Positions 1 through 59,956 of a stretch of DNA of 59,956 nucleotides are shown here, piece by piece. The position numbers were made by a program, and so were the translations under genes. How positions within the stretch are numbered: position 1 is the first letter of the stretch; each line of letters starts with the position of its first letter. Under the pieces are notes generated by a model that was not told the DNA's origin, ran no database searches, and saw nothing but the letters and a program-made list of their open reading frames with translations. Source of the DNA: an uncultured Lysobacteraceae bacterium (lineage in GTDB: Bacteria; Pseudomonadota; Gammaproteobacteria; Xanthomonadales; Xanthomonadaceae); assembly GCA_902825775.1 (NCBI GenBank), contig CADECF010000015.1:1-59956 (forward strand), written 5' to 3'.

Positions 1-52
<52 letters not shown>

Positions 53-66
53 GACGGCACGAGGAA

Positions 67-1131
67 ATGACGCGGCGTTTTGCTTCAGTCGATGCGCTGC
101 GCGGGCTGACCGTGGCGGCGATGCTGCTGGTCAACAACCCCGGCGACTGGGACCACGTCTACGCGCCGTTGCTGCATGCGCAATGGCATGGCTGCACCCC
201 GACCGATCTGATCTTCCCGTTCTTCCTGTTCGTGGTCGGCGTGTCGATTTCGCTCGGCATCGCGCCGCGCGTCGAGAGCGGCACCGCGCTCGGTCCGTTG
301 CAGCGTGGCGTACTGCTGCGCGCCGCGCGCATCGCCGGCCTAGGCTTGCTGCTGCACTTGCTGGCCTGGTGGCTTTTGGACAAGGATTATTTCCGTCCCT
401 GGGGCGTATTGCAGCGGATAGGTCTGTGTTTCGCCGTGGCGGGCCTGATCGCGATCCACGCCAAACCGCGCACGCAATGGTTCGTGCTGATCGCAATCCT
501 GATCGGCTATGCCGCCTTGCTGATGTGGGGCGGCACCTATGCGCCACTCGATAACATCGTCAGCCGCGTCGACGCCGCTTTGCTCGGCCCGCACGCCTAT
601 GAGTTCGATGCCGACACCGGCCGCGGCCACGATCCGGAAGGCTTGCTGAGCACGTTGCCCGCGATCGCGACGACGCTGCTCGGCCTGCGCGCCGGCGACT
701 GGTTGCGGCGCGACGAAGCGAAACGCTTGTGGGTGGCGGGCCTGATCGCGATCGCGGCGGGCGCGCTGTGGGCGCAGTGGTTGCCGCTCAACAAGAATCT
801 GTGGACGTCGTCCTATGTGTTGTGGACCGGCGGTTGGGCGATGTGGGCGCTGGCCGTCTGCCATAGGTTGATCGACCGGCGCGGCTGGCCCGCGTTCGGC
901 CGCAGTTTCGGTGCGAACGCGATCGCGGCCTACGCCGGATCGGCGTTGATGGTGTACGTGTTCGCCGCACTGGGCTGGTGGGAATCGATCTACCGCTCCG
1001 GATTCGCCGATTGGATGACGCCGCGCTTCGGGCCTTATCTGCCGTCGCTCGCGTTCGCGTTGGCATTCGTCGCGGTGTGGTGGCTGGTGGTGCGTTGGAT
1101 GGATCGGCGCGGCTGGCACCTCAAGATTTAG
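67..1131 (+). CDS. HGSNAT-like multi-spanning acyltransferase (DUF5009/NagX-type)
   Basis: Predicted inner-membrane protein of 354 residues with about ten hydrophobic segments. The N-terminal motif VDALRGLTVAAMLLVNNPG, followed by a loop containing HAQWHGCTPTDLIFP, is typical of the heparan-alpha-glucosaminide N-acetyltransferase-like family, in which a His in this loop carries the acetyl group. Bacterial members (NagX) often sit in N-acetylglucosamine loci, but no such neighbour is visible here. The ATG at 67 was chosen because family homology starts a few residues later. A GAGGA lies almost against the ATG, which is poor spacing, and the frame is open to the window edge, so the true start may be upstream. 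Substrate is unknown. Confidence 0.8.
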   Translation: MTRRFASVDALRGLTVAAMLLVNNPGDWDHVYAPLLHAQWHGCTPTDLIFPFFLFVVGVSISLGIAPRVESGTALGPLQRGVLLRAARIAGLGLLLHLLAWWLLDKDYFRPWGVLQRIGLCFAVAGLIAIHAKPRTQWFVLIAILIGYAALLMWGGTYAPLDNIVSRVDAALLGPHAYEFDADTGRGHDPEGLLSTLPAIATTLLGLRAGDWLRRDEAKRLWVAGLIAIAAGALWAQWLPLNKNLWTSSYVLWTGGWAMWALAVCHRLIDRRGWPAFGRSFGANAIAAYAGSALMVYVFAALGWWESIYRSGFADWMTPRFGPYLPSLAFALAFVAVWWLVVRWMDRRGWHLKI

Positions 1132-1573
1132 GTGTGGCCGATCCGTTGGTTGCCCATGCTCTCAAGCCGCCATGCCTGCGAAAGCGGCGATCCAGCGACT
1201 TGCTGTTGCTTTGTAGAGCGGGGCTTGCTCCGCTGATCTTTGCTGTTAGCTTCTCGCGACCTGCCTCACTTAGTTCGGGTTTTGGTCCGCTAAAAACGCG
1301 GCCCCGGCGCAGCCGGAAGTTTTTTCCATGGTGCGAGTCGCTGCGCCATTCACCGGCCACATCGGCTTGGGCCAAGAGCGAAGAGCCAAGTCACTGGATC
1401 CCCGCCTTCGCGGGGATGACGGCCTTAAGGGCAAGAGCAAAATGGGTCCCAGCGTTCGCTGGGATGACGGCTAAAAGCAACAGCAGCGGAGCAAGCCCCG
1501 CTCTACAAAGCCATCAAGCAACAGCAGCGGAGCAAGCTCCGCTCTACAGAGGCAGAGCGAAGCCGTCGGCGGA
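1132..1573. repeat. Composite palindromic repeat array (copy E1)
   Basis: No gene is seen in this 442-bp gap. It holds 'GTAGAGCGGGGCTTGCTCCGC' palindromes (about 1213-1235, 1485-1508 and 1524-1549), a core GCAGCCGGAAG-TTTTTTCCATGG-GCGAGTCGCTGCG near 1308-1347, and a pair of CCCGCC-type and TGGGTCCCAGC-type palindromes ending in GGGATGACGG (about 1396-1422 and 1442-1472). The same order of blocks recurs at 15858-16170 and, inverted, at 25818-26050. Confidence 0.85.
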
Positions 1574-2998
1574 TCAGAGCCTGGCGGCGTTGGCGCGCTC
1601 GCGGATTTGGGCGAAAGTCCAGTCGTTGACGATCTTTCCGTCTTCCCAGACGGTGACCATGGCGTCGTCGTAGCCGATCGGCTTTTCGACTTCGGCCAGC
1701 GAAGCGGCCTCGGCAGCGACCGGCACCGTGCGGAAGTTGCCGTATTCGCGATGCTTGAGCAGAGTCATACGGCCGCGCTTGCTTTGCTTGCCTTTGTCGG
1801 TGACCGGATCCTTGTAGACGTCGATCCATTTGCCGCCGACGCGCGCCGCCGAACACTTGAGCGCGAATTTCTGCGTATCGCGGTCCAGCCGTTGCAGCAG
1901 CGCGCCGCCCATGCCGAAGGCGACATTGTCGGTGGCGTAACCGTCGCTGGTGATGCGCTCCAGGATAGCGCGGATGCTGGTCGGGTTGATGCCGTCGCCC
2001 TGGATCACACGGACATAGTTGAGCACCTTGAAACCCTTGCTATTGACGGTATGGCCGAAGGCTTCGTCCAGCAACTCCAGGCATTGGTGCACCACGGCCA
2101 CCGGATCGCCCGAGTCCGGACGCACCACTACGGTCGCGCCCGAGGCGATCACTTCTTCCTTGAGCGTCTTGCCCCAGTGCTCGCGGATCGCGTGATAGAT
2201 GTCGTAGCTGTCCGACACCACCGCAACGATCGCGCCGGGCTTGGCGAATTGCTCGAGCATGTTGCGATAGGCCTGCACTTCGTTCTCGCGGCCCCAACTG
2301 GTGATGGTGCTGTGCTCGGCGGCCGGAATGGAAAAGCCGGCCATCGGTTCGCGGTAATGAGCCTTGGCCAGGCACAAACCGGAGACGGTGTCGGTGCCCA
2401 GGAAATTCACCAGATGCGCCGCGCCGCCGATCGCCGCCGATTCCACGCTGGAAACGCCGCGCGAACCGAAGTCGTGCAGCTTGAAAGGCAGCTGCCCTTC
2501 CGGATCGTCGCTGGTGCGTTCCAGGAATTGGCGCAGGGTCTGCTTGGCATGCCAGCTGATCGTGGCGACCGTCACCGGGTACCAGATGCGCAGCAGCATG
2601 GTTTCCAGGTACGACGGCACCCAATACGCCTGCGGATCGGTGGACTCGATCGTCATCAGCGCGTTGTGCGTGGGCACCACGCTGCCCTCGGGCACGGCGC
2701 GGATGCGGATCGGCAACAGGCCGCCGTGCGTGTCGACGATATAGCGCCAGCCGGATTCGTTGAACGGTTCGCCGTGAGCGGCGAAAAGATCGCGCGCTTC
2801 ATCCACGTCGGCATGCGTGATCGGCTTGGCCAGGTATTCCTTGAGGATGGCCTGCAGCCCGAAGAATACGGTGCGGTCGTACGTGCCGCCGCGCGATTCC
2901 ACGTAGAAGAAGGTGGCGTCGGTGTCGGGCGGGTACTGCAGCCAATGGCTGGCTTTGTAGCTGTCGGTGTTGAGCAGCAGGTTGTTGAGGCATTGCAT
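1574..2998 (-). CDS. nadV: Nicotinamide phosphoribosyltransferase
   Basis: Converts nicotinamide and PRPP to nicotinamide mononucleotide in the cytosol. The 474-residue protein closely follows the eukaryotic-type NAMPT pattern: FGSRGVSS (Arg180), GTDTVSG (Asp203), PAAEHSTIT with the catalytic-type His229, and VRPDSGDP for phosphoribosyl binding. The start is well supported by AAGGAG eight bases upstream of the ATG. It lies 61 bp downstream of nadM on the same strand, so the pair probably forms an operon that takes nicotinamide to NAD in two steps without nicotinate intermediates. Length and motifs are complete. Confidence 0.95.
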   Translation of the reverse strand: MQCLNNLLLNTDSYKASHWLQYPPDTDATFFYVESRGGTYDRTVFFGLQAILKEYLAKPITHADVDEARDLFAAHGEPFNESGWRYIVDTHGGLLPIRIRAVPEGSVVPTHNALMTIESTDPQAYWVPSYLETMLLRIWYPVTVATISWHAKQTLRQFLERTSDDPEGQLPFKLHDFGSRGVSSVESAAIGGAAHLVNFLGTDTVSGLCLAKAHYREPMAGFSIPAAEHSTITSWGRENEVQAYRNMLEQFAKPGAIVAVVSDSYDIYHAIREHWGKTLKEEVIASGATVVVRPDSGDPVAVVHQCLELLDEAFGHTVNSKGFKVLNYVRVIQGDGINPTSIRAILERITSDGYATDNVAFGMGGALLQRLDRDTQKFALKCSAARVGGKWIDVYKDPVTDKGKQSKRGRMTLLKHREYGNFRTVPVAAEAASLAEVEKPIGYDDAMVTVWEDGKIVNDWTFAQIRERANAARL

Positions 2999-3059
2999 GA
3001 CGGAAGCTCCTTCGCGTCGAGTGTGGTCGGCGGTCTATCCGCCGGCGGGAGAGGCCGGA

Positions 3060-4112
3060 TCAACCCCTGCCCAAGAAAAATTCGAGGATGTGCAGATGGT
3101 CTTCGTAGAGTTTCGTGCCCATGTCCAGCGCTTCGCTCACCGGTATCCAACGCGCCTTGTCGGCATCGTCGCCGCCACGCACGTCCGGCAGTTCGCCGGC
3201 CGGAAAATCGAAATGGAAGGCATGGGTGATGGTGCGTCCGCGCTGGCTGCGATCGGGGTGATCGAACACGTGTTGTCCCTTCAACGAACCCCTGAGCACC
3301 GGCACCGGGATCTTGAGCCGCGTTTCTTCGCGCAATTCGCGCAGGCAGGCATCCGCGATGCTCTCGTCCTGACCGATGAAGCCGCCCGGCAACGCCCATA
3401 AACCCTTGCCCGGCTCGGCGCGGCGGCGCACCAGCAATACGTGGCCCGAGTGCACCACGACCGCATCGGTGGTGACGAAGGTCGGCGGGTAGGGCGCGTC
3501 CTTCCAGGCCGCCTTGTATTGATCGAGAAACTGTTGCTCTGCGACCAATTGCGCGTAAGCCGGCGAGTTCTTGCGGAACGCTTCCAGCATGTCGAATACC
3601 GGCGCCGGCACGTTGCCGCGCAGCATCAGCAGGGCACCGTGGAAATCGATCTTGCCGGCTTCGAACAGATAGCGGCGCAGTTCCGTGGCCGACAAGGTTT
3701 CGGTGTGCTGGACATCGACCAGCGGCCACTGCGGAAATTCCTTGAGGTAATAGCTGCTGGCATCCTTGTCCATGCCCACCAGTCCCAGCCGCGCTTCCGG
3801 CTTGCCATGATCGGCATGGACGGCATCGGCCACCGCGCGTTGCACGCTGGCGATCCATTGGCTCTCGTTGTAGAGATGGTCGCGCAGCGGACGGATGATC
3901 ACTCTGCCTTCGCCGACATCGCCCAAGGCGGCCTGGATCATGACGGCGCGCTCGGCGACGGTCCAAGGATTGCGCGTGGTGCGTGGAGCGTCGGCGGAAC
4001 CGACGAGGAAGATCAGTTTCTTGGCCCGGCCCAGTGCGTGGCGGGCGACGGCGGCGTGGCCGTTATGGAAGGGCTCGAAACGCCCTATGAAGACGAGGTA
4101 GTCGTATTCCAT
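3060..4112 (-). CDS. nadM: Bifunctional NMN adenylyltransferase / Nudix hydrolase
   Basis: Adenylates NMN to NAD. Residues 1-180 form a nucleotidyltransferase domain with GRFEPFHNGH (HxGH at 17-20) and a later SATELRRYL segment. Residues 205-340 form a Nudix domain whose box runs from Gly244 to Leu266 with Glu250 and REL-REE at 258-263; the canonical Gly after REExEE is Arg265. NadM-Nudix fusions of this length are known from cyanobacteria and proteobacteria, where the Nudix part is reported as an ADP-ribose pyrophosphatase. GAGGG precedes the ATG at good spacing. It is first gene of the operon with nadV. No NrtR-type repressor gene is visible nearby. Confidence 0.94.
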   Translation of the reverse strand: MEYDYLVFIGRFEPFHNGHAAVARHALGRAKKLIFLVGSADAPRTTRNPWTVAERAVMIQAALGDVGEGRVIIRPLRDHLYNESQWIASVQRAVADAVHADHGKPEARLGLVGMDKDASSYYLKEFPQWPLVDVQHTETLSATELRRYLFEAGKIDFHGALLMLRGNVPAPVFDMLEAFRKNSPAYAQLVAEQQFLDQYKAAWKDAPYPPTFVTTDAVVVHSGHVLLVRRRAEPGKGLWALPGGFIGQDESIADACLRELREETRLKIPVPVLRGSLKGQHVFDHPDRSQRGRTITHAFHFDFPAGELPDVRGGDDADKARWIPVSEALDMGTKLYEDHLHILEFFLGRG

Positions 4113-4304
4113 GAGAATCCCTCACGGTTGTTTTGGCCTTGGGTCTATCCCGAGGCTCGGAACAAATGTTACGCCTGCCGTTGTGCGAGTCAAGCATCGC
4201 CGAGCCGGACGCGGACGCTCGCTTGGCCTCATCCGCCGCACGTAAATGGCCCTTCACGCGCTTTCGGATTGCGCGCAATTTGCGGCCACTGTCCCACCGA
4301 GCGC

Positions 4305-4796
4305 ATGCCCGTGCCCCTCGCCGCATCCGACCCCGCACGCGATTTCGATTTCTTCATCGGCGCCTGGCAAGTCCGGCACCGCCGCTTGAAGCAACGCTTG
4401 GCCGGCAGCGACGAATGGCAGGAATTCGACGGCCATTGCCGGGTATGGCCGCTGCTCGGCGGCGCGGCGAACATCAACGAACGCGTAGTCAATGCGCCGG
4501 CCGGCACGTATAGCGGACTGGGCTTGCGCGCTTTCGATCCGGAAACGAAAACCTGGGCCGATTGGAATCTCGGCGCGCGCGATCCGCACAAGATCGATGT
4601 GCCTATCATCGGCACGTTCGTCGACGGCGTCGGCGTCTTCCTGTCCGACGACGCTCACGAGGGCACGCCGGTCGTCGTGCGCGGCCGCTTTTCCGAGATC
4701 ACGGCGAAGTCGCTGCAATGGGATCAGGCGTTTTCGACCGATGGCGGCAAGACCTGGGAAACGAACTGGGTGATGCGCTACACGAGGACGGCCTGA
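4305..4796 (+). CDS. Small conserved protein, DUF1579-like, cytoplasmic paralogue
   Basis: A 163-residue protein beginning near a DFDFFIGAWQVRHRRLK motif and ending with FSTDGGKTWETNWVMRY. The pattern FxxGxW at the start and a late W-E-T-N-W suggests a lipocalin-like beta-barrel of the DUF1579 kind, but the assignment is by resemblance only. It has no signal peptide. The neighbouring gene, three bases downstream, encodes a clear paralogue with an export signal, so the two are a tandem duplication probably cotranscribed. The ATG at 4305 is the only one close to the conserved region; the Shine-Dalgarno is weak. Function unknown. Confidence 0.75.
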   Translation: MPVPLAASDPARDFDFFIGAWQVRHRRLKQRLAGSDEWQEFDGHCRVWPLLGGAANINERVVNAPAGTYSGLGLRAFDPETKTWADWNLGARDPHKIDVPIIGTFVDGVGVFLSDDAHEGTPVVVRGRFSEITAKSLQWDQAFSTDGGKTWETNWVMRYTRTA

Positions 4797-4799
4797 TCT

Positions 4800-5414
4800 A
4801 TGACGGATGCCTTCTCCACCTCCCGCCGTCGAATGCTCGTCGACATCCTGGCAAGCGCAGGCGCGTTGGCGTTGCTGCCGATCGCCGATGCGCTGGCTTC
4901 GGATAACGTTCTCGCGGCGGCAGGCGGCGCCGTCCGGCTCCCGGTCGGCGACGTGCACGATTTCGATATCTTCGTCGGCAGCTGGCGCACGAAACAGCGC
5001 CGACTGAAAGAACGCCTGGTCGGCAGCACCGAATGGGTGGAGTTCGACGGCACCCAGGAATTCCGATTGCTGCTCGGCGGCGCGGCCAACATGACCGATA
5101 ACGTGCTGAACCTGCCGGACGGTCCCTATCGCGGATTCACCCTGCGCACTTTCGATCCGGCGACGAAAAGCTGGGCGATCTGGTGGCTCGACAGCCGCTA
5201 CCCGCACAAGCTCGATCCGCCGCTGATCGGTCGTTTCGAGAACGGCACCGGCGCGTTCTACGTGGACGACACCTTCAACGGCAAGCCGATCAAGATGCGT
5301 TATCTGTGGCTGGACGTCACGCCCACGTCGCGGCGCTGGGAGCAGGCCTTCTCGCCCGATGGCGGCAGGACCTGGGAGACGAACTGGATTTCAGAATTCA
5401 CCAAGATCGGCTGA
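4800..5414 (+). CDS. Exported paralogue of the preceding protein, Tat-type signal
   Basis: A 204-residue protein. Residues 1-35 read as a Tat-type leader: SRRRM followed by a hydrophobic stretch ending around DALAS. The mature part (from about residue 50) matches the upstream protein segment by segment: DFDIFVGSWR, LLLGGAANMTDNV, TFDPATKSWAIWW and FSPDGGRTWETNWISEF. It begins three bases after the upstream stop, implying cotranscription. The pair suggests the same ligand-binding fold deployed in cytoplasm and periplasm. No catalytic motif is recognised and the function is unknown. Confidence 0.8.
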   Translation: MTDAFSTSRRRMLVDILASAGALALLPIADALASDNVLAAAGGAVRLPVGDVHDFDIFVGSWRTKQRRLKERLVGSTEWVEFDGTQEFRLLLGGAANMTDNVLNLPDGPYRGFTLRTFDPATKSWAIWWLDSRYPHKLDPPLIGRFENGTGAFYVDDTFNGKPIKMRYLWLDVTPTSRRWEQAFSPDGGRTWETNWISEFTKIG

Positions 5415-5812
5415 ATGCTCTGATCAAAGTATGACCACCCTACTGACCGATACCGATCGCCGATGGATCATGCGGTATTCGCGGATTGCGTGAGGCGTGT
5501 CGTGCGCGCAACGACGCGAGTCGTGCCCGGCCAGCCAGTATCGACGCCTTCCAGTCATACAGTCATTGTCATCCCGAACGCAGTGAGGGATCTGTTTTCA
5601 GTTGCAGCGGCGTAGCGGGTGCGAGCAGATCCCTCATTGCGTTCGGGATGGCAGAAGTTAGGTACGGGATGGCAGAAGTCAGGGTCGGGATCGCATACCC
5701 CGGATTCGGGATGGAAAAGAATGGGCAAACGAACTGGATATGCGCCCCCCATCGCGTGAAGGCCTAGGGCTGGTTAATGTCATCCGGTCCGCTTAGGCCC
5801 TAACATGGGCGG
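5415..5812. repeat. Intergenic region with 25-bp inverted repeat and 21-bp direct repeats
   Basis: No gene is supported in this 398-bp gap. Arms at 5570-5594 and 5626-5650 form an imperfect inverted repeat of the CATCCCGAACGCAGTGAGG type. It is followed by two direct copies of CGGGATGGCAGAAGT (5644 and 5665) and further CGGGAT-containing echoes to about 5720. Upstream (5415-5565) nothing is recognised. The last 50 bases hold the putative MocR operator, listed separately. Confidence 0.8.
5761..5799. promoter_or_regulatory. Possible MocR operator (palindromic GGCCTA/TAGGCC)
   Basis: GGCCTA at 5761-5766 and TAGGCC at 5794-5799 form an inverted repeat with centres about three helical turns apart, immediately upstream of the regulator start at 5813. 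MocR-family proteins commonly bind repeats at their own promoters, so autoregulation is plausible, but this is inference from position and symmetry only. Confidence 0.3.
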
Positions 5813-7324
5813 ATGGCGAAACAGACCGGCTCCGTATTTACCGTCGACGTTGCCGGCTTGGAAACCGGGTCGGGCCAACCGACGTACGAACGCATCTGCG
5901 AGCGCATCCGCGCCGCGATCGCCAGCGGCGCGCTCGCCCCGAATGCGCGTCTGCCGTCGAGCCGCACGCTGGCGAAGGATCTCGGCGTAGCGCGCAACAC
6001 CGTCGATTGGGCGCTGGGCCAGTTGGTGGCCGACGGCTACATCGTGCGCAAGCGCGGTGCCGGCAGTTTCGTGGCCGCGCATCTGCCCGAGCGCGACGCG
6101 TCGCCGCTGTCCGCCAAGCGCGCAGCCAAGCGCCAAGCGGCCCCGGACGACCGTCGTTTGTCGCAACGCGCGGCCGCGTTGCGCAGCTACCCCGGGCATT
6201 ACCGGCCTTCGCAAGCGGTGCCGTTCACGCCTTCGCTGCCGCCGATCGATCTGTTCCCGCGCAAAGCATGGAACCGGCTCTTGGCGCGGGAAGCGGGCAA
6301 GCCCGGCAGCGAGTATTGGGCGTACGGCGCGAGCAACGGCCTGCCGGCGCTGCGCGAAGCGATCGCAGCGCATGCGTCGGCGATGCGTGCGACGCGTTGC
6401 TCGCCCGAACAGGTGATCGTGGTGACGAGCACGCAGCAAGCGGTAGAGCTCGCCGGCCAGGCGCTCGCCGATCCGGGCGACAAGGCCTGGGTAGAAGCGC
6501 CCGGTTACCAGCCCGTGCAGCATTGCCTGCGCGCGGCCGGCCTGGAAGTGGTGAACGTACCCGTCGACGAGCACGGTCTCGATGTGGACTCGGGCCGCGC
6601 ACTGGCGCCGAATGCGCGCCTGGCCTACGTCACGCCCGCGCACCAGTATCCGCTGGGCCATGAGATGTCGCTCGCGCGCAGGCAGGCGTTGCTCGATTGG
6701 GCGCAGGCGCAGGACGCTTATGTGATCGAAGACGATTACGACGGCGACTATCGCTACGAAGGCCGTCCGATCGCATCGTTGCAGGGCATGGATGACGGCG
6801 GACGCGTCATCTACGTGGGCAGCTTCAACAAGATCCTGTTCCCGGGCCTGCGCATCGCCTACGCCATCGTGCCCGAGCCGCTGGTCGCGGCTTTCGTCGA
6901 CGCCAAGCACGTCGCCGACGGCCACACGGCGCTGCTGACCCAGGGCGTGCTCGCGGCCTTCATCCAGGAAGGGCATCTGGCGCGGCATTTGCGCAAGACC
7001 CGCGCGATCTACGACGAACGGCGGCTGGCTTTTCTCGAAGAAGCCAAGGTGCTTGCCGACGCGTTGGATTTCGGTCCGGCCCACGCCGGCATGCACGTCG
7101 CCGGCCTCTTCAACGACCGCCTCGCGCATCTGGACGACCGCGTCGTAGCCGCCGAATGCGCGCGCGCGGGCGTCGAAGTGCATCCGTTGTCGAAATACGG
7201 TGCGACCGATCGCGGCGGACTGGTGTTCGGATTCGCCGGCACGACGCGTGCCGGCGCAAGAGCCGGGCTGGACATCGTGCGGCGGGCCATCGTTTCGGTC
7301 GGTGTTTCAGCGTCCGGACGGTGA
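5813..7324 (+). CDS. MocR-family regulator (GntR wHTH fused to class I aminotransferase fold)
   Basis: A PLP-dependent transcription factor of 503 residues. Residues 20-85 form a GntR-type winged helix (YERICERIRAAIASGAL, LPSSRTLAKDLGVARNTV, GYIVRKRGAGSFV). Residues 130-495 carry the aminotransferase-like domain with SFNKILFPGLR, placing the PLP Schiff-base Lys at 340. Members such as PdxR and GabR control vitamin B6 or amine metabolism. No such target lies beside it, so the regulon is unknown. The GTG/ATG choice rests on ATG 5813; an out-of-frame ATG lies at 5805. Its 3' end overlaps the convergent next gene by 18 bp. Confidence 0.9.
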   Translation: MAKQTGSVFTVDVAGLETGSGQPTYERICERIRAAIASGALAPNARLPSSRTLAKDLGVARNTVDWALGQLVADGYIVRKRGAGSFVAAHLPERDASPLSAKRAAKRQAAPDDRRLSQRAAALRSYPGHYRPSQAVPFTPSLPPIDLFPRKAWNRLLAREAGKPGSEYWAYGASNGLPALREAIAAHASAMRATRCSPEQVIVVTSTQQAVELAGQALADPGDKAWVEAPGYQPVQHCLRAAGLEVVNVPVDEHGLDVDSGRALAPNARLAYVTPAHQYPLGHEMSLARRQALLDWAQAQDAYVIEDDYDGDYRYEGRPIASLQGMDDGGRVIYVGSFNKILFPGLRIAYAIVPEPLVAAFVDAKHVADGHTALLTQGVLAAFIQEGHLARHLRKTRAIYDERRLAFLEEAKVLADALDFGPAHAGMHVAGLFNDRLAHLDDRVVAAECARAGVEVHPLSKYGATDRGGLVFGFAGTTRAGARAGLDIVRRAIVSVGVSASGR

Positions 7325-7687
7325 TCCCGCCACCGCCTGCCCGTCTTCGGATGCGTGCGGCGAATGCCGGATGCGCAGCCGATCGTAACGGCAGACGTCG
7401 ACGTCGCGATAAAGCAGCCTGCGCCCGTCGCGAAACGCGAAACGAAGATCGTAGCGGCAGCCTTCGCCGGCGATCCGGACCGTGGTCGATTCGCCGCCGC
7501 CCGCCAGCGGCGTGCCGAGCGGCAGCTCGCGGAAGGCGTCGCTGCCGGCATCGGCGATCTCGAGCGATATCACGCTGTCGAGTCCGCGGTTGATCAACTC
7601 CAGATATCGGCCCTGTTTTTCGGGTCCGGCATGGGCGACGGCGGCGGGCAGGAGGGCGGCGAGCATGACGGTGCGGATCGGACGCAT
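7307..7687 (-). CDS. Small exported protein of unknown function
   Basis: A 126-residue protein with a Sec signal peptide (MRPIRTVMLAALLPAAVAHA, cleavage after AHA). The mature part contains ELINRGLDSVISLEIA, RELPLGTPLAGGGES and a Cys pair flanking YDLRF and YRDVDVC that could form a disulfide. The ATG at 7687 has GGAG eight bases upstream; an in-frame ATG ten codons earlier lacks the signal-peptide start and is less likely. It overlaps the 3' end of the convergent MocR gene by 18 bp. It is not recognised as any named family. Confidence 0.7.
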   Translation of the reverse strand: MRPIRTVMLAALLPAAVAHAGPEKQGRYLELINRGLDSVISLEIADAGSDAFRELPLGTPLAGGGESTTVRIAGEGCRYDLRFAFRDGRRLLYRDVDVCRYDRLRIRHSPHASEDGQAVAGSPSGR

Positions 7688-7858
7688 GGCGGATCTCCGG
7701 TGGGATAGCGCCGCCATCAGGCCTGCCCGCCGACATGCGCGAAAGCGATTCGGGACGAATCGTCGCTACGACGCTGCGAATCGTAGCCGCGGGCCGCGGC
7801 GCTTTTCAGGGCATTGCGCTGCGCCTACGATGACCCCGTCTCCGCCCCACGGCATGCG

Positions 7859-8968
7859 ATGAACGTCCGCCTCGGCAATACGGAAATAGGCCTGTCCCGC
7901 TATCTCGGTTTGTGGACCGCGGTGGTGGTCGCGTTCGCATTGCAGGGCTTCATGCACGATGCGTTCAACGGCGACACGTGGTCGATCTTCGACTATCTGC
8001 GCTGGTCGATGATCCAGTGGTATACCTGGGCCGCGCTCGCGCCGCTCGTGTTCCGTCTTGCCGCGCGCTATCCGCTGCAGCCGCCGCTGCGGCTGGGTTC
8101 GCTCGGCAAGCAGCTCGTTGCCAGCGCAGGCGTGACGCTGCTGGCGATGCTCATCGGTGCGTTTATCTCACAGGCGTTCGAGCCGGGTTCGTTCTCGAAT
8201 CAGTTCCAGCAGTTCGTCAGCCAGCACTTCGCCATCGGTCTGCTCACCTATTGGGCCTTGCTGGCGATACAGCAGGCGGTGCATTTCCAGGCCGAGAAGG
8301 CGCAGCGAGAAGTCGAAGCGAGCCGGCTGGCCACGGAGCTGGCGCAGTCGCGGCTGCAGGCTTTGAAGACGCAGCTGCAGCCGCATTTCCTGTTCAATAC
8401 GCTGCACGCGATCGTGACCCTGCTGGATGAGGACACGCTGTCGGCCGAAGACATGCTGCTGCGCCTCAGCGACCTGTTGCGCGCGTTCCTGGAAGATTAC
8501 GATGGCCAGGAAATCACCCTGCGCCGCGAACTGGCGCTGCTCGACCTGTATCTCGGCATTCAGCGCATGCGCTTCAAGGATCGCCTGACCACGCAGGTGT
8601 ACGTCGCGCCGGACACGCTGGATTGCGCGGTGCCGAGCCTGGTCTTGCAGCCGATCGTCGAGAATGCGATCCGGCACGGCATCGGCCAACGCGTCGGCAC
8701 CGATTGCATCGAGATCGAGAGCCGCCGCGAAGACCAAAGCCTCTGCATCGACGTGCGCAACCGCAACAGCACGCTCGAAAACGAGGGCGAAGCGGCGGGC
8801 CATGGCATCGGCCTGTCCAATACCCGATTGCGCTTGAAAGAACTTTACGGAGACGCCGCGCAGATACGCCTGGACATGATCTGGCCGCAGGGCGTGGTCT
8901 GCCGCATTCGGCTGCCGTTCCGCGAACTCGACGAGCCGGACGAGATGCCGGAGCACGTGCCGGCATGA
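7859..8968 (+). CDS. LytS/YehU-type sensor histidine kinase
   Basis: Membrane histidine kinase of 369 residues. About four hydrophobic segments occupy residues 10-145, followed by a coiled region and the His_kinase motif LQPHFLFNTLHAI with phosphoacceptor His176. The HATPase part has the N-box QPIVENAIRHGIG and a glycine motif GHGIGLSNTRLRL. No extracytoplasmic sensor domain is obvious, so sensing may be intramembrane. The ATG at 7859 places the first helix sensibly; an upstream ATG at 7814 adds 15 unconserved residues. Its stop overlaps the next gene's start as ATGA, so kinase and regulator are translationally coupled. Confidence 0.92.
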   Translation: MNVRLGNTEIGLSRYLGLWTAVVVAFALQGFMHDAFNGDTWSIFDYLRWSMIQWYTWAALAPLVFRLAARYPLQPPLRLGSLGKQLVASAGVTLLAMLIGAFISQAFEPGSFSNQFQQFVSQHFAIGLLTYWALLAIQQAVHFQAEKAQREVEASRLATELAQSRLQALKTQLQPHFLFNTLHAIVTLLDEDTLSAEDMLLRLSDLLRAFLEDYDGQEITLRRELALLDLYLGIQRMRFKDRLTTQVYVAPDTLDCAVPSLVLQPIVENAIRHGIGQRVGTDCIEIESRREDQSLCIDVRNRNSTLENEGEAAGHGIGLSNTRLRLKELYGDAAQIRLDMIWPQGVVCRIRLPFRELDEPDEMPEHVPA

Positions 8969-9741
8969 GCATTTCCGCGCTGGTCGTAGACGACGAACCG
9001 ATCGCGCGCCATGCGATCGTGCGCCTGCTGCGCGAGGATCCGGATATCGAACTGCTCGGCGAATGCGGCGACGGCGCATCGGCGGTGGTGGCGATCCGCA
9101 GCAAGAAGCCCGATCTGGTGTTCCTGGATATCCAAATGCCGGCGATGACCGGCATGGACGTGGCGGCCGAAGTCGGCCCGGAAATCATGCCGGCGACGAT
9201 CTTCGTCACCGCCTACGAGCAATACGCAGTGCGCGCGTTCGAGGCCAATGCGGTGGACTACTTGGTCAAGCCTTTCAGCCGCGAGCGCTTCGCCAGCACG
9301 TTGCGGCGCGCCAAAACCCGCCTGGGGGCTGCAGGCGCAGAAGCGACCGCCACGGCCCGGATTTTGCAGGCCCTGGATGCGTTGCGCCAGCGCGACGACT
9401 ATCTCGAACGCATTCCCGTGCGTGTCGACGAACACGTCGTATTCCTCGACGTCGACGACATCGTCTCGATCAAGGCCAGCCGCAACACGGTGCAGATCCA
9501 CCTCGCCGACCGCGTCCACGAACTGCGCGAAACGATGGCGGCGCTCGCCGCGCGCCTGGATCCCCGCCGTTTCGCCCGCGTCCACCGCTCGGCCATCATC
9601 AACGTGCGTCGCGTGAAGGCCATCCATCCCTGGTTCAACGGCTATCACGTGGTGACGATGGATACCGGACAGCAACTGCGCATGAGCCGCTACCAGCACG
9701 AGGCGTTCCTGCGATTGGCGACGACGCGGCGGGATGCCTGA
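8965..9741 (+). CDS. LytTR-family response regulator
   Basis: Response regulator of 258 residues, partner of the upstream kinase through an ATGA overlap. The receiver domain (1-115) has acidic Asp9/Asp10, phosphoacceptor Asp55 in FLDIQMP, Thr82 and Lys102. The C-terminal LytTR DNA-binding domain (about 155-252) has IPVRVDEHVVFLDVDDIVSI, RFARVHRSAIINVRRV and a final MSRYQHEAFL. LytTR regulators of xanthomonads often control envelope or motility genes, but no target is evident here. Confidence 0.93.
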   Translation: MSISALVVDDEPIARHAIVRLLREDPDIELLGECGDGASAVVAIRSKKPDLVFLDIQMPAMTGMDVAAEVGPEIMPATIFVTAYEQYAVRAFEANAVDYLVKPFSRERFASTLRRAKTRLGAAGAEATATARILQALDALRQRDDYLERIPVRVDEHVVFLDVDDIVSIKASRNTVQIHLADRVHELRETMAALAARLDPRRFARVHRSAIINVRRVKAIHPWFNGYHVVTMDTGQQLRMSRYQHEAFLRLATTRRDA

Positions 9742-9867
9742 TCCGACAACGCATGGTCCTCGTCGTTCCGGTATCCGCTACCGACGCTCGAATTGTCGCC
9801 GGCGCACCGCGGTTTGGGCCATGGCCTCGCCGCAGGTCGCCGCGATATCGTGTCGTTCGACGGCTCC

Positions 9868-10611
9868 TCATGCAGACAGCGTCAATGCAACCGCATCGGC
9901 GCCGGCAGGGAAGCGCAACTGCCCCGACATGTCGTTCGCGGCGCGCCATACCGCTTCGGCCACGTCGGTTTCCGTCGTCACCGCCGCCGGTTGGCCGATG
10001 GCCGCGAAGATGCGCTGGGCGAAGGGCGCGTACGCTTCCGGGATCAGGCCGTCCATCCGGTTGCCGGAATTGCTGATGAAGCGCGTGGTCGGCGCATAGC
10101 CGGGTTCGACCAGCTTGGCACGCACATCGAACGCCTCGAGCTCGAAAGCGAGCGAAGCGGTGAACCCTTCGATGGCGGTCTTGCTCGCGGTGTATGCCGC
10201 CACCAACGGCATCGGCGCCAATGTCGCGCTCGAGGTCACGTTGACCACCGCGCCCGCCCGTCGCGCGCGGAACTGCGGCAGCACGGCCTGCGTCATGGCC
10301 ATCGTGCCGAACGTATTGGTTTCGAAGACTTCGCGGACCGTGGCCATAGGCGTGGCCTCGAAGGCGCCCATGAGTCCGATGCCCGCGTTGTTGACCAGTA
10401 CATCGATGCGGCCGATGGTTTCCATCGCTTGGGCGATGCTCTCCGGCTTGCTCACATCGAGCGCGATCACCCGCAGCCGGTCCGAGCGGGGCAATGCGTC
10501 TTCGCGCGGGGTGCGCATCGTGGCGACCACGTTCCAGCCCTGGGCGTGGAAATGGCGTGCGGTTTCCAATCCGTAGCCGGACGAGCAGCCTGTGATCAGC
10601 ACCGTTTTCAT
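9868..10611 (-). CDS. Short-chain dehydrogenase/reductase
   Basis: Classical SDR of 247 residues. The Rossmann motif TGCSSGYGLE is at 7-16, NNAG at 74-77, catalytic Ser127/128, and YTASK gives Tyr140 and Lys144. Arg33 after the second strand suggests NADP(H) preference. The start at 10611 is supported by GGAG(AA) at proper distance; the longer reading from 10644 adds 11 residues before the fold. It is divergent from an AraC-family regulator 97 bp away, a common arrangement in which the regulator controls the oxidoreductase. Substrate unknown. Confidence 0.88.
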   Translation of the reverse strand: MKTVLITGCSSGYGLETARHFHAQGWNVVATMRTPREDALPRSDRLRVIALDVSKPESIAQAMETIGRIDVLVNNAGIGLMGAFEATPMATVREVFETNTFGTMAMTQAVLPQFRARRAGAVVNVTSSATLAPMPLVAAYTASKTAIEGFTASLAFELEAFDVRAKLVEPGYAPTTRFISNSGNRMDGLIPEAYAPFAQRIFAAIGQPAAVTTETDVAEAVWRAANDMSGQLRFPAGADAVALTLSA

Positions 10612-10646
10612 ATCGTTCTCCGCGGCGTTTTTGGGTAGGATCACGA

Positions 10647-10675
10647 TATACAGCGGAATTAGGACTTACTATAAT
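10647..10675 (+). promoter_or_regulatory. Sigma-70-like promoter for the AraC-family gene
   Basis: TATACA at 10647-10652 and a perfect TATAAT at 10670-10675, 17 bp apart, lie 33 bp upstream of the regulator's ATG at 10709. This AT-rich gap stands out from the GC-rich surroundings. It is within the divergent intergenic region, where a regulator acting on both genes could bind. Confidence 0.6.
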
Positions 10676-10708
10676 GAGAAATCCATATTTTATTATCGAG
10701 CGTCCAGA

Positions 10709-11605
10709 ATGAGCGATCCGCTGGCGGACGTCATCGCACTGCTCAAGCCGCGTACCGTTTTCTCCAAACGCATCAGCGGCGCCGGACGCTGGGGCGTGCG
10801 CTACTCGGACTTCGGTTATCCGAGCTTCTGCGCCGTGCTCGATGGGCGCTGCCGTCTCGAAGTGGACGGCCATCCCGCCGTCGCTATCGAAGCCGGCGAT
10901 TTCGTACTGCTGCCGACGACGCCCGGCTTTACGATGTCCGGCTTCGAACCCGTCGAACCGGAACGCATCGATCCCAAGCTGACGCCTTCCCCCACAGGCG
11001 AGGTTCGCCACGGCAGACGCGGCGGCCGTCCGGACGTGAGATTGCTCGGCGGCTATTTCGTGCTCGACTCGCCCGATCCGGCGCTGCTGTCGTCGCTGTT
11101 GCCCGGGCTGGTCCACGTTCGCGATGCCGAAAGGCTTTCGTTGCTGGTTCGCCTTGTCGGCGAGGAATCCAACGACCGCAAGCCGGGCCGCGAGCTCGTG
11201 CTGGCGCGCCTCATCGAGGTGCTGCTCATCGAAGCGCTGCGCACGATGCCCGGCGGCGACGCGCCGCCCGGCCTATTGCGCGGGCTGGCCGATGCGCGGC
11301 TGGCGCCCGCGCTGCGGCAGATGCACGGCCAGATCGCGCGCGCATGGACGGTGGCGCAGCTCGCCAAATCCGCCGCGCTTTCGCGTTCGGCGTTCTTCGA
11401 GCGATTCATCCGCACCGTAGGCATGCCGCCGATGGAGTATCTGCTGGCGTGGCGCATGGCGGTCGCCAAGGACATGCTCCGCCAACAGGACATCGGACTC
11501 GCCGAAGTCGCCGAACATATCGGCTACGGTTCGGCGAGCGCTTTCAGCACGGCGTTCAACCGGTACGTCGGTCAGCCTCCGAGCCGGTATGCGCGAACGT
11601 ATTAG
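10709..11605 (+). CDS. AraC-family regulator with Cupin_6-type N-terminal domain
   Basis: A 298-residue regulator. Residues 1-195 resemble the cupin-type sensor of AraC proteins (TVFSKRISGAGRWGVRY, CRLEVDGHPAVAIEAGDFVLLP). Residues 205-298 hold the two HTH motifs: WTVAQLAKSAALSRSAFFERF and IGLAEVAEHIGYGSASAFSTAF, ending in the usual PPSRYARTY. It is divergent from the SDR gene, its probable target. The ATG at 10709 follows a clear promoter. The 3' end is 4 bp from the convergent cca stop. Confidence 0.9.
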   Translation: MSDPLADVIALLKPRTVFSKRISGAGRWGVRYSDFGYPSFCAVLDGRCRLEVDGHPAVAIEAGDFVLLPTTPGFTMSGFEPVEPERIDPKLTPSPTGEVRHGRRGGRPDVRLLGGYFVLDSPDPALLSSLLPGLVHVRDAERLSLLVRLVGEESNDRKPGRELVLARLIEVLLIEALRTMPGGDAPPGLLRGLADARLAPALRQMHGQIARAWTVAQLAKSAALSRSAFFERFIRTVGMPPMEYLLAWRMAVAKDMLRQQDIGLAEVAEHIGYGSASAFSTAFNRYVGQPPSRYARTY

Positions 11606-11609
11606 GGCG

Positions 11610-12833
11610 CTATGCGCCGCGCGCCTGCCGGATCGCTGAGATGCGCGCCTTACGCAGCGCCGCGCCGAGCGCCGGGCCTTCCAAACCTTCGCGCGCGACG
11701 TCCGCGCCCCGCACCGCGAGCGCGGCGGCATGCAGGCGCACCAGCTCGCGGCCTTGCGGGTAATCGGCATCGGCCATGCCGCCGCGGCCGCGCTTGTCCG
11801 CCTCGCAGACCAGCGCCAGTTGCGCGATGCGTTCGGGTTTGCGGAACGCGTCGCAGCGTGCAAGCAGGTCGTGCACGGTGTCGTCGCGCAGTTCGGCCAG
11901 GCGGTGCACGTTGAGATGTTCGCGGCAGGCCATCACGGCCAGGTCGCGATGCGCGGCCGGCACTTTCAAGCGCTCGCACAGCGCCAGCAGCGGCGCCACG
12001 CCGCGCTGTTCGTGTTGGATGTGCTGGGGCAGTTCTTCGGCGGGCGTCAGCGCTTTGCCAAGATCGTGGGTGAGCGCGGCGAAGCCGATCGCGTCGTCGC
12101 CCGGCGCCAGGCGTGCGGCCATGTCGCAAACCATTTCGATATGAATGCCGGTGTCGACTTCGGGATGATAGTCGGCGCGCTGAGGCACGCCGTACAGCGC
12201 TTCGGCTTCCGGCAGCACCGCCTGCAATGCGCCGCTGTCGTGCAGCGTGCGCAAGAAAGCCGACGGCCGTGGCGAAGCCAGCGCACGCGTCAATTCCTGC
12301 CAGACGCGTTCGGGCACCAGCGCATCGAGTTCGCCCGACGCGGACATCTTCCGCATCAATGCCATCGTGTCCGGCGCGACTTGGAAACCCAGCGGCGCGA
12401 AACGCGCCATGAAACGTGCCGCGCGCAGCACGCGCAAGGGGTCTTCGACGAAGGCCGGGCCGACATGGCGCAGCACGCGCGCTTCGAGATCGCGCAAACC
12501 ATCGTACGGATCCGCCAATCGCCCGTCTTCGTCTTCGGCCATCGCATTGATGGTGAAATCGCGGCGGCCGAGATCTTCTTCCAGCGTCACCGCCGGATCG
12601 CTGTCCACTACGAAGCCGCGATAGCCGCGCCCGGATTTGCGTTCGGTGCGCGCCAGCGCGTACTCCTCGCCGGTGCGCGGATGCAGGAAGACGGGGAAAT
12701 CGCGGCCGACCGGTTTGAAGCCTGCGGCGAGCATCGCTTCGGGCGTTTCGCCGACTACGACGTGATCGCGGTCGCCGGGCGGCAGCCCGAGCAACCGGTC
12801 GCGCACCGCGCCGCCGACGAGATAGGTCTTCAT
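11610..12833 (-). CDS. cca: Multifunctional CCA tRNA nucleotidyltransferase
   Basis: Adds or repairs the 3' CCA end of tRNA without a nucleic-acid template. The 407-residue length matches the gammaproteobacterial form with an added HD phosphohydrolase domain. Seen are [10 protein letters not shown] (7-16), the catalytic DRD at 21-23, [10 protein letters not shown] and the HD motif LTHDLGK in the C-terminal half. It is 40 bp downstream of the lytic transglycosylase gene on the same strand and is probably cotranscribed. Intact. Confidence 0.96.
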
Positions 12834-12873
12834 GCCGCGATGATGCCCGATTGCGGCGCGGGCCGGACAGCCG

Positions 12874-14835
12874 TCAGGCCTTGGGCGGATCGGCCAACGG
12901 GCAGACGAAGCGCTTGCGCTTGCCGGAATCGATGCCGCGCATGCGGTCGCTCAACGTCAGCGCATCGCCGTTCAAGCGCCAGTCGTAGATCACGCTGAAG
13001 GCCAGCACCCGCGCCACGTATTCGCGGGTTTCCTTGTAGCTGATCGTTTCGATCCAGACATCGGGATCGAAACCCGGGCGTTGCGCCTGCCAGCGCGCGG
13101 TCGGCGTCGGCCCGGCGTTGTAGGCGGCGATGGCGACATAGGTCTGGCCGTACTTGTCTTCCATCTGCCGCATGTAGGCGGTGCCCAATGCGATATTGGT
13201 TTCCGAGTCGTACAGATCGTCGGCGCCGCTGTAGGGCAGGCCGATGCGGCGCGCGGTCGCTGCGCCGGTGGCGGGCACGATCTGCATCAGGCCCATCGCA
13301 TTGGCGGCCGAACGGGCCTTGGGATTGAAAACGCTCTCGGCGCGGATTTCGGCCGCGACCCAGGCGGGGTCGAGACTGTGCTTGGCCGATTCGCGGCGGA
13401 TCGCGGCGTCGTGGTGCAGCGGGAAACGCAATTGGTACAGGCGCAATTCGTCCGGCCGGCTTTTGCCGCCGTAATTGCCGAGCGCGAATACGGCGCGGTC
13501 GAACCAGCCGTTGTCCTGCGCGACCGCGACCGCGGCGCGGCGTTGCGTATCGTCGAAACGGGCCAGCGCGCTGTCCCATTCGCGTTGCGCCCAGCCGGTG
13601 CGGTCGATGCGGTACAACGCCATCGCGCGAAGGATGGCCGGGTCGCGCGCGACGACCGCTTTCGCCGGCGTGTCGTTGGGTTCCCACGGGCACAAGGCAT
13701 AGGGCTCGCCGAGACGGTCCGCGGCCAGGAAGCCGTGGAATTCCGGCTTGCGTGCGGCCTTGCGGTACAGCGCCGGCGCGGCGCCCTTATTGCCGGTGAG
13801 TTCGGACAGGCGCGCTTCGAAATACGTCCAACGCGATTCGTCGCGCTGTTTGACGCCCATTTTCTTGATCGCCGCCAGCGCCGCCGGCCAGTCGCCGCGC
13901 GACAGCGCTTCGCGCGCGCGCCACTCGTGCAGGCGCTCGTCGTACGCGGACTCCGGCACCGCGTTCAAGCGGCGCGCGGAATCGGGTTCGTACGAGGCCA
14001 CCGTCCACAGCGCGGCCTGGTACAGCACGCGGGCGCGTTCGGCCTCGCTGAAACCGAGCGCATCGGAATATTTCTGCAGCTGCATTTCGGCGGCGATCGG
14101 GGTCGATTTCGCCAACCGCGCCAGGCCCTGCGAAGCGACCATGCGGCTGCGCGCCGTTTTCGGCCAGTTGAGCGCGCGTTCGTGCACCGCTTCCATGAAA
14201 GCGGCGTAATCGTTGGCCAATGCGGCTTCGTCGGCGGGCAATCCGCGGGCGGCGGCGCGCATCACCGACGGTTGCCATTCGGCCGCGGCCAGATCCAGGC
14301 GTTCCCAACGCAGCGCGGGCGGCAGCCCGCCTTTCGCGGCGAGCACCGAGAACACGGTTTCGCATTCGCCGGGCAGTACCTTGCCGGTGCGCCATACCGC
14401 TTGCGCGTCTTTCGTCCATTGCGCATCGGCGGCGCCGGTGGCCTGGCGCGCATTCAATTCGGCGCAGCGCAGCGTGCTGTCTTTGATCGACGGCGACCAC
14501 GCGGCGCGGAACGCGGCCCAGTCCTGCCGGCGCGATGCGGCGGGCAGCCAGATCTCGCGGAAGGCCTCGGCCACGGGTTGGCCCTGGTAGCGCGCCAGGA
14601 AAGCCTGCGCCTGCGTCGCGGGTAGCGTGTCGATATCGCGGCGCAGTGCGGCGTATTCGATCCAGCCGTACAGCGGGTCGCGGCTCAGCGATGCGTATTG
14701 GGCGGCGTCGAATTGGCCGCGCTCGGCGGCTTCGATCGCGGCGCGCACTTGCGCATCGGACGATTGCGCCTGCGCTGCCGCGGTGAAGGCCAACAGTGCG
14801 GTTGCGAGTAGCATGCGGGGGTTGGGTAGGCGCAT
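12874..14835 (-). CDS. slt: Soluble lytic murein transglycosylase (Slt70-like)
   Basis: Periplasmic enzyme of 653 residues cleaving the MurNAc-GlcNAc bond of peptidoglycan with 1,6-anhydro product. A signal peptide ([17 protein letters not shown]) is followed by a long alpha-helical superhelix region (about 25-470) and a C-terminal SLT domain: [13 protein letters not shown] with catalytic Glu500, GLMQIVP, and AAYNAGP. The start at 14835 precedes the signal; an internal ATG seven codons later also fits. The frame stays open upstream but the added residues are unconserved. It is divergent from a TauE-type gene 83 bp away. Confidence 0.93.
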
Positions 14836-14918
14836 CGGCGGACTATAGCCGATGGTTCGTGAACCGGAATTTCGCCGGAATCCGCGGCGCGCGGCGGTCG
14901 ACGAGGGCATTCGAAACG

Positions 14919-15713
14919 ATGGAAGGCATCTGGATGTTTCCGCTGCTGGGCGCGATCGCCGGCGTGCTCGCGGGCTTGCTCGGGATCGGCGGCGGTCTGG
15001 TGCTCGTGGCGGCATTGGTGTGGCTGCTGCCGTTGCACGGCGTACCCAAGGAGGCGGCGATGCATGCCGCGCTGGCCAGTTCGATGGCCAGCATCATCAT
15101 GACCGCGGCCTCTTCGGCCTATGCCCATCACCGCCGCGGCAGCGTGCTGTGGCCGACGGTGGCGTGGATGGTGCCGGGATTGCTGCTCGGCGGCTGGCTC
15201 GGCAGTTTGCTGGCGGTGCATCTGGACGGTGGCGTGTTGCGTTGGTGCGTAGCGGGCTATTGCTATCTCGCGGCGGCGCAGCTGACCTGGGGCGGCGTGA
15301 AAGTCGGCGGACACGACGACCTGCGTCCGCGGGGCTTGCCGATGAGCGCGGCCGGTGTCGGCATCGGCGCCGTGTCGGCGGTGGTCGGCATCGGCGGCGG
15401 CAGCATGACCGTGCCGCTGCTGGTATGGCGCGGCGTGGCGCCGGTGCGTGCGGTCGGCACGTCGTCCGCCTGCGGTATCGCCATCGGCATCGGCAGCGCG
15501 CTGGGTTACGCCTTGAACGCGCCCGCGGGCGCGTTGCCGTCGCACGCGGTCGGCTATGTCTATCTGCCGGCGGCGATCGGCGTCGCGGTCGCGTCGGTGC
15601 TGGCCGCGCCGTACGGCACGCGGCTGGCGCATGCGATCAGCGGCACGGCTTTGAAGCGGGTGTTTGCGATCTTTCTCGTCGTGATGGGCAGCAGTCTGCT
15701 GTTTGGGGGTTGA
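14919..15713 (+). CDS. TauE/SafE-family membrane permease
   Basis: Integral membrane protein of 264 residues with about eight hydrophobic segments. Two family-typical glycine repeats are present, GVLAGLLGIGGGLVLV near residue 15 and GAVSAVVGIGGGSMTVPLLV in the second half, reflecting the internal duplication of TauE/SafE (DUF81) permeases. Members export sulfite, sulfoacetate or related anions; the substrate here is unknown. The ATG at 14934 with GGAAGG seven bases upstream is an equally good start and would shorten the protein by five residues. Confidence 0.9.
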   Translation: MEGIWMFPLLGAIAGVLAGLLGIGGGLVLVAALVWLLPLHGVPKEAAMHAALASSMASIIMTAASSAYAHHRRGSVLWPTVAWMVPGLLLGGWLGSLLAVHLDGGVLRWCVAGYCYLAAAQLTWGGVKVGGHDDLRPRGLPMSAAGVGIGAVSAVVGIGGGSMTVPLLVWRGVAPVRAVGTSSACGIAIGIGSALGYALNAPAGALPSHAVGYVYLPAAIGVAVASVLAAPYGTRLAHAISGTALKRVFAIFLVVMGSSLLFGG

Positions 15714-16188
15714 TATCGATCCGGCGCGATCGATCCGGACGTCGCCTTAGCGAAAATCCGCAAAAAAGCCACGTCACCCAACTGCTGCGAATCAAAATCT
15801 AATACCTGCGTAAGAAGGTCAACCACGACGAGAGCAAGCCCGCCCGCGGGTTTGTCAGGTGCTTCGAATCACTTGAGCTTCGGGCCCTTTCTTTGGTTAC
15901 TTTCTTTGGGCCAACAAAGAAAGTGACCCGGCGCAGCCGGAAGCTTTTTTCCATGGCGCGAGTCGCTGCGTCAGTCACCGGCCACGTCGAGCTGGGCCAA
16001 GAGCGAAGGGCCAAGTCACTGGATCCCCGCCTTCGCGGGGATGACGGCTTTAGGGGCAAGAGCAACATGGGTCCCAGCTTTGGCTGGGATGACGGCATGA
16101 AAGCAAGAGCAGCGGAGCAAGCTCTGCTCTACGACGCAGAGCAAATGCAGCGGGGCAAGTCCCGCTCTGCAAATGCGGAACGCGGTGG
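15714..16188. repeat. Composite palindromic repeat array (copy E2)
   Basis: No gene is seen in this 475-bp gap. The element spans about 15858-16170. It has a hairpin made of CTTTCTTTGG and CCAACAAAGAAAG (about 15888-15927), the core GCAGCCGGAAGC-TTTTTTCCATGGCGC (15934-15960), the CCCCGCCTTCGCGGGGATGACGG palindrome (16025-16047), the GGGTCCCAGC...GGGATGACGG palindrome (16070-16095) and a GCGGAGCAAGCTCTGCTCTAC unit (16110-16132). The first 140 bases after the TauE stop show nothing recognisable. Confidence 0.85.
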
Positions 16189-16962
16189 TTAGCGCAGGGC
16201 TTTTTCCGGGACGTCCAGTTCTACCGACAATGCGAGATGGTCGGAAAACGCGGCTGGGAACGCGCGCGCGCCGGCGAGCGTCAGCGTATCCGTGACCAGG
16301 ATGTGGTCGATCGCGCGCTGCGGGCGCCAACTGGGAAAGGTGGGCACGCAAATCGCCGGCGGTTGCAGCCGCGTGTGCTTGTACAACGTCTGCATTTCGG
16401 GGCGATCCGGCATGCAGTTGAAATCGCCCATCAGCACGGCGTGCTTGTGGTCGGAAAGCAGCTCGGCGATATACGCCAGCTGCGCGCGCCGCGATTGCGC
16501 GCCCAGCGACAGATGCGCGACGGCCACGGTCAGCCCCTGGTCGCCGTCGCCGAAACGCGCCATCAGCACGCCGCGGCCGGAAATGCGGCCGGGCAGCGCG
16601 TGGTCGGTGACTTCTACCGGTTCGAGCTTGCTGAGCAATCCGTTCGCGCTGGAGGCGAGATTGCCCACGCGGCGATTGGGCTGGTGGCTCCAGTAATCGA
16701 AACCGCCGCGCTCGGCCAGGTAATGCGTCTGGTTGGTGAAGCCCGAACGCCAGCTGCCCGGATCGCTTTCCTGCAAGCCGACGATGTCATGCTCGCCCGC
16801 CAACTGGGCGATGGTGTCCAGCGATCCGCGCTTGTTGCCCGCGGGCAGCACGTGCGACCAGCTGCGCGTGGCGTAGTCGCTGTAGCGGCGGGTGCTGGAG
16901 CCGGCCTGGATGTTGGCGCTGAGCAGGCGCAGCCGGCGTTGGTCTTGGCCCGAATCAGGCAT
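16189..16962 (-). CDS. Endonuclease/exonuclease/phosphatase-family protein
   Basis: A 257-residue protein of the metal-dependent EEP (DNase I-like) superfamily. Motifs are in order: LLSANIQAG, VGLQESDPG (metal-binding Glu), MGDFNCMPDRPE, AIDHILVT and FSDHLAL with the C-terminal Asp-His. Phosphodiesterase or phosphatase activity follows from the family, but nucleic acid and lipid substrates cannot be told apart. It is last in the unit c4-DsbA-DsbA-DsbA-EEP. A TTG at 16983 would overlap the preceding dsbA stop; ATG 16962 was preferred because conserved sequence starts later. Confidence 0.87.
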   Translation of the reverse strand: MPDSGQDQRRLRLLSANIQAGSSTRRYSDYATRSWSHVLPAGNKRGSLDTIAQLAGEHDIVGLQESDPGSWRSGFTNQTHYLAERGGFDYWSHQPNRRVGNLASSANGLLSKLEPVEVTDHALPGRISGRGVLMARFGDGDQGLTVAVAHLSLGAQSRRAQLAYIAELLSDHKHAVLMGDFNCMPDRPEMQTLYKHTRLQPPAICVPTFPSWRPQRAIDHILVTDTLTLAGARAFPAAFSDHLALSVELDVPEKALR

Positions 16963-16979
16963 GGCCTCGTCGCGCGCGA

Positions 16980-17612
16980 TCAACGGCGCGCCTTACGCTC
17001 CTTGGCGATCAATTGGTCGGCGATGCGCAGCATATCCGTGTAACTGACGCCCAATACGCGGTACTTGCCGTTCACGATCAGGCTCGGCGTGCCCTGCAGG
17101 TCGACCGCGACGGCGAAATCCCGCGCGCGCTGCAGCTTGGCGTCCAGGGCCGGCGCCTGCATGGCGGCGGCGAACGCGGGCGCGGTGACGCCGTAAGCCG
17201 AATAGAACGCGGCCAGCTCGTCGATCGACGCGTTGCGCGGCAAGGTGATATCGGTGTTGACGGCGTTGAACACCGCGTCGTGGGTGCGCGCGAACAGGCC
17301 CGGCTTGTTTTGCGATGCGTAGAACGCGCGCGCGAACGGGTCGTCCAGGCTGTAGGTGGCCGGCACGTAGGTGAAACGCACGTCCGCGGGCAGCTTCTGC
17401 TTCCAGCGATCGACGAGCGGTTGGAACTGGGCGCAGTAGTGGCAGCTGTAGGCGAAGATCTCGACCACTTCCACTTTGCCGTTCAGAGGCTCGAACGGTT
17501 GCGCTTGCGGGAGTTCCACGTAGTCGGTGCCGGGAATCAGCGCTTGCGCGGATGCCAGAGTCGGTAGCGCGAGCGCTGCGAGCAGCGACCACGTCGCGAG
17601 GCGTTTGAACAT
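16980..17612 (-). CDS. dsbA: Periplasmic thiol:disulfide oxidoreductase DsbA (CHYC type)
   Basis: Soluble periplasmic DsbA of 210 residues introducing disulfide bonds into exported proteins. A Sec signal ends near ASAQA. The thioredoxin-fold active site is Cys57-His-Tyr-Cys60 in EIFAYSCHYCAQF, and the cis-Pro loop is GTPSLIVNGKYRV. A CHYC dipeptide differs from the classical CPHC and would shift the redox potential. GGAG lies nine bases before the ATG. It is the third of three consecutive dsbA paralogues, 45 bp after the second. Confidence 0.93.
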   Translation of the reverse strand: MFKRLATWSLLAALALPTLASAQALIPGTDYVELPQAQPFEPLNGKVEVVEIFAYSCHYCAQFQPLVDRWKQKLPADVRFTYVPATYSLDDPFARAFYASQNKPGLFARTHDAVFNAVNTDITLPRNASIDELAAFYSAYGVTAPAFAAAMQAPALDAKLQRARDFAVAVDLQGTPSLIVNGKYRVLGVSYTDMLRIADQLIAKERKARR

Positions 17613-17657
17613 GGAACGAGGCTCCGGAGCGGCTTCTTGAAAGAGGGTTAACGAACC

Positions 17658-18500
17658 TTATTGCGCAGCTGCTGCGCTTTCCTGCGCGATCAACTGGTCG
17701 GCGATGCGCAGCATGTCGGCGAACGTCTTGCCGAGCACGCGGTACTTGCCGTTGACGATGATCGTGGGCGTGCCTTCCAGCCCGGAGCGGATCGCCCATT
17801 GCTTGGCTTTGTTGAGCTTGGCGTTGACCGCGAAGCTTTCCAGCGTGCTGGCGAACTGCTTGGGATCCACGCCGTACTTGCCGTAGAACGCGGCGACGTC
17901 GGCCACCGAGTCCTGGCCGCGCTCGCCCTTCAGCGTCTGGTCGATGTGGATGGCCTTGAACAGGTCGTCGTGGGTGCGCTCGACCAGACCCATGGTCTCG
18001 GCCGCGTAATAGGCCTTGCCATAGGTGATCCAGGGGCCGCCGAAAGCGGCGGGCACATAGGTGAAGCGCACGTTGGCCGGCAGCTTCTTCTTCCAGCCGT
18101 TGACCAGCGGCTGGAACTGCGCGCAGGCCGGGCAGACGTAGCCGAACACTTCCACCACTTCGACCTTGCCGTTCAAAGGCAGGTAGGGCTGGCCGTTGGC
18201 GATCTCGACATAGTCGACGCCGGCGACCGGCGCGCCTGGTGCCGGCGCGGCTGCGGCGGCTTCTGCGGGGGGCGCCACGTCCGTCGTCGCCGCTTCGGGC
18301 GCCGGGGGCGTCGCAGCAGCGTCGGCAGCGGGCGCCGGCGTTGCGGTGTCGGTGGCGGCCGGCTCATCGGCCGGAACGGCTTCGTCGGCCGTTGCAGGTG
18401 CGGTGGCGGTGGCGGCGGGCGCGGCGGTCTGCGGTTCCTGCGGTTTGCAGGCCATCAGCGGCAGCAGGGCGAGCAGCAGCAGGGCAAGGCGCTTGGTCAT
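17658..18500 (-). CDS. DsbA-family lipoprotein with long Ala/Pro tether (CPAC type)
   Basis: A 280-residue DsbA-like protein. The lipobox LMAC places lipidated Cys18 after a hydrophobic leader, so the protein is membrane-anchored. Residues 20-92 are almost entirely Ala, Pro, Thr, Asp and Glu and form a flexible tether. The thioredoxin domain carries Cys123-Pro-Ala-Cys126 and the cis-Pro loop GTPTIIVNGKYRVLG. The start at 18500 has GGAG upstream; a reading from 18515 adds five residues. The CPAC motif differs from both sister proteins. Periplasmic thiol oxidation is the family role; specificity is unknown. Confidence 0.92.
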   Translation of the reverse strand: MTKRLALLLLALLPLMACKPQEPQTAAPAATATAPATADEAVPADEPAATDTATPAPAADAAATPPAPEAATTDVAPPAEAAAAAPAPGAPVAGVDYVEIANGQPYLPLNGKVEVVEVFGYVCPACAQFQPLVNGWKKKLPANVRFTYVPAAFGGPWITYGKAYYAAETMGLVERTHDDLFKAIHIDQTLKGERGQDSVADVAAFYGKYGVDPKQFASTLESFAVNAKLNKAKQWAIRSGLEGTPTIIVNGKYRVLGKTFADMLRIADQLIAQESAAAAQ

Positions 18501-18616
18501 CGCAGCAAACTCCAAGGTGGTTCGATGATGATGGTTCCGTGCCGCGCATGCGCGATCGGCGGAAGGGAGTTATCGGTGCGGCGCGCGCATATTGCAACCC
18601 GCCGCATGGAAGAGGT

Positions 18617-19321
18617 TCAACCGCCCGAAGCGCTTTCTTGCGCGATCAGCTTGCTGGCGGTATCCAACATTTTCTCGTAGCCGCCTTCGCCGGCGTCGAT
18701 GCGGTATTTGCCGTTGACGATCAACATCGGCGTACCGATATCGGCCGTGCCCGGCACCTCGGTACGCGCCAGGAACTGGCGGGCCTGGTCGAGCTTGGCG
18801 TCGATCGCCGGGCTGCGCATGGCGGCGGCGAAGGCCGCGGCGTCGGCGCCGTGCTGGGCGTAGAAAGCGGAAATCTGTTCGATCGACGCGTTCGGCGGCA
18901 GCGTGCGCTGGCCGTGGATCGCATCGAACATCGCTTCATGGGTTTTTTCGACCAGCCCGCCGGCCTCGGCCGCGTAGTAGCCGCGCGCGAAGCTGTCCCA
19001 GGGGCCGCCGAACGGGGCCGGCACCGCCTCGAAACGCGCGTTCGCCGGCAGCGTCGCCTTCCAGGCTTTGATGAGCGGCTCGAAGTGCGCGCAATGCGGG
19101 CAGGCGTAGCCGAAGGCTTCGGCCACTTCCACCTTGCCGTCGCCGGCGGCGTACGGCTGGCCGCCGGGGATGACGATGTAGTCGACGCCGGCCACCGGGC
19201 TACCCGTGGGCGCAGCCTTATCGGCAGCGGCTTCGACGGCGGGTGCGGTGTCGGGGGTGGGTTGTTTGCAGGCGGCCAGTGGGAGCAGCGCGAGCAGCAA
19301 CAGGGCAAGGCGCAGGGTCAT
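18617..19321 (-). CDS. DsbA-family lipoprotein (classical CPHC active site)
   Basis: A 234-residue DsbA paralogue with lipobox LAAC (Cys18) and a shorter tether (19-42). The active site Cys74-Pro-His-Cys77 is the classical DsbA motif; the cis-Pro segment is IGTPMLIVNGKYRID. Start 19321 has GGAG eight bases upstream, while the upstream ATG at 19366 would place 15 residues before the lipoprotein signal. It is 120 bp downstream of the cytochrome c4 gene and the first of the three dsbA genes. Similar clusters are typical of xanthomonads. Confidence 0.92.
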   Translation of the reverse strand: MTLRLALLLLALLPLAACKQPTPDTAPAVEAAADKAAPTGSPVAGVDYIVIPGGQPYAAGDGKVEVAEAFGYACPHCAHFEPLIKAWKATLPANARFEAVPAPFGGPWDSFARGYYAAEAGGLVEKTHEAMFDAIHGQRTLPPNASIEQISAFYAQHGADAAAFAAAMRSPAIDAKLDQARQFLARTEVPGTADIGTPMLIVNGKYRIDAGEGGYEKMLDTASKLIAQESASGG

Positions 19322-19441
19322 CGCAAGCACTCCGGACAGGTCTGGACAAAGAAACGCCGGCCTCAAGGGTGGGCCGGCGGTCTGAACAAGGACTGTGAAA
19401 GCTTGGACAGGGGTGAGCCTGCGAAGTTCACAGAACTACGA

Positions 19442-20314
19442 TTATGAGGACTTGGCAGGCGCTTGCGGGGCGGCCGGAGCGGGTTCGGTGGCGGCCGGGG
19501 CAGGCGTAGCGGCGGGTGCGGCCTTGGCGGCGGCCACCTCGCTGTCGCTGGCCTCGTCGGCGCGTTCGTGCAGGCCCTGCAGATAGCTGCCCAGTGATTG
19601 GATTTCCTCATCCGTCAATGACTTAGCCACCATCGACATGATGTTGAAGTCCTTCGGATCGCTCAACGTGGTGACGCCGGACCGATATTCCTCAAGACGG
19701 CGGGCTACGTACCAGGCCTGCTGGCCGCCGACATGCGGATAGGCCGGGCCGGGGTTACCGGCGCCCGCCGGACCATGGCAGGCCATGCAAGCCGGAATGC
19801 CGCGCGCCGCGTCGCCGCTGCGGAACAGCTTCTCGCCGACCTGATAGAACTTCATGCCGGCGTTGGGGCCCTGGGCGATGGCGCTGTCGTCGGCGATGCC
19901 GGCGCCGCTCTTCTGGGTGGCGTAATAAGCGCCCAGGTCGCGCATGTCCTGCGCGCTCAGCGGCATTGCATAAGGCTGCATCAGGGCGTTGATGCGCTGG
20001 CCGCTCTTGAACAACGCCAGTTGCTTGGCGATGTAACGCTCGCTTTGGCCGGCGATGCGCGGGTAGATCTTGGGGTCGGCGGTGGCGTTGCCGTCCAGGC
20101 CATGGCAAGCGGCGCAGGCGCCGGCTTTGGCGGCACCGGCTTTGGCGTCGCCCCACTTGGCCTTGGCCAGGTCGGACACGGCATTCGCGTCGATCGGCGT
20201 GGCCTGCACCGGCTCTTTGTCCGGCAGGGGCGTGACCGTGGTCTGGGCGAAAGCGACCGCTGCCACGCCCACAAGGGCCAGGGCGGCGATACCGTAGATG
20301 CGAGCTTGGCGCAT
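19442..20314 (-). CDS. Cytochrome c4, diheme periplasmic electron carrier
   Basis: A 290-residue diheme cytochrome c. The signal peptide ends at AFA. Heme sites are CAACH at 67-71 and CMACH at 176-180, with axial-Met candidates in YAMPLS (Met117) and NIMSMVAKSL. The two-domain layout matches cytochrome c4, which passes electrons to terminal oxidases. The last ~30 residues are an Ala/Pro-rich tail not usual in c4 and similar in composition to the tether of the DsbA lipoprotein downstream. GGAG precedes the ATG. It heads the dsbA unit. Confidence 0.93.
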   Translation of the reverse strand: MRQARIYGIAALALVGVAAVAFAQTTVTPLPDKEPVQATPIDANAVSDLAKAKWGDAKAGAAKAGACAACHGLDGNATADPKIYPRIAGQSERYIAKQLALFKSGQRINALMQPYAMPLSAQDMRDLGAYYATQKSGAGIADDSAIAQGPNAGMKFYQVGEKLFRSGDAARGIPACMACHGPAGAGNPGPAYPHVGGQQAWYVARRLEEYRSGVTTLSDPKDFNIMSMVAKSLTDEEIQSLGSYLQGLHERADEASDSEVAAAKAAPAATPAPAATEPAPAAPQAPAKSS

Positions 20315-20575
20315 GCAGCTGGGCTCCGAAACGCGGGATGGGCCGTTGGAAAGCGGCCATAGAGACGCGGAATTATCGTCGCGGGTCGCGGGACGGTCAA
20401 CGAAAGGTGTGCTTTGAGCTTCAGAACAGCGCTGTAGCGAGCTTTTTGTACTTTGTGGGAACGGCTTCAGCCGCGAGCTCTTCCGATAACGGCGCCTGTA
20501 TCGTTAAAAGCTCGCGGCTGAAGCCGCTCCCACGAAGAGCCGGGGGTCCGGGCCGGCGCATGCGAAGCTATACCC
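20315..20575. repeat. Divergent intergenic region with family-1 palindrome pair
   Basis: This 261-bp region between cytochrome c4 and engB contains one copy of the GTGGGAGCGGCTTCAGCCGC family as an inverted pair at 20455-20533, slightly imperfect (one A in the left arm). It must also hold both promoters, but no convincing -35/-10 pair was found. Confidence 0.85.
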
Positions 20576-21181
20576 ATGGCCAATCCCTTCGTCCGCGCCC
20601 AATACCTGCTCGCCGCACACAACCACCGCCAGCTGCCGCCCGACGGCGGCTACGAAGTCGCTTTCGCCGGCCGCTCCAATGCCGGCAAGTCCAGCGCGCT
20701 GAATGCGCTGTGCCAGCAGAACGCGCTGGCGCGCGTGTCCAAGACGCCAGGGCGCACCCAGCAGCTGGTGTATTTCGCGCTGCCGCCACTCGAAGACCGC
20801 TACCTGGTCGATCTGCCCGGTTACGGCTTCGCCAAAGTGCCCAAGGACCTGCAGGCGCACTGGCAGGCCTTCCTCGACGGCTATTTCGGCAGCCGCGATG
20901 CGCTCAAAGGTTTGGTCGTGGTAATGGACATCCGCCACCCGCTCAAGGATTACGACCGGCAGATGATCGGCTACGCGGTCAACCGCGGCCTGCCCGCGCA
21001 CGCGCTGCTGACCAAGGCCGATAAGCTCAGCCGCGGCGCGGCGGCGAATGCGTTGCAGGCGGTGCGCAAGGAATTGTCCGGCGCGTACGGCGATACCGTC
21101 AGCGTGCAGACGTTCTCGGGCGAATCGAAGCTGGGTGTGGAAGAGGCGCGCGATGTCGTCGCGCGTTGGCTGGAAATCTGA
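20576..21181 (+). CDS. engB: Ribosome biogenesis GTP-binding protein EngB/YsxC
   Basis: Essential TRAFAC GTPase needed for large-subunit maturation and normal division. The 201-residue length is typical. G motifs are G1 GRSNAGKSS (32-40), Thr in the KTPGRTQ switch, G3 DLPGYGFA (79-86), G4 TKAD and a C-terminal SGES-type G5. It is divergent from cytochrome c4, the usual xanthomonad order. Its TGA is followed immediately, with no spacing, by a family-2 palindromic repeat starting at 21182. Confidence 0.96.
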   Translation: MANPFVRAQYLLAAHNHRQLPPDGGYEVAFAGRSNAGKSSALNALCQQNALARVSKTPGRTQQLVYFALPPLEDRYLVDLPGYGFAKVPKDLQAHWQAFLDGYFGSRDALKGLVVVMDIRHPLKDYDRQMIGYAVNRGLPAHALLTKADKLSRGAAANALQAVRKELSGAYGDTVSVQTFSGESKLGVEEARDVVARWLEI

Positions 21182-21271
21182 GTAGCCCGGGTGGAGTGAA
21201 GCGATACCCGGGATGCTTGTCTGCACACGATCCGAAAAGCCCCGGGTATCGCTTCGCTCCACCCGAGCTAC
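21182..21271. repeat. Family-2 palindrome pair (GTAGCCCGGGTGGAGC type)
   Basis: Two inverted arms beginning GTAGCCCGGGTGG and ending CCACCCGAGCTAC. Each arm can fold on its own through CCCGGGT/ACCCGGG; the minus-strand arm is followed by GCTTTT. The element abuts the engB stop codon. The remaining 200 bp to gshA show nothing recognisable. Confidence 0.9.
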
Positions 21272-21470
21272 GTGTGCATGATTTCGTCGTCGCTGCGCTG
21301 AAGTTGCGCGGTATCGACTAGATCGAATCGCGAGGTGTTGTCACGCGCACCGGCGGAACACAGACCCGCCATGCCGGAAACGCTGGCCGTAGCGCCGGAG
21401 GGCTATAGTGCCCAGCTTGCGATCCGGGACGGCGCCCGCATATCGCCTACCTCTTTCTTGAGCGGCCCGC

Positions 21471-22835
21471 ATGTCCAGCCCCAGCAACGTCAGCGACAGC
21501 CCTATCACCGGCAAGGCGCAACTGGTCGAGTACATCGCTTCGGGCGGCCGGCCCAAAGCGGACTGGCGCATCGGTACCGAGCACGAGAAATTCGGTTTCC
21601 GCCTGGACGATCTGCGCCCGCCTACATTCGAAGGCGAACGCGGCATCGAAGCGCTGCTCAAAGGCCTGACGCGTTTCGGCTGGCAGGCGGTGGAAGAGCA
21701 CGGCAAGACGATCGCACTGCTCAAGGACGGCGCATCGGTGACGCTGGAACCGGCCGGCCAGCTGGAATTGTCCGGCGCCATGCTCGAATGCATCCACGAC
21801 ACCTGCAGCGAAGTCGGCGGACATCTGAAAGAGGTCAAGGCGGTCGCCGACGAAATCGGCCTGGGTTTCCTGGGTATGGGCTTCCAGCCCAAATGGCGCC
21901 GCGAAGACATGCCGTGGATGCCCAAAGGCCGCTACAAGATCATGCGCGATTATATGCCCAAGGTCGGCCAACTCGGCTTGGACATGATGACGCGCACGTG
22001 CACCGTGCAGGTCAATCTCGATTTTTCCGACGAAGCGGACATGGTGAAGAAATTCCGCGTGTCGCTGGCGCTGCAGCCGATCGCCACCGCGCTGTTCGCG
22101 GACTCGCCGTTCACCGAGGGCAAGCCGAACGGGTATCTCTCGTACCGCTCGCATATCTGGACCGATACCGATGCCGATCGAACCGGCATGCTCGATTTCG
22201 TGTTCGAGGACGGCTTCGGCTACGAGCGTTACGTCGACTACCTGCTCGACGTGCCGATGTACTTCAGCTATCGCAACGGCGAGTACATCGATCTATCCGG
22301 CCAGTCGTTCCGCAAGTTCATGGACGGCAAGCTCGCTGCGCTGCCCGGCGCGACGCCGACCTTGCGCGACTGGTCCGATCACATGACCACCGCCTTCCCC
22401 GAAGTGCGGTTGAAGAAATACCTGGAGATGCGCGGCGCCGACGGCGGCCCGTGGAGCCGCTTGTGCGCGCTGCCCGCGTTCTGGACCGGACTGCTGTACG
22501 ACGATGCCGCGCTCGACGCCGCTTGGGATCTGGTCAAGGATTTCACCCTGGCCGAACGCAACGCGCTGCGCGACGGCGTGCCCGAGCGCGCGCTCAAGCT
22601 GCCGTTCCGCAACGGCACGCTGCGCGATCTGGCGCTGGAAGCGCTGAAGATCTCCGCCGCCGGCCTGCAGCGCCGCGCGCGCCGCAACCGCAGCGGCGCC
22701 GACGAGAGCATCTTCCTGGCGCCACTGATCGAATTCGCCGAAGCCAACGAGACGCCGGCCGAGCGCAAGCTGGCGCTGTTCCATGGCGAGTGGGGCGGCA
22801 GCGTGGATCCGGTGTTTCGCGAGTTCGCGTATTGA
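21471..22835 (+). CDS. gshA: Glutamate-cysteine ligase (GshA, plant/proteobacterial type)
   Basis: ATP-dependent ligase forming gamma-glutamylcysteine, the first step of glutathione synthesis. The 454-residue protein has the class motifs [47 protein letters not shown] and [10 protein letters not shown], as in the alphaproteobacterial/plant and Xanthomonas enzymes rather than the E. coli class. The ATG at 21471 starts just before the conserved region. It is relevant to the formaldehyde locus 6 kb away, which requires glutathione, though there is no direct linkage. Confidence 0.95.
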
Positions 22836-22838
22836 TGC

Positions 22839-23000
22839 TTTTTCCTCTCCCCTTGCGGGAGAGGATGCCCGGAGGGCAGGAGAGGGGAGCGCGAGCGGAG
22901 CGATGCGTGCTTTTGCTCTGCTGTCAGATGACGCGAAAAGCCGAACCCTCTCCCTGGCCTTCGGCCTGTCCCTCTCCCGCAAGCGGGAGAGGGGAAAAGT
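22839..23000. repeat. Family-4 repeat (CCTCTCCC...GGGAGAGG) inverted pair
   Basis: Between gshA and ppc lie CCTCTCCCCTTGCGGGAGAGG at the left and CCCTCTCCCGCAAGCGGGAG at the right in an inverted arrangement, with a T-run outside the left arm and an A-run outside the right arm. Either arm could terminate transcription. A single arm of the same family is at 40750-40785. Confidence 0.85.
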
Positions 23001-23043
23001 CGCCGCAGTGACCAGTGTTGCGTTGCTTGTGTAGTCTTGACGT

Positions 23044-25773
23044 ATGAACGGACCTGTTTCCGGCGACAACGCCGCCCCGCTGCGCGAAATCGAATTCTCC
23101 GAAACCGACGCGCTGCTGCGCGACGACGTGCGCCGCCTCGGCGCCATGGTCGGCGACATGCTCGCCGAACAGGTGTCGCCGGCGCTGTTGGAGCAGGTCG
23201 AATCGGTGCGGCGCATGGCCATCGCCCGCCGAGAAAACGGCGAGCCGGTCGATGAGTTGGGCGAACGCCTGTCGCAAGTGCCCTTGCAGGATGCCGACGC
23301 GCTCGTGCGGGCCTTCGCCGCGTACTTCGGCGCGACCAATATCGCCGAGCGCGTGCACCGTATCCGTCGCCGCCGCGATCATCAGCGCGCCGGCCACGCG
23401 CCCCAGCCGGGCGGTTTGGAAGCGGTGCTGCGCGAATTGCGCGATGCCGGCGTCTCGTTCGACGAACTCGCCGCCTTCCTGCCGCGGCTGTGGGTGCAGC
23501 CGGTCTTCACCGCGCATCCGACCGAAGTCGTACGTCGCGCCTTGCTCGAAAAAGAACATTCGATCGTCGAACGCCTGGTCGCCGACATCGACCGGGAACG
23601 CACGCCGCCCGAGCGCCGCGCCGACCAGGCGCGCATCCGCCTGGCGCTGACTTCGGCCTGGCAGACCTCCGAAGCGCCGCCGGAAAAACCGACCGTGATC
23701 GATGAGGTCGAACACGTCGGCTTTTATCTGGCGCACGTGCTGTTCCGCGCGCTGCCGGTGTTCTACGAAGCCTTCGCCGACGCCGTCGAAACGGTGTACG
23801 GGCAACGCGTCGCGTTGCCGCAGGTGCTGCGCTTCGGCACCTGGGTCGGCGGCGATATGGACGGCAATCCCAACGTCGGCGCCGATACCGTGCGCGCCGC
23901 GCTGGATGCGCAGCGCTTGCAGGCGCTGGCGCAATACCGCGCCGACCTGCGCGCGCTGGCCAGCATTCTCACCCAGTCGTTGAGCCGCGTCGCCGTGGAC
24001 GATGCGATATTCGCCCGCATCGACGAATACGGCCGTGAACTGCCCAAAGCCGTCGCTGGTTTCAAGCCGCGCCTTGCCGACATGCCCTACCGGCATCTGC
24101 TCGACCTGATGGGCGCCAAACTATCGGCGACCGGCGCGCAGCAGGCGCAGGGTTATGCCGATGCCGACGCCTTCATCGCCGATCTGGGACTGATCGACGC
24201 CAGCCTGGCGCGCCATCGCGGCGAAAACGCGGGACGCTTCGCTCTGCAGCGCGTGCTGTGGCGCGCACGCACGTTCGGTTTCCATCTGGCGACGCTGGAT
24301 CTGCGCCAGGATTCGGCCGTGCATGAAGAAGCGTTGGCGATGCTCACCGGCGCCGCGGAATGGGCTTCGCTCCCGTTGCCCGAGCGGATCGATCGCCTGC
24401 ATGCCTTAATCGCCGACGCGCCGACGGCACCGGCAGCGCGCACGGAGGGCGTTGCCGCGTCCACGCTGGATGTGTTCCGTGCCGTGCAGGACATCCGCCG
24501 CACGCACGGCGAGCATGCGATCGGCCTGTACATCATCAGCATGAGCCGCAGCGCGGCCGATGCGCTGGCGGTGCTGGCGTTGGCGCGCATCGCCGGTTGC
24601 GTGGAGGGCGATGCGGTGCCGCTCGACGTGGCGCCTTTGTTCGAAACCGTGGCGGATCTGGAGGCGGCGCCGGAAGTCATGCGTGCGCTGTTCCAGGATC
24701 CGGCGTACCGCCGCCATCTCGCCGCGCGCGATAACAAGCAGACGGTGATGCTCGGTTATTCCGACAGCGCCAAGGACGGCGGTCTGCTGGCCTCGCGCTG
24801 GGCGTTGCAGCGCGCGCAGGTCGAATTGCATGCGCTGGCGCAGCAGGCCGGCGTGCGCATCGTGTTCTTCCATGGCCGCGGCGGCTCGGTCAGCCGAGGC
24901 GGCGGCAAGACCGAGCGCGCCATCAACGCCGCGCCGCGCGGCACGGTGGCTGGCCATCTGCGCGCCACCGAACAGGGCGAGGTGATCCACCGCAAGTACG
25001 GCATCCGCGCGTTGGCGCTGCGCAACCTGGAACAGGCCACCGGTGCGGTGCTGCGCGCGAGCCTGCGCCCGCGCAAACCCGATACGCGCGAGCACGCGTG
25101 GCGCGAGGCCGCGGCGCGGCTCGCTGCCGTGTCGCGCGAGCACTACCGCGCGCTGGTGCACGAGCGCGAGGATTTCAGCGATTACTTCCGCGCAGCGACG
25201 CCGATCGACGTGATCGAGCGCATGCACATCGGCTCGCGGCCGTCGCGGCGGCGCGATGGCGGCATCCGCAACTTGCGGGCGATTCCCTGGGTGTTCGCGT
25301 GGTCGCAGAACCGTTCGGGCCTGACCGCGTGGTACGGCGTCGGCCGGGCGCTGGCGCAGGGCATCGAGCGTTACGGCCAGGCGGCGATGGCGGAAATGGC
25401 GCGCGACTGGCCGTTCTTCCAGACCATGCTCGACGATGTGGAGATGACCCTGGCCAAATCGGACTTGGGCATCTTCGAACGCTATTCGCAGTTGTCGCCG
25501 GCGCATGCGTCGTTCTATCCGGGCATCGCCGAAGAGTTCGCGTGCACGCGCGATGCGGTGTTGGCGATTCGGGGCGAGCAGGACCTGCTCAGCCACGATC
25601 CGCGGCTGCGTTTGTCGATCCGGCTGCGCAACCCTTATGTCGATCCGATCAGCGTGCTGCAGGTGGAATTGCTGCGTCGCTGGCGCGCGTCCGATCGCAG
25701 CGACGAAGATACGTTGCGCGCATTGCTAGTGACGGTGAACGGCATCGCTGCCGGTATCCAGAACACCGGTTAA
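23044..25773 (+). CDS. ppc: Phosphoenolpyruvate carboxylase
   Basis: Anaplerotic enzyme making oxaloacetate from PEP and bicarbonate. The 909-residue length and motifs are complete: FTAHPTE with catalytic His158, GYSDSAKDGG with Lys577, FHGRGGSVSRGGG with Arg612 and the conserved C-terminus ending QNTG. GTWVGGDMDGNP, also diagnostic, is near residue 275. No good Shine-Dalgarno precedes the ATG. Intact. Confidence 0.97.
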   Translation: MNGPVSGDNAAPLREIEFSETDALLRDDVRRLGAMVGDMLAEQVSPALLEQVESVRRMAIARRENGEPVDELGERLSQVPLQDADALVRAFAAYFGATNIAERVHRIRRRRDHQRAGHAPQPGGLEAVLRELRDAGVSFDELAAFLPRLWVQPVFTAHPTEVVRRALLEKEHSIVERLVADIDRERTPPERRADQARIRLALTSAWQTSEAPPEKPTVIDEVEHVGFYLAHVLFRALPVFYEAFADAVETVYGQRVALPQVLRFGTWVGGDMDGNPNVGADTVRAALDAQRLQALAQYRADLRALASILTQSLSRVAVDDAIFARIDEYGRELPKAVAGFKPRLADMPYRHLLDLMGAKLSATGAQQAQGYADADAFIADLGLIDASLARHRGENAGRFALQRVLWRARTFGFHLATLDLRQDSAVHEEALAMLTGAAEWASLPLPERIDRLHALIADAPTAPAARTEGVAASTLDVFRAVQDIRRTHGEHAIGLYIISMSRSAADALAVLALARIAGCVEGDAVPLDVAPLFETVADLEAAPEVMRALFQDPAYRRHLAARDNKQTVMLGYSDSAKDGGLLASRWALQRAQVELHALAQQAGVRIVFFHGRGGSVSRGGGKTERAINAAPRGTVAGHLRATEQGEVIHRKYGIRALALRNLEQATGAVLRASLRPRKPDTREHAWREAAARLAAVSREHYRALVHEREDFSDYFRAATPIDVIERMHIGSRPSRRRDGGIRNLRAIPWVFAWSQNRSGLTAWYGVGRALAQGIERYGQAAMAEMARDWPFFQTMLDDVEMTLAKSDLGIFERYSQLSPAHASFYPGIAEEFACTRDAVLAIRGEQDLLSHDPRLRLSIRLRNPYVDPISVLQVELLRRWRASDRSDEDTLRALLVTVNGIAAGIQNTG

Positions 25774-26212
25774 GTCGTCATCTTCACGAGCTCGGGATTG
25801 AGTGCTTTTCGCTTATAAGCCGTCATCCCCGCGAAGGCGGGGATCCAGCGACTTCGTTTTTCTCTTTGTAGAGCGGAGCTTGCTCCGCTGCTCTTGTTCT
25901 TGAAGCTGTCATCCCGGCGACCGCCGGGAACCAGGCCGACACGGCCAGTGAATTTCGATGCGACTCGCGCCATGGAAAAAAGCTTTCGGGCTGCGCCCGA
26001 GTCACTTTCTTTTGCTGACCCAAAAGAAAGTAACCAAAGAAAAGGGTCTTCCGCAACAGAGCTAACGCGTGAGCTTGGAGCGGCGCGGGGATTTTCCGAC
26101 TCGCCATCCATGGCTCGGTCGGAAAACAGCGCACATCCTGTGCGCTGCCCTACGGGTCTTCTTGCTGACGCGGGCTGGCTAGCCTCGATCCAAGATCAAG
26201 ATCAAAGGCGTT
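25774..26212. repeat. Composite palindromic repeat array (copy E3, inverted)
   Basis: No gene is seen in this 439-bp gap. From 25818 to about 26050 the blocks of copy E2 occur in reverse: the CCCCGCGAAGGCGGGGATCC palindrome, GTAGAGCGGAGCTTGCTCCGC, the TCATCCCGGCGACCGCCGGGA unit, the core GCGCCATGGAAAAAAGC and the hairpin CACTTTCTTTTG/CCAAAAGAAAGTAAC. The remaining bases to the TPR gene include an AACAGCGCACATCCTGTGCGC palindrome near 26123-26145. Confidence 0.85.
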
Positions 26213-27862
26213 TCACAGCCGCGACGCCGTCAACGGCGTATCCGCCCACTGCCAAGCATCCTTGTAACGGCGCTCGTTCTGCTTAGCGGATTTGACGTCG
26301 CCGAGCTTGCGCTGCGCTTTCGCCAAGCCATACAGCGACCAGCCGTTCTTCGGATACGTGACGAGATCTTGCTGATAGGCCGTTCTGGCTTCGCCGGCGC
26401 GGCCGGCATCCAACAACGCTGCGCCCAGATAGGGCCGCACGGGCAACGGCCAGTCGGCCGGTTCGTTGTAGGCCAGGGCGTCTTCGGCCTTCGCCGCATC
26501 GCGCAGACGCGCGATGCCGGTCTTGCGCTGGCCCTTGAGCATGGCCAGCTCGCCCTGCAGTAACGGTGCGGCGACGGCCAGCACCGCGTCGGCATGGTTG
26601 TTCGCGCCGAGCAGCACCTCTTTCATCGCCGGGTCCGCCGCGATCTTCTGCAAGGCATCCAACTCTTCCTGCGCCTGCTGCTTTTCGCCGCCGCGCACAT
26701 AGGCCATGCCGCGGGCGAAATGCCAGATGCCGCGCGGATAGGGCAATTCGGCGGGCGGCGAGGCTTGCGCCAGGATTTCCTTCCACTCACCGAAACGCAC
26801 CTGGGTAAGCAGCGGCGTCACCAGGAACTGCTGCATGAAGCTGAGCGCTTCCAGCTGCTTCATGTCCGCGCGCTGCGCCGTCTGCGCCGCCGCGTTCAGC
26901 GCAAGCTCGCGCGAGCCGTGCAACGACGCGGTCATCGTCGCGAAATGCCAGTTGTGCGGCACGTAACCGAGCGGATACATGCCATTGGTGCCGCCGCAGA
27001 CCGCCAGGAACGCGGCATCGGCAGTGGTCGCGGAGAAATTGGTCAGCGTGGCGTCGTGATAACGGCCGGTGCGGATGTAGATGTGCGCCGGCATGTGCAC
27101 CAAATGGCCGGAACCCGGCGCCAGCTCCGCCAGCGCATCGGCATAGGGTTCGGCGCGTTGCGGCGTGCGCGAGGCTTCGACCGCGTGGATGTAGTAGTGC
27201 ATCGCGCCGATGTGCTTCGGATTGCGCTTTAGCACCCGCTCGAGCGCGGCCACGAGCGTCTTGGTCTGTCCGATCGGCTTGCCGGCGGCGTCCCAGTACA
27301 CCCACGGCGACAGATCCATCAACGCTTCGGCGTACAGCGTGGTGGCATCGTCGTCGTTCGGAAAACGGCGCACCACGTCGGCCATCGCATCGGCATAGTC
27401 CTTGTCCAGCGTCTTGCGGTCCGCCTGTGGCGAATCTGAATAGCGTTTGGCGAGCGCTTCGATCAGTGCGCGGTCGGCGGGATTGCGTGCGGCATCGGCC
27501 AGCAGATGCGCTTCGGCGGCCAGGCGCGCAGCGGGCTGCGCGGCTTCGGGCGGCATCGGCATGTTGATGTTGGGGCCCAGCACCAGCGCTTGGCCCCACA
27601 GGCACATCGCGCAATCGGGATCCAGTCGCGCCGCTTCTGCGAACGCGCGCCCGGCCGCTTCGTGATTGAAGCCGTAGGCCAGGCGCAGGCCCTGGTCGAA
27701 GTAACGTTGCGCTTCCGGCACCTTGCTGCCGATGTCGCGATGCAGGTCGCCGAAATTATCGAACAGCGGCGGCGGCGCCGCGGCGGCGGTTTTGCGCGAT
27801 TCGGGGGCCTTGCAGGTCGCTAGCGCAAGGACGATGAAGAGGGCAAGCAAAACACGGGCCAT
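26213..27862 (-). CDS. TPR-repeat lipoprotein of unknown function
   Basis: A 549-residue protein with a short signal and lipobox-like LATC (Cys near 17), so probably lipid-anchored. The remainder is helical with TPR-like units such as AQRYFDQGLRLAYGFNHEAAGRAFAEAARLDPD and a C-terminal GAALLDAGRAGEARTAYQQDL / YPKNGWSLYGLAKAQRKLG. A central HYYIHAVEAS...HLVHMPAHIYIRTGRY segment rich in His is conserved-looking and might bind metal. It stands alone, convergent with ppc. No catalytic family is recognised. Confidence 0.82.
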   Translation of the reverse strand: MARVLLALFIVLALATCKAPESRKTAAAAPPPLFDNFGDLHRDIGSKVPEAQRYFDQGLRLAYGFNHEAAGRAFAEAARLDPDCAMCLWGQALVLGPNINMPMPPEAAQPAARLAAEAHLLADAARNPADRALIEALAKRYSDSPQADRKTLDKDYADAMADVVRRFPNDDDATTLYAEALMDLSPWVYWDAAGKPIGQTKTLVAALERVLKRNPKHIGAMHYYIHAVEASRTPQRAEPYADALAELAPGSGHLVHMPAHIYIRTGRYHDATLTNFSATTADAAFLAVCGGTNGMYPLGYVPHNWHFATMTASLHGSRELALNAAAQTAQRADMKQLEALSFMQQFLVTPLLTQVRFGEWKEILAQASPPAELPYPRGIWHFARGMAYVRGGEKQQAQEELDALQKIAADPAMKEVLLGANNHADAVLAVAAPLLQGELAMLKGQRKTGIARLRDAAKAEDALAYNEPADWPLPVRPYLGAALLDAGRAGEARTAYQQDLVTYPKNGWSLYGLAKAQRKLGDVKSAKQNERRYKDAWQWADTPLTASRL

Positions 27863-27979
27863 GTCGATCTCTGCCTTCTGTGTGTCCCCCCTGTTGGAAC
27901 AACGACGTTTATGGCGTCTGCAGGACAGCGATTGCGCCTGGTATCAACGGGTGCACATTCCGCTAACAAAAGCCGGAGG

Positions 27980-27998
27980 TATACTATCCCCCAGTATA
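27980..27998 (+). promoter_or_regulatory. Putative FrmR operator overlapping the frm -10 element
   Basis: TATACT at 27980-27985 and AGTATA at 27993-27998 form a 6-bp inverted repeat around ATCCCCC. A/T-rich arms around a run of G/C are characteristic of FrmR/RcnR-type operators. The left arm also matches a -10 hexamer (TATACT), so FrmR binding would block the promoter. No strong -35 is seen. Position, 130 bp upstream of frmR, fits autoregulation. Confidence 0.7.
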
Positions 27999-28002
27999 TG
28001 GG

Positions 28003-28094
28003 TTCTTGTAGGAGCGGCTTCAGCCGCGAGCTCTTTCCACACGATGCGTCGATCTGATCGAAAGAGCTCGCGGCTGAAGCCGCTCCTACAAGAA
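28003..28094. repeat. Family-1 palindrome pair in the frmR 5' leader, 35-bp perfect arms
   Basis: The arms at 28003-28037 and 28060-28094 are perfectly complementary over 35 bp with a 22-base loop. The unit is the GGAGCGGCTTCAGCCGCGAGCTC family seen elsewhere in the window. It lies between the putative operator/promoter and the frmR Shine-Dalgarno (GGAG at 28120-28123), so a transcript from that promoter would carry this very stable hairpin. Confidence 0.9.
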
Positions 28095-28128
28095 GCCGCA
28101 AGAAAGAAGATCGACGCCTGGAGCTGAA

Positions 28129-29548
<1,420 letters not shown>

Positions 29549-29633
29549 AAGTCGCCGTTCCGACAGGGAGTTTTTCGAGTAGGGACCGGCGCGCGGCCGA
29601 TCCGCGCATGCGAACGATCCAACGGAGGGCACG

Positions 29634-30209
29634 ATGAGCGCAGTGTCGATTCATCCATCGGTGGACAAGGGCATCAAACCCGGCACCGACAATTTCGCCG
29701 GCGGCACCCTGCAGTGCCATTGCGCGGCGGACAAGGTCGAGGTGAAGGTGGGCGCGCAAACCGCGCATAACCACGCCTGCGGCTGCAGCAAATGCTGGAA
29801 GCCGGAGGGCGCGATCTTCTCGGTCGTGGCGGTGGTGCCGCGCGACAAGGTCAGCGTGACAGCGCACGAAGAGAAGCTGAAGATCGTCGACGACAAAGCT
29901 GCGATACAGCGCCACGCCTGCCAGGGTTGCGGCGTGCACATGTACGGCCGCATCGAGAACAAAGACCATCCTTTCTACGGGCTGGACTTCATCCATACCG
30001 AACTTTCGCCGCAGACCGGCTGGTCGGCGCCGGGCTTCGCGGCGTTCGTCTCTTCGATCATCGAAACCGGCACGCCGCCGGCGAAGATGGACGGCATCCG
30101 CGTGCGCCTGCGCGAGATCGGGCTGGAGCCTTACGACTGCCTGTCGCCGGCGCTGATGGATGCGATCTCCACGCACGTCGCCAAAGCCAAGGGTACGTTG
30201 GCCGGTTGA
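29634..30209 (+). CDS. gfa: Glutathione-dependent formaldehyde-activating enzyme
   Basis: Proposed to speed formation of S-hydroxymethylglutathione from formaldehyde and glutathione, feeding FrmA. The 191-residue protein has the full set of Zn cysteines of the Gfa family: Cys28 and Cys30 (CHC), Cys49/51/54 (CGCSKC) and Cys96/99 (CQGC). GGAGG lies five bases before the ATG. It is between frmA and frmB. A second, shorter GFA-fold protein is encoded at 40306-40719. Confidence 0.95.
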
Positions 30210-30211
30210 AG

Positions 30212-30350
30212 GGCTTTTTTTAGACACGGATAGGATCGGATAAAGGCGGATGAAACAATAAAAATAGGGAAGAAATTATTTCTCGGCTTCTTGAATACAA
30301 GTTTTGCTTCAATCCGCTTTTTCCGCTCTGATCCGAGTCAAAAAAGCTCC
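30212..30350. repeat. AT-rich long inverted repeat (family 6, copy 1) between gfa and frmB
   Basis: Imperfect arms of about 35-45 bp: GACACGGATAGGATCGG... from 30223 and ...CCGCTCTGATCCGAGTC ending at 30339, extended outward by CTTTTTTT on the left and AAAAAAG on the right. The centre is AT-rich. The arms resemble those of 45082-45163. The T- and A-runs could serve as terminators in both directions, which would separate frmB from the operon. Confidence 0.8.
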
Positions 30351-30364
30351 ATCAAGGAATATCA

Positions 30365-31195
30365 ATGGAACGCGTCGAACAACACGCCTGCTTCGGCGGC
30401 ATGCAGGAAGTATGGAAGCATCGCTCCGAGGTCCTCGGTTGCGAGATGAAGTTCGCGGTCTACCTGCCGCCGCAGACCGGGCGCGGGCGACTGCCGGTGC
30501 TGTACTGGCTGTCCGGCCTGACCTGCAGCGAGCAGAACTTCATCGTCAAAGCCGGTGCGCAGCGTTATGCGGCCGAGCACGGCGTGATCCTGGTCGCGCC
30601 GGACACCAGCCCGCGTGGCGAAGAAGCCGCCGACGATCCGTCCTGGGATCTGGGCCAGGGTGCCGGCTTCTACGTCAACGCCACGCAGGCGCCGTGGTCG
30701 CGGCATTACCGGATGTACGACTACGTGGCCGACGAGTTGCCGCAACTGATCGAGACGCATTTTCCTGCGGGCGACCGGCGTGCGATCAGCGGCCATTCGA
30801 TGGGCGGGCATGGCGCGTTGATCGTGGCGCTGAAGAATCCGGGCCGCTATCGCAGCGTGTCGGCGTTCTCGCCGATCGTAGCGCCGTCGCAGGTGCCTTG
30901 GGGGAAAAAAGCGTTCGCGGCGTACCTCGGCGAGGACCGTCAGGCCTGGCGCCAATGGGACGCGACCGCGTTGATCGCGCATGCTCCGGAACGGCTTCCG
31001 CTGCTGATCGAGCAAGGCGAGGCGGACGAATTCATGATGCAACAGTTGTGGCCGGAGCTGTTGCGCACGGCCTGCGAGGCGGTCGGTCATCCGATCGATC
31101 TGCGCATGCAGCCGGGTTACGACCACAGCTACTACTTCATCGCCAGTTTCATCGGCGAGCATGTCGCCTATCATGCGGCCGCGATGCGCGAGTGA
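30365..31195 (+). CDS. frmB: S-formylglutathione hydrolase
   Basis: Serine hydrolase releasing formate and glutathione, the last step of the pathway. The 276-residue esterase-D-type protein has the nucleophile elbow SGHSMGGHG with Ser145 and a likely triad of Asp221 (GEADEF) and His254 (YDHSYYF). AAGGAA lies just upstream of the ATG. It is separated from gfa by a long inverted repeat, so it may be less expressed than, or expressed independently of, frmRA-gfa. Confidence 0.95.
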
Positions 31196-31661
31196 CGTTG
31201 TTTTGTAGGGCGGGGCCTGCCCCGCTGCTCTTGCCCTAAAGCCGTCATCCCCGCGAAGGCGGGACTGCGCAGGCAGGATGCCGGAGCGAACATTTGCGCA
31301 GCAAATGGCCCGAAGGGCATGCCGCAGGAGCGGCATGTCATCCAGCAACTTTGCTCTGGCTCTGTAGAGCGGAGCTTGCTCCGCTGCTCTTTGCTGTAGC
31401 CGGAAGCCCTTTTCCAAGACGCGAGTTGCAGCGCCACTGGCAAGAACGTCGGCCTGGGTCTCTGCGTTCGCCGGGATGACGGCTTAAGGGCAAGAGCCAC
31501 ATGGGTCCCAGCGTTCGCTGGGATGACGACTTAGGAGCAAGAGCAGCGGAGCAAGCCTCGCTCCACAAAGCCATAAAAGCAAAAGCAGCGAAGCAAGCTC
31601 CGCTCTACAGAGTCGGGGCGAAGTCGCTGGATCTCCGCTTTTGCGGGGTAGAACAGGCGGT
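31196..31661. repeat. Composite palindromic repeat array (copy E4, rearranged)
   Basis: No gene is seen in this 466-bp gap. It contains at least eight units: GTAGGGCGGGGCCTGCCCCGC (31206), a CCCCGCGAAGGCGGGA half-unit (31249), GTAGAGCGGAGCTTGCTCCGC (31364), a degenerate core GCCGGAAGCCCTTTTCCAAGACGCGAG (31399-31425), a TCCCAGCG...GGGATGACG unit (31505-31529) and two more GCAAGC-CGCTCTAC units to 31611. The order differs from copies E1-E3. Confidence 0.85.
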
Positions 31662-32417
31662 TCAGGTGGCTGCCAGCGATTTCTGCAAGCGCTGCAGACG
31701 GCCAATCCATTCCTTGTTGATCGTCCGCGCGTACGCCGGCAGCCGCTTGGATTCGCGCAGCGAGCGCTCGCACAGCTCGCGGGCGCGATCGCGTTCGCCA
31801 CGGCCGGCGAGAATTTCGGCATAACGCGCACGCGGTTCGTAACCGGCGTAATAGCCGATGAGCGTTTCGAACTCTTCGTCGGTCTGCTTGTGGTCGCCCA
31901 GCGCGGCGACGGCGCGCGCGTAGATCAGATGGCCTTCCGGCGAACGGAAATCGGGCCGCTTCTTGATCAGTACGTCGAGCAATTCGCGCGCCTGCGCGGC
32001 ATGGCCGGCTTCCAAGTAAGCCTTGGCCAAGCCGACCTGGATGTCGGGATCGTCCTTGTGCACGCTGCGCAAGGCGGCCTGGTAATGCGGTATCGCTTCC
32101 GAAGCGCGGCCGGCGGCCACGAAGGCCTCGGCCAGGCGCATGCGGTTCTGCGAATTGGCCGAGGTTTCCACGGCATCGAGGGCTTCGCGCAATTCGCGGC
32201 TCGGATCGAGCGCGCGTTGCACGCCGCCGACCAGTTGCCGGCCATGGCGGCTATAACGCATTTCCGGCAGCCAGATGCTGACGGCGTAGACCAGGCTGCC
32301 GATGCCGGGGAAGGCGAACAGCACGAACAACCAATAGCGTTCCTGGCCGCTGCGCACGGCGTGTACGGCGAAAAACGCCGCGATGATCACATGCAGGCCT
32401 ATCCCCGCGATCGGCAT
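31662..32417 (-). CDS. Membrane-anchored TPR protein
   Basis: A 251-residue protein with two N-terminal hydrophobic segments (about 5-20 and 28-50), then TPR-like helices: RMRLAEAFVAAGRASEAIPHYQAALR, DIQVGLAKAYLEAGHAAQARELLDVL and LIYARAVAALGDHKQTDEEFETLIGYYAGY. The N-terminal part resembles a PLDc_N-like membrane hairpin. TPR proteins of this layout usually scaffold complexes at the inner membrane. No partner is suggested by neighbours. Not further recognised. Confidence 0.78.
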   Translation of the reverse strand: MPIAGIGLHVIIAAFFAVHAVRSGQERYWLFVLFAFPGIGSLVYAVSIWLPEMRYSRHGRQLVGGVQRALDPSRELREALDAVETSANSQNRMRLAEAFVAAGRASEAIPHYQAALRSVHKDDPDIQVGLAKAYLEAGHAAQARELLDVLIKKRPDFRSPEGHLIYARAVAALGDHKQTDEEFETLIGYYAGYEPRARYAEILAGRGERDRARELCERSLRESKRLPAYARTINKEWIGRLQRLQKSLAAT

Positions 32418-32520
32418 ATGCGTAGCCCCCTGGTTGCGCGGCGATAGTGTGCCGCGTCCTCGCGGGGGCCGCTACCTCGTGCGGGCGGCTGGCAGGAGAG
32501 CCTGAAGTGGATGGAGCGTC

Positions 32521-32601
32521 GTAGCCCGGGTAAGGCCGCAGGCCGCACCCGGGATCACGTCGCTATCTGGTCCCCGGGTGCGCTTCGCTTACCCGGGCTA
32601 C
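32521..32601. repeat. Family-2 palindrome pair overlapping the 3' end of the next gene
   Basis: Arms start GTAGCCCGGGTAAGG and end CTTACCCGGGCTAC. The right half codes for the last 14 or so residues of the minus-strand ATP-pyrophosphatase gene, and its stop codon (32555-32557) lies inside the repeat. Confidence 0.9.
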
Positions 32602-33292
32602 GGCGGTGCGGTTCGGCGAGCAGGAAATCGGTGAAGGCGAAGCGGCCGTCGCGCAGCGTCGTCTCGCCGCGCTCGACGGAGATCGGATGCGAGAACATCG
32701 GTCCGGCTTGGACGCAGGTATGGAACTCGCCGTTCTCTCCGCAGGGATCGCAGCCCGGCGGGAGATCGCCAAGCAAGCCCTCGTCGAAATCGCGGCCGGC
32801 GAAGTCCGCATCGAGCTGTTGCGTGTCGACGCAGCACAGCGAGGCGCGCAAGCCGCCGGCGATCATGTCGCGCGCCAGAAGCGACGTATCGGCGCCGAAC
32901 AGCGGCGTGATCGCCTGCCAGCCGACGGCGGCGCAGCGCTGCTCGCGATAGGCGCGGATGTCTTCGAGGAACAAGTCGCCGAACGCGGCCGTACGCAGAT
33001 CGGGCCAGCGCGCGTTGGCCAGCGCGAGCGCTTGCGACATCGCCGCTTCGTAGCGGGCGTTGTCGCAAGCCAGCGGGATTTCCGCTTCGATCAACGGCAG
33101 ACCGGTCGCAGCCGCCTGCGCGTGCAACACATCGCGACGGATGCCTTGCATCGACACGCGCTGGTATTCGGCGGTGAGCGTGGTCAGCAGCGCGACCACT
33201 TCGATGTCGTCGCGCTGGCGCAGCGCATGCAGCGTCCATGCGGCGTCCTTGCCGCCGCTCCAGGACAGCAGTACGGGAGTGCGTTGCGTCAT
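32555..33292 (-). CDS. Dph6-related ATP pyrophosphatase
   Basis: A 245-residue member of the ATP-PPase superfamily related to diphthine-ammonia ligase. The PP-loop is SWSGGKDAAW near residue 10, and the family signature GENGEFHTCV is near 198. Bacterial members are not known to make diphthamide; a substrate cannot be given. The reading frame runs into a family-2 palindromic repeat, which supplies the final residues SPGKRSAPGDQIAT, so the natural C-terminus has been replaced or extended by the repeat. Weak Shine-Dalgarno at the ATG. Confidence 0.83.
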   Translation of the reverse strand: MTQRTPVLLSWSGGKDAAWTLHALRQRDDIEVVALLTTLTAEYQRVSMQGIRRDVLHAQAAATGLPLIEAEIPLACDNARYEAAMSQALALANARWPDLRTAAFGDLFLEDIRAYREQRCAAVGWQAITPLFGADTSLLARDMIAGGLRASLCCVDTQQLDADFAGRDFDEGLLGDLPPGCDPCGENGEFHTCVQAGPMFSHPISVERGETTLRDGRFAFTDFLLAEPHRRSPGKRSAPGDQIAT

Positions 33293-33371
33293 CGATGCGG
33301 CGGTTTGGTCGCGGCTGCGTAGCGCGGGAATCGCATTCTACGCGGCGTCCACGCGGCGCCAGGGCGCACGC

Positions 33372-33713
33372 TTAAGCGGCCGACACGTCCCTCAATTCCC
33401 AGGCGCTGCCAGCGAGCAGGCGCAAGCGGTGCTTGAACACGCTGCCGGGGATCGAGGTCGTCGCGATCAGATCGATGTGCAGATCGTCCTGTTGCCCTGC
33501 CACTTTCGCGGCGGGGTCGGTGGCGCCCAGCGCAGGGTCGACGGCATCGGGATCGTCCTGTTGCGCGCGCCAGCGCTCGAACAGGCCGTCGCTGCGCAGC
33601 GCGTCCTGCAACTCCTGGGCGAAGCCTTCGGCGCTGTTGGAAACGAACGAAAACGGGTTGCCGCCGCGCGCTTTCTGCGGATCGGGAAGGCTGATGTAGT
33701 AACGGGTGGCCAT
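33372..33713 (-). CDS. Conserved small protein of unknown function
   Basis: A 113-residue soluble protein starting MATRYYISLPDPQKARG and containing FSFVSNSAEGFAQELQDALRSDGLFERW. No signal peptide, membrane segment or known motif is evident. GAGG six bases before the ATG supports the start. Base composition and codon use look like neighbours. It lies between the ATP-pyrophosphatase and degV genes on the same strand. Confidence 0.7.
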   Translation of the reverse strand: MATRYYISLPDPQKARGGNPFSFVSNSAEGFAQELQDALRSDGLFERWRAQQDDPDAVDPALGATDPAAKVAGQQDDLHIDLIATTSIPGSVFKHRLRLLAGSAWELRDVSAA

Positions 33714-33778
33714 GCGGCGCCTCGCGGTGGGGATGGCGCCAATCTAACGATGCCGCGTTAGCGCGGCGTTATCGTCGC

Positions 33779-34723
33779 TCAATCCTCGAAGCGGTGCGGC
33801 TCGGCGGCGAAACCCACGACCACCGCGCCCTTGCCGACGTTGACCATGCCGGTCAGGCTCATCACGCTCTCGAACACTTCGACGTTCTGGTCCGCGCAGA
33901 TTTCGCGCAGTTGCGTATAGCCCGGCAGCGCGCGCATTTCGTCCAGTTCGCCGCCGTAGCACAACGTCAAGGTCGGCGTCATCAATCCGGCGCGCACGCG
34001 GCGGCCGGCGAATTCGAACATCTTTTCCGCGGCGGGCTCGAAGCCCTTGATCTTGGCGACCGGGCCGGTGTCGCCGCGGTAGCCGTGCAGTACCGGCTTG
34101 ATGTCCAGCGCGGTGCCCAACGCGGCGCTGAACAGGCTCACGCTGCGGTCGCCCTTCATTCGCGCGCGGGTACGGATGTAATAGAGATCGCGCGGAATCA
34201 GATAGCCGTGCGTGTGCATCGCCAAGTGCTCCAGGCGCGCGCGGATCTTGGCCGCGCCTTCGCCGGCGGCGCGCAGGCGCACCGCTTCCACCGGCAGGAT
34301 GCCCTGCGCGCTGAACAGGTTCTGGGTGTCGATGACGCGCAGCGCGAACGGCGTGGCGTTGCCGGCCGCGGCGCGGATCGCGCGGTATTCGTTGAGGATG
34401 GCGAAACTGGCCTGCTGCGCGTTGTCGTAGATCGGGCTGCGAGTGCGGGTGATGGTCATGCAGAACACGTAGTCGTAATCGATGATCAGCTTCTGCAGGA
34501 ACAGATCGCGGATCTGTTCGACGGTGAACGGCACCGTCTCCGCATTGGCGCCGCGTTCGGCGACGTGCGAATTGAGGAAATCCAACGTGGCGCGCTGGTC
34601 GCGGTAATCGATCTGCTCGGCGTCGTCGATCCTTACCGTGATCGGCAGGATGGCGACGTCGTTGCTGTCGAGAAAATCTTTCGGCAGATCGCAGGCCGAG
34701 TCGACGACGAGTCCGATGCGCAT
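33779..34723 (-). CDS. DegV-family fatty-acid-binding protein
   Basis: A 314-residue DegV-type protein. The N-terminal VVDSACDLP, ILPITVRIDDAEQIDY and the C-terminal GMVNVGKGAVVVGFA match the two-lobed fold that binds a fatty acid and, in Gram-positive bacteria, acts as FakB for fatty-acid kinase. In proteobacteria the role is not established and no FakA gene is near. The start at 34723 removes nine residues of an alternative upstream reading that precede the fold. Confidence 0.88.
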   Translation of the reverse strand: MRIGLVVDSACDLPKDFLDSNDVAILPITVRIDDAEQIDYRDQRATLDFLNSHVAERGANAETVPFTVEQIRDLFLQKLIIDYDYVFCMTITRTRSPIYDNAQQASFAILNEYRAIRAAAGNATPFALRVIDTQNLFSAQGILPVEAVRLRAAGEGAAKIRARLEHLAMHTHGYLIPRDLYYIRTRARMKGDRSVSLFSAALGTALDIKPVLHGYRGDTGPVAKIKGFEPAAEKMFEFAGRRVRAGLMTPTLTLCYGGELDEMRALPGYTQLREICADQNVEVFESVMSLTGMVNVGKGAVVVGFAAEPHRFED

Positions 34724-34801
34724 ACAGGGTTCCCCGGGAAGTGTGACCAAGCTAGCAGAAATCGCCGCGTCGCCGGTGTTGCGGCGCGGCGGAACCCCGG
34801 A

Positions 34802-35422
34802 TCAGATCCGGCGTACGCCCACCGGCAGATGGTCGACCCGGCGCATCTCCGGGTCGTCGAGCAGGGCCGGGTCGGCGATCGCTTCCAGCGCGAATTCGTG
34901 GACGTCGTTGCCCCAGAACAGGGCGTCGCCGACGGCCAATGTCGGCACGCCGAATACGCCCGCGGCCAAGGCCGCATCGGTATTGGCGCGAAGGGTCTGT
35001 TTGACCTTATCGCTGCCCAGGGCTTCGGGCGTCACTCCTAGTCGTTGCAGAACCGGCTGCAGGGCTTCGGCGCTGTCGCCGGCGCGACCCTGCGCCCAGA
35101 TCCATTGGTAGATCGCATCGATGGCTTCGGGCGCGCTGCCCGCGGCGATGCACAGCCGCAGCGCCGGAATCGGGTTGAACGGATGCGCCGGCGGCGCGCG
35201 CAGCGGGATGCCTTCGCGGCGGGCCTGCCACAGCACGTGGCGGTAGGTGAATTCGCGCTTGCCGGGGATTTCTGCCGGTCCTTTCTGGCCGTGCGCATTC
35301 AGGATCGCCGCGAACAATACCGGCACCGGTTCGATCGCGAGTTCGGCGATCAGCGGCCGCACTTTCTGCCAATGCAGGTACGCGAAGGGCGAGATGAAAT
35401 CGAAATACCAGGCGACGCGCAT
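34802..35422 (-). CDS. 2-hydroxychromene-2-carboxylate isomerase-family protein (DsbA-like fold)
   Basis: A 206-residue DsbA-superfamily protein of the NahD/kappa-GST type. It begins YFDFISPFAY with the catalytic-type Ser11 in place of the DsbA CXXC, and has GVFGVPTLAVGDALFWGND with the cis-Pro. Glutathione is the usual cofactor. No aromatic-degradation genes lie nearby, so a general glutathione-dependent isomerase or transferase is as likely as the naphthalene-pathway role. AGGA five bases before the ATG supports the start. Confidence 0.88.
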   Translation of the reverse strand: MRVAWYFDFISPFAYLHWQKVRPLIAELAIEPVPVLFAAILNAHGQKGPAEIPGKREFTYRHVLWQARREGIPLRAPPAHPFNPIPALRLCIAAGSAPEAIDAIYQWIWAQGRAGDSAEALQPVLQRLGVTPEALGSDKVKQTLRANTDAALAAGVFGVPTLAVGDALFWGNDVHEFALEAIADPALLDDPEMRRVDHLPVGVRRI

Positions 35423-35440
35423 GCGAATCCTAATGCCCCA

Positions 35441-35833
35441 TCAATGCCACAGGCCCAGGACCAGCCCGTACAGCGTGAACTGCAGCGTGTGGTAACCGCC
35501 GTCGATCAGCCACAGCTTCAACGAACGGCCCGCGAACAGGTAATTGATGCCGAAGCTGGCCGCGACCCAGCACAAGCCGGCCGCCGCCCCCGCGCCCACC
35601 GCATGGCCCAGGGCCGGTTTCGGCCCGAGGAACAGCGCGAACACCGCCGCCGCGATCAGGCTGAGCACGAAGGCGCCGCCGAAGACCTGCGCCGGGTGCC
35701 CATTCGGCTTGTCCGGATCGACGCCGGCTTCCCGGCACCAAACATTCTTGAACAAGGGGCCGTACCACAGCCCGCCCAGCACGAACGCCGACGCGGCCGC
35801 CGCCAGTACCGCCCAAAGATTGACGCTCGCCAT
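35441..35833 (-). CDS. DUF1761-family membrane protein
   Basis: A 130-residue protein with four predicted transmembrane helices. The N-terminal motif ASAFVLGGLWYGPLFKNVW and the C-terminal HTLQFTLYGLVLGLW match DUF1761 proteins of unknown function. GGGAG seven bases before the ATG supports the start. It lies 18 bp upstream of the isomerase gene on the same strand, so the two are probably cotranscribed. Confidence 0.85.
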   Translation of the reverse strand: MASVNLWAVLAAAASAFVLGGLWYGPLFKNVWCREAGVDPDKPNGHPAQVFGGAFVLSLIAAAVFALFLGPKPALGHAVGAGAAAGLCWVAASFGINYLFAGRSLKLWLIDGGYHTLQFTLYGLVLGLWH

Positions 35834-35915
35834 CGCTAGTCTCCCGAAGTCCCCGTTCCCGGCGAGAGTCTACGGCCTGCGCCGCGTGCCGCGTTGGAAA
35901 AAAGTCACCTGCGCA

Positions 35916-37334
35916 TTAGCGCACGACAGCCGGGTAGGCCTTGGGCAGACCTCCCGATTCGGCCGGCGCGTCGGCGCGCAGATAGCGGTCGCGCAATTCG
36001 GTCTGGCGGCTGCGCATCGGGATCGCGCTACCGCCCAGCCAAACCTGCTGCGCGGTGCTGCTGACTTCCAGCGGGTCGCCGCTCCACAACACCAGATCGG
36101 CGAACTTGCCCGGTGCGATGCTGCCGATGCGGTCGCCGACGCCGAGCGTTTCCGCCGGTACGCGGGTCAGCCCGGCCAAGCCGTCCTCCCACGGCAGGCC
36201 GTTGGCGACGGCATTGCCGGCCAGCTGACGCTGCTTGCGCGCCAGATGCGAGTCGCCGAGGCTGAAACCGACGGCGACGCCGGCCGCGCGCAATCGGGCT
36301 GCGTTCTCAAGCGTGGCGTTGATCTGGTCGAAATCCGACGGCAGGTTGCTCAATGGATTGACGAACACGGGCACCTGCGCCGATGCCAGTTCGGAAGCCA
36401 TTTTCCAGGCTTCGGCGCCGCCGGAAATAGCGATGCGCACGTTGTGGCGTTTGGACCAGCGCAGCAATTGGCGGATGTCCGCGGCACGCTTGACGCTGAC
36501 GACCACGCGCCCACCGCCGCCGAGGTAACGCGACAGCGTGCTGCGCCCCGCGGGCGTCAGCAGCGCCATGTGCGCGCCGACCGGGATGCGGCCGCGCACT
36601 TCATCGATCAATTGGTCGAGCAGCATCCATTGCGCCGCGCGCGAACTGCCGGTGAGGCCGGCGCCGTCGCTGCCCAATTGCACGAACAGCACGCGCGGGC
36701 CGAGCGGATCGGCGCTGCCGTCCAGCCGCATCACCGCGCCTTGGCCGCCGACGATCGAACCGCCGGCCGTGCTGCCGGCGCCGAGCAGGGTGAAGCCGAC
36801 GCCGTCCACGCGCGCGACCGGCAGCAGCACCGAATCGGGGTTGTAGGCCAGGGTCACGTCGAATTCGGGCCGCACCACCATGTCCTTGGCGTTCTCGCCG
36901 AGCGAGAGCGAGCTGTCGGTGGTGGCGTCTTCGCCGGACACTTCGTCGATGCCGATTTCCGAGATGCCGCCGAACAGCGCCGGCGTCAACGGTTTGCCCT
37001 GCGCATCGATCACCTGTGCATTGCCTGCGGCCAGGTTGTTGCCGACCGCGGCGATCTTGCCGCTGCGGACCAGTACGTCGGCATTCTGCAGCGTGCCGCG
37101 GGTGGTGGCGGTATGGACCGTCGCGTTGCGGATCAGCAGGTCTTGGGCGAAAGATGATGCGCTGAGCATCATCAAGCTCGCGAAGAGCACTCCTTTACCC
37201 GTCATCCCAGCGAAAGCTGGGACCCATCTTGATCTTGCGGTTGATGTTTTTTCGAGCGTGGAAAGCAACGTCAAAATGGGTCCCAGCTTTCGCTGGGATG
37301 ACGGGGTGGCGAGATCGCGCAACAAACAGATCAC
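35916..37334 (-). CDS. Amidohydrolase-like exported protein lacking the HxH metal motif, with repeat-encoded N-terminal insert
   Basis: Paralogue of the next gene upstream. The preferred start is GTG at 37334, overlapping the upstream TGA as GTGA, with GGAGG six bases before it; this gives 472 residues. An ATG at 37205 (429 residues) has no Shine-Dalgarno and lies inside a palindromic repeat. The signal-peptide-like segment KGVLFASLMMLSASSFAQ comes after the repeat. The amidohydrolase fold is recognisable (LIRNATVHT, VLVRSGKIAAVG, GSIAPGKFADLVLWSGDPL), but the usual LIDxHxH is replaced by FGGISEIGID, and other metal His positions read ISGGAEAW, so it is probably catalytically inactive or a changed enzyme. 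Confidence 0.8.
   Translation of the reverse strand: MICLLRDLATPSSQRKLGPILTLLSTLEKTSTARSRWVPAFAGMTGKGVLFASLMMLSASSFAQDLLIRNATVHTATTRGTLQNADVLVRSGKIAAVGNNLAAGNAQVIDAQGKPLTPALFGGISEIGIDEVSGEDATTDSSLSLGENAKDMVVRPEFDVTLAYNPDSVLLPVARVDGVGFTLLGAGSTAGGSIVGGQGAVMRLDGSADPLGPRVLFVQLGSDGAGLTGSSRAAQWMLLDQLIDEVRGRIPVGAHMALLTPAGRSTLSRYLGGGGRVVVSVKRAADIRQLLRWSKRHNVRIAISGGAEAWKMASELASAQVPVFVNPLSNLPSDFDQINATLENAARLRAAGVAVGFSLGDSHLARKQRQLAGNAVANGLPWEDGLAGLTRVPAETLGVGDRIGSIAPGKFADLVLWSGDPLEVSSTAQQVWLGGSAIPMRSRQTELRDRYLRADAPAESGGLPKAYPAVVR
37198..37305. repeat. 108-bp family-3 palindrome pair inside the 5' part of an amidohydrolase-like gene
   Basis: Two perfect 29-bp inverted arms (CCCGTCATCCCAGCGAAAGC... and its complement) flank about 50 bp. 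The length of 108 bp is divisible by three and the insert has no stop in the amidohydrolase frame, so it reads through as 36 codons between the GTG start and the signal peptide. Confidence 0.92.
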
Positions 37335-38740
37335 AGCGCACCTCCGATCGCATCGTCCTGCCCCAACATGAAATCCGACTTCGGTTGCCGCGACGGGTCC
37401 GCACGGTCGTACACGCGCGCGCCGTCCACGTATACCTGCTCGGCATGCGCGTACACGCTGAAGGGATTGCCGTTCCACAGCACCACATCGCCCATCTTGC
37501 CGGGCTCCAAAGTGCCGGTCTTGTCGAGGATGCCCATCGCCTTGGCCGGATTCGCTGTCAGCCACAGGATCGCGTGTTCGGGCGCGATATCGATACCGGC
37601 GCGTTTGGCGTTGGCCATCGCCTTGCCGGCCTCCTGGTTCAAGCGCTGGATGCCTTCCTCCGAATCCGAATGCACGATCGCGCAGCCGTTTTTGGGCCTG
37701 TCGACCAGCGCGATGTTTTCCTGGATGCCGTCGAAGGCTTCCATCTTGAAGCCCCACCAGTCCGCCCACAGCGCGCCGCAGATGTTTTCGGCGGCCAGTT
37801 TGTCGGCGATCTTGTAAGCCTCCACGCCGTGGTGGAAGGCGGAGATCTTGAAGCCGAATTCCTTGGCCAAATCGATCATCGTCGCCATCTCGTCGGCGCG
37901 GTAGCAGTGGATGTGCACCTTGATGTCGCCGTTGATCGCACCGGCCAGCGTGTCGAGCTTCAGGTCGCGCTTGCCGCCTTCGTCCTTGTCGCTGTCGGAT
38001 TTGGCTTCGCCGTTGGATTTGTTCTTCTTCAAATATTCGGCGGCGTCGATGAACGCGGCGCGGTAGCCGGCGACGTTGGCCATGCGCGTGGCCGGGCCGC
38101 CTTTCTGGCCGTAGACGCGTTTGGGATTCTCGCCGCAGGCCATCTTCAGGCCCCACGGCGCGCCGGGGAATTTCATGCCTTGATACGTCGTCGCCGGCAC
38201 GTTCTTCAACGTCACGCCGCGGCCGCCGATCAGGTTGGCCGAACCGGGCAACACCTGCAGCGTGGTGATGCCGCCGGCCATCGCGGTGAGGAAGCCGGGG
38301 TCCTGCGGCCAGACCGAATGCTCGGCCCATACGTTCGGCGTGACCGGACCGGTCATTTCGTTGCCGTCGCTGTGCGCGCTCATGCCCGGGCTGGGATACA
38401 CGCCCAGGTGCGAGTGGATGTCGATCAGGCCCGGCGTCACCCACTTGCCGTGGCCGTCCACGCGAGTCGCGTCGGCGGGTACGGACAGACCGCTGCCGAT
38501 CGCCTCGATCTTGCCGTCCCGCAGCAGCACATCCGCGCCTTCCAGCCGCTCGCCGGTGCCGGTCAGCACTGTGGCGCCGGAAATCAGCACCGGCGGCGAT
38601 GCGATCGGCCGATAGGTGCTGGCGTAAGGGTCGTCGGTGAAGCGCGGCTTGGCCGCGGCATCGGATTTCTGGTGGGATGCGGAATGCGCGCAGCCGACCA
38701 GCAGGACGGCGCCAAGCGCGGCGATCAGCGGTTTGAGCAT
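37331..38740 (-). CDS. Amidohydrolase-family lipoprotein with intact metal site
   Basis: A 469-residue periplasmic lipoprotein with lipobox LVGC (Cys17). Metal-binding residues are present: HSH at 109-111 (LIDIHSHLG), HIH at 276-278 and HHG about 25 residues later, and a C-terminal HSDSEEG, followed by the usual NPAKAMGILDKTGTLEPGKMGDVVLWNGNPF. An acidic Lys/Asp-rich insertion (SNGEAKSDSDKDEGGKR) lies near residue 250. The family hydrolyses C-N bonds, including imidopeptidase-type reactions; substrate unknown. Start 38740 gives the lipoprotein signal. It is the first gene of the pair with the degenerate paralogue. Confidence 0.88.
   Translation of the reverse strand: MLKPLIAALGAVLLVGCAHSASHQKSDAAAKPRFTDDPYASTYRPIASPPVLISGATVLTGTGERLEGADVLLRDGKIEAIGSGLSVPADATRVDGHGKWVTPGLIDIHSHLGVYPSPGMSAHSDGNEMTGPVTPNVWAEHSVWPQDPGFLTAMAGGITTLQVLPGSANLIGGRGVTLKNVPATTYQGMKFPGAPWGLKMACGENPKRVYGQKGGPATRMANVAGYRAAFIDAAEYLKKNKSNGEAKSDSDKDEGGKRDLKLDTLAGAINGDIKVHIHCYRADEMATMIDLAKEFGFKISAFHHGVEAYKIADKLAAENICGALWADWWGFKMEAFDGIQENIALVDRPKNGCAIVHSDSEEGIQRLNQEAGKAMANAKRAGIDIAPEHAILWLTANPAKAMGILDKTGTLEPGKMGDVVLWNGNPFSVYAHAEQVYVDGARVYDRADPSRQPKSDFMLGQDDAIGGAL
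37332..37345 (-). promoter_or_regulatory. Strong Shine-Dalgarno and overlapping GTG start for translational coupling
   Basis: On the minus strand GGAGG (37345-37341) is followed after six bases by GTG (37334-37332), which shares bases with the TGA stop of the preceding amidohydrolase. This arrangement decides the start of the downstream gene and indicates coupling. Confidence 0.8.
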
Positions 38741-38849
38741 ATCGTTCCCCCGGGAGCGAACCCCCACCGTAGCCCGGGTCGGCGCTCCCTGCCAAGCGTG
38801 TCGATGGTCATGCCGAGGCGTGACAAAATGGCGCGGAACGGAGACGCGC

Positions 38850-39626
38850 ATGAAAGAGAAAGAACAGATCGTCGACAACTGGCTGCCGCGCTATACCGGC
38901 GTGCCGCTGGACGGCTTCGGCGAACACATCCTGCTGACCAATTTCGGCGGCTATCTGGGCCATTTCGCCCGTCTGACCGGCGCCGAAGTCGTCGGCATCG
39001 ACCGGCCCATGCCCAGCGCCACCGCCGATGGCATCACCATGATCAATTTCGGCATGGGCAGCCCGAACGCGGCGACGATGATGGATCTGCTGTCGGCCAT
39101 TTCGCCCAAGGCCGTATTGTTCCTCGGCAAGTGCGGCGGATTGAAGAAGAAGAACGCGCTGGGCGATCTGGTGCTGCCGATCGCAGCGATCCGCGGCGAA
39201 GGCACCAGCAACGACTACCTGCCGCCGGAAGTGCCGGCGCTGCCCGCGTTCGCGCTGCAGCGTGCGGTGTCGACCATGATCCGCGACCTGGGCCACGACT
39301 ACTGGACCGGCACCGTCTACACCACCAACCGCCGCGTCTGGGAACACGACGAGACGTTCAAGGAATACCTGCGCCGGCTGCGCTGCATGGCCATCGACAT
39401 GGAGACCGCCACCGTATTCGCCGCCGGTTTCGCCAACCGCATTCCGTGCGGCGCGTTGTTGCTGGTGTCGGACCAACCGATGATTCCCGATGGCGTCAAG
39501 ACCGAAGCTTCGGACGCGAAAGTCAGCGCGGAGTTCGTCGAAAGGCACATCCAGATCGGCATCGAGGCGCTGCGGCTGATCCGGCGGCACGGCAAATCCG
39601 TGCGCCATTTGCGTTTCGACGAGTAA
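38850..39626 (+). CDS. AMP nucleosidase, short form
   Basis: A 258-residue phosphorylase/nucleosidase-superfamily protein splitting AMP to adenine and ribose 5-phosphate, by similarity to the short AMP nucleosidases of xanthomonads and bacteroidetes. Seen are ILLTNFGGYLGHF, VLFLGKCGGLKKKN, GEGTSNDYLP and the MAIDMETATVFAAGF motif with the base-binding Glu, plus VSDQPM. It lacks the N-terminal regulatory domain of E. coli Amn. GGAG eight bases before the ATG. The next gene starts 6 bp after its stop. Confidence 0.88.
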   Translation: MKEKEQIVDNWLPRYTGVPLDGFGEHILLTNFGGYLGHFARLTGAEVVGIDRPMPSATADGITMINFGMGSPNAATMMDLLSAISPKAVLFLGKCGGLKKKNALGDLVLPIAAIRGEGTSNDYLPPEVPALPAFALQRAVSTMIRDLGHDYWTGTVYTTNRRVWEHDETFKEYLRRLRCMAIDMETATVFAAGFANRIPCGALLLVSDQPMIPDGVKTEASDAKVSAEFVERHIQIGIEALRLIRRHGKSVRHLRFDE

Positions 39627-39632
39627 GCAACG

Positions 39633-40178
39633 ATGGCCGGCGCATCGGAAACCATCGGGATCCGCCGTTGCGGCGCTGAGGACGCCGAGCGATTGGCGCT
39701 TGTGGCTTCGGCGACGTTCCTGGAAACCTACGCCGGCGCGATCGAATGCGACGACATCCTCGCCCATTGCGCGTACCAGAATGCGCCGCAGCGCTACGCG
39801 GCATGGCTGGCCGATGAGCGCTACGTTTTCTGGTTGGCCGAGGTGCGATCCGGCCGCGCGCCTGTCGGGTTTTCGATGCTGTCGCCCCCGGACCTGTCGA
39901 GCGTGGCCACGCTCGACGGCGACCTGGAACTCAAGCGCATCTATCTGCTGCACCGCTTCCACGGCGGCGGCCACGGCGCGGCCTTGATGCAGGCGGCCAT
40001 CGACGAGGCCCGCGCGAGAGGCGCAGGCCGGCTGTTGCTGGGCGTTTACGCCGAGAACGCGCGTGCGCTGGCGTTCTACGCGCGCAACGGCTTCGTGCCG
40101 ATCGGCGAAAGGCGATTCCGCGTCGGCGATACCGAGTACTACGACCACGTCCTGGCGCTGGATCTCATCGACTCGTAG
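39633..40178 (+). CDS. GNAT-family N-acetyltransferase
   Basis: A 181-residue GNAT protein. The acetyl-CoA loop is in LELKRIYLLHRFHGGGHGAALM (HGGGHG near 110-115), followed by ARGAGRLLLGVYAENARALAFYARNGFV and EYYDHVLALDL. Substrate unknown. It starts 6 bp after the AMP nucleosidase stop and is likely cotranscribed. Its TAG stop (40176-40178) is formed by the edge of a family-2 palindromic repeat. Confidence 0.88.
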   Translation: MAGASETIGIRRCGAEDAERLALVASATFLETYAGAIECDDILAHCAYQNAPQRYAAWLADERYVFWLAEVRSGRAPVGFSMLSPPDLSSVATLDGDLELKRIYLLHRFHGGGHGAALMQAAIDEARARGAGRLLLGVYAENARALAFYARNGFVPIGERRFRVGDTEYYDHVLALDLIDS

Positions 40179-40266
40179 CCCGGGTGGAGCCGCAGGCGAT
40201 ACCCGGGGCTTTTGATCGCTCGTATGGAAGAGCCCCGGGTATCGCCTGCGGCTCCACCCGGGCTAC
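40175..40266. repeat. Family-2 palindrome pair supplying the stop codon of the GNAT gene
   Basis: Near-perfect arms GTAGCCCGGGTGGAGCCGC and its complement, separated by about 25 bp. The left arm alone folds through CCCGGGT/ACCCGGG and is followed by GCTTTT, an intrinsic-terminator shape. The TAG at 40176 is the stop of the preceding gene. Confidence 0.92.
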
Positions 40267-40305
40267 GGTTATGCTTTGCATCCCGTCGACAAGCGAGTCC
40301 CAGAC

Positions 40306-40719
40306 ATGGCGATCGAGACTTATACCGGCAGCTGCCATTGCGGCAACGTGCGTTTCGAAGTCGATCTCGACCTGGCCGAGGGCGGCGGCAAATGCAACTG
40401 TTCGATGTGCAGCAAAGTCCGCAATTGGAGCGCCAGCGTCAAGCCGGATGCGTTCCGCCTGTTGAGCGGCGCCGATGCCGTGACCGACTACCAGTTCGGC
40501 ACCAACAGTATGCATTGGCCGTTTTGCAAGACCTGCGGCGTGCGTTCCTACGGCCATGGCGATATTCCCGAAGTGGGCGGCGCGTTCTATGCCGTGCAGC
40601 TGGCGTCGCTGGACGGCGTGCCGGCGGAAGCGTTGGCCGCGGCGCCGATGCGCTACGCCAACGGCCGCGACAACGATTGGTGGCATGAGCCTAGCGAGCA
40701 CGAGAAGCGTTATCTGTAG
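40306..40719 (+). CDS. GFA-family Zn-binding protein
   Basis: A 137-residue protein with the CENP-V/GFA fold. Zn-binding cysteines appear as SCHCGNVRF (residues 9-11), CNCSMC near 33-38 and CKTCG near 69-72. The formaldehyde-activating enzyme of the same fold is encoded at 29634, but many small GFA proteins have other, unknown roles. The ATG at 40306 lies directly before the conserved start; the alternative at 40276 is a TTG. No operon partner. Confidence 0.88.
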   Translation: MAIETYTGSCHCGNVRFEVDLDLAEGGGKCNCSMCSKVRNWSASVKPDAFRLLSGADAVTDYQFGTNSMHWPFCKTCGVRSYGHGDIPEVGGAFYAVQLASLDGVPAEALAAAPMRYANGRDNDWWHEPSEHEKRYL

Positions 40720-40734
40720 CTTTTTTAAGCCGTC

Positions 40735-40940
40735 ATTCCCGCTTTTTAGCCCTCTCCCGCTTGCGGGAGAGGGTTGGGTGAGGGCGCGCGGAATGACAGA
40801 TCGCGCCGTCACTTTCTGGAGAGCCGAAGTCACTGGATTACGCGCCGCTCCCGCGGCGCGCCCTCTGGGGCATTTGCTTCGCAAATGTTCGCCCCGGCAT
40901 CCTGCCTTCTCAGTCCCGCCTTCGCGGGAACGACGGCTTA
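40735..40940. repeat. Mixed repeat region: family-4 arm and degenerate family-3 units
   Basis: The 243-bp gap before the DUF924 gene contains CCCTCTCCCGCTTGCGGGAG at 40750-40772, a CGCCGCTCCCGCGGCGCG palindrome near 40843-40860, a GGGCATTTGCTTCGCAAATG palindrome near 40867-40890, and a TCCCGCCTTCGCGGGAACGACGG unit near 40915-40937. No gene is seen. Confidence 0.8.
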
Positions 40941-40962
40941 AAAGCCCAAGACGGAGCAGCTT

Positions 40963-41505
40963 ATGGAAGTCACCCCCGCAGACATCGTCGGTTTCTGGCG
41001 CGACGCCGGCTACCAGAAATGGTTCGCACGCAACGACGATTTCGACACCGAGTTACGGCGCCGTTTCGAAACCGCGCATTACGCCGCCGCGCGTCGCGAA
41101 CTCGAAAGCTGGATGGAAGAGGCCGAAGGCGCGCTGGCGCTGATGGTCCTGCTGGACCAGTACCCGCGCAATTGCTTCCGCCGCAGCGGCCATTCCTATG
41201 CGACCGATCCGCTCGCGCGGCACTACGCGGCACGCGCCGTCGACGCCGGTTTCGATGCGCAAATCGATCCGGCGCTGCGGGTGTTCTTCTACCTGCCGTT
41301 CGAGCATTCGGAAAACATGGCCGATCAGGAACGCTCGGTCGAACTGACGCGCGCGCTGGACGGGGAGTTCATGAAATACGCGCTGGCGCATCGCGACGCG
41401 ATCGCGCGCTTCGGGCGTTTCCCGCATCGCAACCGCGAGTTGGGGCGGACCAACACGCCCGAGGAACAGGCTTATCTCGATGCCGGCGGCGGTTTCGCCG
41501 GCTAG
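40963..41505 (+). CDS. DUF924-family protein
   Basis: A 180-residue soluble helical protein. The signatures VGFWRDAGYQKWFARNDDFD, LMVLLDQYPRNCFRRSG, DPLARHYAARAVDAG, FFYLPFEHSENMADQERSV and GRFPHRNRELGRTNTPEE are characteristic of DUF924, a widespread TPR-like family without an assigned function. GGAG six bases before the ATG. It stands alone between repeats. Confidence 0.9.
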   Translation: MEVTPADIVGFWRDAGYQKWFARNDDFDTELRRRFETAHYAAARRELESWMEEAEGALALMVLLDQYPRNCFRRSGHSYATDPLARHYAARAVDAGFDAQIDPALRVFFYLPFEHSENMADQERSVELTRALDGEFMKYALAHRDAIARFGRFPHRNRELGRTNTPEEQAYLDAGGGFAG

Positions 41506-41532
41506 CCTGCTTTTCGTAAGAGCGGCTTTCTT

Positions 41533-41606
41533 GTGGGAGCGGCTTCAGCCGCGAGCTTTTCACGGCGGGCCGAAAATCGAGAGCTCGCGGCTAAAGCCGC
41601 TCCCAC
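41533..41606. repeat. Family-1 palindrome pair
   Basis: Inverted GTGGGAGCGGCTTCAGCCGC and GCGGCTAAAGCCGCTCCCAC arms between the convergent DUF924 and glutaredoxin genes. One base of the right arm departs from the usual CTGAAG. Confidence 0.9.
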
Positions 41607-41633
41607 GAAAGCCACTTCCGCAAAGGGCGTGGC

Positions 41634-42563
41634 TCAGTAGCGCGGCAGCGCCGGATCCACGTCGTTGGCCCAAGCATCGATACCGCCCTCGACGTTGTAG
41701 ACCTCGCTGAAACCCAAACCGCGGAAGTGCTCGGCCGCCTGCGCGCTGCGGCCGCCGTGGTGGCATAGGAATGCGAGCGCATGGCTCTTCGGCAAGTCGC
41801 GCAGCCGCTCCAACCCATCGCCGTCGAGCGTTTCGAAAGCGACCGCGAGCGCGGCCTGCGCCCGTTCGTCCGGCGGACGCACATCGACCAGAATCAGCGT
41901 GCCCGCGGCGACGCGCGCGTTCGCTTCGGCGGGAGAGAGGCCGCGCACGGGCGTCGGGGCGTTCGGATTGTCGATCACCAAACCGCGACCGCGCGCGTCG
42001 TCGGCCCAGTCGATGGTCAGGCCTTCGGCGCGGCGCGCGGCGGCAAGATCGAACTGCACGCGCACGCCGTCGGCGTGTGCGGTGACCGCGGTCGGATCGT
42101 CCTGCGCCAACTGCAGGCGGGTGCGGAAATTCTTGTCGATGTCCAACCGCACCACGACTTCGCCGCCGGCATCGTCGATCGCATCGCGCAGCATCTTGGC
42201 CGCGGCAGGCGTGATATGGATGGTGGGCGGCGTGCGGTCCGGCGGCGGCAGGCCGAGCGCGCCGTGCAACTCGCCGCTATTGGCCATCTGCTCGATGATG
42301 TCGCTGCCGCCGACCAGTTGGCCGTCGATATAGAGTTGAGGAATGGTCGGCCATTCGCCGTAGAGCTTGATGCCTTCGCGGATTTCGCCGTCGGCCAGCA
42401 CGTCGCTGTGCGCGTAGTCGACGCCGAGCGCGTCCAACGCAGCCACGGCTTTGGCCGAGAAGCCGCATTGCGGCGCGGCCGGCGAGCCTTTCATGAACAG
42501 GACCACGCGGCTGGATTGCAGCAGCGTTTCGATGCGTTGGCGCAGGGCGGGTTCGAGGGCCAT
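41634..42563 (-). CDS. Monothiol glutaredoxin (CGFS) fused to cysteine-less A-type-like domain and rhodanese
   Basis: A 309-residue three-part protein. Residues 1-108 form a Grx4-type monothiol glutaredoxin with CGFS at 33-36 and WPTIPQLYIDGQLVGGSDI, typical of [2Fe-2S]-glutathione carriers. Residues 113-200 resemble the HesB/IscA fold (IHITPAAAKMLRDAI) but contain no Cys, so the usual cluster ligands are missing. Residues 207-309 form a rhodanese domain with Cys267 in CHHGGRS. Similar fusions occur in xanthomonads. Role in Fe-S carriage or sulfur handling is inferred. AGGA eight bases before the ATG. Confidence 0.9.
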   Translation of the reverse strand: MALEPALRQRIETLLQSSRVVLFMKGSPAAPQCGFSAKAVAALDALGVDYAHSDVLADGEIREGIKLYGEWPTIPQLYIDGQLVGGSDIIEQMANSGELHGALGLPPPDRTPPTIHITPAAAKMLRDAIDDAGGEVVVRLDIDKNFRTRLQLAQDDPTAVTAHADGVRVQFDLAAARRAEGLTIDWADDARGRGLVIDNPNAPTPVRGLSPAEANARVAAGTLILVDVRPPDERAQAALAVAFETLDGDGLERLRDLPKSHALAFLCHHGGRSAQAAEHFRGLGFSEVYNVEGGIDAWANDVDPALPRY

Positions 42564-42633
42564 CGTGGCGATCCTGCTTGGGGGAATGCGTATTTTACGC
42601 CTCTGCCGGCACTCGCGCCGATTCGCGATTGCT

Positions 42634-42724
42634 GTAGCCCGGGTGGAGCGTAGCGATACCCGGGGCTTTCCCGATGCGCGGATCGAACGCCCCCGGGTAT
42701 CGCCTGCGGCTCCACCCGGGCTAC
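42634..42724. repeat. Family-2 palindrome pair
   Basis: Arms GTAGCCCGGGTGGAGCG and its near-complement ending in CTAC, in the 194-bp gap between the divergent glutaredoxin-rhodanese and deacetylase genes. In this copy the arm loops differ (GGAGCGTAGCGAT versus GGAGCCGCAGGCGAT), indicating the two arms evolve separately. Confidence 0.9.
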
Positions 42725-42757
42725 GGTGGGTTGGCGCCTGCGTGGCATCATCGCTTC

Positions 42758-43561
42758 ATGAATATTCACCGCCCACCACGCTATCCGCATGTCTGGCGGC
42801 TGCTGCTCGTCGCCTCGCAACTGATCGTGATCGCGATCTGGTGGCGTTACGGCTGGAAAATCGGCTTGCCGGCGATGCTGGCCTCGCACCTGCCGTTCGT
42901 GTGGGGCACGTTGCGGCCGCAATCGCGCTTGTTCGGGCCGGCGTTGACGCGGCTGCCGACCGACGAACGGCAGGTATGGCTGACCATCGACGACGGTCCG
43001 TCCGGAGACACGCTCGCCTTGCTGAACCTGCTCGATGGGCATGCCGCCAAGGCGACCTTCTTCCTGGTCGGCGAACGCGCTGCGACGCAGCCGGATCTGG
43101 TGCGCGAAATCGCGCGGCGCGGGCATGGCATCGGCAACCACAGCGCCACCCATCCGTCGGCCTGGTTCTGGGCGCTGGGCCCGCGGCGGATGCGCGAAGA
43201 AATCGCGGGGTGCCAGACGATCCTGCAAGGCATCACCGGCACCGCGCCGCGCTGGTTCCGCGCCGTGGTCGGCATGGCCAATCCGTTCGTGTCGGCGCCG
43301 TTGCGCGATCTTGGCCTGGCGCGCGCTGCCTGGAATGCGCGCGGGTTCGATGGCGTCAGGCACGATGTCGACGGCGTGGTGGCGCGGATCGAGCGCGATC
43401 TGGCGCCGGGGGCGATCGTATTGCTGCACGAAGGCGCGCGGCATGGGCGCAATGTGGAGATGGTGGCGCGGCTGTTGAAGCGGATGGATGAGTTGGGTTA
43501 CCGGGCCGTGCTGCCCGAAGAATCGCAGTTCGCGCCAGGGCTGGAAAAAGCTCGCGGCTGA
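42758..43561 (+). CDS. Polysaccharide deacetylase-family protein
   Basis: A 267-residue carbohydrate esterase family 4 protein. A hydrophobic segment near 12-29 suggests a membrane anchor. The NodB motifs are TIDDGPS with Asp78/Asp79, NHSATH with His128 and His132, RWFRAVVGMANPF for motif 3 and IVLLHEGA for the last motif; motif 3 departs from the usual RxPxG/Y. The substrate may be peptidoglycan, chitin-like or a lipid-linked sugar. Its last three codons and TGA (EK-ARG-stop) come from a family-1 repeat beginning at 43549. Confidence 0.85.
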   Translation: MNIHRPPRYPHVWRLLLVASQLIVIAIWWRYGWKIGLPAMLASHLPFVWGTLRPQSRLFGPALTRLPTDERQVWLTIDDGPSGDTLALLNLLDGHAAKATFFLVGERAATQPDLVREIARRGHGIGNHSATHPSAWFWALGPRRMREEIAGCQTILQGITGTAPRWFRAVVGMANPFVSAPLRDLGLARAAWNARGFDGVRHDVDGVVARIERDLAPGAIVLLHEGARHGRNVEMVARLLKRMDELGYRAVLPEESQFAPGLEKARG

Positions 43562-43626
43562 AGCCGCTCCCACGAAAGCGCCGCGCCATGCCTTTTTGTG
43601 GGAGCGGCTTCAGCCGCGAGCTCTTC
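43549..43626. repeat. Family-1 palindrome pair supplying the end of the deacetylase gene
   Basis: Arms AGCTCGCGGCTGAAGCCGC and GCGGCTTCAGCCGCGAGCTC in the opposite outer orientation to other copies (arms read inside-out). The TGA within GGCTGAAGCC ends the preceding gene. A separate inverted repeat TGCGAATTCGTTCGC / GCGAACGGATTCGCGC follows at about 43672-43727. Confidence 0.88.
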
Positions 43627-43744
43627 AAGCTTGCGGCCGATCGTGCTTCCAGGGGCTTTTGCATTTGGGAGTGCGAATTCGTTCGCGCGCTTTATCCACA
43701 ACGGCAGAGCGTGCGAACGGATTCGCGCCTACGAAGAGCGGCGT

Positions 43745-44434
43745 CTAAGCGCGCGTGGCGACGATGAGCCAATGATTGAACGGCGTCTTGCCGTAGAGCG
43801 GCGCGAAATCGACCGTAAGCCCGGCGTTCTCCAGCGTATCGCGCAATTCGCGTTCGTTGGGGTAGTGCACCGGCATCGATTGCATCCACCCGATCATGTG
43901 CGCGAAACGGTCCGTCAATCGCGTGGTGTTGTCGCGACGGCTGCCGTCGTCCAGCGCGGCGCGGATGACCAGCCGCGCGCCGGGGACGAGCATGGCGACG
44001 CTGGCGTCCAGCAGCTTCTGTTGCGCGGCTTGCGGCAAGTACTGCAGCACGTCCAGGATCGCGACGCTGCCGCGATGCGAAGGCATCTCGCGCGCCAGGT
44101 CGACCACTTCGAAACGCGTGTCGGCGAACCCGCGGCGCTGCGCGACCTGCGTGCCGCGCGCGATCTTGTCCGCGTCGTTGTCGACGCCGTAGTAAGGCTG
44201 CGCCTGGCCATCCTGCCGCAAGGCGTGCGCCAGCAGGCCCAGGCCGCAACCCAGATCCAGCACCGCCGCGTCGCTGCCGCGCAGCGCCTGCAGTACGCCC
44301 GGATACAGCGGATCGCTGGCGAGCTTTTCGCGGGTGTAGTAGTAGTCGTAACGATTGCCCCACCAGCGCGCCGGCAGGAAGGCGCGCGCGATGCCGTCGG
44401 CATGCCGGCGCGAGAACGGCGTCGCGGCGGTCAT
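43745..44434 (-). CDS. Class I SAM-dependent methyltransferase
   Basis: A 229-residue methyltransferase. Motif I is VLDLGCGLGLLAHAL, the acidic residue after strand 2 is in YYGVDNDADK, and VAILDVLQYLPQ marks motif IV. The N-terminal AFLPARWWGNRYDYYYTREKLASDPLYP is typical of a xanthomonad/burkholderial family. Substrate unknown. The ATG overlaps the stop of the upstream SGNH hydrolase gene as ATGA, so the two are translationally coupled and probably act in one process. Confidence 0.85.
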   Translation of the reverse strand: MTAATPFSRRHADGIARAFLPARWWGNRYDYYYTREKLASDPLYPGVLQALRGSDAAVLDLGCGLGLLAHALRQDGQAQPYYGVDNDADKIARGTQVAQRRGFADTRFEVVDLAREMPSHRGSVAILDVLQYLPQAAQQKLLDASVAMLVPGARLVIRAALDDGSRRDNTTRLTDRFAHMIGWMQSMPVHYPNERELRDTLENAGLTVDFAPLYGKTPFNHWLIVATRA

Positions 44435-45057
44435 CGCGACAGCATCCGGCGTGCGGCCGGCAGCGCGAGCCGTGTCCATTCCGCGTACATCGCGGCCGAG
44501 GGATGCAGGCCGTCGTCGGCCAGCATCGCCTGTTCGGCGCCGCGTTCGCGACTGATCTGCGTGATGTCGACGAAAGCCGCGCTGCGCTGCGCGCAAACCT
44601 CGCGGGCCGCGGCGTTGTAGGCATCGAGTTCGCGCGCGATCCGCGCTACGTCGCGGCCGGATTCGCGGCCGAAACGGGTGGCGCCCCAGTCCGGAATCGA
44701 CAGCACGATCACCCGATCCGCGCGGCCGCCGGCGAAACCGACCGCACGTTCCAGCAGGGCCGCGAACTGTTCGCGGTATTGGTCGATACCGCGGCCGCGG
44801 TATTGGTTGTTGACGCCGATCAGCAGGCTGACGAAACCGTATTCGCCGAGCGGTTCGGCAGCGTCGATCGCGGCATCGAGTTCGTCCGTGGTCCAGCCGG
44901 TGGCGGCGATGATGCGCGGCGGCGCCAGCGCGATGCCTTCGGCGCGCAACGCCGCGGCCAGTTGCACTGGCCAGCGCTCGGCCTCGTCGACGCTCTCGCC
45001 GATGGTGTAGCTATCGCCGAGCGCGAGGTAGCGGATCGCGGGTGGTTGATGGGTCAT
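44431..45057 (-). CDS. SGNH/GDSL hydrolase-family esterase
   Basis: A 208-residue SGNH hydrolase. Block I is LALGDSYTIGE with the nucleophile Ser, block III LLIGVNNQYRG with Asn, and block V ADDGLHPS with the Asp-His pair. There is no signal peptide from the chosen start at 45057, so it is probably cytoplasmic; the longer reading from 45120 adds residues encoded by an inverted repeat. It is translationally coupled to the downstream methyltransferase. Confidence 0.87.
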   Translation of the reverse strand: MTHQPPAIRYLALGDSYTIGESVDEAERWPVQLAAALRAEGIALAPPRIIAATGWTTDELDAAIDAAEPLGEYGFVSLLIGVNNQYRGRGIDQYREQFAALLERAVGFAGGRADRVIVLSIPDWGATRFGRESGRDVARIARELDAYNAAAREVCAQRSAAFVDITQISRERGAEQAMLADDGLHPSAAMYAEWTRLALPAARRMLSR

Positions 45058-45081
45058 GGGGGATTCAAGTCGAAGGCTTTG

Positions 45082-45163
45082 GACGCGGATCAGAGCAAGA
45101 AAATCGGATAAAAGCTTCAATTATTTAAATGCTTTATCCGATTTTCTTGCTCTGATCCGTGTC
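45082..45163. repeat. AT-rich long inverted repeat (family 6, copy 2)
   Basis: Arms 45082-45115 and 45131-45163 are nearly perfectly complementary (GACGCGGATCAGAGCAAG... / ...CTTGCTCTGATCCGTGTC) around an AT-rich 15-base loop. The arms match those at 30223-30339 in their outer half. It separates the aminotransferase gene from the SGNH gene. Confidence 0.92.
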
Positions 45164-45184
45164 TAGAAATCTTTTAGGGGGCTT

Positions 45185-46432
45185 TCAAGCCACCGCCGCA
45201 TGCGGCTCGGCGGCCGTCGCCGCGCGGCGCGCCAGCACGCGGTCGATGCGTGCGAATACTTCGCGCAGCTGCGCCGGTTCCGGCAGCAAGGTGACGCGGA
45301 AGTGGTTGCGGTAAGGTACGTTGAAGCTGGAACCCGGCACGATCAGCACGTCTTCGCTTTCCAGCATTTCCAGCGCGAACGCGTGGTCGTCGAAACCCTG
45401 CGCAGCCGGGCCGACCACCGAAGGGAAACCATACAGCGCGCCCTGCGGTGCGACCAACTGCAGATGTTCGCTGGCCGCGCAGCATTCGATCAGCGCGCGG
45501 CGCGCTTCGTATAGGCGGCCGTCGGGCTGGCACAGCGGCGTGATCGTGTCCTGGCCGTGCAGCGCGGCTTCGATCGCGAACTGTCCGGGCACGTTGGCGC
45601 ACAGGCGCAGCGCGCCGAGCAAATCCATCGCGTGGTGGTAGTCGCCGCTGGCCAGCGGATCGCCGGACAGCACCGCCCAGCCCACGCGCCAGCCGCAGGC
45701 GCGGTGCACTTTCGATAGTCCGCCGAACGACAGGCAGGGCAAATCGCCGGCGATCGGCGCGATCGGTTCGAAGGTGTGGCCGTCGTACAGGATCCCGTCG
45801 TAGATCTCGTCGGCCATCAGCAGCAGCTTGTGTTTCTGCGCGATCGCGACGATGCGCTCCAGCAATGCGCGCGGGTACGCGGCGCCGGTGGGATTGTTCG
45901 GATTGATCAGCACGATCGCGCGCGTGCGCGACGAGACCAGCGCTTCCATCTGGTCCGGATCGGGCAGGAAGCCGTTCTCCGGATCGCAGCGGTAATACAC
46001 CGGGCGACCGTCGTTGAGGATGGTGGCCGCGCTCCACAGCGGATAGTCGGGCGAGGGGAGCAGCACTTCGTCGCCGGGGTTGAGCAGGGCGCGCAACGAG
46101 ATGTCGATCAACTCGCTGACGCCGTTGCCCACGAATACGCGTTCGGGCGACGCATTGGGCGTGCCGCGGGCCTTGTGGAAGGCGGCGATGGCCTCGCGCG
46201 CCTGCGGCAGGCCCTGCTGGTGGGTATAGGGATCGGTGCCGGCGATATGGTCGGCGATGGCGCGCTGCAGGTGTTCGGGCGCACGGAAGCCGAAAGCGCC
46301 TGGGTTGCCGATGTTGAGCTTGATCAGAGTGCGGCCCTGGGCCTCCAGTTCGCGGGCGCGCCGGGCCAGCTCGCCGCGGATCTCGTAGCGGACTTCGGAC
46401 AGGCGTTGGCGCGTAGGCAGGGTGGAGGACAT
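45185..46432 (-). CDS. PLP-dependent aminotransferase, AlaA-like
   Basis: A 415-residue class I/II aminotransferase close to E. coli AlaA (glutamate-pyruvate transaminase). Motifs are LIKLNIGNPGAFGF, YTHQQGLPQAREAIAAF, PDYPLWSAA, LINPNNPTGA, ADEIYDGILYDG and the PLP-Lys motif SFGGLSKVHRACGWRVGW. Alanine synthesis from pyruvate is the expected reaction; other substrates cannot be excluded. No strong Shine-Dalgarno. It is divergent from rsgA. Confidence 0.9.
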   Translation of the reverse strand: MSSTLPTRQRLSEVRYEIRGELARRARELEAQGRTLIKLNIGNPGAFGFRAPEHLQRAIADHIAGTDPYTHQQGLPQAREAIAAFHKARGTPNASPERVFVGNGVSELIDISLRALLNPGDEVLLPSPDYPLWSAATILNDGRPVYYRCDPENGFLPDPDQMEALVSSRTRAIVLINPNNPTGAAYPRALLERIVAIAQKHKLLLMADEIYDGILYDGHTFEPIAPIAGDLPCLSFGGLSKVHRACGWRVGWAVLSGDPLASGDYHHAMDLLGALRLCANVPGQFAIEAALHGQDTITPLCQPDGRLYEARRALIECCAASEHLQLVAPQGALYGFPSVVGPAAQGFDDHAFALEMLESEDVLIVPGSSFNVPYRNHFRVTLLPEPAQLREVFARIDRVLARRAATAAEPHAAVA

Positions 46433-46528
46433 CGGCGGGGGGAAGTGCTGAATGGCCTGTCAGCCTAGCCGAAACCGCAGCGGTGTTCGACTCGCATAGA
46501 ATCGGTATATGCGGACCCCTTCCAAGAC

Positions 46529-47635
46529 ATGACCCCTTTACGCGCGATCGGCTGGCCTTACGACGGCTTGTCCGACGAAAGCCCGCCGGACGAGCCCGCC
46601 TGGCGCGAGGCGATGGCGGCGCATCCGCAGGCGCGGCCGGCGCGAGTGATCGAGCAGCACCGCTCCGGTTATGTGGTGGCCGAGGGGCCCGACGAAGGCG
46701 TCCGGGTCGAATCGCCGCCGGATTGGCAGCGGCCCCGTTTCCCGCCGCAGGACCGCGCCGCGGTCGGCGATTGGGTGCTCATCGCGGGCGGGACCATCGT
46801 TGCGCTGTTGCCGCGCCGCAGCGGGATCAAGCGCGGCGCCGCCGGCGAGCATTACAAGCAGCAGGTGATCGCCGCCAACATCGACACCGTGTTCGTGGTC
46901 TGCGGTCTGGACGCCGACTTCAATCCGCGCCGGATCGAGCGCTACCTGCTGCTGGTGCGCAGCGGCGGCAGCGAGCCGGTGGTGGTGCTGACCAAAGCCG
47001 ACAAGGCCATCGCCGAGGATGCGCAGGCGGTCGACGCCGCGATGGCCGCACTGATCGATCTGGCCGCGCAGGATGTCGCCGTGCGCGCGGTCAACGCCAA
47101 GGACCGCGACAGCGTGGCCGTGCTCGATCCCTGGCTGCAGCTGGGCCGCACCGTGGTGCTGGTCGGTTCTTCCGGCGCGGGCAAATCCACGCTCACCAAT
47201 ACGCTGCTCGGCAGCGAGCGGATGAAGACCAGCGACGTGCGCGTCTCCGATTCGCGGGGTCGCCACACCACCACGCACCGCGCGCTGATCCCGCTGCCGT
47301 CGGGCGCGTGCCTGATCGACACGCCGGGCATGCGCGAACTCAAACCCACCGGCGAGGAAGACCTCGCCGACGGCGGCTTCGCCGATATCGAAGCGCTGGC
47401 CGAGCAATGCAAGTTCCGCGACTGCCGCCACGAACGCGAACCGGGCTGCGCGGTGCGCGCAGCGCTGGAAGCGGGCAAGCTGGATCCGGACCGCTACGCC
47501 AACTACGTGAAGCTGCGCGATGAAGTCGCCGGCGCTGCGGACAAGCTAGCAACGAGATTGGCGCAGAAGTCGAATGCGAAAGTGCAGGGGAAAGCGCTGA
47601 ACAAGCGGTTGGACGAGAAATATGGCAAGCATTGA
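46529..47635 (+). CDS. rsgA: Small ribosomal subunit biogenesis GTPase RsgA
   Basis: Circularly permuted GTPase acting late in 30S maturation. The 368-residue protein has an N-terminal OB-like region, then G4 LTKADKAI, G1 GSSGAGKSTLTNTLLG, the DTPGMRE G3 motif and a C-terminal Zn knuckle CKFRDCRHEREPGC. The basic C-terminal tail is usual. Start at 46529 lacks a good Shine-Dalgarno but fits the family length. Intact. Confidence 0.95.
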   Translation: MTPLRAIGWPYDGLSDESPPDEPAWREAMAAHPQARPARVIEQHRSGYVVAEGPDEGVRVESPPDWQRPRFPPQDRAAVGDWVLIAGGTIVALLPRRSGIKRGAAGEHYKQQVIAANIDTVFVVCGLDADFNPRRIERYLLLVRSGGSEPVVVLTKADKAIAEDAQAVDAAMAALIDLAAQDVAVRAVNAKDRDSVAVLDPWLQLGRTVVLVGSSGAGKSTLTNTLLGSERMKTSDVRVSDSRGRHTTTHRALIPLPSGACLIDTPGMRELKPTGEEDLADGGFADIEALAEQCKFRDCRHEREPGCAVRAALEAGKLDPDRYANYVKLRDEVAGAADKLATRLAQKSNAKVQGKALNKRLDEKYGKH

Positions 47636-47644
47636 CGGCTTTTT

Positions 47645-47769
47645 TGCGGGAGCGGCTTTTGCGGGAGCGGCTTCAGCCGCGAGCTCTTCGGTAAAACCGT
47701 CCTTCCCCCACAAGAGCTCGCGGCTGAAGCCGCTCCCACAAAAGCCGCTCCCACAAAAGCCGCTCCGAC
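47645..47769. repeat. Nested family-1 palindrome pair with tandemly repeated outer blocks
   Basis: The central pair GCGGGAGCGGCTTCAGCCGC/GCGGCTGAAGCCGCTCCCAC is flanked by one additional GCGGGAGCGGCTTTT block on the left and two AAAAGCCGCTCC-AC blocks on the right. The structure looks like stepwise duplication of the arm ends. Confidence 0.9.
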
Positions 47770-47779
47770 AAAGGAACGC

Positions 47780-49036
47780 ATGACCGACATCGCGCCCGAC
47801 ATCGCCCATCACGCCGCGCTCGACGCGCGCATGGTCGCGGCGGTGCGCGAATTGAAATTGCTGGCGCTGGTCAGCTGGCCCGCGGCCCTGCAGCCGCCGT
47901 TCCTGGAGTCGTTCGCGCGCGGGCGGCCGGTCATGCCGCGCGTGGACTATCCCAAACTCGATTTCTCCGACGCGCGCCGCGAACTCGCCGCGATCATCCG
48001 CGCCGCCGATACCGAGCACCCGCTCGGCCGTTATCTGGCCGAATCGGCGCAGAGCTGGTCGACCGCCGCGGAATTGCTCGAGTCGCTGGGCACGACCACG
48101 GTCACCACGCATTCGATGACCTTGTACGGCGGCCCGGAAGAACCGCTGCCCGGCAACGGACCCACCACGCGCGAGGCGGCGCGGCACTTCATCGCCATCG
48201 CCAGCGAACTGGACCGCGAACTGCTGGCGCCGTCCGAACAGGTCGCGATCTCGGCCACCGCCTTGAAACTGCAACTGCAGTCCGATCTCGACGGTTTCTT
48301 CGACCAGCGCGTGATCGAAGTGGTGCTCGATCCAGAACTGATCGCAAAAGCAGCCGCCGGCGCCACCCGCATCCGGCTGCGCGCCGGCGCCTCGTTCAGC
48401 GATTACGACCGCCATCAGCTGCTGCAGCACGAGGCCTTCGTGCATTCGCTGACCGCGCTCAACGGCCGCGGCCAGCCGCATTTCCCGAGCCTGGCGCTGT
48501 CCTCGCCGCGCACCACCGCCACCCAGGAAGGCCTGGCGACTTTCGCCGAGCAGATCACCGGCAGCATCGACATCGAACGCATGAAACGGGTCAGCCTGCG
48601 CATCGAGGCGGTGGCGATGGCGCTGGACGGCGCGGATTTCGTCGAAGTGTTCCGCTATTTTCTCGACGCCGGCCAGAACGAGGTGGAGAGCTTCGCGTCG
48701 GCCCAGCGCGTGTTCCGCGGCGTGCCGCTGACCGGCGGCGCGGCGTTCACGAAGGACGCGGTGTACCTGCGCGGCCTGATCGGCGTACATACCTTCTTCC
48801 GCTGGGCGCTGCGGCAACGCAAGCTGCGCCTGTGCCGGTTGCTGTTCGCCGGCAAGATGACGCTGGCCGACGTGCAGCGCTTCGAGCCCTTGTTCGATGC
48901 CGGCGTGATCCATCCGCCGCGCTGGCTGCCGCAATGGGTATCGCGCGCGAACGGCCTGGCCGGCATGCTGGCGTTTTCGCTGTTCGCCAATCGCATCCGG
49001 CTCGATCAGATCGATACCGGCGCGTCGATGCTGTAG
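47780..49036 (+). CDS. QEGLA-motif metallopeptidase-like protein (DUF1704, flavohemoglobin expression-modulating family)
   Basis: A 418-residue protein with HEAFVH at 217-222 (HExxxH) and QEGLA at 249-253, the signature of DUF1704. The vertebrate tubulin tyrosine carboxypeptidase MATCAP belongs to this family, so a zinc carboxypeptidase function with His217, His222 and Glu250 as ligands/catalyst is inferred. The bacterial substrate is unknown; the family name comes from an effect on flavohemoglobin expression. A GGAA motif precedes the ATG. The TAG stop is the edge of a palindromic repeat. Confidence 0.88.
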   Translation: MTDIAPDIAHHAALDARMVAAVRELKLLALVSWPAALQPPFLESFARGRPVMPRVDYPKLDFSDARRELAAIIRAADTEHPLGRYLAESAQSWSTAAELLESLGTTTVTTHSMTLYGGPEEPLPGNGPTTREAARHFIAIASELDRELLAPSEQVAISATALKLQLQSDLDGFFDQRVIEVVLDPELIAKAAAGATRIRLRAGASFSDYDRHQLLQHEAFVHSLTALNGRGQPHFPSLALSSPRTTATQEGLATFAEQITGSIDIERMKRVSLRIEAVAMALDGADFVEVFRYFLDAGQNEVESFASAQRVFRGVPLTGGAAFTKDAVYLRGLIGVHTFFRWALRQRKLRLCRLLFAGKMTLADVQRFEPLFDAGVIHPPRWLPQWVSRANGLAGMLAFSLFANRIRLDQIDTGASML

Positions 49037-49116
49037 GGCGGGTCCCGACCCGCGCTTTTTTCACCGGAAACCGATCATTCCACTCGCGTAAAAACGCGGG
49101 TCGGGACCCGCCCTAC
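49033..49116. terminator. Family-5 palindrome pair: shared stop codons and bidirectional terminator
   Basis: Arms GTAGGGCGGGTCCCGACC and its complement. On the plus strand GCGGGT-CCCG-ACCCGC is followed by GCTTTTTT (49038-49061); on the minus strand the mirror hairpin is followed by GTTTTT. Both convergent genes end at the TAG in the repeat edges (49034-49036 plus, 49115-49113 minus). Confidence 0.88.
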
Positions 49117-50459
49117 CGCAACGGCGTAAGGCGACCATCGGGCTCGATGACGTAATCGACCGCTTCGCCTTCCCGCACTAGAACCGCACGTTCGCCGATG
49201 GGCACGCCGCGATAACTCGGAATGTCGTGGGTCAGCCGGTCGAACAGCCAGCGTTGCGACGGATCCGCGCTGCGCAGGCGGATCGTATCGTCGCCATTCT
49301 CTCTGACGACCTCGGCCAGCGCCGGCGAGAACACCGCCTGTACTTCGCCCGCCGCATGCATGCGGCGCACGATGTTGGCGCCGTGCCACAGCGATAAAAC
49401 GGCCAGCACCACGATCACGGCCTTGCCGAAACGCCCCATCCGCGGCCAGGCCGCAGCGCAGATCGCCGCGGTGACGGCCGCGAATCCATAACCGTATTGA
49501 TTGGCCGATTCGGCCAGGATCAACACCGGCCCCAACGACGCCGCACCGGCCAACAGGAAGCCCAGCAGCCAGCGTGGACCGACACGCCACAGCGCCCAGG
49601 CCAGCGCCAGCCACAGCGCGATCGCCGCCAGCACGCGGCCATCGCCCAGGCCGCGCGCCAGGGTGCCGGCGACTTCCATCTTGGTCGGGTTCGGCGCGAA
49701 CAGCTGGTATTCCAGCCAACGCTGCGGAATGAAGGCCAGATCCCAGCCGTAGTTGGCCGCTTGGCGCGGAGAAAACAGCAATACGCCCAGCCGCAGCGCC
49801 AGATAAATCGCTACCGGCACCGCTGCCGCCAGCGCTGCGCGCCCCCAGCCCGGGCGACGCCCGAGAAACCACCAGGCCAACGCCAGCAAGGCGGGGATCA
49901 CGACCGCCGCTTCCTTGGCCAGCAGCGCAAGCACGGTCAGTGCAGCGCTTGCCGCAACGGTGGCCGACCGATGGCGATCGCGCTGCGCGATCAGTGCGAT
50001 CGCCAATGCGCAGCCGACCCAGATCAGGTCGGCCAGCGTCCCCACCCAACCATGCGTATGCGCCGCGTAGGCGCCTAGCGCGAACGCCAAGGCGCCGGCG
50101 GCCGCAGCGGCGGCGCTGGCGCCGAAACGACGCAGCAACAGCGCCAGCAGCGCCGCGTTGAGGCCGCCCAACCCGACCATGACGGCATGGAAGGCATAGG
50201 GATAATCGAACAAATGCCGCGACAACCACAGCCACAGCGAGAACGTGAGCGGCCGGTATTGGAACGACTGCACGCCCGACCACAGATGGCCGTGCGCCAT
50301 CCAGTCGGGCGTTTGCGCCGCGAAAGCCGCCCATTGCAGCTCGTCGTGGCTGAAATAGCCGGGATTGAGCACCAGCGGCCATTGCGCCAGCAGCACGGCG
50401 ACGAATACGCCGACGGGCAGCTGCCATGCCATGTTTTTACGCGTCGGTTCCGATGCCAT
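49113..50459 (-). CDS. Polytopic membrane protein, possibly GT-C-type glycosyltransferase
   Basis: A 448-residue protein with about ten transmembrane helices and a C-terminal soluble tail of about 90 residues. The first external loop has PGYFSHDELQWAAFA, an acidic motif placed like the catalytic Asp/Glu of GT-C glycosyltransferases; the assignment is tentative. The ATG at 50459 has GGAGG four bases upstream; readings from 50507 or 50558 are longer and unsupported. It is divergent from maeB. The TAG stop is formed by a family-5 palindrome. Confidence 0.7.
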   Translation of the reverse strand: MASEPTRKNMAWQLPVGVFVAVLLAQWPLVLNPGYFSHDELQWAAFAAQTPDWMAHGHLWSGVQSFQYRPLTFSLWLWLSRHLFDYPYAFHAVMVGLGGLNAALLALLLRRFGASAAAAAAGALAFALGAYAAHTHGWVGTLADLIWVGCALAIALIAQRDRHRSATVAASAALTVLALLAKEAAVVIPALLALAWWFLGRRPGWGRAALAAAVPVAIYLALRLGVLLFSPRQAANYGWDLAFIPQRWLEYQLFAPNPTKMEVAGTLARGLGDGRVLAAIALWLALAWALWRVGPRWLLGFLLAGAASLGPVLILAESANQYGYGFAAVTAAICAAAWPRMGRFGKAVIVVLAVLSLWHGANIVRRMHAAGEVQAVFSPALAEVVRENGDDTIRLRSADPSQRWLFDRLTHDIPSYRGVPIGERAVLVREGEAVDYVIEPDGRLTPLR

Positions 50460-50575
50460 TGCGCCTCCGGCCCCGCATTGTGCGAGATCGTCCGCCTGCA
50501 ACGCCATCGCGGCGACATTGGCGGTACAGCGAAACCCGCTAGAATCGGTAGCCCGCAAGCGGCAAGATCCCAGCG

Positions 50576-52924
<2,349 letters not shown>

Positions 52925-52949
52925 GCCTGAGTTCCGAGCCCGCGACCGC

Positions 52950-53981
52950 ATGAACATCCCCCGCCATGCGATACCTTCGGATCCGCCCGGCGACGGCGGC
53001 GCGGCGCCTGCGCGTGCGCTCAGCGTCACGATTCTGGTCATCGCCTACCGCATGCCGCATACCGTCGCCGACGCCGTGCGCTCGGCGCTGGCGCAGACGC
53101 TGCCTTGCGAGATCATCGTGTCCGACGACAGCTCCGGCGACGGCACCCTCGCCGCGGCCCGGGAAGCCGTGCGCGGCTACGAGGGGCCGCACCGGGTCAG
53201 CGTGCGCAGCACCTCCCACAACCTGGGGTTGTGCGCGCATCTGGATGATCTGGCCAAGATCGCCAGCGGCGACATCCTGGTATTCCAATCCGGCGACGAC
53301 ATCGCCTATCCGCATCGTGCGGAGACTTTGCTCGCCAGTTTCGTCGCGCATCAGTCGCTGCAGGCGGCCGGTTCGGCGGTGGACGACATCGACGCCAACG
53401 GCAACGTGATCGAAAAAGACGTGCGCGGCCTGCCCGAACGTCTCGACCAGCGTTGGTTCCTGCGCAGGGGCAAGTTGCAGACCATACTCGGCGCATCGAT
53501 GGCGGTGCGCCGCGACCTGTTGACCGGATTGCCGCCGCTGCAGGGCGTGGTCGAAGACAATATGCTCAGCCTGCGCGCCGCGCTGATCGGCGAATGCCGC
53601 TGCCTGCCGCAGGCCTTGCTCGGCTACCGCCGCCACGGCAGCAACCTCAACGATTGGATGTTCGACCGCAGCGGCAACGGCTTCGAGATCTACGAACGCC
53701 GCAACCGGCGCGTACTGTCGATGTACCGCGACGTCGCCGCCGACCAGGAACGCTGCGCCGCCGCGCGCGCCGACCTGCCCGAAGAACGCCGCCGCCTGGC
53801 TTTGAGCATCGCCGACATGTACCGCCTCGAAGCCGATATGCGCGAAGCGCTGATCGAGAAACCGCGCGCGCAATGGCTGGGTCCGTTATGGCGCGGATTC
53901 CAGCATCCGGGGTTGCGGCGCAAGAGTTTCGAGCGCGCCTTCAAATTGCTGTTGCCGCGAAGCTGGTTCGGTCGCGCCTGA
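52950..53981 (+). CDS. GT2-family glycosyltransferase
   Basis: A 343-residue GT-A fold transferase. VTILVIAYRMPHTV opens the Rossmann-like part, SDDSSGDGT follows strand 2, and FQSGDDIAYP supplies the DXD-like motif. The C-terminal 90 residues are helical and basic, perhaps for membrane association. It begins 25 bp after maeB, is followed 21 bp later by a second glycosyltransferase gene, and probably works with it on an extracellular or surface polysaccharide. Confidence 0.87.
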   Translation: MNIPRHAIPSDPPGDGGAAPARALSVTILVIAYRMPHTVADAVRSALAQTLPCEIIVSDDSSGDGTLAAAREAVRGYEGPHRVSVRSTSHNLGLCAHLDDLAKIASGDILVFQSGDDIAYPHRAETLLASFVAHQSLQAAGSAVDDIDANGNVIEKDVRGLPERLDQRWFLRRGKLQTILGASMAVRRDLLTGLPPLQGVVEDNMLSLRAALIGECRCLPQALLGYRRHGSNLNDWMFDRSGNGFEIYERRNRRVLSMYRDVAADQERCAAARADLPEERRRLALSIADMYRLEADMREALIEKPRAQWLGPLWRGFQHPGLRRKSFERAFKLLLPRSWFGRA

Positions 53982-54002
53982 GCGCAGCCGACGATCGATC
54001 TC

Positions 54003-55823
54003 ATGACGACCGAAGCCGACTCGCCCGGATGGAAGCGCAGGCTGCGCGATTGGGATGCCGCGCGCCGGCGCCGGCGCCGCGGCGAGCTGACTTATCCGGA
54101 ATGGGCCGAACGCCACGACACGCTCGGCGAGGCCGCTCTCGCAGCGTTGCGCGAGCGCTTGCGGCGGCTCGAGCGCAAACCGCTGATCTCCGTATTGATG
54201 CCGGTATACAACCCGCGTCCGCAATGGCTCCGCGAAGCGCTGGACTCGGTGCGCGGCCAGCTCTACCCGCACTGGCAGCTGTGCATCGCCGACGATCTGT
54301 CCACCGACCCGGAAGTGCGCCGCGTGCTGGCCGAGTACGCCGCGATCGACGAACGCATCCGCGTCGAATACCGCGAAAGCAACGGCCACATCTCGGCCGC
54401 CTCGAATTCCGCGCTGGCATTGGCCGACGGCGAATACGTCGCGCTGCTCGACCACGACGACCTGCTGCCGCAACACGCGCTGCTGTGCGTCGCCGAAACC
54501 ATAGACCGCTATCCCGGCGCCGCGCTGATCTATTCCGACGAAGACAAGATCGACGACAGCGGGCAGCGCTGCGGCGCGTACTTCAAGTGCGACTGGAATC
54601 CGGAACTGTTCCGCTGCTACAACATGATTTCGCACCTGGGCGTCTACCGCACCGGGCTGATGCGCGCGGTCGGCGGCTTCCGCGTGGGCTACGAGGGCGC
54701 GCAGGACTACGACCTGGCCCTGCGCTGCATCGAAAGCATCCAACCCGAACAAATCGTGCACATCCCGCAGGCGCTCTACCACTGGCGCATCCACGAGGCC
54801 AGCACGGCCGGCGGCAACGCCACCAAGCCGTACGCGCTCGACGCCGGCCGCCGCGCGCTGCAGGAGCACTTGGCGCGCAACGGCCTGGACGCCGAAATCA
54901 TCGCGCACGGCGCCGGCTGGTATCAGGTCGATTACGTCCTGCCGCATCCGACGCCCGCGGCGACCGTGATCGTGATCGACGATGGCGACGCCGACGCGCT
55001 GCAGCGTTGCGTCGACAGCCTGCTCGCGCACGACGATTACGGTTTGTGCGAATGGATCGTCGCCTCCGGCAACGACAAGCGCGCATTACCGGCGCAGTGG
55101 TCGCAAGCCGGCGTACGGAGCATTGCCTCGCCCGATGCGGCTTCGCTCGCGGCGCTGCGCAATGCGGCGGCGCGGGCGGCCAGCGGCGAAATCCTGGTGT
55201 TCGTGGACAGCCGCTGCGAGATCGTCGATGCCGGCTGGCTCGGCAAGCTGGTGTCGTTCGCCGCGCGTCCCGGCACCGGCGCGGTGTCGCCGAAACTGGT
55301 TTCGGAGGAAGGCCGCATCGCCGGCGGCGGCGCGCTGCTGGGCATGCACGGCGGTCTGGGCTCGCTCGGCCGCGGCGCCAGAGCGGACGAGATCGGCTAC
55401 TACGGACGCACGCTCCTGTCGCAGAACCTCAGCGCGCTCGACGACGGCTGCATCGCGATCGCACGCAGCGCCTTCGAACGCGTCGGCGGTTATCCGCAGG
55501 ACTACCGCAGCGCGCAGGCCATGACCGTCGCGTTATGCCTGAGCCTGGCCGATGCCGGTCTGCGCAACGTCTGGGTGCCCTCGCTGCAGGTGCGCAGCCA
55601 TCCGGCATCGCGATGGGCGGCATGGCTGCAACGGCGGCGCGTGCATGGCGATCTGGCGCGCCTGCGTTCGGCCTGGCCCGAAGCGATGACGTGCGATCCC
55701 GCCTACAACCCCAACCTGACCGCGACACGCGACAACTTCACGCTGGCCAACCCCCCGCGCATCGATATCCAAAAACCCTGGTACGTAGCCCGGGTGGAGC
55801 CGCAGGCGATACCCGGGAATTGA
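54003..55823 (+). CDS. Two-domain GT2-family glycosyltransferase with repeat-encoded C-terminus
   Basis: A 606-residue protein. The first GT2 domain (about 60-290) has SVLMPVYNPRPQWL, ADDLSTDPEV, LLDHDDLLP (DXD) and SDEDKIDD. The second (about 320-560) starts ATVIVIDDGDADALQRCVDSLL and has FVDSRCEIVD, a weakened DXD, so it may be inactive or of different specificity. The last 12 residues (from VARVEPQ to the end) and the TGA are encoded by a family-2 palindrome at 55785. Likely cell-surface polysaccharide synthesis. Confidence 0.85.
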   Translation: MTTEADSPGWKRRLRDWDAARRRRRRGELTYPEWAERHDTLGEAALAALRERLRRLERKPLISVLMPVYNPRPQWLREALDSVRGQLYPHWQLCIADDLSTDPEVRRVLAEYAAIDERIRVEYRESNGHISAASNSALALADGEYVALLDHDDLLPQHALLCVAETIDRYPGAALIYSDEDKIDDSGQRCGAYFKCDWNPELFRCYNMISHLGVYRTGLMRAVGGFRVGYEGAQDYDLALRCIESIQPEQIVHIPQALYHWRIHEASTAGGNATKPYALDAGRRALQEHLARNGLDAEIIAHGAGWYQVDYVLPHPTPAATVIVIDDGDADALQRCVDSLLAHDDYGLCEWIVASGNDKRALPAQWSQAGVRSIASPDAASLAALRNAAARAASGEILVFVDSRCEIVDAGWLGKLVSFAARPGTGAVSPKLVSEEGRIAGGGALLGMHGGLGSLGRGARADEIGYYGRTLLSQNLSALDDGCIAIARSAFERVGGYPQDYRSAQAMTVALCLSLADAGLRNVWVPSLQVRSHPASRWAAWLQRRRVHGDLARLRSAWPEAMTCDPAYNPNLTATRDNFTLANPPRIDIQKPWYVARVEPQAIPGN

Positions 55824-55883
55824 GCCGAGGCAGATTCGGGATCGCGCGATCCCGGGTATCGCCTGCGGCTCCACCCGGGCTAC
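55785..55883. repeat. Family-2 palindrome pair between convergent glycosyltransferase genes
   Basis: Arms GTAGCCCGGGTGGAGCCGC and its complement. The plus-strand gene reads through the left edge (TAC-GTA-GCC) and stops at a TGA inside; the minus-strand gene stops at the TAG of the right edge (55882-55880). Confidence 0.92.
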
Positions 55884-56848
55884 AGGCGGAATCTCGGCCC
55901 GGAAATCGGCGGCTCTTTGCGCGCACGCCGCAGTTTGCGGATGAAGCGGCTCTGCAGACGCAGCGCGTTGATCGCCATCGCGCCGCGCCACGGCGGCGCC
56001 GCGGCGCGCGCTTCCCAAACGCAGCGCAGCAGCGGTCCGATACCGCGTCCCGCTTCGGCTCGCTCCAGCGCCTGCAGCATCGCCGCCGCGCGGCCGTCGC
56101 GGTCGAAAGCGCTGCCGGCCAGCGCACGCAGCAACGCGCGGCGTTCTTCGATCCATACCCGGTTGCGGCTCGGCGGCGCTTGAGTGCCGTCCTTGCCGAG
56201 CGGCGAGAACGCGGCATCGTGGCGGCGGAACTGCACAAGCGGTTCGTCGAGATACACCACGCCGCCGCGCGCCGCCGCGCACATGGCCAGCCACCAATCG
56301 TGGAACAGCCCCGGCGGAAACGGCCGCGCCGCTTCGAACAGCGCGCGCCTGACGATGAGCGCATGTCCGGATACGGAATTCGAGAACACGAACTGCATCG
56401 GCTCGTGTCCCGACATCATAGTGAGGTCCGATGAGATGCCGCGGCCGCTGGCCTGACCGGCGCCGTCGATGTATTCCGAATCGCAGTAAGCCAGATCGGC
56501 ATCGCCGATGGCATCCAGCAGCTTGGACAGTTTTTCGGGATGCCAGCGGTCGTCCTGGTCGCAGGGCGCGACGAATTCGCCGCTGCCCAACGCCATGGCC
56601 TTTTCGAAGCTGCGCAGCGGGCCGAGATTTTCCGGATTGACGTGCACTTGCACGCGCGGATCGCGCGCGGCGATTTCGCGCAGCAGCGTCACGCTGCCGT
56701 CGCTCGAACCGTCGTCGACCGCGATCACCTCCAAGCCCACGCCGCGTTGCGCCAGCACCGTGTCCAACTGCTCGCGCAGATGGCGTTCGCCGTTGTAGAC
56801 GCACAGCGCGACGGATACGCGCGGGGGTTGCAGTGGATTCGTGCTCAT
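55880..56848 (-). CDS. GT2-family glycosyltransferase
   Basis: A 322-residue GT2 protein related to rhamnosyl/galactosyl transferases of O-antigen synthesis. SVALCVYNGERHLREQLD, AVDDGSSDGS, NPENLGPLRSFEKA and PCDQDDRWHPEKL (DXD) are in the expected order; SVSGHALIVRR and FHDWWLA follow. The start at 56848 (MSTNPLQP) is preferred over one nine codons upstream. It is on the opposite strand to the two other glycosyltransferases, sharing a repeat at the 3' end. Its TAG stop is from that repeat. Confidence 0.88.
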   Translation of the reverse strand: MSTNPLQPPRVSVALCVYNGERHLREQLDTVLAQRGVGLEVIAVDDGSSDGSVTLLREIAARDPRVQVHVNPENLGPLRSFEKAMALGSGEFVAPCDQDDRWHPEKLSKLLDAIGDADLAYCDSEYIDGAGQASGRGISSDLTMMSGHEPMQFVFSNSVSGHALIVRRALFEAARPFPPGLFHDWWLAMCAAARGGVVYLDEPLVQFRRHDAAFSPLGKDGTQAPPSRNRVWIEERRALLRALAGSAFDRDGRAAAMLQALERAEAGRGIGPLLRCVWEARAAAPPWRGAMAINALRLQSRFIRKLRRARKEPPISGPRFRL

Positions 56849-56914
56849 CGCGGGCCGGGCGGTGCGGGTGCGCACATCGTAACGAAAGCCGGGGCATCCG
56901 GCCGACGACTGCCG

Positions 56915-57298
56915 TCAATCCTCGTCCTCGCCGCGCAGCACCTTCTGCTGCATCGCGTCCAGATAGGCATCGGCTTCGGCGACCGAAGTGAACACTTCGT
57001 TCATCGGCACCGCTTTGACGATGTCGAAGACTTTAGCGATCTGCGGCTGCGGATTGGCCACCAGCACCTTGCCGCCGCGCGCCGACAACGCCTTGCGCGC
57101 CTTGAACACCGAACGCACGCCGGCCGAACTGATGTACTCCAGCCCGCTCAGGTCCAGCACCAGCGAACGGATGCTGGAGGCCAGCAGCGGCGCCAGCTGC
57201 CGGTCCAGTTCGTCGTAGCTGTGCGTGTCCAGGCGTCCGGCCAGCGCCACGCGCTGGCTGTCGCCGCGCGGCGGGTCGATGCGGATCTGCAGGTCCAT
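56915..57298 (-). CDS. STAS-domain anti-anti-sigma factor (RsbV-like)
   Basis: A 127-residue STAS protein. LVLDLSGLEYISSAGVRSV contains the phosphorylatable Ser57/Ser58. In partner switching it binds the anti-sigma kinase when unphosphorylated. GGAG eight bases before the ATG; it starts 16 bp after the kinase-like gene. The C-terminus extends beyond the STAS fold by an acidic tail ending RGEDED. Confidence 0.92.
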   Translation of the reverse strand: MDLQIRIDPPRGDSQRVALAGRLDTHSYDELDRQLAPLLASSIRSLVLDLSGLEYISSAGVRSVFKARKALSARGGKVLVANPQPQIAKVFDIVKAVPMNEVFTSVAEADAYLDAMQQKVLRGEDED

Positions 57299-57314
57299 GG
57301 CGATCTCCGGTGAT

Positions 57315-57737
57315 TCAGCGCCCGTGGGCGGGGTCGCGCAGCGTCACGCGCAGCACGTTGTAGGGTTCTTCGCGCGAATAGCTCAGGCTGTGCGCCAGCT
57401 CGCGCACCAGATGCAGGCCCAGGCCGCCGATCGGACGTTCGTCGATATCGGCATCCAAGGCCGGTGCGGGTGCGGCCAGCGGATCGAAGGGGCGGCCGTC
57501 GTCGCGGAATTCCAGCGCCAACGCACCCGGGCGGCGATCGATTTCCACTACCACTTCGCCCTGGCCTCCGTCGTCGTAGCCGTGGCCGACGCTGTTGCAG
57601 GCCACTTCCTCGGCGATCAGGCGCACGTCGTCGCGCAGCATGCGATCGACGCCGTGCGCGAGCAGCGCCGCGTCGATGGTGTCGGCGAGTTCGCGCAAGC
57701 GTTCGCGCCGGTTCGGGATCGCGATCCGCAGGTGCAT
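57315..57737 (-). CDS. RsbW-like serine kinase/anti-sigma ATPase
   Basis: A 140-residue HATPase_c protein. EEVACNSVGHGYDDG is the N-box, LEFRDDGRPFDPL the G1 box and IGGLGLHLVRELAH the G2 box. Such proteins phosphorylate a STAS partner and bind a sigma factor or other target. The ATG (57737) follows the upstream phosphatase stop by two bases (TGAGCATG), so translation is coupled. No sigma-factor gene is in the window. Confidence 0.92.
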   Translation of the reverse strand: MHLRIAIPNRRERLRELADTIDAALLAHGVDRMLRDDVRLIAEEVACNSVGHGYDDGGQGEVVVEIDRRPGALALEFRDDGRPFDPLAAPAPALDADIDERPIGGLGLHLVRELAHSLSYSREEPYNVLRVTLRDPAHGR

Positions 57738-57739
57738 GC

Positions 57740-59755
57740 TCAAGCGGCCTCCGCTGTCGTCGCCGCCAAGCTTAGCGCCAGCACGGTCAGGTCGTCCGAT
57801 TGCGGCGCGCCGCCGGCGAAAGCATGCGCGGCGGCTGTCACGCAGGCGCACATGCGCGACGGATCCGCGCACTCGCGCACGGTCTGCCGCAACCGCTCGC
57901 TGCCGAACGCCTGCAACTGCGCGTCGAAGGCTTCGGTGATGCCGTCGGTATAGGCGACCAGCGCATCGCCCGGCTGCAGCATTCCGTGCCAGACCTCGTA
58001 GACAGCGTCGGTTTCGATGCCCAGCGGCGGCCCCGAGGCCAGCGCGACGAATTCCGCGCTGCCGTCGGCGCGGCGCAGCAGCGGCGGTTCGTGGCCGGCG
58101 CTGGCCAGCGACAGCGCGCCGCTGTCGAGGTCGATCACGCCGCACAACACGGTCGCGAACATGCAGGCATCGTTGTTCTGCGCCAGCCGCGTCGCGGAAT
58201 CGCGCAGCGCCTGCGCCGGCGTGGCGGCGCGGCCGGCGGCGATCTCCAGCACGGTGATGCTGCGCGCCATGAACAGCGCCGCCGGCACGCCCTTATCGGA
58301 CACGTCGCCGATCGCGAACCACAGCGCATGGCCGTCTCGCTCGAAAAAGCAGTAGAAATCGCCGCCGACCGCCTTGGCCGGCTCCAGCATCGCCTGCGCG
58401 CACAGACTGCGGTGGCGGCGCGCGAGGGTGCGGTCGTGCGGCAGCATGGCGAGCTGGATCTCTCGCGCGATCGACAATTCGCTGTCCAGCTTCTGCCGCG
58501 CCGCCGCCATTTGCTCGATTTCGTTCATCTGCGACTTGATCGAACCTCGCGCATGGTCGAAGGCGCGCGCCATCAGCCCGACTTCGTCGCGGCGCGCGGT
58601 GTGCGGCAGCGGCCGATCGAATTCTCCGGCGTCGAAATGCCGTGCCGAGTCGGTGAGCGAAGCCAGCGGCCCGGTGATGCGACGCGCGACCAGTTGCAGC
58701 AACAGCAGCATCAGCGCGATCGCGATCAGGCCGCCGATCAGTACGCGTTGCGTGATCCGTTGCAAGCCGGCCAGCACGTAGTTTTCCGATACCGACAGGC
58801 CCAGCGTCCAGCCGCTGTCGCCGACCGGACGCACCAGCGCCATGCGCCGGCCGTTCTCGCGCGGGTCGAAGTAATCCAATTCGCCGGCGCGATGCGCGCG
58901 TGCGGCCTCGAGCAGCGGTTGCAGCAGGCGATACGCCGGCTGCTGCGCCTGATCGTCCAAACGCACGCTCATTTCCAGCGCGGTCCGCGGGTGCAGCACG
59001 TAACGCCGTTCGGGGCTTAGCAGCATGCGCTGGATGGCGTCGTCCGTGGCCGATGCGCCGACCAAATCGCGCAATCGTTGCACCGGCACATCCAGGCTGA
59101 CCATGCCCATCGGCGCGCCGGCGGGATCGCGCCGTAGCGGCAGGTTGTAGGTGACGAAATACTCGCCGCCGGTCGCATCGTTGCGATACGGTTCGGACCA
59201 CCAGGCCTTGCCGCCGCCGATAGTGCGCGGCCACCAAGGCTGCGCGTGGTAGTCGTAGCCCTCGTAGCGCATCGGCTGCACGTAATAGCCCTTGCCGTCG
59301 CGGCGCACGTACCAGCTGTGTTCGGGGTCGCCGTCGGCGAGGGCACCGGGTTCGAGGATCAGCATGGCGCCGGCGATATCCGGATCGCCTTCGACGGCGG
59401 CGCGCAGCACCGCGTCGAGTTGGCGCGGCGCATAACCGATGCCGCGCACGCTGGCCGCGAGCGTCTGCGCGCTGACCGTCACCGAACCCAATGTGGCTTG
59501 CAACGTGCGCGCGCCTTGTTCGGCCAAGCTGCGGATTTCGTGCCGCGATTGCGCGACCAGCAATTCGCGCGCGTTGGCATAGATCAGCCAAGTACCGATC
59601 AGCAGCAGCGCCGCGGCGCCGAGGCTCGTCCACAGCAGCAACCGGGTCCGCAGGCTGCGATGCCAGCGCACGCCGTCGTCGGCCATGGCATGCGCCACGC
59701 GCGTCGTTGCGACGGTAGCCGGCAGATCGCTGTGCTGCGCCATCGGATTCCCCAT
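57740..59755 (-). CDS. Sensor-type SpoIIE/RsbU phosphatase with Cache and HAMP domains
   Basis: A 671-residue membrane protein. One helix (about 37-60), an extracytoplasmic Cache-type sensor (about 65-335, with YVRRDGKGYYVQPMRYEG and WWSEPYRNDATGGEYFVTY), a second helix (about 345-365), a HAMP (RRITGPLASLTDSARHF), a linker coil, then a PP2C/SpoIIE domain (about 430-665) with GGDFYCFF, FAIGDVSDKGVPAALFMA and QSDDLTVLAL. It should dephosphorylate the STAS protein in response to a periplasmic ligand. An ATG four codons later is also possible. Confidence 0.92.
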   Translation of the reverse strand: MGNPMAQHSDLPATVATTRVAHAMADDGVRWHRSLRTRLLLWTSLGAAALLLIGTWLIYANARELLVAQSRHEIRSLAEQGARTLQATLGSVTVSAQTLAASVRGIGYAPRQLDAVLRAAVEGDPDIAGAMLILEPGALADGDPEHSWYVRRDGKGYYVQPMRYEGYDYHAQPWWPRTIGGGKAWWSEPYRNDATGGEYFVTYNLPLRRDPAGAPMGMVSLDVPVQRLRDLVGASATDDAIQRMLLSPERRYVLHPRTALEMSVRLDDQAQQPAYRLLQPLLEAARAHRAGELDYFDPRENGRRMALVRPVGDSGWTLGLSVSENYVLAGLQRITQRVLIGGLIAIALMLLLLQLVARRITGPLASLTDSARHFDAGEFDRPLPHTARRDEVGLMARAFDHARGSIKSQMNEIEQMAAARQKLDSELSIAREIQLAMLPHDRTLARRHRSLCAQAMLEPAKAVGGDFYCFFERDGHALWFAIGDVSDKGVPAALFMARSITVLEIAAGRAATPAQALRDSATRLAQNNDACMFATVLCGVIDLDSGALSLASAGHEPPLLRRADGSAEFVALASGPPLGIETDAVYEVWHGMLQPGDALVAYTDGITEAFDAQLQAFGSERLRQTVRECADPSRMCACVTAAAHAFAGGAPQSDDLTVLALSLAATTAEAA

Positions 59756-59823
59756 GCGCCAGCCCCCGGTCGCAGCATCCGGCTGCGGGCTTGCCAGCGC
59801 AATGGCTTTTCGTAGAGCTTTTC

Positions 59824-59898
59824 GTGGGAGCGGCTTCAGCCGCGAGCTCTTGGGCCTGCGATCACCCTCAAAAAGCTCGCGGCTGAAGCCGCTCCCAC
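59824..59898. repeat. Family-1 palindrome pair
   Basis: Inverted GTGGGAGCGGCTTCAGCCGC and its complement upstream of the phosphatase gene, followed by additional GAGCGGCTTTCG half-units. Confidence 0.92.
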
Positions 59899-59934
59899 GA
59901 AGAGCGGCTTTCGCTATGAAATGAGCATTAGAAA

Positions 59935-59956
59935 GACCCGGATAAAAATATTTATA
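59935..59956. repeat. Possible left end of an AT-rich inverted repeat (family 6), cut by the window edge
   Basis: GACCCGGATAAAAATA resembles the outer arm of the two family-6 elements (GAC-CGGAT). Only 22 bp are visible, so the assignment is tentative. Confidence 0.35.

Follow-up and report, generated by a model that had tools for sequence, protein, structure and literature searches.

Stop codons of two convergent genes in the GTAG tags of a tail-to-tail pair of repetitive extragenic palindromes

Two GTAG-tagged repetitive extragenic palindromes (REPs) lie tail to tail at 49033-49116 of the window (the whole 59,956-nucleotide stretch of DNA that was analysed), and the TAG stop codons of the two genes that converge on this pair are part of its tags. 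Comparison with stretches of four genomes of the same genus establishes that this coincidence of gene stops with GTAG tags is not due to chance; it is probably a by-product of a transposase recognition tag combined with purifying selection, with the pair at this site having replaced older TAG stops.

The two units of the pair (unit 1 of family F5, 49033-49053 on the plus strand; unit 2, 49096-49116 on the minus strand) are identical copies of the 21-base sequence GTAGGGCGGGTCCCGACCCGC, with heads facing outwards (GTAG at 49033-49036 and at 49113-49116) and a spacer (49054-49095) between them; as a whole, the pair has arms of 37 nt that are 89% complementary, with 30 nt between the arms. Gene A (47780-49036, plus strand), which encodes a 418-aa protein of the MATCAP/QEGLA-motif family (PF08014 at 7.1e-120; TIGR02421 above cut-off), ends in ATG CTG TAG, the TAG (49034-49036) being bases 2-4 of GTAGGGCGGGTCCCGACCCGC. 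Gene B (49113-50507, minus strand; start codon uncertain, from 50432 to 50558 depending on the call), for which no match was found in Pfam or NCBIfam, ends in a TAG (49113-49115) that is bases 2-4 of the minus-strand copy. The first-pass annotation of this DNA had described each arm as opening with a TAG in frame with the converging gene and then forming a GC hairpin followed by five or six T residues, and this description is borne out: each unit contains a 6-bp stem (49038-49053 and its mirror image) beginning one base past the TAG, with T6 (49056-49061, plus strand) after the stem of unit 1 and T5 (minus strand; A5 at 49090-49094 on the plus strand) after the stem of unit 2.

The pair is of the GTAG-tagged REP type, having a tag joined to a palindrome, many copies, and a mostly extragenic arrangement as tail-to-tail dimers. 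With up to three mismatches allowed, GTAGGGCGGGTCCCGACCCGC is found at 23 places in the 3.76-Mb genome; the exact 21-mer was dropped as a repeat family, since it occurs exactly only at 49033-49116 and the families are broader. Five families, delimited by mismatch thresholds with heads fitting two families merged, comprise four tagged with GTAG or GTGG and one tagged with CGTC. They account for 372 heads (44 of them F5) in 859,956 sampled bases of the window's genome and for 203 tail-to-tail pairs in the sampled stretches of the four genomes, 54 of which lie between convergent genes. A pyrimidine directly precedes the tag in most copies of these families. The commonest REP is that of F1, GTGGGAGCGGCTTCAGCCGC (e.g., 43598-43621 of the window), in which the 5' flank is strongly T-rich (6 bits in four bases). 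REPs are small repeats whose movement is attributed to REP-associated tyrosine transposases (RAYTs), and the families considered here may be mobile in the same way. The genome has two Y1_Tnp matches, neither of which is flanked by F5 REPs: one (at locus L086) scores above the cut-off for NF047646 (REP-associated tyrosine transposase) and has two F1 REPs, both on one side, and the other (L088, 9572-10036) is a 154-aa open reading frame between inverted F2 GTAG REPs with heads at 9520 and 10145. The layout of the latter (L088:9520-10145, which is C7:169520-170145 of the window's genome) is the arrangement described as a REPtron.

The relation between gene stops and tags was evaluated in 2.2 Mb of stretches from four Luteimonas genomes, with uncurated gene calls from a dicodon model whose training set the true frame against the five wrong ones. 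A gene stop falls exactly on the tag TAG at 44 of 335 GTAG heads, whereas no stop occurs at offsets of +1 to +3 and four in all occur at +5 to +80. Those four belong to genes that enter a GTAG head in another frame, and no gene runs through; no same-strand gene extends more than 80 nt past any of the 335 heads. Counted per ortholog group, there are 30 cases in the TAG frame and four in another, where random frames would place one-third in the TAG frame (binomial p = 5e-11). Heads with other tags behave differently: no stop falls on the tag of any of 180 GTGG heads (one gene ends further in and three run through), nor on that of any of 140 CGTC heads. These counts exclude 65 heads (24+18+5+18) with a tag other than GTAG, GTGG or CGTC; among them are two GTAA heads at which a gene ends, and these two genes are outside the 44 but inside the class of 46 REP-TAG genes used for the ortholog comparisons below. 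An excess of stops at repeat edges, which the first-pass annotation had put forward for checking, is thus found for GTAG edges in the sampled stretches.

Stops on a REP tag make up about 12% of the TAG stops in the sample (44/375) and end 2% of the called genes (44/2022). Apart from C1 and C2, the stretches of the window's genome were picked where repeats or transposases were known, and those of the relatives were picked by synteny; C1 and C2 were sampled in contig order and give a lower rate, 5 of 62 GTAG heads (F2 3/32, F5 2/14, F4 0/10, F1 0/6), with no other-frame cases. Outside the genus, one genome (G015) is REP-poor, and a small sample of another (G016, 200 kb) contains 18 heads of a related family, of which two end a gene with their TAG and none is entered in another frame; unlike the pyrimidine rule above, A stands before the tag in 6 of the 18.

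The families differ in how often the tag TAG serves as a stop (F5 11/45, F4 19/89, F2 14/145, and GTAG-bearing F1 0/56), and also in the information carried by the four bases before the tag (1.27, 0.73, 4.50 and 6.02 bits, respectively). TAG use is higher in the two families with a loose flank (F4 and F5) than in the two with a strict, T-rich flank (F1 and F2; p = 6e-5); only four families underlie this trend, and their order is not strict, F5 being above F4. The lower use in the strict-flank families may arise because a T-rich flank requirement would seldom fit the GC-rich ends of coding sequences.

Elsewhere in the window, other genes end at REPs. Seven coding sequences had been listed as ending inside repeats (at 32555, 40178, 43561, 49036, 49113, 55823 and 55880), four of them at an edge TAG, and engB as ending one base before a repeat. 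All seven coordinates are correct, the sites falling in three REP families (F1, F4 and F5) and not in one, and the four at an edge TAG are 49036, 49113, 40178 and 55880. A GNAT acetyltransferase gene (39633-40178, plus strand) stops on the TAG of an F4 REP pair at 40175-40266, and the gene at 55880-56875 (minus strand) stops on that of another F4 pair, at 55785-55883. The TGA of engB (20576-21181; TIGR03598) adjoins an F4 REP (21182-21212, plus strand), the GTAG of which begins directly after it, at 21182. The polysaccharide deacetylase open reading frame (42674-43561, plus strand) has its TGA inside the minus-strand, GTGG-type unit of an F1 REP pair at 43550-43621. Rare exceptions to the frame rule are the F4 REPs at 55785-55823 and 32555-32601, which are crossed or entered in a non-TAG frame: the gene at 54003-55823 (plus strand) reads through one F4 REP of the pair at 55785-55883 and ends with a TGA in the spacer, and the gene at 32555-33292 (minus strand) enters the F4 pair at 32521-32601 and likewise ends with a TGA in the spacer. 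At the contig start, the window has a CAGCAA-type tandem repeat (1-66).

The proposed explanation of these patterns begins with GTAG as a RAYT recognition tag, as published for other species (a guide role being shown in one and presumed in others). TAG then stands at the outer edge of every intact copy, and in a BIME-like tail-to-tail dimer such as 49033-49116, both TAG edges face the neighbouring genes on their coding strands. Copies landing near or on the stop of a gene would be kept if their TAG were in frame, and copies making the ribosome read into the hairpin would be lost, a selective filter that the frame counts suggest. The idea of the first-pass annotation that the repeats are retained at gene ends fits with this, as heads are entered nearly always in the TAG frame and the C-termini of the genes concerned have changed more than others.

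A different consequence of proximity to the stop could also be considered: a hairpin beside the stop codon may stall the terminating ribosome and so lower expression of the upstream gene, a TAG-ended REP being the zero-distance case. Such an effect is reported, in the accessible part of PMC12306157, for REPs of E. coli that lie under 16 nt from the stop, and the 6-bp stems at 49033-49116 begin only one base after the TAG; against this, many REPs lie further on, same-strand stops being frequent also 5-14 nt ahead of GTAG heads, which leaves ribosome stalling a possible but rather doubtful account.

Orthologs that end without a REP offer a view of what the tags may have replaced. Of 40 REP-TAG genes, 23 differ in C-terminal length from the closest ortholog lacking a REP-TAG stop; the same is true of 23 of 128 genes with a REP 0-20 nt past their end, of 48 of 183 TAG genes that have no REP, and of 254 of 1202 genes with no REP. 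Two kinds of pair were removed from the 97 ortholog pairs of REP-TAG genes, namely 32 with a REP-tag stop in the ortholog too and 10 with a hairpin at the ortholog's stop; in the remaining 55, which are not independent, the REP-TAG gene is shorter in 24, equal in 21 and longer in 10 (TAG genes without a REP: shorter 56, equal 339, longer 66), and the REP-free ortholog ends with TAG in 24, TGA in 25 and TAA in 6. These length changes and the orthologs ending in TGA or TAA suggest that many REP-TAG stops have replaced another stop near the last codons. That every REP-TAG stop goes back to an old TAG was rejected, since 31 of the 55 pairs have TGA or TAA in the ortholog. The mean TAG fraction of the REP-free orthologs is nevertheless 0.45 over 25 REP-TAG ortholog groups, versus 0.23 in 127 control groups containing a TAG gene and 0.14 across the 436 groups that have no REP-TAG gene, so that a preference for existing TAG stops, or the decay of REPs leaving a TAG behind, may also be in play. 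Comparison with orthologous ends that lack the repeats had been proposed in the first-pass annotation as a check; more than half of these ends agree with a stop brought by the repeat, and the remainder are TAG.

That division bears on the possibility of targeted insertion, in which the element would enter existing TAG or CTAG stops and the repeat would merely copy them. This could account for the TAG excess among the orthologs, and also for several REP-free relatives that have CTAG or TTTAG exactly at the site of the pair, where the REP by eye replaces the tetranucleotide with similar flanks. Targeted insertion is nonetheless unlikely, given that 31 of the 55 orthologs end in TGA or TAA, frequently at the same codon or close to it, that ordinary TAG genes also keep their TAG in 164 of 461 ortholog pairs, and that some of the TAG orthologs resemble decayed REPs. 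Some REP-TAG stops seem to sit on an older TAG, and the excess of TAG among orthologs seems to come partly from decayed REPs. A broader proposition, by which decayed REP heads would account for many plain TAG stops, was discarded, only 6 of 331 scoring strongly in an ungapped comparison, by which gapped remnants are missed.

The junction of genes A and B is probably one where the repeat sits on older stops. Among 80 named loci surveyed, gene B is convergent within 1.5 kb of gene A in 19, and in six of these (L168, L171, L172, L201, L209 and L212) the two genes overlap by four bases, a single CTAG providing TAG on both strands. The stop of gene A in the 19 is TAG in 10 (including L. gilva, which bears the REP), TGA in eight and TAA in one. 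Another REP-free locus (L009) has TTTAG at the junction, where by eye the TAG of gene A overlaps the TAA of gene B. L. gilva has a single REP palindrome at the junction where the window has a pair, and by eye the REP (GTAG...CTAC) stands where CTAG was, similarly flanked and still preceded by CT. Gene A of the closest relative (G003) has a TGA stop next to a different hairpin, and gene B was not found within the 1.5-kb flank of gene A. Although the TGA or TAA ends of gene A in nine of the 19, and its TGA in G003, speak against it, the presence of TAG or CTAG in several REP-free relatives suggests that the repeat did not bring the stop here; it probably took over stops that predate it, and the older TAG ends that the pair would have replaced may have been one common CTAG, as in several relatives.

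A bolder reading makes the tag itself advantageous: the stop codon within it would render tail-to-tail dimers unusually safe as insertions between convergent genes, a portable in-frame stop that lets them colonise gene ends and even split a common CTAG into two TAGs. We consider this improbable, but if it were true, the genetic code would be part of the reason why GTAG has spread over other tags.

With respect to transcription, a two-way terminator at 49033-49116 is plausible from the layout of the locus, as its T6 and T5 tails may act as terminators locally. The single hairpins fold at -13.5 and -11.8 kcal/mol (z-scores of -1.86 and -1.37; 10/200 and 17/200 shuffles fold as well), and the RNA of the whole dimer forms a single long hairpin (-61 kcal/mol) that may compete with them; terminator-like sites in the 6 kb scanned number 9, compared with 5.0 +/- 2.5 by chance. 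A T-run follows 34% of F1, 36% of F2, 4% of F4 and 20% of F5 units, compared with 3.2% of intergenic positions, percentages that are only roughly comparable because T-runs were counted from the end of the family pattern, at a variable distance from the stem. Tail-to-tail pairs with a TAG-ended gene on one side or both number 24, some of them mutual orthologs; a T-run is present on any side in six and on both sides in one, which is the pair at 49033-49116. Both neighbouring genes are ended by the pair in 4 of the 24, the other three being G001 L138:14512-14585 (F4), G001 L164:1887-1967 (F4) and G000 L055:19247-19332 (F5). Thus, the bidirectional terminator suggested in the first-pass annotation fits the structure of this locus and fails for the class, and its extension to ready-made stop-terminator cassettes in general is not supported, because the families that give most of the stops (F4 and F5) have the fewest T-runs. 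Selection of the dimer for ending both genes and terminating transcription both ways, although it would suit the two folded units and their T-runs here and the frequent T-runs of F1 and F2, is very doubtful in view of the F4 and F5 frequencies, the scarcity of T-runs among TAG-ended dimers, the number of chance sites, the possible competition from the dimer fold, and the single REP of L. gilva, which stands at the junction without a T-run.

A tag-derived stop sifted by purifying selection, the reading we prefer, can be set beside systems already described. Like an intrinsic terminator between convergent genes, the pair at 49033-49116 has a GC hairpin and a T-run on both strands, but T-runs are not general in the repeat family, and most TAG-ended dimers lack them. 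The REPs and RAYT of S. maltophilia, as presented in the accessible parts of PMC2817692 and PMC8266576, share with those here the GTAG tag, a short palindrome and RAYT-type genes, and the cleavage at C|T given in PMC8266576 fits the pyrimidine before the tag; they differ in belonging to another genus and having other palindromes, no F5-flanked RAYT having been found in this genome. The GTAG REPs of Di Nocera et al. 2013 are the closest match: in the portion of that report available (PMC3733652), they are short GC palindromes with GTAG at one end, in many copies, forming dimers in opposite orientation beside gene 3' ends, and their GTAG termini are stated often to supply a TAG stop to flanking open reading frames. 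The observation of stops derived from GTAG is consequently not new. What the present analysis contributes is the frame test, the tag controls, the flank comparison and the relatives with a common CTAG; relative to the available text of PMC3733652, the frame test, the GTGG and CGTC controls and the empty-site comparison are additions, and no earlier frame test of GTAG REP stops was found in the literature searched, which omits most subscription papers. Small mobile repeats may rewrite the 3' ends of genes, and annotators should bear in mind that C-terminal differences among orthologs can be REP insertions. What had been a sentence in the REP literature becomes a measured effect with internal controls in the GTGG and CGTC tags and in flank stringency.
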